DNA of 64,000 nucleotides from Zygnema cylindricum (Eukaryota; Streptophyta; Zygnematophyceae; Zygnematales; Zygnemataceae). Both the position numbers and the translations under genes were made by a program. Shown here in pieces: positions 1 to 64,000 of this stretch (position 1 is its first letter; each line of letters begins with the position of its first letter). Under the pieces are notes generated by a model. It saw only the letters and a program-made list of their open reading frames with translations. It ran no database searches and was not told where the DNA came from. The stretch covers positions 62,001 to 126,000 of the forward strand of contig JBBHKE010003045.1 of the NCBI GenBank assembly GCA_037447655.1. The letters run 5' to 3'.

Positions 1-437
1 CCCTTTGCTACACTTTTAACAATTAAGAGCTTAGCAACCTTGTCTTTGAAGTTCCACTTTTCATTCTCTGATCTTTCGATCTGAAACTTTATCGCCGTTG
101 CTAGTGGTGCTGCTGCCGGTATCGCCTTCGGCAATGGTGTCACTTGAGTTGCAACTCCTCCCATTTCTCCTTCCATGACAATCTCCTCTCCTTCCTCGTC
201 TTCATCCTCAGTGATGGTGGCAGCTGTTCTACCTACTGTAGAGGCGGAGGTGCCAAAAAAACGCGTTCCTCCAAACCCAGGTGGAGGTGGGCATCGAACT
301 TGTCCGGACACTATGCCCCATAGGTGTTTCTCAAATAGTTCTCCCTCCATCATCATTTCCCAATAAAAAAAGTCTGATCCATCAAATATGGGCACCCTAG
401 AGGGTGGGCCCATAACCTGCAATTCTGTGGTCTCCAT
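1..437 (-). CDS. Copia element E: 5' part of gag (partial, runs off the window)
   Basis: An open frame of about 145 codons runs leftward from an ATG at 437 to the window edge with no stop. The first eight codons lie in the LTR; the frame then reads through the primer site and gives V-M-G-P-P-S-R-V-P-I-F-D-G. This is the N-terminal motif of copia Gag polyproteins (DUF4219/UBN2 type), followed by a Tyr-Trp pair and an acidic, Glu-rich stretch. It aligns with the starts of elements A (5,158) and B (42,835). Gag would form the particle that packages element RNA. The rest of Gag and Pol lies outside the window, so whether the element is intact cannot be judged. The plus-strand ORF overlapping this region is a shadow. 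Confidence 0.8.
   Translation of the reverse strand, partial: METTELQVMGPPSRVPIFDGSDFFYWEMMMEGELFEKHLWGIVSGQVRCPPPPGFGGTRFFGTSASTVGRTAATITEDEDEEGEEIVMEGEMGGVATQVTPLPKAIPAAAPLATAIKFQIERSENEKWNFKDKVAKLLIVKSVAK
403..417 (-). promoter_or_regulatory. Primer-binding site of copia element E (half-tRNA type)
   Basis: Directly after the LTR end, the minus strand reads GGTTATGGGCCCACC. This is complementary to the anticodon arm of plant initiator tRNA-Met (anticodon CAU within GGGCCCATAACC), not to the tRNA 3' end. Drosophila copia and yeast Ty5 use this kind of site, primed by a tRNA-iMet cleaved in the anticodon loop. The match to the plant tRNA is from memory. The site is also coding (Val-Met-Gly-Pro in gag). 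Confidence 0.72.
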
Positions 438-1318
438 TGACCCAGAGAATGAGCAGCCTATGTAAAGCCTCTAGGATAATATTTGCCTCTTCTACTTTCC
501 CGCTGAATAAGCGCCGCCCAGGCACACAAATATTCTGACCACTCTCACCCTTGTGAGGAGAAGACTCCCTTGAGTCAAACGCAAAAAGAATCACTGAATT
601 TGCTCCCCTAAGCAGTAAAATATGGTTGGTCAAAAATGACCTTTATAGTTACAAGCTCTCTTACAGAGAGGTACCTAAATTTCACTAAGTCCTGGTCTGC
701 CTACTTACGACTGCCTACTACTAAACCCTAGTCTAATAGAAACACTATTTAGTACAAGAAGGTACATTAGGCGATGTACTAATTGTACGGCCATTGTGCG
801 TCATGGCTTTCAAAGTGATCCTTTCAAAACGGGAGCCATGGTTCCTCCTCCCATCTTCTCTGGTATCCAATAGTATGGTGCCACGTGGCATCGCGTGACG
901 CTATCCCTAAAGGCCGCTGAAATTTTATTGCGGGTGGCGGCTGCAATTCTGGCCGTCCGATCATTTGTATTTATGCGGCTTCGATTTGCTTCCATGCATG
1001 AATTGATTAATGCGTATTTTCGTTAGTCTGTTGCAAAAATTAGCCCGTTTAACAAATAGATAAGTATGCGTGAAACGTAATACGTATATCGTTTCGTTAG
1101 TGCCTTAATGGATAAGGCTAAGGTCTAAGTAGTATTCCGTAGACCCCGGTTTAAATCCGGCTAGAGGCAGTATTTTGCTTCAAATAGTAAAATACGTTCT
1201 ATTTCATTCTCCCTCCTAAATTACGTGGCAGCCATGGCGTGCCTTTGGTTCTCTCTTTCTCTTTCTTTACATTCTAACTAAACTATAAAAGTGAACTATT
1301 AATTACCTCTTTTGAACA
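418..1318 (-). mobile_element. Copia element E: 5' LTR
   Basis: On the minus strand the repeat begins TGTTCAAAAG and ends GAATTGCA, directly followed by the primer site. Its second half aligns with the LTR of element A and with the solo LTR at 32,974: a CAGTGATT-TTTTTGC block, the GACTC...GAGTC hairpin, and the end motif ATCCTAGAGGC. The 5' part carries a GCCATGGCTGCC motif also found in the LTR of A. The right boundary (1318) is set by comparison with the starts of the other LTRs. The 3' LTR is not in the window, so there is no target duplication to check. Confidence 0.72.
1096..1170 (+). other. tRNA-Arg-like module inside LTR E (antisense to the element)
   Basis: An A-box-like stretch (TGCCTTAATGGATAAGGC) and a B-box-like stretch (GGTTTAAATCC) lie about 45 bases apart, as in a tRNA gene. 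The GGATAAGGC core and the TCTA...CCGTAGA middle resemble plant tRNA-Arg genes. It cannot be folded into a clean cloverleaf, so it is a tRNA-like relic or Pol III promoter rather than a tRNA gene. It lies 150-220 bases from the LTR start, in U3. Confidence 0.5.
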
Positions 1319-1685
1319 CCCTACATCTATGTCAGACCAAGAGAACACCTGTCCGTTCTCCACTAACAGCTTGGAGAGCCAGGCCTGCTGTTGTGAGTCT
1401 AGCTGTTCCCCTAAAGTCTAGTCCATCTTCTCGAGTTCCAGTGCCGCCAATGCTTCCTGTGGCCGACCCCAAAGGTAGATGTCGAATTCTTGTTCCACCT
1501 GTGGATCTCTCTCCGGCTCGGCTGCTACTGCTGACAACTTCCCCTAAGCTGCCCTATTCTAAGCTTGCGCTCCCCCCCACTGAGGAAACTCTTGGGTTCG
1601 GTATTTTCTATGAATGTAATTGGTTTATTTTTTTTCTTCTTGCCTCTCTCCCCCCCTCAAGCTGTAAAGTTGTTTGCATATCCAA
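1319..1685. other. Stretch between the methyltransferase stop and LTR E; nothing recognised
   Basis: On the minus strand this follows the methyltransferase stop codon of element D. It may be the next part of D, cut by the insertion of element E, but no reverse transcriptase or integrase motif can be read on either strand. The open plus-strand frame here has no recognisable domain. Confidence 0.3.
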
Positions 1686-3161
1686 CTACTGTAGAGCTTG
1701 AAGGTATGTTGTCAGTGACTTTGGAGATTGGAGGCTAGAGAATGCTAGAGAATGTTGCAGCACCCATGAAATTGCATTCAAATCCATACTTTGCCCGATT
1801 AAACTACATCTTTTTGAGGCGAAGACCCTTGGTGCTGCCGTGGTTGCCGGTCAAAATCCCATTGCTTGTTGTCGTTCCTCAGTACTTGGTGCTGTCCACG
1901 TAGCGTTTGTACTGTCAAAGATCATTCCTGGTGCGCCCTTCCGGTAAGCATGGCTGTTAGGGAAAGATACCAAGGTCGGTAGGGCCCTTCGTGGATTCCT
2001 AGGTTTATTGCAACCGAAAAAGGGTTCTCGGTCAGATGTGGTAACAGGGTGGCCATTCGCCCTGGTCCGAGGATTTGTTGAATTTTGATGTAGGGATCCA
2101 AAACCTGTGTGTTTAACAGCTGTTAAAGGAAAGTCAGAGGCACCAAGTTGATCCAATAAGCCCGAACTCAGTGGGCTCTTGATCCGACTTGCGCTGCATC
2201 AAACACTCTTGGAGTGCCCAAAACCTTGGTCACTTGGTTCCAACTGTAGAATACCTGTTTCCTTTTATCATCTGTGGGGTGAACATTTTCCAAGACGTAC
2301 CCCACTGGTGTGTCCTGGCGTCCTTGTAACCTTATTATCAGTCGAGTCATTTGAAAAAATGTTCTACTACGGACATCAAAGTGTCCCTTGCCTTGTCCCG
2401 CTAACGAATACCCCTGGCAAGGCCATCCAGCGATCACCAGGTCTACCCTTCCAAGCTTCTCCAAATGTGAATCCGTGATGTTTTCTACATTCTAGAAAAG
2501 CGTAGGGTGAGAGTTAGAAATGGCGGACACCAGGAGTTGCTGTGGGTAAAGTTGGTGCAGCTGTTGCAGTCTATAGTCACTGACTGCACGGGCGTCCGGT
2601 TTTAATCTTCACTGGCGAGTATGTTTCTACTTGGTATCGCGCTATCAGGACGGCTTCCAGGTCAGAACTAATGTTGGAGAATAACGAGAGAATCCGCAGT
2701 CCTGAGGGCGAGATCTCCAATGACACCACTTGTCGGTTGAAGTCCTTCTCTGGGATAGGAACCGTTGGGCGTTCGGGCCGGATGAACCTTGTTGTCCCGG
2801 ATAATATGACGACAAAGCTCATGTCCACTCCCCGCCGAAGTGTGGCCATGTGTCCCAATCTGTTCTGATACTCCCTTTCCCACCGCTTGGAAATGGGAAA
2901 TTCCAAGATGAAATTCGCGATATAAGTGGAATCTTCGAACATCTCTGAAGGGGTGGATGCAGAGTATACCAGATAACATCCAGCCACAAGAACAGTCGTT
3001 TTCCCCAGGTTCCATAAATCCAAGGGGACCACCACTTTGGTGCCCTCGGGATCTTTCGGGTCTGAAACTGTATTTTGTTCCTTCCATATACTCAACTCTA
3101 TGTTCAACCTTGTCCATGTAGCCATACCCAACTGAATTTCAAATTGCTTACCTTCCACCAC
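1686..3161 (-). pseudogene. Element D: C5 cytosine-5 DNA methyltransferase domain (decayed)
   Basis: Read leftward through several frames, the region holds the ordered motifs of a C5 DNA methyltransferase. Motif I is degenerate (GLRILSLF-S-N, near 2,690). Motif IV AGWPCQGYS carries the catalytic Cys (codon 2,417-2,419), motif VI is ENVHP (Glu near 2,290), and a motif VIII-like GSRAH-stop-VRAYW follows near 2,170. The target-recognition/IX part reads LPTLVSFPNSHAYR and ends AMGF; motif X is GQSMDLN near 1,765. The catalytic PCQ and ENV are intact. The frame is broken by in-frame stops at 1,851-1,853 and 2,168-2,170 (both TGA where family members have Arg), by another stop near 2,485, and by frameshifts near 2,130 and 2,580. 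An active copy would methylate cytosine; this one cannot make a full protein. It lies directly behind the element's protease. Confidence 0.85.
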
Positions 3162-3521
3162 AAGGAAGGGGAGCTAAATTTGAACGTGTTGGCCTGCGTC
3201 ATCCACGAATTCGATTTCTATTGCTTTAATGATGGCATATACTGGTTTGCTCCCACTGCTGACTGTGATCAGGCATATTTCACTGGGATTGATTTCTGGC
3301 CTGATTTCCTCGGGCATTTTCTCTAATGCTGAGGTGGTTATGAGATTAGAAAGGGCTCCATTATCCACTACTGCATCTTGATACCCGGCATATCCATTAA
3401 GTTTAAAATTACCTGTCCTGTTAAGAATAAGAGCCATCGACAGGGTCTTATAATCTTTATCTGCCATAGAAGTTTTTGGTTCTACCGACATGAAGACTAT
3501 CTTGGGTGGTTCTGCCAACAC
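3162..3521 (-). pseudogene. Element D: retropepsin-like aspartic protease
   Basis: The frame contains an aspartic-protease core: YQDAVVDNGALSNLI, where D-N-G replaces the usual D-T/S-G, followed by the spacing and hydrophobic strands of an A2-type retropepsin (VEFVDDAGQHVQI). One in-frame TAG at 3,174-3,176 separates it from the continuation LPFLVVEGKQFEIQLG, which leads without a break into the methyltransferase frame. The protease would cleave the Gag-Pol polyprotein. The D-N-G active site may be a mutation or a family variant. Confidence 0.68.
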
Positions 3522-4128
3522 GACCCTGTCCTTCCTGGTGTGAATCTCTTCCCCTAATGCCTAAATGAGGATTTCTTCGGGCAAATTGTGGGAGGAAGTT
3601 AGCGTTTTGAAATTGGTGAAGGCGTAGGGCATCACGTGTCGTACTAACATAATTGCATGTTTGGAAGAAGGAGGGTAAGTTTTTAGGCAATGAAATGGGT
3701 GAGTCCTCGTCTTCCGATTTCTCCTGTTCCCACCCCTCGCTTCATCATCTTCTGCGTCAAAGTTCTATATTGGAGGTGTAATTGGTGGATCTGCGGTTGG
3801 TCTTTCAACCAAGTATCGGTCGAACCATTCCTAATATGTTTCAGTGGTTAAAGCATCCTTTTCCAGCTGTGGTTTCTTGTAACTCTCGAAACCGGGAGGA
3901 AGTTTCTTTGGAGCCGAAAGAGGCGGATGGGTCGGTTTTAGCCCCAGCCCAATGTCACTATTCAACAGGACAGCTCGCTGTGTGAAAGATAAAGGACTGG
4001 TGGTTTTGCGGCTGTGGTCCTTTCGGTCCAACGGTTGTATGTCATTTCTCTGTGCAGACGTGGTAGAGCGGAGTTGCCTACGATTGTCCCCGACACCGAC
4101 CTTCTAACCTCTGGATAGATAGGTCCGA
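3522..4128 (-). pseudogene. Element D: linker between zinc knuckle and protease, left part
   Basis: Frames broken by shifts and stops (4,031-3,831 and 3,690-3,457) encode Pro/Lys-rich linker sequence (for example SAPKKLPPGFESYKKPQ) that joins the protease. The target duplication shows that this sequence was continuous with 10,572 before element A inserted. No domain is recognised. Confidence 0.5.
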
Positions 4129-5177
4129 TGTTGAAATAAGTAGTTTTGAGTATATTTTCTAGGTCTAAATTTATTAGAAAACAGGAAAAGAAAATGAAGG
4201 CAGCCTGCCTCTATCTCTTCTCTCTCTCTCGCCCCCATACTTGTTGTAGTCACTGAAGGAGAGAGAGAGAGCAATGGAGCCATGGCTGCCTCAACTCCAT
4301 AGGAAGGACTAAAGAGTGGCTTAAGCCACTCTCAACAAAAGGTTGAGTCCGGCAGGACTCGAACCCCAGACTGGTAGAGCGCGGCGTAGACGTTAGCTCT
4401 AACCAGTCTGTCGTAGAAGTCCGTTAGGAGATATAGGGTTTCATTTTTATTTAAACTATTGTAATGTACTAGATTCATTTAACTGAAACTCTTCACGCCA
4501 CGCATAGATACAGTTCTACAAAGTACGAAGTACTGTACTTGTTTGAAATGGATATCGCGCATTTTGTTTCGACAGCGAAACAAATATCGCGCAAGTATTT
4601 ATTACGGCCAAGATTGAATTTCGCGTCAAATCTAACGCCGCACATCATCGCCAAAATCCCGGAATGGTCATTTTGGCATTTAGTTACGTGGCATGACTTG
4701 GCGCCATGTGGGAAGACATCATTCGGTCGCGGGAATTCCGAGGAACGTACGGACGAGTGGAAAGTGGACACGCGTCCACTTAATGGCCTTGTCGTACAGA
4801 GGCCGTACAGAAAGTACATCGGCAGTATTACTTTCTAGTACTATACAGTTTTGTGATTGGTTCGTACAGGCAGTAGATAGGAGCTGTGAGAGGGAATTAG
4901 GAAAAACTAGGACTTAGGAAAATTAAGGTAGATAGTCCTCTCTCTCTGAGAGTTTGTATAAATTGGCATCTTTGCCACCCTATAACTTATCGGCTGGTTG
5001 GCTGTTTTCAGTGATTCTTTTTGTTACGGACTCATGGGAGTCCAGGCTGCACAGGGGTGCAGTCAAATTGTTAGTTTGCCTTCTTGGGAAGAAGTGGTCG
5101 TGGCTTAAGGTGGGTTAGTTAAACACTATCTAGAGGCTTCCTGTATTCTGTAGTCCAATGGAGGACACATAATTGCA
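4129..5177 (+). repeat. 5' LTR of copia element A
   Basis: The repeat carries an antisense tRNA-like module (4,345-4,423). A likely TATA box, GTATAAATTGGC, lies near 4,957, just behind a CTCTCTCTCTGAGAG hairpin. The same TATA position is seen in the related solo LTR (TGTATAAATATG near 33,899). Gag translation would start at ATG 5,158 in the LTR, but this copy has TAA at 5,170-5,172 where the 3' LTR still has GAA. Confidence 0.9.
4345..4423 (-). other. tRNA-like module in the 5' LTR of element A (antisense)
   Basis: On the minus strand, CAGACTGGTTAGAGC matches a tRNA D-arm/A-box and GGGGTTCGAGTCC matches a T-arm/B-box. They are spaced as in a tRNA with a normal anticodon arm between. The arms do not fold perfectly. 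It lies in U3 on the strand opposite to the element. Confidence 0.55.
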
Positions 5178-8100
5178 GGTTATGGGCCAACCCTCTAGGG
5201 TGCCCACCTTCAATGGATCTGGGTTCATCTATTGGGAAGCCATGATGTTGGGAGCTTTGTGTGAAAAACGATACTGGGGTATCGTCAGTGGACAAGTGAA
5301 ACATCCACCTTCGTGAACTCCACCAGGATTTGGGGGAGTAAGGTTTTCTGCAACAACGGCTGCCTCAGCCGAGGAGGCAGATGATGGGGACAGCAGTGTG
5401 TCTGCAAAGGGGAAAGGGAAAGAGACACCCCTCACTCCTATTGCCACAGTATCGGGAGCGGCGACCGTGAAGACCGTGGAGAACGATACTCAAATGTGGG
5501 AGGATGTAAACATGGCTGCCAAGAACTTCATTCTGAGGCACCTCACTCAAGGTTTGGCCACTCCTCATCTTCACATTTACAAGGCGGAGGAGTTGTGGGA
5601 GAGTTTAGTGGAGATTTATAAAGCTGGAACTATTCAGGAGCTCCAGTTGGCTGAGCAAAAGCTATTGAGTTACAGTAACAAAGGAGGAAAGATGTTAGAT
5701 TACTGTAATGATTTTTCTTATTTGTATATGGAAATGGAAAGTGGCGGGTGGACAGGTACAATGAAAATGAAAGTTAACACCCTTATCATAAAATTACCAG
5801 ATGAGTTCGAAAACATAGTGTACCGAGTACAAGGAATGCCTGATAGTTCATGGAAATGGAACACAGTAGTCAGGATGATACTTGTGCAGGAAAACACAAT
5901 GGAGATTAGGAGAGGAGGAAAGAGCATTCAAGCTCTAGCAGCAGGAGGGGACCGATGGGGGAAGGACCCGAAGAAACCTTATAGAGGGGAAAGAGATATT
6001 TCTGGGGGACAGAGGCCCGCAAAGGGTCTTTGTCATTATTGCAAAAAGCCGGGACACTTTATTGCAGATTGTGTCAAGCTATCAGAGCTGAGGCTCCAAG
6101 AGAACCGTGGAGGAGGTTCTTCCGGAGGGAAGAAAAAGGCACTTGTGGTAACAAAAGTGTCACGAGAAACCAAGGATGAGTCATCAGAGGAGGATGGGGA
6201 ACTTCTTCTTGACGAGAGTCTGGAGGAGAAAGAGATCCCTCGGAGGCAAAAGTGTGCCCTTGGAGCAATTCAGGAAGCTCCACAGGAAGGATGGATCATC
6301 GACTCAGGCGCATCCATGCATATGTGTCGTGATAAAGAACTCTTCACTAAGCTAAGAAAAATTCCTACTGTAGAGATAGAGTATGGGGATGGGAGAGTGG
6401 TTACAACAGATCTAGTGGGATCAGTAGATCTGAAAGTCTTAGTGGAGGGTAAGACTTCTAGACTTACATTCTCAGATGTACTTTACATTCCTCAGCTGAG
6501 TAAAAATCTTGTCTCTACGTCTGTGTTAGATGACAAAGAATTTGATACTTTCACTAGAAAAGGAGTCTTTACAGCTAAGTATGGGAATGAAGTTTACTTC
6601 ACAGCAGATAAGGGTAGCCAAGGAATGTTTAGGCTTAACCTGAGTAATGAAAAGAAGAATGCTTATTATGTTGGTGTTCCTAAGGTGATGATTTGGCATA
6701 AGCGGTTGGGGCATGTGCATTTTGATAGGTTGAGGGAAATGAAAAAGCTTGGGGTAGTAGATGGCATTCAGTTTGAGGATAATGAAATGATGGATGATTG
6801 TAGTGGTTGTGCTCAAGGTAAGGCTCACAGACTTCCCTTTCCTAAAGCCGCCACATATAGAGGTGAGAAAGTGTTAGATTTGGTCCACACAGATATTTGG
6901 GGACCTGCAAAAGTACCTTCGGTTGGAGGAAAGAGGTATATGATGACAATAACTGATGACTGGTCTAGATACTCTAGAGTCTACTTTCTGAAAACAAAGT
7001 CTGAAGCATCAACTTACTTCAAAGAATATAAAGCTTAGAGTGAGAAGTTGCATGAAACCCCCATTAAGAGGATAAAGAGTGATAATGGGGGGGAATATAC
7101 CTCTAACGAGTTTGAGGAATATCTGAGAGATGAGGGAGTGCAGCACCAAAAAACTGTACCATATAACCCGGAACAAAATGGGGTAGCTGAGAGGTTGAAT
7201 CGAACACTAGGAGATAGTGTGCGCAGTATGTTGGCAGACAAGAAAATATGAAAGAGATTTTGGGCAGAAGCAATGAACTGTGCCAACTACATTAAGAACA
7301 GAGTCCTTACCTCAGCTGTAAAGGGAATGACACCTTATGAGAGATGGGTTGGAAGGAAACCAGATATCTCACACCTTAAAGTATTTGGTAGCCAAGTTTA
7401 CAGTCTTGACACGGATAGGAAAAATTGGAAACTAGATGCTAAGGGAAAACCTGGATACTTTGTGGGATATGATGAGGATGTTTAGGGATATAGAGTCTAT
7501 GACTTAGCAAAGAAAGATATCATTTTGGTCAAACACTTAGTTGTCATGGATGAAGGGAAGTCATTTGACCCCTTCAAATATACAAAGAAGATAAGGATCA
7601 GATTTGAGTCCGAAAGTGAGGAGAACTCGGTCGTTCCCGAAAAAGACATGAGTGAAACCGTGATTACAGATTCAGGGGAGATCAAAGATACAGGAGACTC
7701 ACCGGAAACCTCACATACTCCTATGGACTTCGAGGAGATAGAAGAAGCAGGACAAGATACGGTTTTTATGGACAGGGGAGCCGATGAGACAGTGAGAAGA
7801 AATCCAAGACTTCCATCCATTCCAGCTTCGGAGTTTGAGGGAGGAAGGAGGAGCAGCAAAAGGATACAGGAAAAACAAGCTGCCCATAAGGTAACTAAGC
7901 TATCTCACCCAGATGAGCCTCAGTCTTACTTAGAGGCAGTGATTAGTCCAGAGAAAGAAAGATGGATTAGAGCCATAAATGATGAGATGGCTTCTATCAT
8001 GGAAGCAAATACTTGGGAACTAGGGGATTGCCCTCCAGACAGAAAACCTATTGGATGTAAATGGGTATTTAAACTAAAACTGAACCCAGATAATACAATT

Positions 8101-9507
8101 GAGAGGTATAAGGCTCGATGGGTAGCGAAGGGGTTCACCCAAAAAGAGGGGATTGACTATGAGGAGACCTTTGCTCCAGTTGTTCGGTTCCCATCGGTAA
8201 GGATTCTCCTCAGTCTGGCCGCAGCGGAAGACATGGAAATACACCAGATGGACATTAAGACTGCTTTTCTTAATGGTGAGTAAGAGGAAGAAATTTTTAT
8301 GAGGAAACCCGAGGGGTTTGTGGAAGAACGAGAAGAGAGCAAAGTTTGCAGGCTCATAAAGTCCTTATATGGACTGAAACAGGCTCCCCGACAGTGGAAT
8401 AAGAAACTAGATGAGTTTCTCACCGATCTGGGATACATCCGGATCAGCTCTGACCATTCTATCTATATGTTTGAAGATGGGAATTGTGTCATTTTTATTG
8501 CAATTTATGTGGATGATCTGCTTCTGTTAAGTAAGTCTTTGGAGAATATCAATAGGCTAAAGAAAGATCTTAGGGGCGGACTTGATATGAAGGATTTAGG
8601 GGAGGCAAAATATATTTTGGGGATCCAAATGGAGAGAGATAGGGGGAAGAAGATTATCAGACTTACTCAGAAAGAAGCAATAGGTAATATGCTTGAGAAA
8701 TTCCAGATGGAAAATGCTAACAGTTGTACCACTCCCATGGACTTGAAAAAAGTAAGTGATGGGAGTGTAAAAGGAGGAGTGATGATCTTAGACGATCAGA
8801 TGAGTCCAGAGGAGAGAGAGTTCATGAAGTCTATCCCTTATAGACAGGTCGTAGGAAGCTTAATCTATTTTATGAATTGTACCAGGCCGGACATAGCGGC
8901 AGCAGTTGGTGTACTCAGTAGGAGTCTTAATGATCCTAGGAAGAGGGATTGGGAGGCAGCCAAGAGAGTCATGAGATATCTGGTGGGAACTAGAGAGTTA
9001 TGGTTGCATTTGGGAGGGGAGCACACTGACATCACTACTTGGAGTGATGCCAGTTATGGGGACGCACCTATGAGACGATGCACTTCTGGGTATGTGTTGT
9101 ATGTTGGGGAAGGTGCTTGCTGTTGGAGCAGTAAGCAACAAAAGGTGGTTGCTCAGTCCACTATGGAGGTTGAGTACATGGCCTCTTGTTCTGCTGTGAA
9201 AGAGTTGATGTGGGTCAAGTCTTTACTGCAAGAACTGGGGTATATGAAAGAGGGAGTGCATGAAGTTTTTTGTGATAATTAAGCGGCCATAGCAATTGCA
9301 GCCAATCCAAAACATCATTTTAAGGCTAAACATATGGACATAAGATTAAGTTTTTTAAGAGAAAAAGTGGAGAATAAAATAGTGAATCTTGTATATAGAT
9401 CTGATAAGGAAATGGTGGTTGACATGATGACAAAACCTGTGCCCTCTCCAAAGTTAAAATATTGTAGGGAAAAATGTGGCTTAAAAGAAAAATTAAAATT
9501 AGACTAG
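5158..9507 (+). pseudogene. Element A: gag-pol polyprotein, six internal stops and no frameshift
   Basis: A single frame runs from the primer-site ATG (5,182), with an LTR start at 5,158, to TAG at 9,505. Domains in order: Gag; CCHC knuckle CHYCKKPGHFIADC near 6,031; protease WIIDSGASMHMC near 6,292; integrase with an HHCC part (HKRLGHVH...CSGC) and the D,D,E core (HTDIWGP, SDNGGEYTS, PEQNGVAERLNRT); RT with YVDDLLLL near 8,507; RNase H (WSDASYGD, near 9,041). Catalytic residues look intact. Stops lie at 5,314 (TGA), 7,036 (TAG), 7,249 (TGA), 7,483 (TAG), 8,281 (TAA) and 9,280 (TAA), plus the LTR TAA at 5,170. All pieces stay in the same frame. As it stands the copy cannot make Pol. Confidence 0.92.
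5178..5189 (+). promoter_or_regulatory. Primer-binding site of element A (half-tRNA type)
   Basis: GGTTATGGGCCA directly follows the LTR. Eleven bases match the complement of the initiator tRNA-Met anticodon arm; the twelfth is A instead of C. The ATG at 5,182 inside it is in frame with gag. Confidence 0.75.
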
Positions 9508-9520
9508 AAAATAAGGGGAG
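9508..9520 (+). promoter_or_regulatory. Polypurine tract of element A
   Basis: AAAATAAGGGGAG sits directly before the 3' LTR. This is the normal place for the plus-strand primer. Confidence 0.85.
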
Positions 9521-10571
9521 TGTTGAAATAAGTAGTTTTGAGTATATTTTCTAGGTCTAAATTTATTAGAAAACAGGAAAAGAAAATGAAGGCAGCCTGC
9601 CTCTATCTCTTCTCTCTCTCTCGCCCCCATACTTGTTGTAGTCACTGAAGGAGAGAGAGAGAGAGCAATGGAGCCATGGCTGCCTCAACTCCATAGGAAG
9701 GACTAAAGAGTGGCTTAAGCCACTCTCAACAAAAGGTTGAGTCCGGCAAGACTCGAACCCCAGACCGGCAGAGGGCGGCGTAGCCGTTAGCTCTAACCAG
9801 TCTGTCGTAGAAGTCCGTTTGGAGATATAGGGTTTCATTTTTATTTAAACTATTGTAATGTACTAGATTCATTTAACTGAAACTCTTCACGCCACGCATA
9901 GATACAGTTCTACAAAGTACGAAGTACTGTACTTGTTTGAAATGGATATCGCGCATTTTGTTTCGACAGCGAAACAAATATCGCGCAAGTATTTATTACG
10001 GCCAAGATTGAATTTCGCGTCAAATCTAACGGCGCACATCATCGCCGAAATCCCGGAATGGTCATTTTGGCATTTAGTTACGTGGCATGACTTGGCGCCA
10101 CGTGAGAAGACATCATTCGGTCGCGGGAATTCCGAGGAACGTACGGACGAGTGGAAAGTGGACACGCGTCCACTTAATGGCCTTGTCGTACAGAGGCCGT
10201 ACAGAAAGTACATCGGCAGTATTACTTTCTAGTACTATACAGTTTTGTGATTGGTTCGTACAGGCAGTAGATAGGAGCTGTGAGAGGGAATTAGGAAAAA
10301 CTAGGGTTTAGGATAATTTAGGTAGATAATCCTCTCTCTCTGAGAGTTTGTATAAATTGGCATCTTTGCCACCCTATAACTTATCGGCTGGTTGGCCGTT
10401 TTCAGTGATTCTTTTTGCTACGAACTCAGGGGAGTCCAGGCTGCACAAAGGTGCAGTCAAATTGTCAGTTTGCTTTCTTCAGAAGAAGTGGTCGTGGCTT
10501 AAAGTGGGTTAGTTAAACACTATCTAGAGGCTTCCTGTATTCTGTAGTCCAATGGAGGACACAGAATTGCA
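9521..10571 (+). repeat. 3' LTR of copia element A
   Basis: This pairs with 4,129-5,177. It differs by roughly thirty substitutions and a 2-base change in a GA run. The tRNA-like module is kept at 9,739-9,817 (minus strand). Here the in-LTR gag start reads ATG-GAG-GAC-ACA-GAA, without the stop seen in the 5' copy. Confidence 0.92.
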
Positions 10572-10576
10572 TCCGA

Positions 10577-12068
10577 TCATGGTGAGCCTTTAAAGGCGCC
10601 ATATCCCAACCCATGAGGTCATCATCATCCCCACCCAAGGTGGTCTGTTGTTCTAGCTCCGCTAGCATTTGTAGCAGTTCTTGTTTCTATTTTTGCAATT
10701 TTTGAGTGTGCGTGAGAGGTGGGGGTGTGCGGGTCTTCGATCCCAAACAGAGAGCGGCCAATTTTGCGGCCATGGCAACCAATTGAGTGCTTTGTTGCAG
10801 GATGATGTGTTCCGGCATCATGTTATTTGGTTCATCAAGAGATCGACGTTCCCAGGGATACAAAAGTTGCAATGGTATTGGATTAACGGTTGTTTCCCCC
10901 TCGCCTGTGAACAAAGCTTATTGCATCATTTGTTTCGGGACCCTATTTTTCCCGAAAGGCCCATGAACCCACAAGCTTCACATTTCGACCCCTCGGTGGT
11001 GTACTTCCCTCTTAATTCATTAGAGATCTGAGCATCATCAAATTTAGGAAGTCAGATTTGTCTTAGCTGGAATTGAGACATTTTAGCGATTTCGGAGGGG
11101 GGAGTAGGTTAATAAGTTTCTTTTGTGACCGGAGTGCGGTCCCCTCCTCCTCCTCCCATCATGCGTTCCTGCTACTTCTTGATTCTCTCTGTCCGTTCTT
11201 TCTCAAACTCCTTTTGCTTGATAGCGAGTTTCGGGTTGAGCTTTCTGGGGCATCGTTTCCACCCTTGACTGGTTTTGTTGCAGTTCAGACAGTTGTACAG
11301 GTAAACTTTTTCATCCGCACTCATGGTAGGCTCGGGTCTGGCTTCGGCTTCCTGTTTCCCTTAAGCTTCCGCAAAGCTTGAAGTTTTGTTTGTTCCACTT
11401 CGTTAAGAGAGGATTCCCCCGTGAAATCTGAGAAGTTGGCTTGCACTTTGCCAGTAACAGCCTTTTCTTTGGCCTCCATGTTTACAAAATGATCATTTAA
11501 CTTTATCGCAGCCAATGAAATTTCTAACGCCGTGGGATTCCTGTCGTGGATTGCTTGACTGGCGCTCCAATTGTCGAGAGCTGCCTGTCCTGTTGGTCGG
11601 AACGAATTCTGAACAGCGATATAATATTTTGTGGCCATGGCTGGGGTGTCAATTGTAGACAGTTTGGTCTTTTGACAAAGGCTCGAGAGGCGGTTGAACA
11701 GCTTCTAAGGGGTTTCATTCTTCAAACATCGGAATTTTGAGAATTCCTTGATTGCAGTTTCGTTCCTTTTTGTATAAAGGAGTCTCCAAGCGTCCAAAAG
11801 AGCGGTGCAAGGAGTTGGGTTGGCCACCCTCCGCGTGGCTGCCTCACCGGCCTGCACGGCTTGGAGGTGGTTAACATATGCTCTACCTTGAGCCTGCAGT
11901 TTCATGTCCATAGTGAAAGTGGCAGTCACAAAGACAGTTGCTGCGGCAGCGAGGTCGGCGGCTACGTCAACAACTTTGGGGTCAAGTATCGGATCTAAGA
12001 TTTTGATGTTAGGAGCCATCAAAGCGGGTTAACGCTCTTTATAGTCGGCCAAAGCTCCCCCGGCTAGA
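10577..12068 (-). pseudogene. Element D: Gag capsid and zinc knuckle (decayed)
   Basis: Reading leftward from 12,022, a capsid-like frame contains AWRLLYTKRNETAIKEFSKF, similar to retrotransposon Gag domains, and an in-frame TAG near 11,705. An ATG overlapping the stop near 11,323 opens the next frame, which holds a zinc knuckle CLNCNKTSQGWKRC with the CX2CX4HX4C spacing but Gln in place of His. Further frames (for example the one ending near 10,687) form a linker up to element A. Gag would build the particle and bind RNA through the knuckle. Several stops and shifts show the copy is dead. Confidence 0.7.
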
Positions 12069-12070
12069 TA

Positions 12071-12287
12071 CACCGCGCATCGTTATTAGTGTCAAAGTTT
12101 AAATAGCGTAAAAAAAAAATAGTGTTATTGATTCTAATTTAGTGCCAAAAACGTTGCCGATTATGGTCCACGTCCTTAAATAGCGTTGCTAATTTAATTT
12201 CGAAAATCATGTATACTAATTGCATAAAAAAATCAAGATTATACGAACCCAAGTTAGAGTCAATAACACTAATAACGATGCGCGGTG
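12071..12287. mobile_element. Mariner-like MITE, copy 1
   Basis: A 217-bp element is flanked by TA on both sides (12,069-12,070 and 12,288-12,289). Its inverted ends start CACCGCGCATCGTTATTAG and stay complementary for 22 bases. It has no ORF. It lies inside the Gag region of element D. Relatives are at 19,120 and 30,118. Confidence 0.85.
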
Positions 12288-12289
12288 TA

Positions 12290-14459
12290 GTTTACCATCA
12301 TAGGAAAAAGAGTTGTCTCAAAATCCCCGCGGATGGCCCCTCCCCTGTATTTGTTAATTTCAGACTGCGTGAAGGATTTCCTCAGCAGTTCCAAATCACA
12401 AAAAAGGGATCCCATAACTATCTCCTGTAAAGATCCTGATGTCCCCCATTTCTTTTTCCTCCTCAAGAAGGGAGGTGAACTATGGAGAGGCTAGTCTGGT
12501 GGGGCTGACAAACTGAACTGGTGAAGTGGCTACGGGATCTGCCCCTTCTATATCCGAACCTCTTTCTCTTCCGGGTGTAACTGCAGGGATACTCCCCCCC
12601 ACGGAGGATGGTCTGGCTGTCAAAAGAGGTGTAGAACTTCTGGCTCCTCTATATCCAGCAGAGTACTGTTCTTCTCTTAGAATTTCTCCACCGATGGGAT
12701 GTGGAGACGACGTCTGTTAAAATATCTTTGGGGAATTGACGGTGACGGAGAACAGACGATTAGGGCTTTGAAGAAAAGGTATCTTTCTCCTGGGCAGCCT
12801 TCTGGAGGTTTCGGGAGGAGGAGTTCTGGAGCTGGAAAAAGGAGATCGTTCGTGAGGAGGCGAGTAGGCCGACACGTTGTATTTGTAAGGGAAAACTTGT
12901 GGGCCCGGTGACCCACGGACGGCTGCAGCGGGAGAAACGGGTGGCGAAGGAGAGGAGGCATGAGGTGGTGATGGTGGAGGAGTGGACAGTCCTAGAGAAA
13001 TGTGCAATCTCTGGTCGGGTTGTAGTTAAGCCACGACCTCCACAGTGGAAGTCCCCGCCATCGAGACAAAGGTAAGATGCTCAGTAGCCACAATTGCCAA
13101 GTTTCCCAGTAGATCTGCACCCATACCCTTTTTGTTAGGTCTTGTTGTCCCCCTCCCCTTCCCGCTGAAAGGGAGATTCTGGCTTAGGTCCCAGGTGAGT
13201 CCCCGGGGCTTGTGTTGCAAGAGGAGTCTCCTGACCGGAGGAGGTACTCCCGCAAAAGAGCTTGTTCTTGGAGGAGGATTGACCTCTCCACTAAGGATCC
13301 CGCGTGCTCTCCGTCTAGCCTCCCGGATGAGGAGCAATTCCTGTTCCAGTGCCTTCTTCCGTTCCTCTTCAAGAGCCTCCTAGTCTATGGTGACGCGTCT
13401 ATACCCCGGCGTAGCCTTACTCAGAGACCGCAGGATGTCAACTAGCTTCTGGGTGTTGCTCACCACACCCAAGAGATCCGCAATCCCCAAACCAGGCACC
13501 TCGGGGTTTGTAGGTCTCGAACGCCACAACCCTTCGGAAGGTTGAACAATCAGCGCGGATGGAGACAGGGAGCTCGGAGATACTGAGGCGGAAGGGAAAA
13601 ACGGTTCATCTTTAGGTCGAGGAGCAAATCTGCCCTTCTTGTCTCGATGATCGAACCGGTGCACTCTCTTGGGCTCGGGTAGCCCCCGGTTACTAGTTCC
13701 TTTCCCAGCCCGGGCCCGTGAGGTTACCCTGCCCCTAGACGGTCCACTGATTGCCGTGTCGTGAGATTAGGTCTGATACCGGTGCGAAGCTAATGGTTTC
13801 CCCTGTTGTTCTCTGACCGAGGTTGAAGAGCCACTCTTTGATGAACTGCTAAGTATTTCCACTACACCTCCCACTGGGCGTACTATCCTGGCTCGGTCTG
13901 ACCTGGCTACCCGCTGCACCAACTCCTTTCTAACCTTCAACTCATGGAGATTGTGAAGGGCTAAGATTTCTTTGCGTCCTGGCCGGTTAGGATCTGCCAA
14001 AATTTTGGGATCCATGTACATCTCCGCTATCGGAGCCTTAAATCTCGTATGGCGTCCTACTTCAGGAGGGTGGCCGGGGACCGCTTCCTTTTGCGCCAAG
14101 CCCTTCCTACATGATTTAGGGGATAATGTCGGTCTCTCCACCTTCTCCGTGGCCCTAGCTTTGGCAGCTTCGGACAAAGTTGGGAAGTTCTCGAGAGAAA
14201 AGACAGGTTATGGTGGAGGAGAGGGTTGCCTCAGTGGCTGCTTTGGAGGAGTCTCAGGTGCAACAACCGTAGGCATCATCCCCTTAAGAAACTGCTCTAT
14301 GTGCAAAGGTGAGGCAAAGGGGGCTGACTCCTCGGGCACCTGTGACTCTTCCTCCTGTGCCACTGCTTCTTGCCTTTCCTGCTCTTCCGATCTGACACTT
14401 GAAAGATCCTTCTCCTGAATCTCTCCTCCTCCCATAACTGACTGGAACATAGGTACCAA
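12290..14459 (-). pseudogene. Element D: long proline-rich N-terminal part of Gag
   Basis: From an ATG at 14,459 leftward, a chain of open stretches in the same general frame is cut by single stops and a few shifts (near 14,210, 13,770, 13,380, 13,026 and 12,717). It is rich in Pro, Ser, Arg and Glu. Near the MITE it reads IFTGDSYGIPF and KYRGGAIRGDF, the start of a Gag-like domain that continues on the far side of the MITE (YLAGGALADYKER). It appears to be the N-terminal half of the Gag of element D. No enzymatic domain is recognised, and the function is inferred from position only. Confidence 0.55.
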
Positions 14460-14970
14460 ATCCCTTTATAAAAGTACTCCGCCCTAAGCACCTAACCTCT
14501 TTAACCTAAAAAGACAGGTGGGTGGCTTTTTCAGTACTGTGGTGATCCGCCGGAAGCCCACTAAATGCTACACTCTTGAATACTATCCAAAGGATGGAAA
14601 AGGAATGCTAGTCTTCCAATCTGGCCCGCAAAACTCCGGACAGAAACCAAAGAAGACCACAACAGTGTGCAAATAACTCCCACGCAGGAATAAAGAAACA
14701 ATAAATATCGGCTCTTTCAGATTAAACAATATCACCTTGCCCCAGAAAATAGAAATAAAGATAGGAATCAATGAAAATGGTGAAGCAAGCTCACATACCC
14801 CGCAGTTCAACGAAGTCAAAACTTAGAAGAAGAAACCTCTCCAAATTGCCCTAAAGATTGATATGATTCTCCCTCAACCCTCGGTTACGTCGTACGGATC
14901 CGGACAGACTCTTCTAAGTTTCAAATAGCGAAAGTCGAAATCGCCCAGAGAGAGGATAGTGCCAACCACC
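14460..14970. other. Upstream stretch of element D; no gene seen
   Basis: This should hold the leader or 5' LTR of element D. No LTR ends, primer site or duplicated partner could be found in the window. A CTTTATAAAAG motif occurs near 14,465, but reads the wrong way for a promoter of D. Confidence 0.3.
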
Positions 14971-15072
14971 TGTTGGATTGGCACGTGAAGCCGGTCCAAT
15001 ACGGGGTAGAATATAATATCCATACTCGAGCCGCCCGTAATAAATGGGTACGGACCCGCCAGTCTCTACATC

Positions 15073-15143
15073 GAGCTGGTGGCACAGTGGTAGTGCGTTC
15101 GCAGCTGCAGTAAAAGGTCCCAGGTTTGAACCCTGGCCGGCTC
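15073..15143 (+). other. tRNA-like module in the first TRIM LTR
   Basis: The 71 bases fold as a tRNA: a 7-bp acceptor (GAGCTGG with CCGGCTC), a D-arm GCAC-AGTGGTA-GTGC, and a T-arm CCAGG-TTTGAAC-CCTGG. A and B boxes are in place. The middle part resembles tRNA-Cys (CTGCAG, AAGGTC) but the anticodon stem is weak and position 33 is not T. Confidence 0.7.
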
Positions 15144-15357
15144 AATTTTTCCAAGTATGGGACATGCCGAATCCCAGATTTCTAGGAAATCTAACATGGT
15201 ATCAGAGCCAGCAGGAAAACGGATGGTTTGACCGGCTTTCCCGTGAGGGGGGGTGTTGGATTGGCACGTGAAGCCGGTCCAATACGGGGTAGAATATAGA
15301 ATATCCATACTCGAGCCGCCTGTAATAAATGGGTACGGACCCGCCAGTCTCTACATC

Positions 15358-15428
15358 GAGCTGGTGGCACAGTGGTAGTGCGTTCGCAGCTGAAGTGAAA
15401 GGTCCCACGTTCGAACCCTAGCCGGCTC
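15358..15428 (+). other. tRNA-like module in the second TRIM LTR
   Basis: Same fold as 15,073-15,143. Here the anticodon stem pairs TTCGC with GTGAA. The T-arm has mismatches (CCACG/CCTAG). The B box GTTCGAACC is intact. Confidence 0.68.
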
Positions 15429-15484
15429 AATTTTCCCAAGTATGGGACATGCCGAATCCCGGATTTCTAGGAAATCTAACATGG

Positions 15485-16955
15485 CAGTCTCACATAAACA
15501 TTAAATAAAGAAAAGTATACCAATAAACACATTTACCCAAATGCATGACCTAATCGGCAACCCTAGAAGTTTACATCTTCGGTCCCTACTTTTCATGCTA
15601 AGCATTGATAGTTTGGGTCCCTTCTGCGGTCTATTTTAGACCAAAGAACAACACCACCCACCCGAGCTACGATTTCCACAAAAGACAATCCAAAACAAAG
15701 ATGGCAATAGAGTCCACGACACAATGCAACACTTCTCCATTAAAAAGATTGATTGAATTCTCTGTGGGTTTTCTCAGGAGACATTCCTAAAAAAGCAACC
15801 TGTCTCCTTCGGCCCCAAATGCCTTATACAAGCAAAGTTTGTCCTACTGCAAGTGCCAAAGTCAAAGCAACACCATAAGCCAATCTGCGGCCAGAAATTG
15901 TTATCGTATGGACATAAGACAAACCAGACGGTACTCCACTCAAGGCTAAAAATTAGGCGACTAGCTCTGGCTGGATTTGAATCTAGATGTCCTTCTATGA
16001 TACACACCTGAGCAACAAAGTCCTGAATGGACGTGAAACGTCTAACTTTGACTCAAAGTAATAAATGCTCTGCGAGTCTAGGGGACCTGTACTAATATGC
16101 GAGTCTAGGGGACCTGTACTAATATCCTACTGACAGCCAACAGCAAAATCTACAAGACTATCCCAAAAGTTACGAGGCGTTCCACAATGTACCCCCCCCA
16201 CAGGGGCAGGTGGCTGCTGGTCACATGGAACATAATGGTCATCTTTGAAGCGGAATAACTCTGTCGTCCGGCCTCCGTTAGGCACGAAATAAAGTGTGTT
16301 CCGTACAGTTTGGTAGATAGAAGGATTTTGTCTAGTTGGGCGCACGCCTTTCTCCGTACTCCGATGACCGTACAAAGGGAAAAGAGACTGGAAATCATTG
16401 GTGAAATAAAAGGGTGTCTGTGAAGCACACGAGCTTGACAGACGTCATACGACACTTGACTGTTTAGACCTTCGCTGTCGCAACTATGATCTAAACTTTT
16501 AACAAATTTAGGGCTCATTCAAAATGGAGGAATTCCGTCAAATATATAAATCTAGCGGAACAACAAATGGGTAGTGGTTGATATGCTCAGTTTTGTTTCA
16601 CTGTGGTAATAATCGTACAAGGCCGTATTGTGAGATAATAGTTTGAACTAACCCAAACAATTCAAACTGTTAAGTATTCGTGTCTATGATTTTTTGAAGT
16701 ATGGCTTGATTGGTCAGATTCACTCCAAACCAAGAACGTCCAATTATCTCTAATTTCGGTTTGAAATTGCAATGTCATTTGAAAAATTGGCCAAAAGGGC
16801 GACCAAAAACGTCCTATAAAATAAAATGCGATGGTACGATACAAGTCTTTGATCAAACGATTGTTTAGCTAGCACAAAGAGAATTACGTGCGCTTTTCTG
16901 TGTGAAGTCAAGGTTGACGCATATTTCGCATTAATAAAAACGCCTTTACAAGGCC
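15485..16955. other. 1.5-kb stretch without recognised genes
   Basis: No known protein motif was found on either strand. A 27-base unit is repeated twice in tandem at 16,071-16,124 (TGCGAGTCTAGGGGACCTGT...). Minus-strand frames near 16,518-15,774 include hydrophobic stretches (for example YGVALTLALAV) but are broken by stops and match nothing I recognise. Confidence 0.4.
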
Positions 16956-16958
16956 TAA

Positions 16959-17734
16959 CGGTATGTCTCCATGTACTTGTAAATTAACAAACTTACTTTG
17001 TATTCTAGAGTAGGTCTTCCGTACAAGGTTTTCTAGTGTCCCAATGTGTAACAACAAAATTGTGACTTAAGGGTGTGACGAGTGTATACGTCGACAATGC
17101 CCATTACGACTGTCAACGTCTACAATCTGTGATGATGCACACTATTTTTGTAACTGCTTGTGACATCGCATGTCTTTTTGTGACATTGTAGACATATGGC
17201 CTTCCAGCCTGTGTTGTTTCATGGTTAAAAAAGATGCGTTTTGGCTTTGCGTCTCCTGTCCGGTCAACTTAAATTAGCATCAGGATCTTCAAACCCTTGA
17301 AAAAATAGATCTGTACCGGACACAAACGGATAAAACAAAACAAAGTGTGTTCTTTTCCTCGTTGTACTGAATTGAAACGACCAAAATATAGTGAATCGTG
17401 CATATTTCCTCGTGGTTTGAAATCGTTTGAAATTTTTGAAATATTTCGACACGGGCGAATATGTGTTCAGATTTGTTTTGCGCTAATACTTTAATTTAAA
17501 ACACATTGCCGATGTGTTTTAAAATAAACTTTGAAGGTGACATTCCTTGACGTGGCCGTGGGTCGAAAAACACAAGACGACAACATGTAGTAAATTTTAA
17601 GTTCGACGATGAAGCAAAATGTACCTCTATTTTTTAAGATATTTTTAATTGGTTGTAACTTAAGCGGTAAAACACTAATATTTAAAGGAAAACGATAGAA
17701 AAAAACCCTTACTTTGGCACGTGGAGACATACCC
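16959..17734. mobile_element. Harbinger-like non-autonomous element H1
   Basis: A 776-bp element has a 3-bp duplication TAA (16,956-16,958 and 17,735-17,737) and inverted ends (C)GGTATGTCTCCATGTAC / ...ACGTGGAGACATACCC. It encodes no transposase. The inner part is full of TCTACAA/TGTAGACGT words shared with H2-H9. TAA duplications and G-rich ends are typical of PIF/Harbinger. Confidence 0.78.
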
Positions 17735-17830
17735 TAAGACGTGGACTAATTTTTTCCAAAAATAAAATGTTTTTAAAAGTTAAGCGACATAGTCCATACT
17801 TACCTAGAAGCGTCATCGATCACTTTGATC

Positions 17831-18285
17831 CATAGTTGAAAAGTAGGTGAAAATACGCCCGTACAATATGCGTATTGTACGCAAAACATACAATATGACC
17901 TTAAGACTAATATTGTATTGGTCGCAAAATGAAAAAAATAGGAACAGGGTTGAGTTGCACATCGATTGATGGAGAATTAAACGTTATGTCTAATTTTTGA
18001 AAAACATTCGGACAAAAAAAAAATTATGTGAGTTTTGAGGTATTTTTTTATTTAAACTGTCAGATTCGAACGATCGAATGGTCGTTGCTAAAAGTATCGA
18101 TCTAAGAAGATCACATGAAAAGCCTATAACACAACTTACGATAGGACTATCGTCAGATTTGGACGATCAGACCATCGCTGATCAAAGTAGCGATTTAAGA
18201 ATATCACATGAAAAGCCCATAACGCAACGTACGATAAAGACGCCTACTGAAGGCCTACAATAGAAACGCCTACTTTTGAACTATG
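17831..18285. mobile_element. hAT-like MITE, copy 1
   Basis: Inverted ends are CATAGTTGAAAAGTAGGTG and CCTACTTTTGAACTATG. The 8-bp target duplication CTTTGATC lies at 17,823-17,830 and 18,286-18,293. The length is 455 bp with no ORF. Eight-base duplications point to the hAT superfamily. It contains an internal tandem (AGATCACATGAAAAGCC...) and ACAATATG words shared with copy 2 at 20,083. Confidence 0.85.
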
Positions 18286-18539
18286 CTTTGATCCACGGTT
18301 CAAGGGGATCTAAAATTTAAACATGTTTTTTGAAATTATAAGTTAATTGTAACCCAACAAACATTTGGAGTCAACAATCAGCGGCAAGTTATAATTTACC
18401 GGGACAAGGAACCATAGATGTCTTGTGCGAATATTAAGCACAATATACACTAACGTAAACTACCTACGGTAGACATCAAACAATGTTGAAAAGTTAATAA
18501 AATGCGCACCTAACTTTTTACCCGTACAATTTTCAAACA

Positions 18540-19080
18540 CTTACAAACAGTGTCCCTATATATTCGTACATTTCATGGTTATTTTAGGATATTTTCAGGT
18601 TTTAAGGGTACATTTGCGTACATTCCGTATAGTTCACTATAACTGCCTCACAATTTTCATAAATCTACGTACATTTTCCGTATTTTTCGTACTTTTACGG
18701 TTGTTAATTAAGGGTTTGTAGTGTACACTCTCGTACATTCCTGTATATTTTCGTTTATTTGCACTACATTTTTTGTACATTTTCGTACACTTCCCGTACT
18801 TTCCGTATTTTAGGGTTTTTAGAGTACATTATTGCACATTCATGTATATTTCTGTACATCTACGTTACATTTTGTACATTTCCGTACAGTATTCGTGGGT
18901 TATGAAAAACGGGATTTTACTAGTGTTGGGTTTCGAGGACCATTTGTCGATTTTCGATATATCTCGAATTTCAGGTACCCGATAATCAATATATCGCTTC
19001 GATATATCGATAAGCTAAGTATCGCGATATATCATCAATATATCGTCGATATATCGTATCGTCAATATATCGAGGCTTTT
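18540..19080. repeat. Degenerate GTACATTTTCGTAC repeats and a TATCGATA cluster
   Basis: From about 18,555 to 18,890, words like TTCGTACATTTTCGTAC recur every 15-30 bases. From 18,953 to 19,075 there is a run of ATATATCGATATATCG-type palindromes, many with CG or CGCG at the centre. No gene is seen. A similar pair of blocks lies at 29,160-29,500. Confidence 0.6.
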
Positions 19081-19119
19081 TAAAACAAAAAACTATAACT
19101 ATTTTTGCTACTGCTGCTA

Positions 19120-19328
19120 CACCGCAAATCGCTATTAGCGTTAATCACGCTAATGTGGCGCCCCAAAATTTTAACCCTAATTCTTTAATATAATGATGAA
19201 AAAAACCCTAAAAACCAAATTAGAGTGTCTAATTTTCCTTGAAAATCCCCAAATTCCCAATGAGCTTTAATCACACTAATTGTTCTTTAACACTAAATAT
19301 TTGTTAACGCTAATAACGATTCGCGGTG
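19120..19328. mobile_element. Mariner-like MITE, copy 2
   Basis: TA at 19,118-19,119 and 19,329-19,330. Ends are CACCGCAAATCGCTATTAGC / CGCTAATAACGATTCGCGGTG. The element is 209 bp and shares its ends with copies 1 and 3. Confidence 0.82.
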
Positions 19329-19586
19329 TAGTACTAATCCTGCTACAGCTGGTGGTAAATATCTGGAAGCATTTCAGTGTCATTATCCTCTTCACCTCCC
19401 ATGCTGGCAGGTATTCTTGCCTAAAAGCATGAAAAGAACAATTTGCATTTTTTTTTTCAGATTATACTTTGACTTAATTAGTGTGACCTTTTCGTATGTG
19501 AAATATTTACATACTAAATAATTAATAATATGAATTACGGAATTAGTATTTTTTTGTCAGTTACATTTTGTGGCGTCTACCTTTAA

Positions 19587-20685
19587 GGGTGCGTCTCTAT
19601 GTGCCAAAGTTAGGGTTTTTTTCTCTCGTTTTCTTGTAAAACTTAGAGCCGAACCGCGTAAGGTTCAACTGTACAAAAAAATAGAAAAAAAGGAAAAGTA
19701 CATTTTGCGTCATCATCAAATTTAAAATGTGTTACATGTTGTCGTTTTGTGTTTCTTTGACCCAAGGCCACGCCAAAAAACGTCATCTTCAAACTTTTCT
19801 TTAAAACACAGGGCCGATGTGTTTTAAAACAAAGTAATTTCGAAAAAACAAATAGGAACACGTATTCGCACGTGTAAAAAGTTTTCCAAAAATTTCAAAA
19901 GAATTCAAGCGATGACGAAAAGTGCACGATCCGCTACGTTTTGTCCGTTTGCGTTCAGGTACGACGAGTTAAAGTACACAATTTTTTTTATCTTGTCGGT
20001 TTGCACTTGGTACGGATTTTATTTCCCGAGGGGTCTGAAGATTCCAATGCTATTTCACGTCAAGCGGACGGGAGACGCAAAGCATAGTTCAAAAGTAGGT
20101 GTTTTTAATGTAGGCCTTTGGTTGGCGCCTTTAACGTAAGTTGTGTTATGGGCTTTTCATGTGATCTTCTTAGATCGCTACTTTGACCAGCGACCGTCCG
20201 ATCGTCCGAATTTGGCAGTGTAAATAAAAAACCTTGGTCCGAATGTTTTAATTGGTCCAATTTTTGGTCCAAATGTTGTAATTGGTCCGAATAGGTCTGA
20301 ATACAATATGGGTCTTAAGGTCATATTGTATGTTTTGCATACAATAGGCATATTGTATGGGCCTACTTTCACCTACTTTTGAACTATGACGCAAAGGCAA
20401 AGTACAGCTTCTTCAACCGTGAAACGGCACAGGCTAGAAAGCGGTACGTCTACAATGTCACAAAAACTCATGCTACGTCACAAGCAACTACAAAAAATAG
20501 GGTGCGTCATCACAGATTGTACACTCTCGACTGCCGTCACGGGCATTGTTGACGTATACAATCGTCACGCCCTTAAGTGACAGCTTCGTTTGGTACACAT
20601 AGGGATACCCAAAATCCGAGTCCGCTGGATTTACTCTAAAAAACAAAGGAATTTCTCTAAGTTTCAAGTACATAGAGACGCACCA
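19587..20685. mobile_element. Harbinger-like element H2, split by a hAT-like MITE
   Basis: TAA at 19,584-19,586 and 20,686-20,688. Ends are GGGTGCGTCTCTATGTGCC / GTACATAGAGACGCACCA. Without the inserted MITE it is about 785 bp, like H1. The right-hand TAA is shared with the next element (H3), which begins at once. Confidence 0.78.
20083..20388. mobile_element. hAT-like MITE, copy 2
   Basis: Ends are CATAGTTCAAAAGTAGGTG and CACCTACTTTTGAACTATG. The 8-bp duplication ACGCAAAG lies at 20,075-20,082 and 20,389-20,396. The element is 306 bp and inserted into H2. Confidence 0.88.
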
Positions 20686-20754
20686 TAAGGGCGTGTTCCC
20701 ATGTGTTCAAGTAAGGGTTTTTTTTCGTCGTTTTCACAGAAAATGGGACTTCCA

Positions 20755-21900
20755 TGTCATGCCGCATCTCGTCGGACACTTTTCTTGTTTAGATTTAGGG
20801 TTTAAGACGGGCAGTCGCCACACTAATTGGTATTCGTGCGTTATTTGGGTATTGCAGGACCGTACTTATTTACATCGCCGTACGTGTCGATCGTACATAT
20901 TTATTTTTCACGTAATTTCTGCCGACGAAGTTGACCGTACATACTTACATTCCACGCAATTCTCGCGACAACGTCCGTACTTAAATTTTCTGTCGCAGAT
21001 TTTGGCGCGACGCGACAAATGATTCGAAGCACGTAATCCATGACATATGATTTCGGAATGTCGGTGACTCAACGTACGATTTCGAACATTAATGATGCGA
21101 CGTACGTTTTCAAATGTTGGTGACGCGACGTACGATTTCGAAACATTGGCGACGCAGCGTGCGATTTCGTAATTTGGCGACGCACGCTGATTGGTGTATT
21201 TTAAGTCGTGAACCCATGTAGGTTCACGCATTCACATGTAGTTAGGAAGGGTTTTAATCCGCGGATTGTGAATTCTGTAACGTAGGCATATGGTACTGGT
21301 CGATTATTGGCCAGGACCCAAACTAGTCACAAATTGTACAGTGAAATACTCTCACATGATAGGTTAGTTAGCAAATGTTTGAAATTAGTACGTTGGTTAT
21401 TTCGTTAGTACTTACACTATTGCGTTACGTTTGTTCTCTCATAATTTGAGAGTACAGGAATTGGTCGAAGAGGACTTAGATCTCTCTGTCTTTTCCCCTT
21501 GTCTTTTTCTTTAATCAAATTGTCAAATTTTTCCCTGCAAGGCTTTTTCTTCCTTAGTTTGTTTAGCGTATAGTTTTTCTCTTTCTTTATTTTACTTTTA
21601 TTGTAAGCCCTACAAGTTGATTCACTCGGTTTTGGCTGGAGTCCGCACGGTTTCCCTTCAACAACCTCTTCTAGTTTGGATTCTGCCTACTTTCTCAGGC
21701 TGTATGGATCTCTCTTTCGGCTTCCCACTCACCTTTTTTAATCCCTTCTACCTATTATTTCTTTTTCATATTGTCATGTTCATTTTTGATTTGTATTATA
21801 ATTTTTTTGCTTGAGGATTTTCATTGATCGTTTGTTCCACCTTTTCTTTACAACTGGTTGAGTTACATGTTTTTTGGTTCGATTAGACACATGCACGACA
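20755..21900 (+). repeat. 5' LTR of element G
   Basis: The first about 550 bases (to 21,304) recur at 27,591-28,140 with few changes. The last about 196 bases (from 21,705, TGGATCTCTCTTTCGG to GCACGACA) recur at 27,382-27,588 and 28,141-28,343. The middle (21,437-21,700) recurs in diverged form at 22,482-22,770. Confidence 0.7.
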
Positions 21901-22470
21901 CGGGGAGAATTTCAAGAGATGCTTGATGAGGCTACACAGACACTATATGGCAGAGTGCACTAAGATAAACGAGCTTCGGTTGAAGAAGGGGCAGACCGAT
22001 GGTACCCTGAGAGGAAAGAAAAAGGCCCTTGTGACACAGGTACATGAGGCATAATCCGAGGACTAGGACAATGAGCTCCTTTTAGATGAGGAGTTGGAGG
22101 CGAAAAAACGAGGTCGAAATTCCATGAAAGCAGAAATGTGTTTACGGTGGATTGAAAGGTGAAGCAGGCTGGATTGTAGATTCAGGTGCCTCCATTCACA
22201 TGTGTAAAGATAGGCACCTGTTCACTAAGATAAGAAATATTCCCACCGTAGAGATACAGTACGGGGATGGGAGGATAGTCACCACTACTCTTGTAGGATC
22301 GATAGATTTGAAAGTGCTAGTAGAAGGAAAGACATCCATAGTAACATTCTCCGATGTATTGTTTATTCCGGAGCTGAACAAAAACCTCATCTCTACATCT
22401 TTATTAGATGATAAGGGTTTTTTTACTAACATTAGGGAAGGAGTCTTTACTGCTAGTTTTGGCTATTGCT
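21901..22470 (+). pseudogene. Copia gag-protease fragment captured in element G
   Basis: The piece encodes the end of a copia Gag knuckle (HYMAECTKINELRL), a KKKAL stretch and a protease start WIVDSGASIHMC. It continues FSDVLFIPELNKNLISTSLL to about 22,450. It aligns over its length with element A 6,050-6,570. Stops and a shift lie upstream of 22,152. There are no target duplications and no LTRs. It sits exactly between the 5' LTR end and the leader, where a primer site would be expected. Confidence 0.8.
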
Positions 22471-22477
22471 TTAGGTT

Positions 22478-24589
22478 TTCTACTCTCATAATTTGAGAGT
22501 ACAGGAATTGATCGAAGAGGACTTACATTTTCTTGTCTTTTTCCCTTGTCTTTTTCCTTAGTCAAATTGTCAGTGTTTTCCTGCAATGCTTTTTCTGCCT
22601 TAGCTAGTTAAGCGCCTAGTCTAGCTAGTTAAGCGCCTAGTCTTTCTATTTTCTCTGCTATACTTTCCTTGTAAGCCCTACAATTTAATTCACTCGGTTT
22701 CGGCCGGAGTCCGCACGGTTTCCCTTCAACAACCTCTTTTAGTGTGGATTTTGGCGACTCTCTCAGGCTATCTCTGGACCTTTGTGTATGCATTTTGTGA
22801 ACTGGAGTTGGACTTGTTGTTGTCTAATTTCTGGTGCCTCGATTGGAGTTTGCTTGTGTTTGTTAGGATCCGGTTATTTCGGATTCTCAATAGCTTTCTA
22901 TTGCTTGTTTTTGTTATCATTTTTCTGCGATTGGTTATTAGTGTATTGGAATCCGGTTATCTCGGATTCGGTGCAGATTTTTAACGTTGCTTGTTGTATT
23001 TTTCTCGTGCCAGTTTCACTTATTATATCTCTTATTATTGGCTATTTTGTGGCTTACTGTTATAATTGTAAGCTTTGTTCGAATTCGGTTATTTCGAATT
23101 CTTTACAATTTGCTATTTATTCCTTTCGGCTTCGGTTGCTATTTTTATTTATTTGCAATCCTAGATCTAACTCCTGTAAGGAATACGCCCAGACCGTGGA
23201 GCCTAGTGGCTACCCATCGGCTTCGTATTCCTGTACTCTCAAATTATCATTTTCCTCTCTCTTGTTTTGTGTTTGAAAAAAATCAAAAAAAAATGTAATA
23301 TTTCATTTTCAGTTTTTGTTGAAAAGAAAAAAAAAATTATCTTTCATTTTCAGTTTTTGTTCTTGGTTTTGTCTTTTCCATTTCCAATCCAATTTACCTT
23401 TTATTTTCAGTTTTCATTCTCAGTTTGGCATGAGAAATTTAAAAAGAAAAATATATAAATACATTTTTTACCATATAAAATCTATCTTTCCATTTCTAAA
23501 TTTTCTTTTACGTATTTTTAATCTGGTTTCTTCCTTTTGATCCTGTTTTATCTTTCCATCGGTTTTAATCCCATCTCTTCTCCACTTGTAGTTTCTCTTT
23601 CAGTTTTTCCTTTGAAAGAAAAATTATAAAAATTGATATATATCTAAAATTTGTACCTTGAAAATACTTTTGTTTGTTTTTTCAATTTAGTTCTTTGGTG
23701 TTTTCCCTCTATCTTATTTCTGTCCCCCACCTTGTTGCCACTCTATTTTAGGTTTTTTTAGGTCTAGATTTGTGGCAGATTTTAGGGTTTGGTTGCAGAT
23801 TTTAGGGTTAGTTTGCCGAATTCGGGTTTGGGATGCCGCTAACCTGATTCTAACTTGCTTTGTGACTTATAATATCTTTTCCGATACTATTAGTCTTCCT
23901 TTCCCGGTCTCGAACCATACGGAGATCTCCGTGGCTTCACATTTTGGATTCGCTTTCAGTTTTGTTTCGTAATTTGCATTGTTAAGCCGTGGTGTTTCAC
24001 ACGATTATTTGGAAATTGTGTGGAGGCCCACGCGGTCCTGAGGACATTTGGAGAAGACTCTTTTTGGAGGAAACTTTAGGAGCGGATTGTGGAGCAGATT
24101 CGCAGTTTGGCGCTCTGCAAAGCCCCAGCTGCGGCGACCAGCTGCTGCTCACCTTTGATAATCACCAGATTGTTAAAGGTATTCTGTAAGTATTACGATG
24201 CCTTGTGGGCGCAGGAGCGTGTTAAGATAGTTGGTTGACCATTTAGAGGGTTCGTGCGTGGATTGGGTTTCGTTGGACCCAATTGTATTGAGCACTTGCA
24301 TTTCCCAGCTTTCTTTGTTTGTAATCTGGCCGTGAGTGGCCTTCCGTTTGTCGTGATTGCCTGGAGTGGATTTTACAGCTTAGATCTGGCAGTTGGTGGC
24401 CTTGGATAGTTGTCTCTCTGTTTGTGTTGCTGTAGATCTGCACCTGTGGGTGCTTGGATAGCAATTTTTCTGCCTTTATAGATCTGGCCCTCCGGCCTTG
24501 CCCACTTGTTTGCAGGGTAGAAGGTTTCGGTAACACGGCTTTTTGGCAGATCTGGTCATCGTGGCCTTGATAGTGACTTATTGGTTTGA
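22478..24589 (+). other. Leader region of element G, T-rich, no gene
   Basis: This begins with a second, diverged copy of the LTR middle part (22,482-22,770). Then come about 1.8 kb of T-rich DNA with repeated GGATCCGGTTATTTCGGATT-type words. An inverted repeat of 21 bases pairs 22,490-22,510 with 23,229-23,249 (starts ATAATTTGAGAGTACAGG). The hydrophobic ORFs here come from T-richness. Confidence 0.5.
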
Positions 24590-24673
24590 TTGTTGTGTGT
24601 GGCTTGGTTGCTTTCTTGTTGCATTTCGTATAGATCGTATTCATTATCTCGTCGTTGTTTCCCTCTTTGTTTT

Positions 24674-27262
24674 ATGCCCACCGATTGGAACAATTTTAAT
24701 TTCCGTTCCGGGTCTACTCGTAGTGGTGTAGCTTTTCGCCCATCACCTGTAGACCAAATCGATCTAGCAAGTATATCTAATTTTCCTATAACTTCGGTTC
24801 CGGCATCGAGAACATCCTCGGTCCGTTCCGGACTCACGTCAGTCTCTTCTTTGTCCTCCGTCTCCTCTACGCTATCTGTAGAGGAAACCAAAGACGAGGG
24901 TCTCGAGGGATTCGACTCAGGTTCCCTCTCCTTTTGGTCTTCTCCTGATCTAATTTTTGTCCCACCGCCATACACACCGGTCAGTGACATGGCTTCCTCC
25001 TCGGAGGGCCCCATGAGCAAAATGCAATTCTGCTTTTCAGGGATGAAGGATACAATGTCCTTATCTCATTTCCGCATGTTGTATGATACCGAAATGCGCG
25101 ATTTGGCATTTCGCTATCAAGATCGATTTGATCTTCGTGTAGCATTCTCTCTCCTTGGTCGGTACCTTAGAGGTTCCACTCTCACCCTATATTCCCGCAA
25201 GTATAATAGTATACTCGCGATGACATAATTTTCCCCTCCTTTCGCTGGCACACCAGAGGTCATAGGACAAGTGGATATCCCGTTTCAGGCCGCTTTTCCC
25301 GAGGTCCTATATGCCCAAGGTCATGTCCTAGTTCCTGCTGTCCCGGAAATTCCTCGGCAATATGCTGTGGCTGCACGTGCTGCTGTCCCAACACGATTAG
25401 GGATGACGATTCCGTTGCGAGATCCCCTTTCGGTCATGTTTGATCTCCTAGAAGGAGAGTATCGAATGCAAAATCCAGATCAAGTGAAGGAACTGATGAA
25501 CTTCGAACGTAAACCGGGTGAAACCGCCCTCGCTCTACGTGCCCGTATGGAGACGTTACGGGAAGCCTTACCGGACTTAATGTCCGATGTGGAAGCTGTC
25601 CAAAAATTTGTTGGACAGTTTCCTGATCACTCAAAACGATTTATCCAAAGTCATCTTACGCAGACATACGGCTTGAAATTTACCTTTGACCAGGCCGCCC
25701 AATATGCGGTTGAATATGAGATGCAGTCGTGTTGGTGGGAAGCTCATGACCGATCGGAAGTTGCTTTCCCACTTCCCCCACCAAGCAACCCATGGCCCAA
25801 CAATAGGCCTCCGAAAGTGCCTGCCATGGGAGCTCCACCGTTTAACCCTGGAAACAGATTATGTTTTCGTTGCGGGGAAACAGGGCATGAGGCTCGTATG
25901 TGTCCAGATAAGACGGCCACATGCACTCACTGTCTGCAGATGGGACATTATGCCCATCGATGCCATATTAAAAATCTAGAGTTCTCATATCAGAATCAAA
26001 TCAAGAATGGGGGTATCCCCGCCCGTTCCGCCAAGCCGGTCGCTCCGCCTAAGGAGACCGAGAAAGAATCTCCTCCTCCCAGAATTCCCCGTAGAGAGAG
26101 AGAAAAGTTAGAGCTGCAAGCTACTATGGCGGCTATGATGAAAGAACAGTTCGCAGCCTTCATGGCGGAAATGAAGCCGCAGATTACAGGAATGGCCCGA
26201 ACGGTCGTTCATATGCCGACGTTGGCCGGTCAAACACTTCGGGATTCTACCGTCCAACAACGAGCAGCCACGTTTGACCAAGGCTCGGCAGATCATAATC
26301 GAGTTGGAAAAGTAACAAATTCTCGAATTCCACTATCTTTCGAGAAAGAAACTCTCTCCCCTCTTCCGGAAACGGCTTCGGCTATTGTAGCGGAAGCACT
26401 TATAATCTTGGATAGTACAATCCAAGATGCTCATCGCGTCGATGAACGGTTGAGCATCCTATCTTCTATGATCGAGGACATGCCTCAGGTCTCTTCTACT
26501 TTGGGTGAGGTAACTGCAGCCGCCGCTCTACGCGCGTTGCAGTTGAATCGCAATCTGTCAGCAGTCCAGTCAATTTCGGCAGACGAACGTCGTACATTGG
26601 ATCCCCACATCAGTTTTCTTGATAACAACCGACACTCATTCACAGTCAATGGTGTCGCACCTTCCCTCCCTCTCATGGACACCGGAGCAAAACCCGTGAT
26701 CCTAGGATCCGGATTTGCGTTGAAGCTTGGCCTCACGGCAGACAAGCTGCAACCCACAACCACACGGTTATTAACTTCAGCTGGTACAACGCAGCCGGTC
26801 CTTGGAATCACCAAGGACCCCCTCGTGTTTCGGTTTCAAACAGAAACCGAAACTGAATTTTCTGAAATTTCTTCACGTGCGCTCGTTACTAAGTGTAGCG
26901 ATTACGAATGTTTGGTTGGCCAGGACGTTATATTTCGGGTTGGTGGCGGTGTAGATATGCATGACCAGACATTCTCTTACAGACCCAATCACTTTCCTGA
27001 GCGGAAGATTTGCCTTCCACTTATTTCGGCACGGAAGCCCTTACCTACCATGGCTCATTCAGCGACAACACTTTCTGCTTATGCTGGTATCGACACATTA
27101 GCTACTGACATCTCTCCATGTATCTCACCATGTATATCTCCATGTATTCTCCCGATCAACATGAAAACTTCTAATGGGACTTTGAGTTCTCAGGGTGCAG
27201 ATTACATGCCTATTAGGAAGCATGCCAAGCTTGGTGCTTCGCTTTATTTGCAGAATTTTTAA
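24674..27262 (+). pseudogene. Element G: Gag-protease polyprotein, one stop
   Basis: One frame runs from ATG 24,674 (MPTDWNNFNF; an earlier in-frame ATG is at 24,590) to TAA at 27,260, interrupted only by TAA at 25,226-25,228. It has a Ser-rich N-terminus, a capsid-like region (MSKMQFCFSGMKDTM; GETALALRARMETLR), two adjacent CCHC knuckles CFRCGETGHEARMC and CTHCLQMGHYAHRC (25,862-25,960), and a retropepsin LPLMDTGAKPVILG near 26,670. The downstream part (663 codons) is open. Gag would pack RNA, and the protease would mature Gag. There is no Pol behind it: the frame stops 120 bases before the polypurine-like run and LTR sequence, so Pol would have to come from another element. Confidence 0.82.
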
Positions 27263-27368
27263 CTGGAGTTGGATTCCAAGAGGATGCTCACTACTGAGGA
27301 GACTCTCGATGGGCGTCTTCGCGGTCTTCCGATTTTGTTTGCCAGCTCCACCGCAGGCTAAGGAGCTG

Positions 27369-27588
27369 GGGGGGGGAATAAATGGATCTCTCTCTCGGCT
27401 TCCCACTCACCTTTCACCTTTTATCCTTTCCACTTGTTATCTCATTTTTACATTGTCATATTCATTTTAGCTTTGTATTATAATTATTTTTGCTTCGGGG
27501 TGTGCTTTGCTGTTGTCTATTCCACGTTTTCTATTAGCCAGCTGGTTGGGTTGCATGATTTTTGGTTCGATTGGACACATGCACGACA
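27369..27588 (+). repeat. Polypurine run plus a partial LTR unit of element G
   Basis: A GGGGGGGGGAATAAA run precedes TGGATCTCTCTCTCGG, which starts a 207-base copy of the LTR end and finishes GCACGACA at 27,588. Two bases (GC) then separate it from the TGTCATGCC start of the 3' LTR, making a head-to-tail LTR junction. Confidence 0.6.
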
Positions 27589-27590
27589 GC

Positions 27591-28343
27591 TGTCATGCCG
27601 CATCTCGTCGGACACTTTTCTTGTTTAGATTTAGGGTTTAAGACGGGCAGTCGCCACACTAATTGGTATTCGTGCGTTATTTAGGTATTGCAGGACCGTA
27701 CTTATTTACATCGCCGTACGTGTCGATCGTACATATTTATTTTTCACGTAATTTCTGCCGACGAAGTTGACCGTACATACTTACATTCCACGCAATTCTC
27801 GCGACAACGTCTGTACTTAAATTTTCTGTCGCAGATTTTGGCGCGACGCGACAAATGATTCGAAGCACGTAATCCATGACATCTGATTTCGGAATGTCGG
27901 TGACTCAACGTACGATTTCGAACATTAATGATGCGACGTACGTTTTCAAATGTTGGTGACGCGACGTACGATTTCGAAACATTGGTGACGCAGCGTGCGA
28001 TTTCGTAATGTTGGCGACGCACGCTGATTGGTGTGTTTTAAGTCGTGAACCCATGTAGGTTCACGCATTCACATGTAGTTAGGAAGGGTTTTAATCCGCG
28101 GATTGTGAATTATGTAACGTAGGCATATGGTTCTGGTCGCATCTCTCTCTCGGCTTCCCACTCACCTTTCACCTTTTATCCTTTCCACTTGTTATCTCAT
28201 TTTTACATTGTCATATTCATTTTAGCTTTGTATTATAATTATTTTTGCTTCGGGATGTGCTTTGTTGTTGTCTATTCCACGTTTTCTATTAGCCAGCTGG
28301 TTGGGTTGCATGATTTTTGGTTCGATTGGACACATGCACGACA
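27591..28343 (+). repeat. 3' LTR of element G (internally deleted)
   Basis: It begins TGTCATGCCGC and ends GCACGACA. It matches 20,755-21,304 and then jumps at 28,140 to the LTR end part, skipping the roughly 400 bases present in the 5' LTR. Confidence 0.7.
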
Positions 28344-29070
28344 TCCAACGAGAAAATATTACGCCGTACGAAAAATGGGCAAAAACACAAGTACATTTTG
28401 CTTCATCTTGGAACTTGGAAGGTACGTCAATTTGGCGTTATTATCATCGCGACCCACTTCCCGCTCATCTTCACACCTGCACTGTAATCAAATCACGATC
28501 TGATTTTAATCAAAATACTACCCTATTGACGAATAGAACACCTGTTTTGCACGCGTCAAACGTTTTCATATTTTTTTTGCAGTTGGGAGAGTACACAAAA
28601 ATAAAGTTGTTTGTCCGTTTGCAAACAATTCGTTTGTTTGTTTGGTTGTACGGACAAACAACCGGACACGATCCGCCAAAACTACGCACATGGCAGTGAA
28701 AGAAAGCCCGACGTCTACAATGTCACGCTGAATATTCAGTGACACTTTCACTACAGTACAGTACTGCACAACCCATTTGTAGACGAATGCTTATGTTGTC
28801 CATGTGTGGGCGTCTACAAATGTCAGGAGCTCGTTGGCGTTGACAAATGTCCGCAGTATGTCAGGAGCTCCTTGTAGTGTACAAATGTCCGCAGTTTGTT
28901 GGCGTCTATAGGTGTCGCAAGATATTGGCGACGTCTACAATTGTCACATATTCGAAGTAATGAAGGCGCAAGTAACGATTGACATCGGCACACTTTGAAA
29001 AGTACACCGTAAAATATGCGCTAAAATCCAAAGTTACGTTTCAAAGTTTCGGTTACATGGGAACAAGCCC

Positions 29071-30115
29071 TACTTCACGGAATGAATCTCACGTCGTACG
29101 TCGCATATCAAACAATTTATCTTCATCGCTAAAATAACATATTATATAAAATATTAAATTTTAAAAATACTATATATCGCGATAATTTTTGTTGGTCTTG
29201 GTACGATATATCGAGAAGTTTGCTCGATCGATAATCGATATATCGACTATCGAAATTATCGCGATATGAAATTACCCGATACCCTACTCTAGATTTTACT
29301 ATTTTAAGGTTTTTAGTGTGCTGTACGTTCCTTAATAATTCAGTACGGCTGCCTTAGATTTGCCGTTAAATTAGGATTTTTAGGGTACACTTTCCGTAAA
29401 ATTTCGTACATCTGTTAAATTTTCGTACTTTTTTAGATTTTTTATGGATTTTAAAGGGTTACGCTTTCCGTACGTTGTGTACATGTCCGTACATATAAAT
29501 ATACACGAATTTTTCGAAAATTGTGAATTTGACGAATATTACGTAATTTTCGTAAAAAAGTCGAAATCCGTGCGAATTGGACATCAACGCAAGGAACAGA
29601 ACTAAACCAACGGTTAAAGTTGGCTCCTGGTTTTGTTCTCTTAATATTGGAAAATCGTGCGTACTGAAACTTTCAGTACGTTTCGACCTGCAAACGTAAC
29701 ACGTAAGAAGCGGACGTTTCGAGCATTTAATACGACAATCAATTAGTCAATTCCGTACGATATGTAGAATCTAACTGATCCTGCGGAGGTTCTGGACGTA
29801 TGCGCCTACAGGAGCCGAACAATATTAAATCTTAAAAAATATGAAATTTTTATAATGTCCACATAAAGTACTCACCAGCTATCACCCGCACCAGGTAAAA
29901 TCTGTCAAAAGTCAGATATATATGTGAAAAAGACAACTTGCGGGTCTCGGTTTCCCAATGGGTTTCGTACGGAGACATTTCGTTTGGCTGTCGTATGTAA
30001 TTATTGTTCCGAAGAACAGAATTCTGTTTGTCGTAATTTTTGTTTTGTTTGGTAGTTAAAAACCGATGGTGGGTCCGTTTAACTTTTTTCGTAAAGACCG
30101 TTACGGTACAATCAC
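29071..30115. other. AT-rich stretch with TATCGATA cluster; no gene
   Basis: 29,160-29,285 holds palindromic ATATATCG/CGATAATCGATATATCG words. 29,380-29,500 holds GTACATTTCGTAC-type words, the same two components as 18,540-19,080. The remainder to 30,115 shows nothing recognisable. Confidence 0.5.
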
Positions 30116-30117
30116 TA

Positions 30118-30334
30118 CACCGTGAATCGCTATTAGGTTAATGATTTTTTCGTCTCTTTAAACATCTTTTCTCCGTACACACGTGTCAGATTATGGATCT
30201 GACGGTTGCGATTGAAAGGTAAGATTCTCATCTTCCGATTGGCAGTCTCAAGATGAAAATCCGACCAGTGTGTATGGAGAAAAGATGTTTTTTAATGGTG
30301 AAAAAGTTATTAACCCTAATAGCGATTCACGGTG
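30118..30334. mobile_element. Mariner-like MITE, copy 3
   Basis: TA at 30,116-30,117 and 30,335-30,336. Ends are CACCGTGAATCGCTATTAGG / CCTAATAGCGATTCACGGTG. The element is 217 bp. An inner inverted pair (ACATCTTTTCTCCGTACACA and its complement) makes much of it a hairpin. Confidence 0.88.
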
Positions 30335-30659
30335 TACCGTACAGTACATTGGAGTGATCGACGTTTTGTCGGTCAAATCATGCGCATGACGTGAAATCGG
30401 GGCGTGATTGGTGCGCTGCCAAGTTGTATGCAACAACGAGGAGAATACACGCTCGTTTTGTATCGTGCGAAGAAAGTTTCATATCGTAAAAAAGACTACG
30501 ATGGAGTAAAGCCGGCTCAGCCGTCCGATTCGATTTGGCAATAAACAGACACGTCATACTTGGTATCAACGACGGCCGAAATTCGCGCTGGCGTAATTGA
30601 ATGACCGAAAACTATGGGAACGGCTCTTCCGTACTCCACTGGGGCGTATTTACTATTTC

Positions 30660-31455
30660 GGGCGTGTTCCCATGTAACCGAAACTTTGAAACGTTACTTT
30701 GGATTTTAGCGCAGATTTTACGGTGTACTTTTCAAACTGTGCCTATGTCAATCGTTACTTGCGCCTTCAATACGTCGACTTTGTGACAGTTGTAGACATC
30801 GCCAATACCTTGCGACGCCTGTAGAGGCCAACAAACTGCGGACATTTGTAGACGCCAACGAGCTACGGACAAACTGTGGACATTTGTACACTACAACGAG
30901 CTCCTGACATAATGCGGACATTTGTCGACGCCAACCAGCTCCAGACATTTGTAGACGCCCACACGTGGACAACGTAAGCAATCGCCTACATCTACAAATG
31001 GGTTGTACAGTAGTGAAAGTGACATTGAATCTTCAGCGTGACATAGTAGACAAGAAACCGCTATGATCTCCGGAGACCCTTGCTGATGATAAATTCCGTA
31101 CAACTAAACAAACAAACAAATTGTTTGCAAACGGACAAACAATTTTTTTTCGTGTCCTCTCACAACCGCGAAAAAAAATATCAAAAACGTTTGACGCGTG
31201 CAATCCAAGTTTTCTATTCGTCAATAGGGTAGTATTCTGATTAAAAGCAGGTCACGATTTGATTCCAGTGCAAGTGTGAAGATGAGCGGGAAGTGAGTCG
31301 CGATGATAATAACGCCAAATTGTCGTACCTTCCAAGTTTCAAGATGATGCAAAATGTACATGTGTTTTTGCCCATTTTTCGTAAGTCGTATTATTTTCTC
31401 GTTGGAAGTCCCATTTTTTGTAAAAACAACGGGAAAAAAACCTTACTTGTGTTAG
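30660..31455. mobile_element. Harbinger-like element H5
   Basis: It starts GGGCGTGTTCCCATGTAACC. The inner sequence is a reverse-oriented relative of 28,344-29,070, including a tandem of GACATTTGTAGACGCCAACGAGCTC-like words. The right end is worn and the limit is approximate. No TAA is preserved at the left. Confidence 0.6.
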
Positions 31456-32334
31456 GATTGCAATGTGGGATTTTGTCGATGTTGGTTCGTTTTTAGTGTG
31501 GATCAGTTTGTCGCACGTCACATCACGCATTTTGTTTCGTTTCATTAGTACTTTTAGTTTTGTTTGATTAATTGTGAACGGTATGGTCGATTTCGTTTGT
31601 GTACGGGACTTCTAGTACTCTCGTTTCGTGCGTAGTACTTTTAGCAGTTTCGTTTCATGTAGGTTAAGTTGTACTTTAAGTATTGTACTTCTAGACGTTT
31701 CGTTTCGAGTAGTTTCAGTTTGCGTCGTACTCTATTTTGCATCCAAGTACATGTGACGCTTCTAGAATTAGATTTCTAGATGTGATCTACGACTAAGTTA
31801 AAATGTCTACCAGCGAGGGAATTAGATATAATTAAGGAGAAATTATTGTAGAATTAATGTATGAGAATTAATGTGAATTCCTCTTCTGAATTATGTAATG
31901 TCTCTATCTATGTTCATGAGAAATTAATGTTTGTTATGTGAGCTGGTTGATATTTGATGTGAGTTAAATTCGCTTCCGTATTGTGGAATTTGTCATTTTT
32001 TTGCGCATTCCGATTGAGTCTCGATCCTTTCAGCTTGAACACATGGGGACACACCCTTAGTTAGTTTATAAATAATATTACGATTTTGAACCGTCCGATT
32101 TTCATGGCATGCGGATCTTACGGTATGGAAATAGTATTTAGTATTTACAAGTTGTTCGACTCTCAAATGCCTCAAGAGTATGGACTGAAGTCTTCAAAAT
32201 CCAAAATTCTCAGGTAGATATCTTTTAAGTCAAAAAAATATATATATACATCCGTTTCACAATTGGAGGTCCGTACCGTACCTTATTCTTAAGGCTCCTC
32301 GTATCCTACGGGATATTCCCGCCGTAAACGTCGC
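31456..32334. other. Stretch without recognised features
   Basis: CGTTTCGTTTC-type words recur at 31,540-31,740. No coding motif, LTR end or TIR was found. Confidence 0.4.
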
Positions 32335-32973
32335 TAAGGTTGCGTCTCCAAGTATTTGAAACTTAGCGAAATTACTTTGTTTTTTAGCTTAAATCCGACG
32401 GACCCGGATTTCAGGTGTCCCTATGTGTAACAGACTAACTACGTGTAACACTAATAGTGGATCGAACTTTTTCGTAAATGGGTATTTAAGTAATAAGAAA
32501 ATAGAGTTTTGAATTTGATAGACGTCCGCAAAAGAATCGCACGATTTGTGGTTGTATTTTAAAAGATATAGTGATTAGTGTATTTAGGCGACAGCGCGAA
32601 GTCAAAATAACGATTAGGTGTTCATTGTTACGGGTTAAGGGTCAAACTATCCGCGGAATTTAAGGCGTACGTTTATAAAGTACTAAACGAAAGCAATATT
32701 TCGTTTGGTACGCACGATGGTTCGTTTTGTACAATTTTTTGTATGAAACGTCACTTTCAGTTTATCGAATTTCGTAGAAAGTTTGGCGTGCGAAATTTGC
32801 GACGCACATTCGTGCGAGGTCGCGTTTCGTTTGGCGCGCACTTTTGCACGTAAATGTTACGTAGTGAAACGTAGCGTTTGATTGGTTAGAAATGCTACGT
32901 AGTTAGTAAGAGATTTCACACGTTTTTGTATTCGTCAGTTTGAGTCATTGCTGATCAATGATTGGCCCAGGTA

Positions 32974-34131
32974 TGTTGAAAAGTGATATTTTATATTCTA
33001 TCTTTTTTAAATGATCCTACAGCTCTCACTTGTCGTAGTCAGTAAGAATTGACAGGCAACCATGCAACTCTCACTTGTCGTAGTCAGTAAGAATTGACGG
33101 GCAACCATGGATGCCTCAGGCAGATGAGACGATGGGCAGAAGACAAGACTCCTGCAAAAGCTGCGTTACCCAGACAAGATTTGATCGTGTAACCTCTGGA
33201 CGACAACCGTACAAATTGTTACACGCCTTATCCGTTAGGTCTTGATGAAACGTTACACTCGATGTATTCGGTAAGTATTTAAAAAATGAAAAGGTGAGAT
33301 ATTCCTTTAAACGACTTACGTAACGAAACGAAACATGAAACGTGTGGTATTGCACGAAATGCAGTACCGCACGAAATAAATGAAACAAATATTTGATTTC
33401 GACGGACGAAATTAAATGTTGCGATCGACGGCTCGCAAAGGAAGAAGGAATTTAAAACGATCAACACGGAATGTTGACCGTCGAAATTCAACGGTCAACA
33501 CGGAACATTGACCGGTGAGTTTCAACGATCAACATTTATTCGGTGCGCCGTCAGATCGAACGCGTGAAATTGATCGCCGGAAAAAGAACGGACGGCACGC
33601 GTGAGTGCCGGTATACCGGAACAATTATCAGGGAGCAGTTCGGCGAAATGGGAGGAAATGACACGTGGCATCATCTTATAGGATGTCGGAAGAGAAAAGG
33701 GGCCGAACGACGTTGACCTATTAGCCATGTGGCAAAACGTGAGTGGTGCCGAATATATCCATCCATAAAGTACGGCGGCTGGTGTACTATGATGTACAAT
33801 ATTTAGAGTAGTTTATTTTGATTGGTTTGGAGTAGCTATTAGTGAGGTTTTCAGGACTTAGACAAAATTTAAAAAGTCCTCTCTCCTAGAGGTCATCTGT
33901 ATAAATATGTTGTCTTTGAACAGCCATAACTTAATGCTCGGGTGAGAAAATTCAGTGATTGTTTTTGCTGCGGACTCAGGGGAGTCGTGGCTACAAAGCA
34001 AAGTAGTCGGTCAGAGTTTTTGCGTGCCAGGGTGGCACTTATTCATCGCCAAAGTCAAAACTGCAAATATTATCCTAGAGGCTTCATATAAGCTGGACAT
34101 TTTGTGGACCAATGGAGGTCACATAATTTCG
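32974..34131 (+). mobile_element. Copia solo LTR (relative of elements A and E)
   Basis: A 1,158-bp repeat starts TGTTGAAAAG and ends CACATAATTTCG, with a 5-bp duplication AGGTA (32,969-32,973 and 34,132-34,136). It shares with LTR A the CTTGTCGTAGTCA block, the GGCAACCATGG...GCCTCA block, the TATA box region near 33,899, and the end ATCCTAGAGGC...ATGGAGG. A 43-base unit (CTCTCACTTGTCGTAGTCAG...) is duplicated at 33,022-33,108. Confidence 0.9.
33168..33241 (-). other. tRNA-Arg-like module in the copia solo LTR (antisense)
   Basis: The minus strand reads ACCTAACGGATAAGGC (A-box type, as in plant tRNA-Arg and in LTR E) and, about 45 bases later, a worn B-box (GATCAAATCTTG). Position and strand match the modules of LTRs A and E. 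Confidence 0.45.
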
Positions 34132-34580
34132 AGGTAAAACCTATTCAACGGAGCGTTGACTCTGGCCTATCGAGTCCAGGGCGACGATGGATAAATAGTG
34201 AAGTCTAAGAGGACAGTAAACATCTTTTCCTTTGGAAAAGTTTGTGGAAATTCTGATTGATCTTGGTTTTGAGCCATTAAAACCAAATTGGAGCATTGGC
34301 ATTTTGGCATTGAAATCTCTTACAAACTAAGAAGTGTTTCAGCAATCAAGAGATAGAATTATTAAGAGTGGAGAGTAGAGGAAAACACTTTAAAAAGAAG
34401 GGTTGAGCCACGAGGGCAATAATCAAGCTAATGTTATGTGGACAGAAGCTTATTCTAATTTAAAGTTTATCCTTATGTGAGTGCTTTCCAATGTGGATGT
34501 GTATTTTCCAATGTGTAGAATGTGTGGTTGAAATTGATTGAAGTAATGGGATTTTCTGAGAGGTTAGAAATCCTATTACA

Positions 34581-35489
34581 TATAATATTGGATCTTTGGT
34601 TAAAAACCAATGAGAAGTTTTGCTCTCTCGAATATCGACTGCCGTGACCGGTGAGGGTGCTCTCACCTTTATCGGTGGAACCACAATATGAAGTGGTAGG
34701 GGATTGGAGGGAAGTTGAGTGATCACATTGCCAGCAGCCGCTGGTTAGATGTGGGGCGTGCTCAGGTACTTTAGACTAAGGCGGGGTGGGCAGTGTAGCC
34801 ACCGCTGAAGCTCACTCCAATAACCTAGAGGCCAAACAAACTTGCCTTCTCTTAGCAATGATTCATGTGTAGAGGGAGGGCTTGCAGCCATCAAATGTGA
34901 TGATGTGAGGATTAGAGAACAAAAGATCTCGATGTACTGGGAAATGGGAAATTTGCTAATGGTGGAGAAGGAAAGTGGAGCACTTTACTTCTTCAACAGC
35001 AAAGAAGTCCAAAAATGACTTAAAACTTTTCGAACCCTAAATTGTTACCTTTGATTGATTTCAATTTTGTTGTTGCAAAATTTGTGGTTGAATTTTACCT
35101 TTGAGAGCTTTGAATTTTGTCGATGCAGAATTTATGGGGAAAATTTTTACCTTTATATTTCAATGTTTGGGAAAATTGAATTTTCACTAACTTACTTTTA
35201 ATATTTATTTGATTTTCAGATTTTGATATATTTCAAAGGATTTGTTAATAAGAAGAAGTCTTGGATAGGAGAAATCAGAGGACTTCAAACCTGCAGCAAA
35301 TTTCTTTGGGAAAATATTTTCTATCTTTATTTTACTAGATTTCATTTTTGTGATAATGGCAAATTTTGCATGGAAACGAGAAATGGAAAATGCCTTGATT
35401 GTTTTGAAAAAACATAGTGTGAAATTGGTCAAAAGATTTAATAATCATGTTGCTGCTGTGGATGAAACAATTTCTGAGTAGAAACTGAA
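34581..35489 (+). other. Leader between 5' LTR and gag of element C
   Basis: No conserved ORF is seen. Direct repeats (TTGAATTTTGTTG/GATGCAGAATTT words at 35,040-35,200) occur just before gag. Confidence 0.4.
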
Positions 35490-36760
35490 TTGAATGATGT
35501 TAAGGAAAATGGAAGTGTTTCGAATCAAAAATTGGATGAGCTAATTAATTTAATTCACACCAAAAACGAGGTTAATGACCAAAAGAGTGAGAGTAGTAAG
35601 AAAAATGTCAGTTTTAGCGAAGATAATCACGATAAACCTAATAAGATAAGGGATCTAAAATTGTCTATCAGTGAAGCACCAACATTTGATGGTAAGAAGA
35701 TTAATGAGTTAGATGCATTGATTTTTCATATGGAGTATTATTTGGAATCTAGAAACTGTGATCGTGATGATTACACTTCTTTTGCTGTTAATTGTCTGAA
35801 AGGTGATGCTCAAATTTGGTACTACACTCAAAAGAGGTCTAATTTAACTCCTGATATTGCTGATTGGGAAGCTTTTAAGACCGCGATCAAATCGCGTTTC
35901 TTGTCTGTCACTTATAAATCCAGAATGGAAGAAAAGTGGTTGAACTGTAAGCAGACTGGATCTGTGAAATATTATATTGTGGAATTTGATTCATCTAGCA
36001 TTCATGTCATAGGTTTGCCTGATGAAATAGCTAGGTTGCATTTCTTAAACTATCAGAATCATATACTGAAATCAAAACTGAAACATATATTGTGGAATTT
36101 GACTCATCTAGCATTCATGACATAGGTTTGACTCATGAAATGGCTAGGTTGCATTTATTGAACTATCTAAAGCATATACTGAAATCAGAACTGAAACATC
36201 AAAAATTTATTAATTTTAAAGAATTACAAGATAAGTCATTGGAATTAGAGGATCAGTTGGGGTATAATCGTGAAACTCGATCACTCAGGGGAAATTTCAA
36301 TGAAGTATCAGAGTAGGGTGAGGAGGAATTTGAGGAAGAAGGTTTGGATGCAGGTCTGGTTAATAGGGAGAATATCTTCAGGGGAAAATAGAGGGGTGGA
36401 CAGCGTGTTAATGCAAGAAAAAAATTTCAGAATAGAGGGGGCTACATTAAGAGTCCTAAACCGAGCATTAATGCTCAGTAACCTAATTTTACCATTCCCA
36501 CAAGCACCATTTGTCAAAAATGAGGTCATAGGGCATCTGAATGTGCACAACTGTAGAAAAGTAACTCTTATAACTGTAGAGAAGAGGGATATTTCACCAG
36601 AGTATGTACAAAAGCGAAGAAGAAAGTCACTTGTTTTAAATGCGGAGGTCCATATTTTTACGCTAAGGACTTTACATATAAGGGATCTCTTAAAACAGTT
36701 GATGTCAATGAAGGTCTTCAGGAAGATATTGCATTATACCTAGCTGAACAGGAAGCCTAG
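35490..36760 (+). pseudogene. Element C: Gag
   Basis: The frame from 35,490 gives a gypsy capsid-type domain (EAPTFDGKKINELDALIFHM, near 35,676; NCLKGDAQIWYYT, near 35,790). A 113-bp tandem duplication (units starting 35,976 and 36,089) shifts the frame. Remnants of three zinc knuckles follow near 36,520-36,660: CQK-stop-GHRASEC, CREEGYFTRVC and CFKCGG. The Gag cannot be made whole from this copy. Confidence 0.78.
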
Positions 36761-36945
36761 GAGGTGGGAAACAGAAAAGACTAGCTAAAAGTCCTCAGTA
36801 GAGTCGACGAGATCCAGACATTAAAGAGTTAACTCTGGAGGGCAAGCTAATGAATGGAAAGGCTATGATAGCTGAATTTATTATAATGCTATCTACACTC
36901 CATAGTTTGAACAATCCTTTTGATAAAAATCTTAAAAACGGGCCT

Positions 36946-37173
36946 TGTTGGATTGGCACGTGAAGCCGGTCCAATACAGGGTAGAATATGGATTATCCAT
37001 ACTCGAGCCGCCTATAATAAATGGGTACGGACCCGCCAAGCTCTACATCGAGTTGGTGGCACAGTGGTAGTGCATTCACAGCTGAAGTGAAAGGTCCCAG
37101 GTTCGAACCCTGGCCGGCTCAATTTTCCCAAGTGTGGGACATGTCGAATCCCGGATTTCTAGGAAATCTAACA
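36946..37173 (+). mobile_element. TRIM solo LTR with tRNA-like module
   Basis: A 228-bp copy of the TRIM LTR (see 14,971) starts TGTTGGATTGG and ends AAATCTAACA. A perfect 5-bp duplication GGCCT lies at 36,941-36,945 and 37,174-37,178. It inserted between Gag and protease of element C, so the family moved as an LTR element. Confidence 0.92.
37050..37120 (+). other. tRNA-like module in the TRIM solo LTR
   Basis: Acceptor GAGTTGG/CCGGCTC, D-arm GCAC...GTGC, anticodon stem TTCAC/GTGAA and T-arm CCAGG-TTCGAAC-CCTGG all pair. The best-preserved T-arm of the three TRIM copies is here. Confidence 0.72.
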
Positions 37174-37224
37174 GGCCTATGTTAGAATAGTTAAAAAAAG
37201 ATGACACCAGACACAATTTGATCA

Positions 37225-37658
37225 GATTTGAGTCTTTAGTGGAAGGAAAACCATTGAGAGTTAGGGTAGATTGAGGTGCTACACATAATTTGATTTCATA
37301 TAAGTTTGTTCAGGAAAATAAAATTCCTACAGTCATAAGGGAAAAACCTTTACATGTTCAAGTGGCAAATGGTAATAAGTCCACATAAGATTTACAAACT
37401 GACACAATAGAAGTTGATATCCAAGGTCATAAAATGAAAGTTGTGTGAGAAATAATGAAGTTGGGTAGTGAGGAGCTAATACTGGCAAAGCCTTGGTTAA
37501 CTGAACACAACCCTCAAATTAATTGGGAAGTTAACACCTTGAAAGTGAAGTCTAAAACTGATTGGAAGGTTTTACAAGCATTACCTTCGAAAAAGTTGCA
37601 TAGAAATCATATAAATAACATAACCAAGTTGGGAGTGGAAGGTTTGATTTCTGCTTAA
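37225..37658 (+). pseudogene. Element C: retropepsin
   Basis: The frame reads PLRVRVD-stop-GATHNLIS: the active-site Ser/Thr codon of D-S/T-G is TGA. It continues VQVANGNKS and the C-terminal LILAKPWLTEHNPQINW, a gypsy protease hallmark (near 37,482). Further stops lie at 37,387 and 37,447. Confidence 0.78.
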
Positions 37659-37725
37659 AATTTAAAAAGCATTTAAAAGATAAAAAAAATCATGTTTTCT
37701 TGTTATTAGTAACTGAGGCAGTTAG

Positions 37726-38532
37726 TGTTGTTCTACAACCACCGGTGCAGGTGAAGGAGCAGCAGTAGTAGTAGAAGTAGACATGATACACTCTCAGAAG
37801 ATATCAAGAATCCTACCAACCAGCTGTTCTTAAGTGCTCACCAATTCTTATACAAGCATCCAAACCTCACAAAACTCTATCAAAATATAGAGTAGCATAA
37901 ACACAGACAACTCCCAAAGTTTCAGCTTAATTGACCCAACAACACTCAAGATATAATACTCAGAAGTTTCCCAAAAACTATCTGCAGTTTTACTACTTGG
38001 AAGTTTGGATACATAAAAATGCTCCAAGTCCTAAGTCTTATACTTTCGGTGTTCTACCGCCGATAACAGTGTACCTGAGAGGTACGTCCAAAATCAACCC
38101 ACCTACTGAGATCTACGTGTCCTTGATCGTGCCAACCCAATCTATCATTGTACAGTCAATATTACCCAGAATCTAGATTAAGTGTTTGTACAAATACTTG
38201 TCGGCTAAGTCACTTGTGATACTCTTATGAATCTCGTCCGTTGACTAGATTCATATCAATCGCAGCTGCGTTGTCCCGTACCGGATCACATTTACATCAC
38301 CCGCGGCTGCGGTGTCCTGCACCGAATCATATCCAAGATAGTAGCAGCTGCGTTGTCCGTACGGATCTTATCCAAAGTAACCGCAGCTGCGTTTGTCCTG
38401 TCTGTGTCGCAGTTTGGCAGCTGCGCTGCTCTGCTGCTGCGCTGCTCTTCCGTATAGCAGCTGCGCTGCTGTCTGTATAGTTGCTGCGCTGCTGCGCTGC
38501 TCTGAGACTGAAAGCTTTCCAAAAAGACAACA
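37726..38532 (-). repeat. 3' LTR of copia element B
   Basis: Nearly identical to 42,777-43,607. The U3 part (38,260-38,520) contains repeated CAGCTGCG palindromes at about 40-base spacing and a GCTGCGCTGCTC run whose copy number differs from the other LTR. The gag start codons (ATG at 37,784 on the minus strand) are present here too. Confidence 0.9.
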
Positions 38533-38547
38533 CTCCCCTAAAGCTTT
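38533..38547 (-). promoter_or_regulatory. Polypurine tract of element B
   Basis: The minus strand reads AAAGCTTTAGGGGAG directly before TGTTGTC of the 3' LTR. Confidence 0.75.
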
Positions 38548-38618
38548 AGAATCAGTATATCAGCGCAGCTGCGGTGATAAACTAGCGCAGTATCGCAGCA
38601 TAGCAGTATAGCAATTAG

Positions 38619-41600
38619 CTATTCACTTAATCCCACTGCTTCCCTACAATACTTCAGCTTAGGAGCAGGAATAGCTTTAGTGAGCATATCAGCAATCATT
38701 TTTGCATCTGGTAAGTAACATAATTTAATCACTCTAGAGAACACTTTTTCTCTTACAAAGTGTAATAGTACATCCATGTGCTTTCTTTTGAAGTGATGAA
38801 TCGGGTTAGAAGCAATGGCAATGGCAGCCTGGTTATCACACCAGATCACCTGTGGACCAACTTGCATGTTTCCTAGTTCTTCTAACATGGATTTTACCCA
38901 TAAGAGTTCTTTGAGGGCAGAGCTTGCTGCCATATATTCCGACTCCATTGTCGACTGTGCTGTCACCTTTTGAAGTTTGCTGCTCCTGAAGCAAGTACCG
39001 TTCCCAACTTGTAGAACGAATCCCGTGGTAGATTTCCGGCTTGGCATGTCGCCATAGCTTGCATCACTCCATGTTTGCAGCTTGACTCTTCCTCCGCCTA
39101 GAGTGAGTTTGAGATCTTTAGTTCCTGCCAAATATCTTAAGACTCTCTTTGCTGCATCCAGATCTGATTTTCTCGGATTTTCTAGACTCCTACTCAGTAC
39201 CCCGACTGATGCACCAATGTCAAGACGGGTACAGTTCATGAAATATATTAAGCTTCCCACTATCTGTCTATAAGGTATTATTGCCATAAGATCATTCTCC
39301 CCTGATTCTAAATACTCGCTAACAATGACACCTGGTTCTCTCTCTTCTCCCTCTAACTTCTGCTGAAACTCCATTGGAGTTAAACATCCTTTTGCCCCCC
39401 GCATTCCGTACTCATCTAACATGTTTCCAATTGCCTCTTTTTGAGTCAATTTTATTATTTTCTTATTTCTGTCCCTCTCTACCTGGATACCCAAAATATA
39501 TTTTGCCTCACCGAGGTCTTTCATCTCGAACCGTGAGTTTAGAGCAGTTTTGATTTTGTTAATTTCAGCCATTGATTTGCTAATTAATAGCAAATCATCT
39601 ACATATACCGCTATATACATTATCCAATTTTCACCCTTTAGAACGTTGACAGAGTGATCAGAACTTATCCTTTGAAATCCTAGACTAGTCAGGAATTCAT
39701 CAAGCTTTATATTCCACTGTCTCGGGGCCTGTTTTAGGCCGTACAAAGATTTTAGCAACTTGCATACTAAGTGCTCTTTTCCTGGTTCCACATACTTTTC
39801 AGGCTGCTGCATGTAAATGGTCTCTTCTAGTTCTCCATGCAAAAAGGCCGTTTTTACATCCATCTGATGAATTTCCATATCTTCTATAGCAGCTAGGGAC
39901 AGCAAAATCCTAACTGTTGGAAATCTTACAACCGGAGAAAATGTTTCTTCAAAATCGATTCCTTCCTTTTGATTGTACCCCTTTGCCACAAGTCAGGCCT
40001 TATAGCGTTCAATGGTGTTATCGTGATTTAACTTCACCTTGAATACCCATTTGCTGTCGATCGCTTTTCGGTCTGGAGGAAGGTCCACGAGCTCCCATGT
40101 TTGAGCCTCCATGATCGACTTCATTTCGTCGTTTGCCGCCTCAATCCAGTGATTCCGCTCTGGTGTTGAGAAGGCCTCTTGGATGGTCAAGGGCTCCCCT
40201 GAGACTGCCGAGTAGGCAAAGTGAGAGCTTGCTTGCAGGCGACTGCTTGATCTTCTTCCCCCGGAAATTCTGAGGCTGAGATCGTCGGATGCCGCGCATT
40301 GCGCTGATTGCGCTGGTTGCGATCCGTGTCTTGCTGATTGCGCTGGTTTCGATCCGTGTGTTCGTGATTGCGCTGGTTGTGATCCGTGTGTATTGACTGA
40401 TCTTGGTCTGTCTGGACCCGAAGTTGGTGAGGAAGTTGGAGAGAGTCTGTTTCCGGAGTCATTACCAGAGTTTGTGGAATCTGCGGGACAATTTCCTGCA
40501 TGCAATCTAAGATGACATTCTCCTGTACTTTTTGTTGCTTTTGCTGCTTTGTCATGTGAAATAAATCTATGGAGTCTAGTTCATCCTTAACAATGATGTT
40601 TCTAGCTACAACTATTTTCTGTCTTTCAAACACAAAGACTCTATAACCTTTCGAGTGATCATCATATCCTAACAGAATACCCGGTAATCCCTTCGGTTCC
40701 ATTTTCCATCTATCTGTAGACGTATCCAATATAAAGCATTGACTACCAAAGACCTTGAAATGGCTAACATCTGGTTTGCTACCTGTCCAGATTTTGTAAG
40801 GAGTTGTTTCTACCGATCTTGATCCTATCCTATTTTTAATATAAACTGCACAATTTAGAGCCTCAGCCCAGAATTTCCGATCCACATTTTTATCTGCGAG
40901 CATAGATCTAGAGTTTTCCGTGAGAGTGTTATTCAGTCTTTCCGACACCCCATTTTGTTCCGGTGAATATGGAACAGTCAATAGATGACTAATGCCTTCC
41001 TCGAGTAAAAAGGTTTCAAACTCTTTTGATGTATATTCACCACCATTGTCCGATCTGAGCTGCAAACTAGATGAATTATGAAGTTTTTCAGCCCATGCTT
41101 TATAGTGTTTGAAGTGACCAAACACTTCACTCTTCTCCTTCATGAAGTAAACTTTTGTAAACCTTGAGAAATCATCTGTGAAGGTGACCATATATTTCAT
41201 CCCTCCGGCAGATTGAACCTTCGCCGGACCAAAGACATCCGAATGAATTTGTTGTAAAAGTTTCGTCGACCGATGCTCAGACTCCTTAGGAAATGGCAAT
41301 CTGTGGATTTTGCCTAAAGCGCAACCATCGCAAGTTTTGACCGGCCCATCTGTGATTGATACACCCCCTATCATTCCAGCAACAACCATTTTCTTCAAAC
41401 TATCATAGTTGACATGGCCTAATCTTTTATGCCACAACTCATCTGAGTGCAAAACACCGGAGTACAAAACATCATTTTCTTTTGTATTAGCCATATCCAT
41501 GCGATACATCTTGCTACTATCTTTAGTACCTGTAACTGCAACCTTGCCGTTTTTGCTAACAACCTGCCGACCGTTTTTCAAACTAACTTCAAAGCCTTTA

Positions 41601-42835
41601 CTCTCAACCAACGACGTAGAAAACAGATTTTTCTTAAAGTCAGGCACAAATAAGACATTGTGAAGAGTCCTTTCAATTGCTTTTCCATCCACATCAACTA
41701 GCAAGGACACATCACCCATTGCACGAGTTTGGACACTCATTCCACAAGCATAATAAATATTTTTCTCTGGCGTTGCTTTCAGATTTTTGAAGATGGCCTT
41801 GTTCGAACACATATGCGCTGATGCTTATGTATCCATAATCCATCCACGGTCCTTTGCGCCTTCCATTGCTGCCGCCATAGCGAATAGATCCGTGTCGTCC
41901 TCCTCAAAAAATGTCAGAGTTTCGTCTTGGAGTGATGAAGAAGCTGAAAACAGTGCATTTCCACGAGGTGTAGGCCTCGTGAAGCTTTTGTAAAACTGAC
42001 TTTGTTGCCATCCCTGCCTGTATAAACCGGAATCGTTAGCTTGTTTAAGTTTAGGACAGAATTTGTATCCATGACCTCTCTCACTACAATAAAAACATGC
42101 ATTGTTTGATTTTCTATTTCCCCCCAGATTAAACTGTCTGAATTGGGTAAACTGATTACTTTGCTGATTAAATTGGCCTTTCTTTCCAAATTCTGAATTA
42201 AAAGCCTCTACTTGCTCAACATTGAGGATGTTAGATGTAGCTTCCTCCTCTAATAAAATATTGATCGCTAACTGTAAAGTCCAGCTAGCTTTATCTTTCT
42301 GTTTGAGCATGTCAGATGCTCCTTTCATACTACGAGGGAGACCCCGCATGAGCAATGCTGCCTGTTGAAACTGAGGAAACACCCCACCGGCACAAGCATG
42401 TGCATCTACAAAAATACGAAATTTGTTAGAATATTCAGCCTTTGTACCGCCAGTGTACTTATAGTCCCAAATTTTTCCAGCCAATAGAAGTTCTTCCTGA
42501 ACATTAGCCTTTTCATAATCACTTTTAATGGATTTCCAGATATCAATTGCTTTTTTCATTTTTATCCGAGACATAGCTAAGTCATCAGATATACAAAATT
42601 TCAAAATAGAACGAACGTGCGTATTTTTCTTAGACCATGACGGATCAGATTCATCCAAAGAACCATCCAATATATCCAAAAGATTGACATTTTCAAAATG
42701 TGTCTCCACCATATCCGCCCAGTAAACATACTTATCCCCGGAAAAGATAGGAATTCTTGATGACAGGCCCATAACATGTTGTTCTACAACCACCGGTGCA
42801 GGTGAAGGAGCAGCAGTAGTAGTAGAAGTAGACAT
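38619..42835 (-). pseudogene. Element B: gag-pol polyprotein with two stops and one frameshift
   Basis: It starts at ATG 42,835 inside the 5' LTR (MSTSTTTAAPSPAPVVVEQ), runs through the primer site as VMG, and continues with Gag, knuckle CFYCSERGHGYKFC near 42,095, and protease WIMDT-stop-ASAHMC near 41,828. The stop TAA replaces the Gly codon of D-T-G. The integrase has an HHCC part and the core motifs SDVFGP, SDNGGEYTS and PEQNGVSERLNNT. A frameshift in a G-run near 40,260 separates integrase from RT. TGA at 39,990-39,992 stands where element A has CGA (Arg). RT carries YVDDLLLI near 39,605; RNase H has WSDASYGD near 39,065 and ends at 38,619. Catalytic residues are otherwise kept. Confidence 0.92.
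42763..42776 (-). promoter_or_regulatory. Primer-binding site of element B (half-tRNA type)
   Basis: The minus strand reads TGTTATGGGCCTGT after the LTR. TTATGGGCC matches the complement of the initiator tRNA-Met anticodon arm, as in A and E. It is coding, giving V-M-G-L. Confidence 0.65.
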
Positions 42836-43607
42836 GATACACTCTCAGAAGCTATCAAGAATCCTACCAACCAGTTGTTCTTAAGTGCTCACCAATTCTT
42901 ATACAAGCATCCAAACCTCACAAAACTCTATCAGAATATAGAGTAGCATAAACACTGACAACTCCCAAAGTTTCAGCACAATTGACCCAACAACACTCAA
43001 GATATAATACTCAGAAGTTTCCCAAAAACTGTCTGCAGTTTTACTACTTGGAAGTTTGGATACATAAAAATGCTCTAAGTCCTAAGTCTTATACTTTCGG
43101 TGTTCTACCGCCGATAATAGTGTACTTGAGAGGTACGTCCAAAATCAACCCACCTACTGAGATCTACGTGTCCTTGATCGTGCCAACCCAATCTATCATT
43201 GTACAGTCAATATTACTCAAAATCTAGATTAAGTGTTTGTACAAATACTTGTCGGCTAAGTCACTTGTGATACTCTTATGAATCTCGTCCGTTGACTAGA
43301 TTCATATCAATCGCAGCTGCGTTGTCCCGTACCGGATCACATTTACATCACCCGCGGCTGCGGTGTCCTGCACCGAATCATATCCAAGATAGTAGCAGCT
43401 GCGTTGTCCGTACGGATCTTATCCAAAGTAACCGCAGCTGCGTTTGTCCTGTCTGTATCGCAGCTTCGCAGCTGCGCTGCTCTGCTGCTGCGCTGCTGCG
43501 CAGCTCTGCTGTATAGCAGCTGCGCTGCTCTTCCGTATAGCAGCTGCGCTGCTGTCTGTATAGTTGCTGCGCTGCTCTGAGACTGAAAGCTTTCCAAAAA
43601 GACAACA
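42777..43607 (-). repeat. 5' LTR of copia element B
   Basis: Partner of 37,726-38,532. It contains the first 19 codons of gag (42,777-42,835). The U3 with CAGCTGCG repeats lies at 43,310-43,590. The GCTGCG run is longer than in the other LTR. Confidence 0.9.
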
Positions 43608-43739
43608 AGTAGTGATGAAGGGGGGGGAGAAAACACTAACATTCATGTTATTCCTAAGTCAAACACCACTAAACCTCTTGAAAAACAAAAATCTGATTTT
43701 GTAACTAACATTAATACATCAGATGCTAATGTTAAAGAT

Positions 43740-46607
43740 TTGATTTTTTAATTTAGAGATGTTTTCCTAAGTGACTTACCCTCAGGGAGGCCACCTTCCC
43801 GAGATGTGGAACAGGTTATTAACCTTGAACCTGGATGTAATCCTCCTAACATAGGAATTTATAAGCATAGCTTCTTTGAGCAGGAGGAGTTAAAGAAACA
43901 GATCAAGGAGCTTCTAGAGAAATGACATATTCAGCCCAGCAAATCACCGTACGGAGCACCTGTTCTCTTTGTCAAAAAGAAGGACAGAACGTTGAGGATG
44001 TGTGTCAACTATCGTAGTCTGACCAAGATTACGGTGAAGGATAAGTATCCGTTACCTTTAATTTATGATTTGATAGATCGTTTGAAAGGTGCTAAACTAT
44101 TTTCTTTGATTGATATGCGTAATGGCTTTACTTAGATGCCAATTAGAACTGAAGATGTTGACAAAACTGCTTTTAGAACTAAAGTCGGTCATTTTGAATG
44201 GATAGTTATGCCATTTGGTTTGACGAATGCACCACCTAATTATCAAAGATTAATAAACCAAACATTTTCAGATTATATAGATGAGTTTGTTCAGCTGTTT
44301 ATAGATGATATTTTAATTTGACAGCGAATCTAAAGAACAACATGTAATTCAACTAAGGAAAGTGCTGGAAAGGTTAAGGGAAAGAAAGTTATATGGGAAA
44401 TTGTCAAAATCCAACTTTCATAAAAGTAAACAATTATTTTTGGGACATATAGTTTGTGGGGAAGGTGTTAAAACAGATCCATCCAAAATTATTGGAATAC
44501 CATATTGGAAGCAACCCACCAATGTCACAAAAGCTAGATCATTTTTGGGATAAGCCACTTATTAGAGGAAATTTATCAAGAACTTCAATATGATCGCCGC
44601 ACCATTGACGGATTAACTTCGTGAGAATAAGACGTTTGTGTGGGGAGCCGATCAAGAGAGAGCTTTCGAAGAACTAAAAGGGGAGTGAACCTCTGCCCCT
44701 ACACTGGTGTATCCTGATCCTGTTGGAGAATTTGAAATTATGATCACTACTGATGCATCTGATAAAGGTCTATGTGCAGTCATAAGTCAAAAATTCTGCA
44801 AACATTTTCATCCTATTGTTTTTGAGTCCAAGAAATTTAATGATGCTGAAAAGAACTATCCAGCACAAGAAAAAGAATTACTTGCAATTGTTCATGCATT
44901 GGTTAAATGGCGTTGTTATTTGCATAATAAAGAATTTACAGTTCACTGTGATAATAAGGCACTCTCCTATCTACAAAGATTAAGTGATGCACAGATTATA
45001 ACTGGCAGACAGGTTAGGTGGATGCAGAAATTAGCATATTTCAAATTTAATGTCAAACATATTACTGGAAAGACAAATGTAGTCGCAGATCCTTTAAAAA
45101 GATGTTTTGAAATAAGTGTGATGTTTCGGGATGAATTGTTTTTAGATGTTGTTAGAAATGGTTATGATAAACATCCTTATTTTGTTGTGATTTGCAGAAT
45201 ATTTTGGGAGGGAATTCTAACCCTTTGAATGAGAGGCATGTCAAAAACTTTAGAATAGAAGATGGTTTACTGTATTTGCGAATAGGGGATAAGTCATGCA
45301 TTCCTGAAATGACGACTTGATAAAACAACTTTTACAACAAGCCCATGAGCATTTAGGACATCTACGTCGAGATAAAACTCTTAGTCGATTGCATAGTAGA
45401 TTGTTTTGACCAAGGATGGCAAAAGAAATGTCGAAACACGTGCAAAGTTATGTCCCTTGCAAACAGAGTAAACCTAGTCACCACGAACCTAGAGGTCTCT
45501 TAAAACCTTTAGATATCCTTGAAAGACCATGGGAATCAGTCATTTGGATTTTATTGTCAAGTTACCAACTACATCTAGAAGAAATGACAGTATCATGGTC
45601 GTAGTCGATAGGTTCGGTAAAATGGCAATATTTATCCCTTGTAAAACTACTCATTCAGTTGTAGATATTGCAAAGTTATATATTGACAACGTGGTCAGAC
45701 ATCATGGAGTTCCCCTGTCTATAGTCAGTGATAGGGATTCTAAATTTACGTCTGCATTTTGGAAATAACTGCAGCAAAATTTAGGCACTGAATTAAAAAT
45801 GAGTACCTCTTATCATCCTCAGACAGATGGACAGCCAGAAAGGATGAACCGTACACTGGAAGAAATGCTTAGGACTGTTTGCAGTGGGGTTCATAACACA
45901 CGGGAATCTAAACTGCCATTAATGGAATTTGCATACAATTCATGTAAACATGCTAGTATAGGATTCTCACCGTTTGAAGTTGCATACGGATACTAAGTGA
46001 GAGAAGCATTAGACTTAATAAAAGGGTGATTAAAAAGAATAGGGGTTCTGGAATGGAATTTTGGGAATGCATTCAAACGGTTTGGAAAACAGTCCGGGAT
46101 GCATTAGTGGAGGCACAAAGAAGGCAAGAACTAAATGCTAACTGCAAACGGGGTGATTGGATGGTAAGCACAAGTGACAAGGTTTGGCTTTCAATAACTC
46201 ATTACAGGTGCAAGATCGAGGGACAAGCGGATCCTACTGGGAAATTTGCTCCTAAGTACATCGGACCATTTACTGTAATCGAGATGATATCGTCAGTTGT
46301 TGCCAAATAGGACTTTGCGCCTTCAACAAAAATTCATCCAATGATACACATCAGCCAGTTCAAACCAGTAAATCTTTGACCAACTGAAGGAGAATTGGAA
46401 CTAGATCCCTCAATAATTATAGAACCTGAGGTTCACAAATGGGTAATAGATTGGGTTGGTCAACTCTTTAAGGTCGGCAATACTATATTCTGGCAAGTGC
46501 GCTATCTAAGAAGGCCAAAAGATGAGTTAACTTTAGAAGATAAAAATTCTGAGTTTTTGCAAAGGTATTGGAGGGATAATAATATAGAAGTCGCGTCTTT
46601 AGAATAA
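43740..46607 (+). pseudogene. Element C: reverse transcriptase, RNase H and integrase
   Basis: RT motifs run from 43,780: [54 protein letters not shown] and FIDDILI (the Y/F-x-DD site, near 44,297). RNase H (TTDASDKGLCAV; KNYPAQEKELLAIVHAL; TVHCDNKALSYL) spans 44,740-45,100. The integrase zinc part (HEHLGHLRRDKTL...CKQSKP) and core (DFIVKLPTTSRR, SDRDSKFTSAFW, HPQTDGQPERMNRT) span 45,340-45,990. The tail to 46,607 may be a worn chromodomain but this is not certain. At least eight stops and several shifts break it. Confidence 0.85.
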
Positions 46608-46633
46608 AATGTGTTTTAACTGAGGTAAGTTAA

Positions 46634-46647
46634 AAATAAACAGGGGA
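46634..46647 (+). promoter_or_regulatory. Polypurine tract of element C
   Basis: AAATAAACAGGGGA directly precedes the 3' LTR. Confidence 0.75.
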
Positions 46648-47627
46648 TGATATAACCGTAATAGTGCATCGAACTTGTTTGTAAATGGGTATATAAGTAT
46701 AACAAAAAAAGTGAGTTTTGAATTTAATAGACGTCCGCGAAAGAATCGCACGATTCGGGGTTGTATTTTAAAAGATATAGTGATTGGTGTATTTAGGCGA
46801 GAGCGCGAGGTCAAAATAACGATTGGGTGTTCATTGTTACAGGTTAAGGGTCAAACTATCTGCGGAATTTAAGGCGTACGTTTATAAAGTACTAAACGAA
46901 AGCAATATTTCGTTTGGTACGCACGATAGTTCGTTGCGTACAATTTTTAGTACGAAACGTCACTTTCAGTTTATCGAATTTCGTAGAAAGTTTGGCGTGC
47001 GAAATTTGCGACGCATGTTCGTGCGAAGTCGCGTTTCGTTTGGCGGGAACTTTTGCACGTAAATGTTACGTAGTGAAACGTAGCGTTTGATTGGTTAGAA
47101 ATGCTACTTACTTAGTAAGAGATTTCGCACGTTTTTGCATTGGTCAGTTTGAGTCCTTATTGATCAATGATTGGCCAAGGTAAAACCTGTTCAACAGAGC
47201 GTTGACTCTGGCTTGGCGAGTCCAAGGCGGTGATGGCTAAATAGTGAAGTCTAAGAGGAGAGTAAACATCTTTTCCTTTGGAAAACTTTGTGGAAATTCT
47301 GACTGATCTTGGTCTTGAGCCATTAAAACCAAATTGGAGCATTGGCATTTTGGCATTGAAATCTCTTACAAACTAAGTAGTGTTTTAGCAGTCAAGAGAT
47401 AGAATTATTAAGAGTGGAGAGTAGAGGAAAACACTTTAATAAGAAGGGTTGAGCCACGAGGGCAAGAGACCAAGCTAATGTTATGTGGACAGAAGCTTCT
47501 TCTAATTTAAAGTGTATTCTTATGTGAGTGCTTTCCAATGTGGATGTGTATTTTCTAATGTGTGGAATGTGTGGTTGAAATTGATTGAAGTAATTGAATT
47601 TTCTGAGTGGTTAGAATTCTTATTACA
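46648..47627 (+). repeat. 3' LTR of gypsy element C
   Basis: A 980-bp repeat starts TGATATAACCG and ends TATTACA. It is uninterrupted, so it shows how the 5' LTR read before the solo LTR inserted (GGCCAAGGTAAAACC at the empty site). Confidence 0.88.
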
Positions 47628-48316
47628 CAACGACATAGTTACTTCAAGGTGTGACGATTGTGTACGCCGACAATGCCGTGACGGTTGTCAACGTCTACGA
47701 TCTATGATGACGCACGTCATTTTTTTTAACTGCTTGTGAAGTCGCATGAGTTTTCGTGACATTGTAGACGTACCGCCTTCCAACTAGTTCCCTTTCACGG
47801 TTGAAGAAGATGCGCTTTGCCTTTGCGTCGCTTGTCCGCTCGATGTGAAATGGAATCATAACCTTGAGACCCCTAGCGAAATAAAATCCGTACCAGGCGC
47901 AAACGGACAAATTTAAACAAATTGTGTACTTTGCCTCGTCGTACCTTAACCCAAACGAACAAAACATAACTTATCGTGTACCTTTCACCGTCGCTTGAAT
48001 TCGTTTGAAATTTTTGTTTTTTTTTTTACACTTGCTAACACGTATTCCTATTTGTTTTTCGAAAATAATTTGTTTTAAAACACATCGCCCATGTGTTTTA
48101 AAGAAAAGTTTGATGATGACGTTTTTTGGCGTGGCCGTGGGTCGAAGAACACAAGACGACAACATGTAGTACATAATAAATTCGATGATGACGCAAAATG
48201 TACTTCTACTTTTTTCTATTTTTTTGTACGGTTGAAACTTACGCGGTACGGCTCTAAGTTTTACAGGAAAACGACAGAAAAAAACCCTTACTTTGGCACA
48301 TGGAGACGCCCCCTAA

Positions 48317-50576
48317 TTCAGTTTTTTTTTTTCCCGTTTCCGATAATTTCGCGCAATCGTCGGAACAGGTACAGTGGACGATTTCCACCAAGGGTTCCGT
48401 ACATCTTCGCCGACTGAAAAATGCGGGCGTCACGCTACACATGCACACGTCATCAGACAGCCTGCAAAAACCAGCCACGAGATTCAAACCCTAAAAAAAA
48501 GCACCAATAAGAGAATTGACAGCTGGCAAGGAAGAATCTGTGACGCTTGTAGCGTCACCGTTTCGGGTTTACCGTTGGCCCGTTTCGGAAATATTCAGCT
48601 GTACTGTACTTTTCGCTTTCGGGCAACTTTCGAATATAAAATAATCTGTTCTTCAGATGCAATTTCTGACAGCAAATTGTCGGCACACGTCATTCCGTAC
48701 ATTATTCAAACGTGCGGCTGTTGCTGCCGCCAGAAAGTCCGCGACGAGAATAGACTGTACGGCCCGTATCCGTCGCCCAGCTGGTCAGGTTTTGGCCAGG
48801 TTTTAGGGTTGACGGCAATATGGTCGTTATGTGCGATGACGCGATCCCGTTATATATGTCTGACACGTGTCAGTACAGATTATAGCGACGTAGCAAGTAC
48901 TGTAGTGAGAAAAAGAAACTAAAATTGGAGGAATAAAAATGTTTGGCACTTGAAAATGTTTACTTTGCGGCTGCATTACCATCTCATTATTTTTTGGGAG
49001 AAACCCTAAAAATTTTGCACCGTGCAATTTCCTTCTTGATTTATCAAAAAAATTCTGCGCAATATTCGGTTCATTTTCCTCAGTTGAAATGACACGTGTT
49101 GAATAACTGACGGCTCACCCGATTTCCCGCGGCTGTCGAATTTAATGATTTTTCACAGGTTATATTTTTCATTTTTTCTTCACGGCTCACCGCATCGCTC
49201 AAGTCAAAACGACCTTTTGGTATGACCGGAAACTTGTCCTTTTAGATAAGTCAACAAATATTGTAGCTGATTCGCGAAACAGATTACCTCATTTACCTGG
49301 TACCGGTCGTTTCTGTAATAATTAAGACAGCTACGGCCGGCGACCTTCACACCTGTCACATGTAATAGAGTGCATTGCATTTCTATGTTGTTGCAAAAAC
49401 CTCGAAACAGTTTTCTCTCCTGAGAAATAGAGTGGAATCCACCTGGCTTTCAGGTTTGTTCGTACAGGACAAACTGTGTAGCTGTATGGTACAGTACAGT
49501 ACAATATTCTGGAATCGAGTGACCTGACAGTGCGGTTACAACCATGCACAAACGACAAAAGACGATTGCACCTTCCAGAATTTGTTTCCATTACCGTACA
49601 ATAGTGCCACTGGATGGCACCGGAAAATAATACGATAAATAATACGGTACGCGTGTCGGGATTGAGACGTGTCACGTAGCCTGTCCTCATGTGCATACGA
49701 AAAGGCCAAAATGGAGCTTTTGTGAAGGCATTCTATTGGTTCGTACTATTCGTACAATTACGTAATCCATGGTTGTCGTTGCAGTAAGCCGGTTTTCAAT
49801 TAGTTCAGTTATTGAAGACGTTTTCGTAAAAAAGACAAAAAATTCTATCACTTTTTCCGTACAGGTGGACAAATCTAATTGGCTAAAATAGAATGACCCA
49901 CAGTACAGTACTGTACTGCACCATCAAAGGTTTGTCGTCATCTGCACAGTGAGACAAAAGTGACGCTTCCGGTTCGGCCGGTCAGCGAACCAAAAGCTCG
50001 CCACATACAACCTCCCCCGGCTTAGAAAACGCCTCCTTTCTAACGCTACTTCCGTACATCCTTGCAGTACATTATTTTATTGTACGATCTCTACCTTCTA
50101 TTTTGTCGTATCTGACAATTTATACGGAACGAAGATTCAAACCGTACAACCTAATTTGCCGCTAGGACCATATCCGTACGAAAACGGGACACGTGCGACA
50201 GCTTTGACTGTGGGCCACAGCTCGTGGGGGAGTTTGTACGGACGGACAATGTAGTACGGATTTTGCAGGAAATGTACGGATACATTGTCATCAGTACATT
50301 TTTGTCGTTACGGGTGGATTCTGAGCCACGTAACCGCCTTCTTTGGGAATTCTCAGGATCCTGAAAAGAAAAACAAAAGAAAAAAAAATCGAATACGACG
50401 AAAAGGATGAAACAGTACAGAGTCCGTACGGGCAATTGTGTTCGAATACAAACAAAAGTATGTAAAACAAAATAGGAAAAAGGACTGAAAAGAGGGAAAG
50501 AAATTAGAAACGTATATTGCAAATGCAAAAATAATAAAATATTGCTTTCTCGTCTCAATATTGAAGCATAACTGAA
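48317..50576. other. 2.2-kb intergenic stretch, no gene recognised
   Basis: The ORFs here are short and without known motifs. Several CAGTACAGTACTGTAC-type palindromes occur near 49,490 and 49,900. A similar one is near 28,757. No TIRs or LTR ends were found. Confidence 0.4.
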
Positions 50577-50584
50577 TTATTTTA

Positions 50585-50758
50585 CCCTCTCTCCCTCTAT
50601 CCCTCCTTCTCTCCCTCCCTCTATACCTCCCTCCCTCCCTCCCTCCCTCTCCCTCTCCCCCTCTCCCCCTCTCCCCCTCTCCCCCTCTCCCCCTCTCCCC
50701 CTCTCCCCCTCTCCCCCTCTCCCCCTGTCCCCCTCCCTCCCTCCCCCCCCCTCCAACA
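50585..50758 (+). repeat. CCCTC/CCCCCTCT polypyrimidine microsatellite
   Basis: After CCCT-rich sequence, the 8-base unit CCCCCTCT repeats about ten times (50,650-50,730). The minus strand then has regular G5 runs able to form G-quadruplexes. Confidence 0.85.
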
Positions 50759-50907
50759 AGCAGAAGATATGGTTATTTTTTCTCCCCCCCTTCCAATTTT
50801 TCTTTCGGTTTTGCTTTTGTCGTTTGTGACGAAAGGAGGGGAAGCCGCCAGAAGCTTCCCGGAAATCTCGCCTCAAATTATTAAATCTGATTATGGTACA
50901 ATTCCGT

Positions 50908-51525
50908 CCTCCTTCCCTCTCTCCCTCCTTTCCTCCCACTCTCTCACTCTCCCACTCTCCCTCCCTCCCTTTCTCCCTCTCCCTCCCTCTTAACCTCTCT
51001 CCCTCCCTCCCTCCCTCTCTCCATTCCTCCCTCTCTCCCTCCCTCTCCCTCTTTCCCTCTCCCTCCCCCTCTCCCTCTTTCCCTCTCCCTCCCCCCCTCC
51101 CTCTTTCCCTCTCCCTCCCCCTCCCCCTCTCCCTCTTTCCCTCTCCCTCCCCCTCTCCCTCTTTCCCTCTCCCTCCCCCTCTCCCTCTTTCCCTCTCCCT
51201 CCCCCTCTCCCTCTTTCCCTCTCCCTCCCCCTCCCCCTCTCCCTCTTTCCCTCTCCCTCCCCCTCTCCCTCTTTCCCTCTCCCTCCCCCTCTCCCTCTTT
51301 CCCTCTCCCTCCCCCTCTCCCTCTTTCCCTCTCCCTCCCCCTCCCCCTCTCCCTCTTTCCCTCTCCCTCCCCCTCTCCCTCTTTCCCTCTCCCTCCCCCT
51401 CTCCCTCTTTCCCTCTCCCTCCCCCTCTCCCTCTTTCCCTCTCCCTCCCCCTCTCCCTCTTTCCCTCTCCCTCCCCCTCCCCCTCTCCCTCTCCCTCTTT
51501 CCCTCTCCCTACCCCTCTCCCTAAA
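50908..51525 (+). repeat. 26-bp polypyrimidine minisatellite
   Basis: This is an almost pure C/T tract. From about 51,050 a 26-base unit (CCCTCTCCCTCC then CCCTCTCCCTCTTT) repeats about 18 times, some copies having one extra CCCCCT. Because 26 is not a multiple of 3, the ORF across it repeats every 26 residues; it is not a gene. Confidence 0.9.
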
Positions 51526-51594
51526 CCCTTAATTCCATTTTTTCTTAAATAGTGTGTATCGAAATTGAGGATTTAAATCGGAATTGATATTCTG

Positions 51595-52075
51595 CTTGCT
51601 CACATTTTTTTTTTTTGCCCCCTTTTTTTTTTTTCTCGCTTTTTTTTTCTCTTTTTTTTTCTCTTTTATTTTTCTCTTTTTTTTTCCCTTTTTTTTTCTC
51701 TCTCTCTCTCTTTTTTTTTTCCCCCGGAAGATTCCAAAATTTCGTTTCGGGCAGCGCTAAATCGGTGGCCGAAACTTTTGGAAAATGAGTTTGTGGCTGC
51801 GGATGCGCCACCTCACCGATTCCTCCGGTTTAGGTGAATTTTGAGAATTTACCCCTTTTGTACGCCTTTTACATCCCTTTTGTATTCTTTTTAAATCCCC
51901 TTTATATCTCTTTTATGGCCTTTTTATGCGCCCTTTTATGTCCCCTTTTGTACTCCTTATATATGTCTTTTATACCCATTTTAGTTTGATCCCCTTTTTT
52001 GTACCCCTTTTATATCCCCTTTTTTTTAAACTCTTTAAATTTCATTCCTTTTTATTAACTCCTTTTTTTGACAGG
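51595..52075 (+). repeat. T-rich tract and degenerate CCCCTTTTATAT repeats
   Basis: 51,606-51,724 is T8-10 runs broken by CTC. 51,850-52,040 repeats words like CCCCTTTTATATC every 12-15 bases. The minus-strand ORF here is a Lys-rich artefact. Confidence 0.75.
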
Positions 52076-52594
52076 ATTGATAACTGACATTTTGAATAAA
52101 AAAAAATAAAGAGACGTTGGCTCGGAAATCGATTTTTTTCCGATCACACCAAGTGGTGTCAATTTCTTACAAATAAACAAAAAATTAGGAGCAATTGAAA
52201 TAAAGAGAGTACTATTTTACTTCTTACTTTTTTTTTCCCAATACAGTTTTTTAAAAATGACGTCAGCAGATAGGTCATTATGTGATAAGGTCAGAATTTG
52301 AACATTTTACCATAAATAGAGTGGATAGAATTTACCATTTTTTCTGTATTTTTCTAAAAAAAATCTTTTATGTTTTGCTTAGATATGTACACCCATTTGT
52401 CTTTTTCTAGAAGAAAATCCATTTATTTTCTTCTTTTAATTTCACAGTTTCTCTCCTTTCTCTCAAATTTTCTCCAATGTATTTTTAATATTCGCCTGTT
52501 TTTTCGTTTTCTGAATTTTTTTTTTTTTTTTGTTTTTCTCCCCCTTTCGTTTGTCTTTTCTTCCCCTTTTTTGTCTTTTTCTCCCTTTGTTTAG

Positions 52595-55454
52595 CGCTTA
52601 TCGGTACAACAAAACAACAATTTTCGTTATCGGTCTCGCATCGTCACATCACATCATCGAAAATGGCGGGCCTGCAAAAAATTGTTTGTGGCTGCCCGAA
52701 CCGATGGGCAGCGGGAATTTTTCAGAAGACTTGAATATAATGTAAGCACTATTGCACTATTGTTTTAAACTTTTTCATGTATTCTTTATCGGAAAAGAAA
52801 GAATACATGGAAACACTTTATTTCGGTTTATTAACGGCTTTATCGCCGTTATCTCGAAAGAAGATTGTAAGTTTTTATTTTTAATGGGTTTTAACGAATG
52901 ATATGGAATAAGAAAAAAAAAAAAAAAGTTATTTGATTTAGTGGAGATGTTTTAATTCGATTTTGTCCTCTTCTTCAGTGTTGTCAATTTTTCTTTTGAA
53001 ATATGTATTCTGTCTTGGCACGTTTAAAAGAAAAGAAAAAAACGAATAAAAAGGAAGTCAAAGAAAGAAATAACAAATACAAATACAATCCCGAAAACAA
53101 TTAAAGTATGCATCAAGAATTACCCAAGTACTCCCAAATCAATCAATACTCTCTAAACAACATTCAAAAAATATTCACTATTTGTTTTCTTTATCAATGT
53201 TTTATTCTTTTTTTTCAGAAAAGAAGGGATTGCAACAACTCATTTCGTGGGAGAATCCCATGGAAGAGTTTATGAAACGGTAGTTATTCAATGTGATTTT
53301 CCGGAAAATGGGGTACAAATGGGTATTGGAGGGCGTCTCTTTGTAAGCCTGAAACAAGGTGAGATGTGACGTGACAAAATGGATATCATGCGAGAGTAAT
53401 GCACACTAGTTGTGATTTTTGTTTTTCTTTTTTTTTGTTGTTGTTGTTGTTGTTGTTGAATGGTCTATGTGAAGTTGTGAGATTATCAACAAGAATGAGA
53501 AGGTTTTGATTGTTAATGTCAAATTGTAGACAAGGTTGACAAGTAGAAATTGAGAATGTAAAATTATCAAATGTCGAAGAGTAGAGTGTATCTTGGGAAA
53601 ATTGAGTCGAGAAAGTCTGGTTTTGGATTTGAAATTTGGAGTGTTGAATGTTTTTTAATCAAAAAGATGAAGAAGAAACTGACAGAATGCCGAAACTTCC
53701 TTTAGAAATAATGAGGAAATGAAAGATGTCTTAGATTTAAAAGAAATGAGTGATCAGTTTTCTTACGCTTTTGTGTCAAAACGTTGAATGCTCAATTGTT
53801 TAACAGGTTCCAATGCCACCATCGATGCTTCTCCCATCCTACTTCCCGCATTATACGAACCTATCCCCGAACTTATCCCCGAAGCTATTCCCGAAGCTAA
53901 ATCCAAAGCTATTCCCGAAGCTAAATCCAAAGCTACTTCAATGTCCATACCTAGTTCCGAACCTATTTCCGAGCCTATTTCAGAACCTCTCCCTCTTGTA
54001 GAAGTGGCCCATTGTAGCGCTCCTCTCTATGGCAAAATGGATCCAATGAGGACGCAAGAATGGTACCTTTATTATAATGCTTTGTACGGCCAAAGTGCAC
54101 ACTTTTTCATGTATGACGGGGGAGGATTGAATGACGATATTCGGGAAATTATGGCACCTTTTGTTTCTTCTAAATTTTTGACGATAATCGATATGAGAGA
54201 AGGGGAACAATATGACGCTTGGTGGCATAACCAATTATTAGCATTGACTGATTGTTTCTACAGGGCGAGAAATATAGCAAGGTAAGAAGGGGAGAATGTA
54301 TTTGGGTCGAACCATGGTTGAGGTTTTGAGAATTTGGGAATGGGCATTTATAATAGACGTAGGAAATCGATATCAGATGGTTTGGGTTTTGGTTGACAAT
54401 TTATTTCCATGATGGTGAACTTTTTTACTGGAAACTTTTTTCTTTTTTAATGTGGGTTGTGTTTGCAAATTCTAGCAAATCAATAGGTGTGTTGTGATTT
54501 CTATTCCACGCTCATGTTTTCACAATTCTCTCAATTTAGGTACACTTAAAACTAAATGTTGTTGTTTGCCGACAAATTCAATATACTCACCTTCAAAACT
54601 ATTAATTAGAGTAAATTCGAAATAGTGTGGTGGAGGAAAGTAGTGACTGGCGTCAAAAAATGACCCAGAATAGTGAATTGTATGTGTGAAGTCAAATTAA
54701 GTTTGAAATTTGACACAAATAGTGACATTTGACCGTGACTTTCCTTCATTGTTTAAATTCGTTTGTCATGCTTTCTTCTCTCACATTCTCATATAATAAA
54801 ACACATTCACTTTTATTTTTGTACAAAAATACCGAACCAGCTAAACCACTTTTTTTTTTTTGTCTTTTGCACATCAGGTGGGTTGCAAACTTTGACTACG
54901 ACGAATACCTGATCGTCCAGCCTCCTCAAACCCTAAATATTCTCACGGATTCTTTACTTTCTTACGATGCTATAAGCTTTGGAAGTTATCTTTATAGCAC
55001 GTATCAATGTGTGGATGAAATTTTAGCGCCAGCTTGGGCAGTTGAAAGGGCAATTTATCGGAAGAAAATGCCCGTGTGTAATCCTAAAGTCGAAAGATTT
55101 CGTAAAAAGGAGGAAGTTTGTGAACTCGTCCACGGAAGACGAAAATGGTTAGCGAATACAAAATCGATACTTCTTCCGTCGGTTCACGAGGTTCGAGACG
55201 CAACTTTACAAGGAACTAAAGCAATAACTTATGTTATGAATACAACAATAGCAAGATTTGGACATTTTAGGTACCTATTGACTTGTGGAAAAGACAATTG
55301 TCGACAACTGCACGCTAGTAAAGAATCGGAAGTTGAAGACAAGTACAGTTTTTGGGGAAGTCGGGGATATGTGAAAGATACAACAATTAGCGATTTCGCA
55401 CATAATGTTAAAATGTTGTCGGAGAAGTCTTCAAAATCCGAACAAGTTTTTTAG
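52595..55454 (+). CDS. GT92 (DUF23) glycosyltransferase, four exons seen, 5' end missing
   Basis: Exons are 52,595-52,741, 53,219-53,356, 53,807-54,281 and 54,878-55,454. The introns are GT-AG with T-rich acceptors, and the phases agree. The joined part gives about 445 residues. Exon 3 holds EWYLYYNALYGQSAHFFMYD, the usual GT92 nucleotide-sugar fold start. Exon 4 begins WVANFDYDEYLIV, with the D-x-D metal site, and RFGHFRY stands near the C-terminal part. Exon 3 also encodes a Pro/Glu/Ser repeat (IPEAKSKAIPEAKSK). GT92 enzymes act in the Golgi; plant members include beta-1,4-galactan synthases of pectin. Which sugar this one adds is unknown. The first exon, with the expected membrane anchor, was not found. 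AATAAA lies at 55,470. Confidence 0.85.
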
Positions 55455-56524
55455 AGACTTGAGAGATGCAATAAAGATGGAATATAGAGAGGAAAAACAC
55501 GAAGGTAAGGGAAGAAGCGATGAATTTTGAGAATGAGAGAGAGAGAGAGCGAGACAGAGAGAAAGAGATAAGGAAAGAGTGTACACATTGCGCAAACTTC
55601 GATTTTTTCTACAATAAAGGAATTTTTGCAGCTGTACAATATTAGTGTAGATTCCGGCTTCAAACTCCAACAGTAAGAAATAGAGTAGGGAGTCAACATA
55701 GGAGAAAGGTTTAGAGTGGATTCCCAAAATAAGTGGCCATATTCATTTCCAATGTAAATTTGATGGTAAACTTTTATGGTTTACAAGAAAAGAAAGCCAA
55801 CCTTGTCCTTCCTCTCTTTCTCTCCTTTCTCATCATTCTTTCCATCGTCTCTTGTTTCTTGTCTGTTGTTTCTTTCTCTTTTATTCTTTTTAGTTGCTAT
55901 TGTGTTGTCTCTTCTGCGTGGATTCTTCCGTATTCGACTTTTTAACCAAATTATCGCAATTTACAATATTTGCAGTTATTATAAAGAAAGACAAGAACCT
56001 TAAAATGAAAAACAAGGGAAACATGGAACAGGGGAACAGATGAAAAGCTGTCTATTGAAGAGATGGAGAAAACTTCTCAAAATTTAGAAATGAGGAAATG
56101 CTGAAACAACATAGAACAAGTACTTGTCCGTACGACCTAGATTGCTCCGTACAGCTTTAGATCTGTCGATTTGCACTGTTAGGGTTGTCTACTGTTCAAA
56201 ATATAGTTCAGGTTTAATATGCGTACAGTACTGGGACAAAATACAGCTATTCCAATTATTATCGCACATTTTAAGTTTTTAACTTTTGTTGTTAATGACG
56301 GATTCGCTTCTGAAACAGAGGAGCTGAAGGTGAAAGGTACGGAAAACAGCCATGGTCAGAATTGAAGCTTATGGACGCCAGAGGAAAGCAGCTGTATGGA
56401 TACAAGTTAGAGTGAGGACCAATTTTACCTTATAAATAAATTTAAAGTGGTACTGCTGTATAAGATTATAATATTATTTTATAAATTAATTTTAAATTAA
56501 ATAATTTCAAATGGAGTTTCAACA
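55455..56524. other. 3' flank of the first GT92 gene; no further gene
   Basis: This contains AATAAA signals (55,470 and near 55,614), an AGAG run (55,535-55,575), and T/C-rich DNA at 55,800-55,900. No coding motif was found. Confidence 0.45.
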
Positions 56525-56608
56525 GTCAGGGTGGCCGAGTGGTCTAAGCCGCCAGACTCAAGTTCTGGTCCTCGTTAGAGGGCAGGGGTTCGAACCCCCT
56601 TCCTGACA
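56525..56608 (+). tRNA. tRNA-Leu(CAA), copy 1
   Basis: An 84-base type II tRNA without intron. The acceptor GTCAGGG pairs with TCCTGAC; the anticodon loop CTCAAGT gives anticodon CAA; the long variable arm is TCCTCGTTAGAGGG; the T-arm is GGGGG-TTCGAAC-CCCCT. It differs from copies 2 and 3 by C for G in the D-arm (TAAGCCG), which may weaken pairing. CCA is not encoded. A CAA lies just upstream, as in many plant tRNA genes. Confidence 0.93.
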
Positions 56609-56857
56609 AAGAATGGATTCTTCCTACGCGATGAAAATGGACGTTATTAATTTCAAATTTTGTCTTCTGACAAATCTGAAATCTACAGTAGCAGTTGATG
56701 AAACTTAAATTTTGATTATCAACGTACAGAGTTTAAAGTAGTTTAAATTATTTTTGTATTTTTTAAGAAATGTCCTTACTTTTATCTTCTGACAAATCTG
56801 AAATCTAGCAGTTAATGATGTTTTGATCATCAACATACAGTGGCTGAGGTAAGGTAA

Positions 56858-57825
56858 GGCGGTGTGCCCATGTAACCGAAACTTTGGAATGTTACTTTGG
56901 ATTTTAGCGCAAATTTTTCGTTGTACTTTTCAAAGTGTTCCTATGTCCAAGAACGAAATCGTTACTTGGGCCTTCGTTACTTTAAATGTGCAACAGTTGT
57001 AGACGTCTACAAAATGTGCGGCAGTTAATGAAACAAAATGTAGACGACTACGAACCTTCCTCAAAGCGATGACAGTCTACAAAAACGGCGACGGTTGTAG
57101 ACGTCTAGTTTTTTGTGACATTGTAGATGTCTAGGATTTTGTGACATTGCGAAGTCATGCTACCATGTGACGTCATTAGTACGTAAACTTTCCGCCATGG
57201 CTTCCCGATTTCTTTTTTTTATCTTTTATCATTCGATATGCCATCAAACTACCACCAAAGATATTCAAAAAAAAGAAAAAAAAACTCTTTCATATGATAC
57301 CATTATTGTTGTATTTCATTCAGAGAAAAGAGAAATGAGCGGTCGAGTGAGAAAAAAGGGGAGAGACGAGGACGACGTCAACTTCTGCAAAGGACCCATG
57401 AATGAAAGTGGAGATCCGAGACCCTTGCGATTTTTTTTCCGAACATACTTGTCATTTTCTTACGTACATACGCGTGACGAGCAGGGAAAAAAACAGCATG
57501 TACTCTCTCTCTCTCGTGCAAAATATTTCGAAAACGTTTGACACGTGCAATAACGTTTTCCTATTTGTCAATCGGCTATTACTTCTATTAAAATCACCTC
57601 GCGAGTCGCTTTTATTAAAAGTGTGAAGTTGAGCTCGCGTGACATGGAAGTGGGTCAAAAAGATGATAACGCCAAATTGGAGTACTTTCAAAGTTTCAAG
57701 AGGACGCAAAATGTACTTTGGTTCTTGCCCATTTTTCGTACGGCGTAAGATTTTCTCGTTGCAACTCCCATTTTTTGTGAAAACGACGGAAAAAAACCCT
57801 TACTTTAACACATTGGCACACCGCC
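56858..57825. mobile_element. Harbinger-like element H8
   Basis: TAA at 56,855-56,857 and 57,826-57,828. Inverted ends are GGCGGTGTGCCCATGT / ACATTGGCACACCGCC. The 968-bp element lies between tRNA-Leu copies 1 and 2. Its inner GTAGACGTCTACAAA words match the family. The ORF at 57,167 is not a recognised gene. Confidence 0.82.
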
Positions 57826-58023
57826 TAAATTCCATAAATTGCTATTCTATATCCTAAGAAATGTCCTTATCCTCTGACGGATCTCAAATCTAGCAGTTAA
57901 TGAAATTTTGATAATCAGCCTGTAGTAGGTTATGTTGATGTTGTGGTTAATTAATATATTTTAGTATTATAATAAAACTTGTAATAAATTTTAATTAATT
58001 TAATCTGTGACGAGTGTCACGCA

Positions 58024-58107
58024 GTCAGGGTGGCCGAGTGGTCTAAGGCGCCAGACTCAAGTTCTGGTCCTCGTTAGAGGGCAGGGGTTCGAACCCCCTT
58101 CCTGACA
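58024..58107 (+). tRNA. tRNA-Leu(CAA), copy 2
   Basis: Same as copy 1 but with the standard D-arm GGCGCC. All arms pair. A T-run for Pol III termination lies about 30 bases downstream (near 58,139). Confidence 0.95.
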
Positions 58108-58202
58108 AACATTATAACTTCATTAAATTACTGTCACCTTTTTCACCCCAACGTTTAGCTAATCCAAAATTAATCTCATGGGTATCGCCCTCCATTTTTT
58201 TA

Positions 58203-58217
58203 GCCCCCTTCCTGACA
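58203..58217 (+). pseudogene. 3' fragment of tRNA-Leu
   Basis: GCCCCCTTCCTGACA repeats the last 14 or so bases of the tRNA-Leu gene about 95 bases behind copy 2. It looks like a remnant of another copy. Confidence 0.5.
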
Positions 58218-58808
58218 TAAATTGAACTGATCAAAATCAGTCTCCTCGGTAATGTTCTTATTTTATTTTAATTTTCTCACAAATCTGAAATCTGCTGTAG
58301 CAGTTCGGTGAAATCTCGATTGTCACCGTACTGTGCATGTTGCTGTTGTCGCTTCCAAACCTCCTTGTTTTGCGGATGCGATCCTAGTCGTCGGATCGTT
58401 TTGTTGGTGTGCGGATAAATTCCGTGCTCTCGAATACAATGAAATTTTCGGGCAGCTACAGTAGTGCCGTACTCCAATGTAGCAGAATATCTTTTGGCAG
58501 CCAGTAACAGACAGAGGTCGCAAAAGTAAAATTTCAGATACCCGAATCCGACATTTTTCTTTTTTTCAAAATCTGAACACCCGAAATCAAGCCGCGTTAT
58601 GTCACGCTCCTAACTTGTTACCCGGCACCCGATACGCGTTTACGAAAAAAAAAGTTAAACCGAAATTCGATTTCCCGCGACTACTCGTACCCGTCCGTAC
58701 CCTAATAATTACAAATTTACTGGTACATTTCCCTCATACCTTCCAGGATACCAAAGAGTACAAAGTATGAAAGTACAATAATGTTGGATTAGTATGGGCA
58801 CTACAGTA

Positions 58809-58979
58809 CATCGTGTATCGCTATTAGGGTAAATTTTTCCGCCACTTAAAACATATTTTCTCCGCACACACTTGTCCGATTTCCAATTTGAGACAGCCAA
58901 TCGGAAGCTGAGAATCTTACCTTTCATTTGCAACCGTTAGATACGAAATCCGACAAATGTGTACGGAGAAAAGATGTTC
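58809..58979. mobile_element. Mariner-like MITE, left part, cut by H9
   Basis: TA-CATCGTGTATCGCTATTAGGG and the inner hairpin (CATATTTTCTCCGCACACA...TGTGTACGGAGAAAAGATG) match copy 3 at 30,118. The sequence stops at a TAA where H9 begins. Confidence 0.75.
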
Positions 58980-58982
58980 TAA

Positions 58983-59603
58983 GGGTATGTCCCCATGCAC
59001 TTGTAACTAACGAACCTACTTTGTATTTTAGCGCGGATCTGCCGGACCCGGTTTTCAAGTGTCCCTATGTCTGTAAGGACGAAATCGTAACTTAAACTTG
59101 ACGATTGTATACGTCGACAATACCTGTGACGGTTGTCAACGTCTACAATCTGTGGTCGCACGTTATTTTTTGGAACTACTTGTGACGTCGCATGTCTTAC
59201 CGTGACATTGTAGACGTACCGCCTTCCAGCCTGTGCCGTTTCACGGTTGAAGACGAGGCGCTTTGCCTTTGCGTCTCCTATCAGGTCGACGTGAAATGGC
59301 ATCGAAATTTGAAGACCCCTGCAAAAAAGAAATCCGTACTGGACGAAAACGGAAAAACCCAAACAAATTGTGTATTTTTCTTCGTCGTATTCGAACGCAA
59401 ACGGACAAAACATAGTGGATTCTTTACTTTTATTTGTCCTTGGAAATCGTATGAAAATTTTCGAAAATTACAGCACTTGCGAATATATGTTCCTATTTGT
59501 TTATCAAAAATACCTAGTTTTAAAACACATCGCGCATGCGTTTTAAACGTAAAGTTGAAGATGACGTTTTTTGTCGTGGAAGTGGGTCGAAAAACACAAG
59601 ACC
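58983..59603. mobile_element. Harbinger-like element H9, right end missing
   Basis: TAA-GGGTATGTCCCCATGCACTTG starts at 58,980. The body follows H1 closely up to GGGTCGAAAAACACAAGAC, where the sequence jumps to CTATTAGCGTTG. No right TIR was found behind 60,142. Confidence 0.7.
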
Positions 59604-60142
59604 TATTAGCGTTGTGTACGCTAATTCCGTCCCGCTTTTTTTTTTTTTATTCTCCATTAGCGTAGTTCATTCTATTTTTTTCTTTACTCTATTTAGGGCT
59701 AATTTTTTAGTACCGTACGAAATAAAAGTACGTCATCAGTTATTTAGTGTGATGTACGGAAAGTATCAGACCGTACACAATTGTACCTTTTTAAGTGGAA
59801 AAGTATAATTAATGAGTATTAGTAGCCACGGACGCATGAGAATGTGCGCTCTAAAAAGGGGGTCTAATCGGGGTTTCAAATATCACGTTCGCACATATTC
59901 GTCCAGCAACCACGTTTCGATTGTATGAACGTACGATTTGTGTACGATTTGTCAGATTTTGTACAAATACCTATATTAGTGTAAGCATGTTTGCGACCGA
60001 CATTTTTTTTTTTCAAAGACCCAAATTAGAATTATTAAACAATTAGAATGTATGTTTTTTTTCAAAATTTTCAAATTCTTAATTAGCGTAAACCACGGTA
60101 ATTTTTCATGTACGCTAAAGAAACATCTACGCTAATAGCGAT
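59604..60142. mobile_element. Mariner-like element with an intact right end
   Basis: The right end CGCTAATAGCGATGGGCGGTG followed by TA (60,143-60,144) matches the MITE family. The left end keeps only TATTAGCG. The 540-bp body is AT-rich and unlike copies 1-3. Confidence 0.5.
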
Positions 60143-60567
60143 GGGCGGTGTACTGTTCTGTAGAGTCGTTTCTACTTTTTCAAATTTTCTTTTCAACTCG
60201 AACCGAATCTCTCCCGCAGTACAGAAATATCTTGCAAAATTAAGTCGGCCAATCATTCTGGCTATCTCACAGTCACGCTCGTGCGGCCGCACGTGTGTAA
60301 GAGGGGGAAATCGAGATAGCCTGCACGAATCGTCGGCGCAAAAAGCTGAAGGACTCGCGAGCACTTTTCTCCCCTCCTGAAAAAAACATTGCGACCAATA
60401 GAATTCTGCTCTTCGAACCATTATTGCATACGACAAGCTTATCGATTGGGATCCCATCCTTGCATTAGTGCTTTGAGTGGATAATTTTCGTATTTTAGCT
60501 CAAAACGATGCGCAATTTTATTTTGTAAAAGTACTATATATCTATATATATAAATGGACCAAATATA

Positions 60568-60651
60568 GTCAGGGTGGCCGAGTGGTCTAAGGCGCCAGAC
60601 TCAAGTTCTGGTCCTCGTTAGAGGGCAGGGGTTCGAACCCCCTTCCTGACA
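60568..60651 (+). tRNA. tRNA-Leu(CAA), copy 3
   Basis: Identical to copy 2 over the tRNA. It is preceded by TATATATCTATATATATAAATGG (60,534-60,556), an A/T-rich upstream region of the kind common before plant Pol III genes. TTTT occurs about 25 bases behind. Confidence 0.95.
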
Positions 60652-62520
60652 TTATGAAAAAATGTTAAATTTCTATTTTGAATGTTTCTGACTAACTTCC
60701 AAATTTCTTTTAACTTCTGGTTCCCACAGCATTGGATTTAGAGTTTCACACTAGATAAATGATTATAATTTTCTTGTTTTCCAACTGGAAAAATAGTCTG
60801 CAACAGCGAACACTCAAATCCTGTGCCACCGTAGTGGTCTATGATACAACAATTTTTCAAATCTTTTTACCGTTTTTCAAATCTTTTTACCGCTGCCACT
60901 TTGTATGGACTCATATCTGACGCATTGTACCGGCTACCAAAAGCTGAAAACTTTAGTGATGTGTTGTATATAATAACCTTATTTCAGACGATGGGATGGA
61001 AACCCATCTTGAATGTGATTGGTCATACCAATCATCGAGACCAAGCCAATATGAAGTGTAACGCCTCTAAGCTCCGCATATAACACAATAAATCAATTGA
61101 TGCTCATAAATAGTAGACTACAGATATAAAGAAACAAAATTACGGGAAGTGAAAGCAACAACAGGTTCAAGAAGTGCCGAATTACCGCAAGTATTAGAAA
61201 TGGAACACGTTTCCCTTCGTTCCTTTAAGAGAGAAGGGAAAATGTGTAAAATCATTTTTGGAAGTAATCATCGTAATCTCAACACCTTAGGAACTACTCT
61301 GTGAAACACTAATAGCCTTAACAACATTAACTTGGAGGCTCTTTTGGAGGCTTTTGTTTTTTCTCTCCCTTGAACATAAAGTAGCATAGATAAAAACTGA
61401 TTTTCACATTCATACCACTTAACTTTGGTAATTTTCCACATTGCTTTCACTTAAATTAGAATTGATAGCATTAAATCAAACCCTAAACTATTAATATTTT
61501 AACAAAACAGCCATTCACGGTAGACGATAACTTCATCACTAAAACCTTTAATTCCAATATCCAATTTTTGTTAACATCAAGGTTCCAATTCACATATTGG
61601 CAATGACTCTACACAAACTTCTTTAAAAACCTATTTTTTTTAAAGTAGAATATTTACAGCTCTTACAAATTCACAAAAATAAACGCCTTTGTCTTTCTCC
61701 TTCATTAAAAAATACGCAAAAAATATGCGGGCTCTTGTCGGATAGTCATAAAAAGATAACAAAATGGGAGAAGTAAAACTCAAGAAAAAAAATGAATAAA
61801 ATAAAAGAATAATTTTCTAATTCCCTATTCGAAAACCCTAAAAACTTTGCCCTCTATGCCTCGCGGTATAAAAGCAAACACTATTTAAACTTTTGAACTT
61901 TTCTAAACTATTTCCTTCGGATACATGTGCATGAGAAGAAACTAAAAAAAGAACTAAAACGTTCAAAATTTACTCCACCCTATTTAAAAAAAATACATTA
62001 TTATTTTGAAAGATGTTCATCAATCGGTGAACCTACTTATTCTTGCACAAAGAAAAAATAAATAAAGGTAGCAAAATTGATGTAAATTTTAGTATTCTAA
62101 AAAACGATTACCAAAAACGGAAGTTTAGTTTAAAATAAAAAGTTGATTAGAAAATTTGGATAGCATCCACCATTTGATCCCAAGCGATGACATTTTAATA
62201 TGTCAAAATTGATGTGATTTAATATCAGTTCTCCACTATCCAAAGTTTTTGGTTTCGGTGGTAAATTGAATCCGTAATAAAGTTGATTTTTTCATTTCCT
62301 AAAAAGTCTTATTCTTATTATATCCATTCTCTTAAGCTTGGTCATGGTTTATCTTTTCCGACATATGTTTCGATTTCCAAAGCTTAATCAGAAGCTTAAT
62401 TCCATCATCAGATGTTCGACGTCTGATGGAAAAATATCGAATCTCTGCTGTGGATGTCCAATAAAAAAAAAATCGAAATTAATTGTTGAATTTGGAACTC
62501 TGATTGATGTTTGATGGCTG
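60652..62520. other. 1.9-kb AT-rich stretch, no gene recognised
   Basis: An 18-base tandem (TTTTTCAAATCTTTTTACC) lies at 60,850-60,890. The ORF at 60,841-61,083 has no known motif. Nothing else stands out. Confidence 0.4.
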
Positions 62521-62549
62521 ATGTCTGATTGTCATATCGTATCTCCCGC

Positions 62550-62785
62550 ATCTCCTTGTCCTTCCATTGTCTTGTCCTTGTCCTCGTCCTCTTCCTCGTT
62601 GTTGTCTTTGTCCTTGTCCTTTCCTTGTCCTTTCCTTGTCCCTCTCCTTCTCCTTATCCTTTCCTTTTCATTTCCTTGTCCCTCTCCTTGACCTTGTCCT
62701 GTTTTTGTCCTTTCCTTATCCTTGTCCTTCTCCTTTCCTTGTCGTTGTCCTCTTCCTCGTCCTCGCCCTTGTCCTTGTCCTTCTC
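62550..62785 (+). repeat. CTTGTCC polypyrimidine minisatellite behind the second GT92 gene
   Basis: Units of TCCTTGTCCT with variants (TCCTCGTCCTC, TTCCTTGTCC) fill the 3' flank of the minus-strand gene right up to its stop codon region. The plus-strand ORF across it is an artefact. Confidence 0.85.
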
Positions 62786-62789
62786 TTCT

Positions 62790-64000
62790 TCATTCCACTA
62801 CTGCTCCCTGCCCCTCTCTCCTCGCTCTCTCAGCTATCCTCTTAGCATTCCAGTCCAGAACATACCTCACCTCTTTCCCCTTGTATCCATACTTTCCGTC
62901 TTCCAAAAAATCCAATTCTTCCGTACCATGAAATCCTCCTTGACAATGCATTTTTACCGGAGGAAGAGTGATTCTTCGAAAATGTCCCAACCACGCCTCT
63001 CTCGCATTCACATGGAGCGTCTCATTTTCCAATTTTCTGTCTAAAACGTGTACTTTATTTACGGAATGTACTTTTGTAAGACCCACCATTCGAGGATTCA
63101 TCATCCATTTTCTTCGACCGTTCGTTCCCGTACATCCAAATTCGAAATCGGTATATTGCTCTCGGTTTCGGATACAAACGGGAGTTTCCTCTCTATATAC
63201 CATATGTTCTACTTTCCATTCTTCGGGATTTGTCTTTTCTAGACAGTGTCTGACAGTGTAAAGGAAACTGCCAAAACTGACGGTGTGCTTATCTTCGCCG
63301 GTATTTAGAATGGATTTTAGGGTTTGAGGAGGAGAGATTACTAAGTATTCGTCCAAATCGAAGTTGAATATCCATCTGAAAACAAAAAAGGGAACATTCA
63401 AAAAACGAGTAGAAACAGAGTAAATACAACATTTAAGACGAGCAAAACAGAGCAAGTCTTAAATATACAACACCAATTTCCTGAGTAAATACCATTGCTG
63501 AGAATAAGAGTTGCGTTGAAGCAAACTTATTAAAATAAAAATAAAAATGAATGAAAAAATGATTCTGACACAAGAAGGATTGTTAAAAGAAAATAGATTA
63601 GTGATGGATTCAAACAAAACTGAAAAGACTTTGGAAATTTAAGAAAATATCGTGTCCAGAAATGCCCTTCATTTTTCTATTCACTTTTTTCTTTCCTTTG
63701 TCTACAACACACAAGAATTTGAAACGTAAAAACCACAAAACTCTTCGGCATCGAATGAGAGAGTGAGTAAGAGAGAGAGAAGGAAATCACTTCAACCAAT
63801 AACGAAAATAATATTGAAAACAAAAACCATAAAACCTAAAACAAACAAACAAACAAGTATCAGACAATAACAACTCACTTTGCGAAAACCCGAGATCGGT
63901 GAAGACAGTCATTCAAGAAAAGAACTTGACTGAAATAAAATGATTCAAAAAGAGACTTTTTTCTTCCATCAATAAGAGTCAAAGCTCTGGCTTCTTCCAA
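62790..64000 (-). CDS. GT92 (DUF23) glycosyltransferase, last two exons, 5' part outside the window
   Basis: The last exon is 63,376-62,790. It begins WIFNFDLDEYLVISPPQTL with the D-x-D site, keeps GTNGRRKW and LGHFRRI, and ends EGQGAVVE. The exon before it runs from beyond 64,000 to 63,879 (SQVLFLNDCLHRSRVFAK). The intron 63,878-63,377 has GT-AG ends. The intron stands at the same codon and phase as in the gene at 52,595 (before the Trp of W-x-x-N-F-D), so the two are paralogues; their sequences differ widely. Role as for the first gene: a probable Golgi glycosyltransferase of the wall or glycan pathway, substrate unknown. The two genes converge. Confidence 0.85.

Follow-up and report, generated by a model that had tools for sequence, protein, structure and literature searches.

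The window analysed here, 64,000 nucleotides of Zygnema cylindricum DNA, contains a 511-base TRIM at positions 14,971–15,481 of the forward strand. It consists of a left LTR of 226 bp (14,971–15,196) with the ends TGTTGG...CTAACA, an inner part of 57 bp (15,197–15,253), and a right LTR of 228 bp (15,254–15,481) that is 95.7% identical to the left one. The inner part opens with the primer-binding site TGGTATCAGAGC (15,197–15,208), which we take to match the plant initiator tRNA-Met, and closes with the polypurine tract GAGGGGGGG (15,245–15,253), in agreement with an earlier note on this DNA. No closed open reading frame of at least 150 aa overlaps the element. No exact target-site duplication surrounds the full element, and the bases TGG, the first three of the primer site, stand directly 3' of its right LTR; the element may be what is left of a longer array. 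A solo LTR of the same family lies on the same strand at 36,946–37,173, and the exact GGCCT copies on its two sides (36,941–36,945 and 37,174–37,178) mark it as an LTR-type insertion, as the earlier note had concluded.

Each of the three LTRs carries on its sense strand a tRNA-like unit, recognised in the earlier note and called by ARAGORN in all three cases, with a length of 72 nt and an offset of 102, 104, and 104 bases from the LTR start. The unit of the left LTR (15,073–15,144) is called Gln(ctg), is decayed, and scores below the Rfam cut-off; a run of five T resembling a Pol III terminator follows directly 3' (15,146–15,150). That of the right LTR (15,358–15,429) has 19 of 21 stem pairs in standard form and is likewise decayed and under the cut-off. 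It is preceded by a TATA-like AATAAA (15,324–15,329, identified by eye, 34 bases upstream) and followed by TTTT (15,431–15,434). Among the three, only the unit of the solo LTR (37,050–37,121) passes the Rfam tRNA cut-off of 29 bits (RF00005, 53.0 bits); all 21 of its cloverleaf pairs are standard, and minimum-energy folding of the unit yields the cloverleaf. The TATA-like sequence TATAATAAA (37,013–37,021) lies 34–37 bases upstream, and two inverted repeats lie on the other side, TCCCA/TGGGA 3' of the unit (37,126–37,139) and GATTTC/GAAATC ahead of the LTR end (37,154–37,168). Both repeats are absent from the minimum-energy fold of the post-unit part of this copy.

Retrozymes are defined by a hammerhead ribozyme in the LTR; no ribozyme family reached the Rfam gathering score in the window. 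tRNA alone was found at Rfam gathering scores there, and 5S rRNA sequence, the trait of Cassandra, was not. TRIMs with a tRNA-derived sequence in their LTRs have been named Helenus by Kojima 2024 (PMC10886601), with Selaginella moellendorffii as the one plant listed. According to that paper, Helenus elements are mostly shorter than 1 kb, bear the tRNA-derived sequence with boxes A and B in both LTRs, have a primer-binding site and a polypurine tract, produce 5-bp duplications in plants (also in fungi), occur as several families per genome and as solo LTRs, and form tandem arrays, there noted in zebrafish; the present element resembles them in all of these respects. With its 511 non-coding bp, tRNA-like sequence in three of three window LTRs, primer-binding site and polypurine tract, 5-bp duplications at 62 of 106 blocks (see below), and boxes A and B kept between families, it is a Helenus-type TRIM, a kind already published, placed here by its described features. 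The dimensions differ from those given for the Selaginella family, with an LTR of 120 bp and an inner part of 85 bp there and LTRs of 222–247 bp and inner parts of 57–66 bp here (PMC10886601). The proposal of the earlier note that this is a tRNA-type counterpart of Cassandra was correct as to the counterpart, but a name for it already existed (PMC10886601).

To place the window copies in the genome, we searched 353 Mb in 2,689 contigs with sequence patterns at up to three mismatches, alongside controls. The first 30 bases of the LTR matched 501 places (controls 0) and the first 30 bases of the unit 610 (controls 0), while the LTR start of a second family, B, matched 101 (controls 0) and the 5' half of the unit of a third, C, matched 157 (control 1). 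As 501 and 101 together come close to 610, free units of the family A or B type are not present in large numbers, although this tally is rough because A2, a relative of the window family A, has an insertion within the patterned stretch. ARAGORN kept its tRNA call in 125 of the 135 full LTRs of our first samples, a set from which 30 partial LTR hits were excluded. It did so in 41 of the 50 full LTRs of a 5'-end sample, composed of 40 regions taken in list order from the first 100 of the 501 LTR-start matches. The earlier note had proposed a family of TRIMs whose LTRs hold a tRNA-like unit; this is thereby confirmed, and the opposite case that the note had envisaged, with most copies lacking the unit, does not describe these data. 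An insertion of the unit in one lineage only is likewise ruled out, since A, A2, B, and C each carry it.

Among the fetched loci we recognised 106 complete blocks, comprising 47 solo LTRs, 53 blocks with two LTRs, three with three, two with four, and one with five. Exact 5-bp duplications flank 62 of them (24/47 solo, 33/53 two-LTR, 3/3 three-LTR, 1/2 four-LTR, and the single five-LTR block), which indicates LTR-type insertion and places the arrays inside single duplications. tRNA-derived SINEs have a tRNA-like head with boxes A and B and are devoid of LTRs, primer-binding site, and polypurine tract. Such an identity is ruled out here by the LTR ends, the primer-binding site, the polypurine tract, and the fixed 5-bp duplications; the element also differs from SINEs in that unit counts show no large excess over LTR counts (610 vs. 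501 + 101). At one locus (L040:478–1435, minus strand) four LTRs stand in a row at steps of 243–246 bases and adjoin an inverted LTR, with spacers of 17 bases in place of the 57-base inner part. Several copies are truncated at the 5' end, six of them near the unit, at LTR positions 100 (L033), 104 (L038), 105 (L031), 106 (L040), 113 (L081), and 116 (L063), and others at positions 8, 29, 94, 143, and 168. We did not count these truncations as evidence for the start of an R region, as queries with the unit had brought up some of the copies, and L040 and L046 have undergone rearrangement.

Cassandra resembles the element in forming arrays in which LTR and inner part repeat in tandem, and it also has a small-RNA gene in its LTR, there 5S rRNA sequence in place of the tRNA-like sequence seen here (PMC7215508, PMC10853983). 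Arrays and recombination have been reported in the same sources, and the primer-binding string TGGTATCAGAGC is common to both elements, having been used to find Cassandra in PMC7215508. Arrays of at least three LTRs are likewise shared with the tandemly arrayed TRIMs of Gao 2016 (PMC4717578), whose main text is without the word tRNA, in contrast to the tRNA-like unit in the LTRs described here. In a paper on ant TRIMs (PMC3532108), tRNA is mentioned as a primer.

Families B (LTR 222, inner part 66) and C (LTR 247, inner part 61) have the primer-binding site and polypurine tract in the style of family A; A and C each have a sister family, A2 and C3 respectively. A TATA-like box, the unit, hairpins, the LTR end, and the primer-binding site succeed one another in A, B, C, and the sisters alike, and boxes A and B are both legible by eye in the commonest units of A, A2, B, C, and C3. 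Identities before, in, and after the unit, each calculated from single real copies, are 0.86/0.88/0.83 for A and A2, 0.83/0.93/0.84 for C and C3, 0.58/0.96/0.56 for A and B (0.94 in the unit when another A copy is compared with B), and 0.53/0.65/0.46 for A and C. The flanks of A and B are more alike than shuffled sequence (0.46 ± 0.03 before and 0.44 ± 0.04 after the unit). For A and C this applies before the unit (shuffles 0.45 ± 0.02) and not after it (0.44 ± 0.03), and for B and C the flanks lie 1–2 s.d. above shuffled sequence. From these comparisons with shuffles, families A, B, and C are probably distant kin whose LTRs have strongly diverged. The unit nevertheless recurs at the same place in all of them.

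This constancy of position bears on whether the unit could be a passive passenger, a tRNA or SINE inserted long ago into an ancestral LTR and carried along without function. Decay within family A would suit such a history. Over the 135 LTRs, differences per cell amount to 0.0186 before, 0.0200 in, and 0.0211 after the unit, so that unit and flanks decay at the same pace. Among the 15 LTRs with the most decay, which include one chimera (L043) and one deletion (L037), the unit has changed more than its flanks (0.0898 vs. 0.0628 before and 0.0731 after). The earlier note had named faster decay of the boxes as a sign of chance insertion, and these 15 copies lean that way. Boxes A and B, which that note had expected to be conserved above the LTR background, did not stand out among 218 windows of 11 bases. 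In the 5'-end sample of 50 LTRs, whose selection by exact match to the first 30 LTR bases favours the pre-unit part in decay comparisons, box A ranked 89th and box B ranked 158th; over all 135 LTRs the ranks were 46th and 107th. Neither these ranks nor the decay of the unit relative to its flanks shows the boxes to be preserved above background in dead copies. A unit that decays like the rest of the LTR is, however, roughly what should be seen in dead copies. We consider the passenger explanation quite improbable, given that the unit occupies the same place on strongly diverged LTRs and that the change from A to A2, described below, preserved every base pair, whereas dead copies break about half of the pairs that they change.

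Evidence concerning transcription comes from the surroundings of the unit. A TATA-like box, defined by a motif list of our own choice without a chance control, occurs 30–37 bases upstream of the unit in the examined A, A2, B, C, and C3 copies, in C only as GTAAAT. On the 3' side, two perfect inverted repeats of 5–7 bp occupy matching places in A, B, and C; at least two such repeats arose in 9/500 and 13/500 shuffles of two A copies, 3/500 of B, and 12/500 of C. A2 retains the second repeat and a 4-bp version of the first in its fold, and C3 only the first as a perfect repeat. The post-unit part folds into two hairpins in B, C, C3, and A2; the solo A copy of the window prefers a fold without both. 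This layout of TATA-like box, cloverleaf, and hairpins suggests an RNA that would begin at the cloverleaf and continue through the two hairpins to the primer site.

In Kojima 2024 (PMC10886601), the tRNA-derived sequence of Helenus is treated as a likely Pol III promoter, and Pol III transcription is proposed, not shown. On that precedent (TRIMp3 in PMC10886601), with a similar description for Cassandra, the unit could be a Pol III promoter and nothing else, with Pol III starting at the unit of the left LTR and transcribing the whole element. The box motifs themselves would serve this purpose; among the 50 full LTRs in the 5'-end sample, 48 contain TRGYNNANNNG and 37 contain GGTTCRANNC. Family B would even permit read-through, with no run of four T in the 510 bases of the examined element and none between unit and LTR end in 12 of 15 full B LTRs, the scorable ones. 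Family A is different in this respect, because TTTT stands directly 3' of the unit in 80 of 82 LTRs, where Pol III starting at the unit would be expected to terminate; end-to-end Pol III transcription of a family A element is accordingly doubtful on its sequence. TTTT also occurs just 3' of the unit in the folded A2 and C3 copies and 11 bases 3' of it in the C copy. Furthermore, TATA-like boxes would be expected for Pol II as well, and the two-sided changes of the anticodon stem fall outside boxes A and B. A role as Pol III promoter alone is in our view unlikely. We favour a genomic RNA that is started by the TATA-like box and carries the cloverleaf at its 5' end; Pol III transcription of the LTR, as suggested in the earlier note, may occur beside it.

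The comparison of A with A2, one real copy each, indicates that the fold itself is kept. Eight substitutions separate the two units, five of them in the anticodon stem, and none breaks a pair: UA became CG and CG became GC, both two-sided changes, GU became AU, and one pair of the T stem went from CG to UG. In a post hoc simulation with uniform random placement, at least two two-sided pairs with none broken were obtained in a fraction of 0.00019 of 200,000 trials. By comparison, 162 copies of A and B contain 105 pairs changed from their own family form, of which 54 are broken, 47 kept with a one-sided change, and 4 kept with a two-sided change. As two pairs of the anticodon stem were replaced by other pairs and no pair was lost, the cloverleaf fold seems to be selected, beyond boxes A and B.

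An alignment of 25 units of A, A2, and B is consistent with this reading. Its cells are paired to 95.2%, and the covariation score of 0.151, which relatedness of the sequences inflates, compares with 0.104 in 500 shuffles, none of which attains the observed value, and with at most 0.059 in six slides of the alignment; pairing is also above shuffles and slides. Three pairs show two-sided change, which is not above shuffles (226/500), and the two-sided cells stem from few historical events. From these 25 units RNAalifold reproduced the D stem, the anticodon stem, and the greater part of the acceptor stem, but no T stem. Fold energies of five units are unremarkable (z of −0.8 to −2.0), and the minimum-energy fold of one A2 copy (L139) differs from the cloverleaf. 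Intermediates changed on one side are present, one with a wobble pair (L145) and two with a mismatch (L151, L152), favouring stepwise change. Part of the anticodon-stem change could itself have been acquired by exchange. Between A and C the units have two-sided differences at nine pairs, with one pair broken in C, and these differences may reflect two tRNA ancestors.

A cloverleaf under selection might also be a working tRNA gene, the units then supplying real tRNA. ARAGORN names an anticodon, and one A copy and one B copy have 21 of 21 pairs in standard form. Base 33 is G or C in the examined copies, so that none has U33 and the unit is not a usable tRNA, a property that a passive passenger would share. 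Small loop changes turn related units into Gln, Lys, Pyl, or Glu, and the best match to host tRNA is 0.67–0.68. None of 18 host sequences (17 genes in the fetched loci and one tRNA-Leu of the window, seven isotypes) exceeded 0.68, and a host tRNA ancestor was not accepted among them. Kojima 2024 (PMC10886601) saw no support for tRNA function in the predicted folds of Helenus, apart from a few families of fungi and bivalves. Taken as a whole, we find the supply of functional tRNA barely credible as the role of these units.

Exchange between families is indicated by the same identities. The A–A2 comparison shows that the unit is not slow to change, so the 96% unit identity of A and B on backbones of 56–58% points to transfer of the unit between these families. 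Chimeric LTR copies, moreover, have junctions inside the unit. The left LTR at L043 (164–394) is of family A with a foreign patch covering approximately the 5' half of a C-type unit and ending near the anticodon loop. In L112 and L113, counted as one event because the 5' flank is common to both, a C LTR changes to B sequence within the unit and is followed by a B inner part, a B LTR, a C inner part, and a C LTR. L113 has GGGAG on both sides, though in a GGGA-rich flank, and L112 is without exact duplication. In L175 and L101 a C LTR is joined to a B inner part and B LTR, L175 again without exact duplication. Judged from sequence comparison, the family set lends moderate support both to a role of the RNA fold and to the swapping of units.

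Overall, we think it rather probable that this is a Helenus-type TRIM whose LTR cloverleaf is both a selected fold and a shared exchange site, beside being a tRNA-type promoter. Being a non-coding LTR retrotransposon of only about 0.5 kb, it would owe its movement to enzymes supplied by a full-length LTR element, presumably Copia in view of the 5-bp duplications and the primer-binding site. No autonomous partner was found among the long LTR pairs of the window, where the TRIM LTR matched by BLAST only its own three copies. RNA would start at or just upstream of the unit, positioned by the TATA-like box 30–37 bases before it, and the cloverleaf would form the folded 5' end both of the element RNA and of its repeated R region. 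Two tasks might then fall to the unit, one in keeping a tRNA-type promoter and another in which the fold serves the RNA itself through stability, processing, or packaging. Being the part that the families share best, it could also act as a switch point for reverse transcriptase or for recombination between families, and switching within it would account for the chimeras and for units that are almost identical although their LTR backbones have strongly diverged. A more far-reaching version is offered tentatively, and in its full extent it is somewhat improbable: the cloverleaf would be a selected, exchangeable RNA module at a 5' end composed of cloverleaf, hairpin 1, hairpin 2, and primer site, a tRNA mimic acting after transcription that, as R region, directs strand transfer, so that diverged families trade units and form chimeric LTRs.

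Kojima 2024 (PMC10886601) reads the tRNA-derived sequence as a promoter, whereas the present families add fold-keeping two-sided change and the exchange of units; among the titles listed in searches of open-licence papers, none concerned either process between Helenus families. To the one plant species of PMC10886601 is added a green-plant genome in which several TRIM families with tRNA-like sequence coexist. Seven matches to the SBP domain, which is specific to plants, on four of its contigs, against none in 14 control prokaryotes, agree with a green plant. Such a set makes it testable whether a captured small-RNA gene in an LTR is a Pol III promoter alone or whether its RNA fold matters, since the families have had time to drift and yet can still be aligned, which renders both fold-keeping change and exchange measurable. 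For annotation, it serves as a warning that many predicted tRNA genes in a genome of this kind are pieces of retrotransposons.

The window also holds two long elements with Copia-like open reading frames (identified by eye), one at 4,129–10,571 with LTRs of about 1.05 kb that are 97% alike and one at 37,726–43,607 with LTRs of 0.8 kb that are 94.6% alike; BLAST found no match of the TRIM LTR in either. Three tRNA-Leu(CAA) genes lie 1.5–2.5 kb apart at 56,525–56,608, 58,024–58,107, and 60,568–60,651, the first two of them (56,525 and 58,024) within repeats some 150 bp long with 84% identity.
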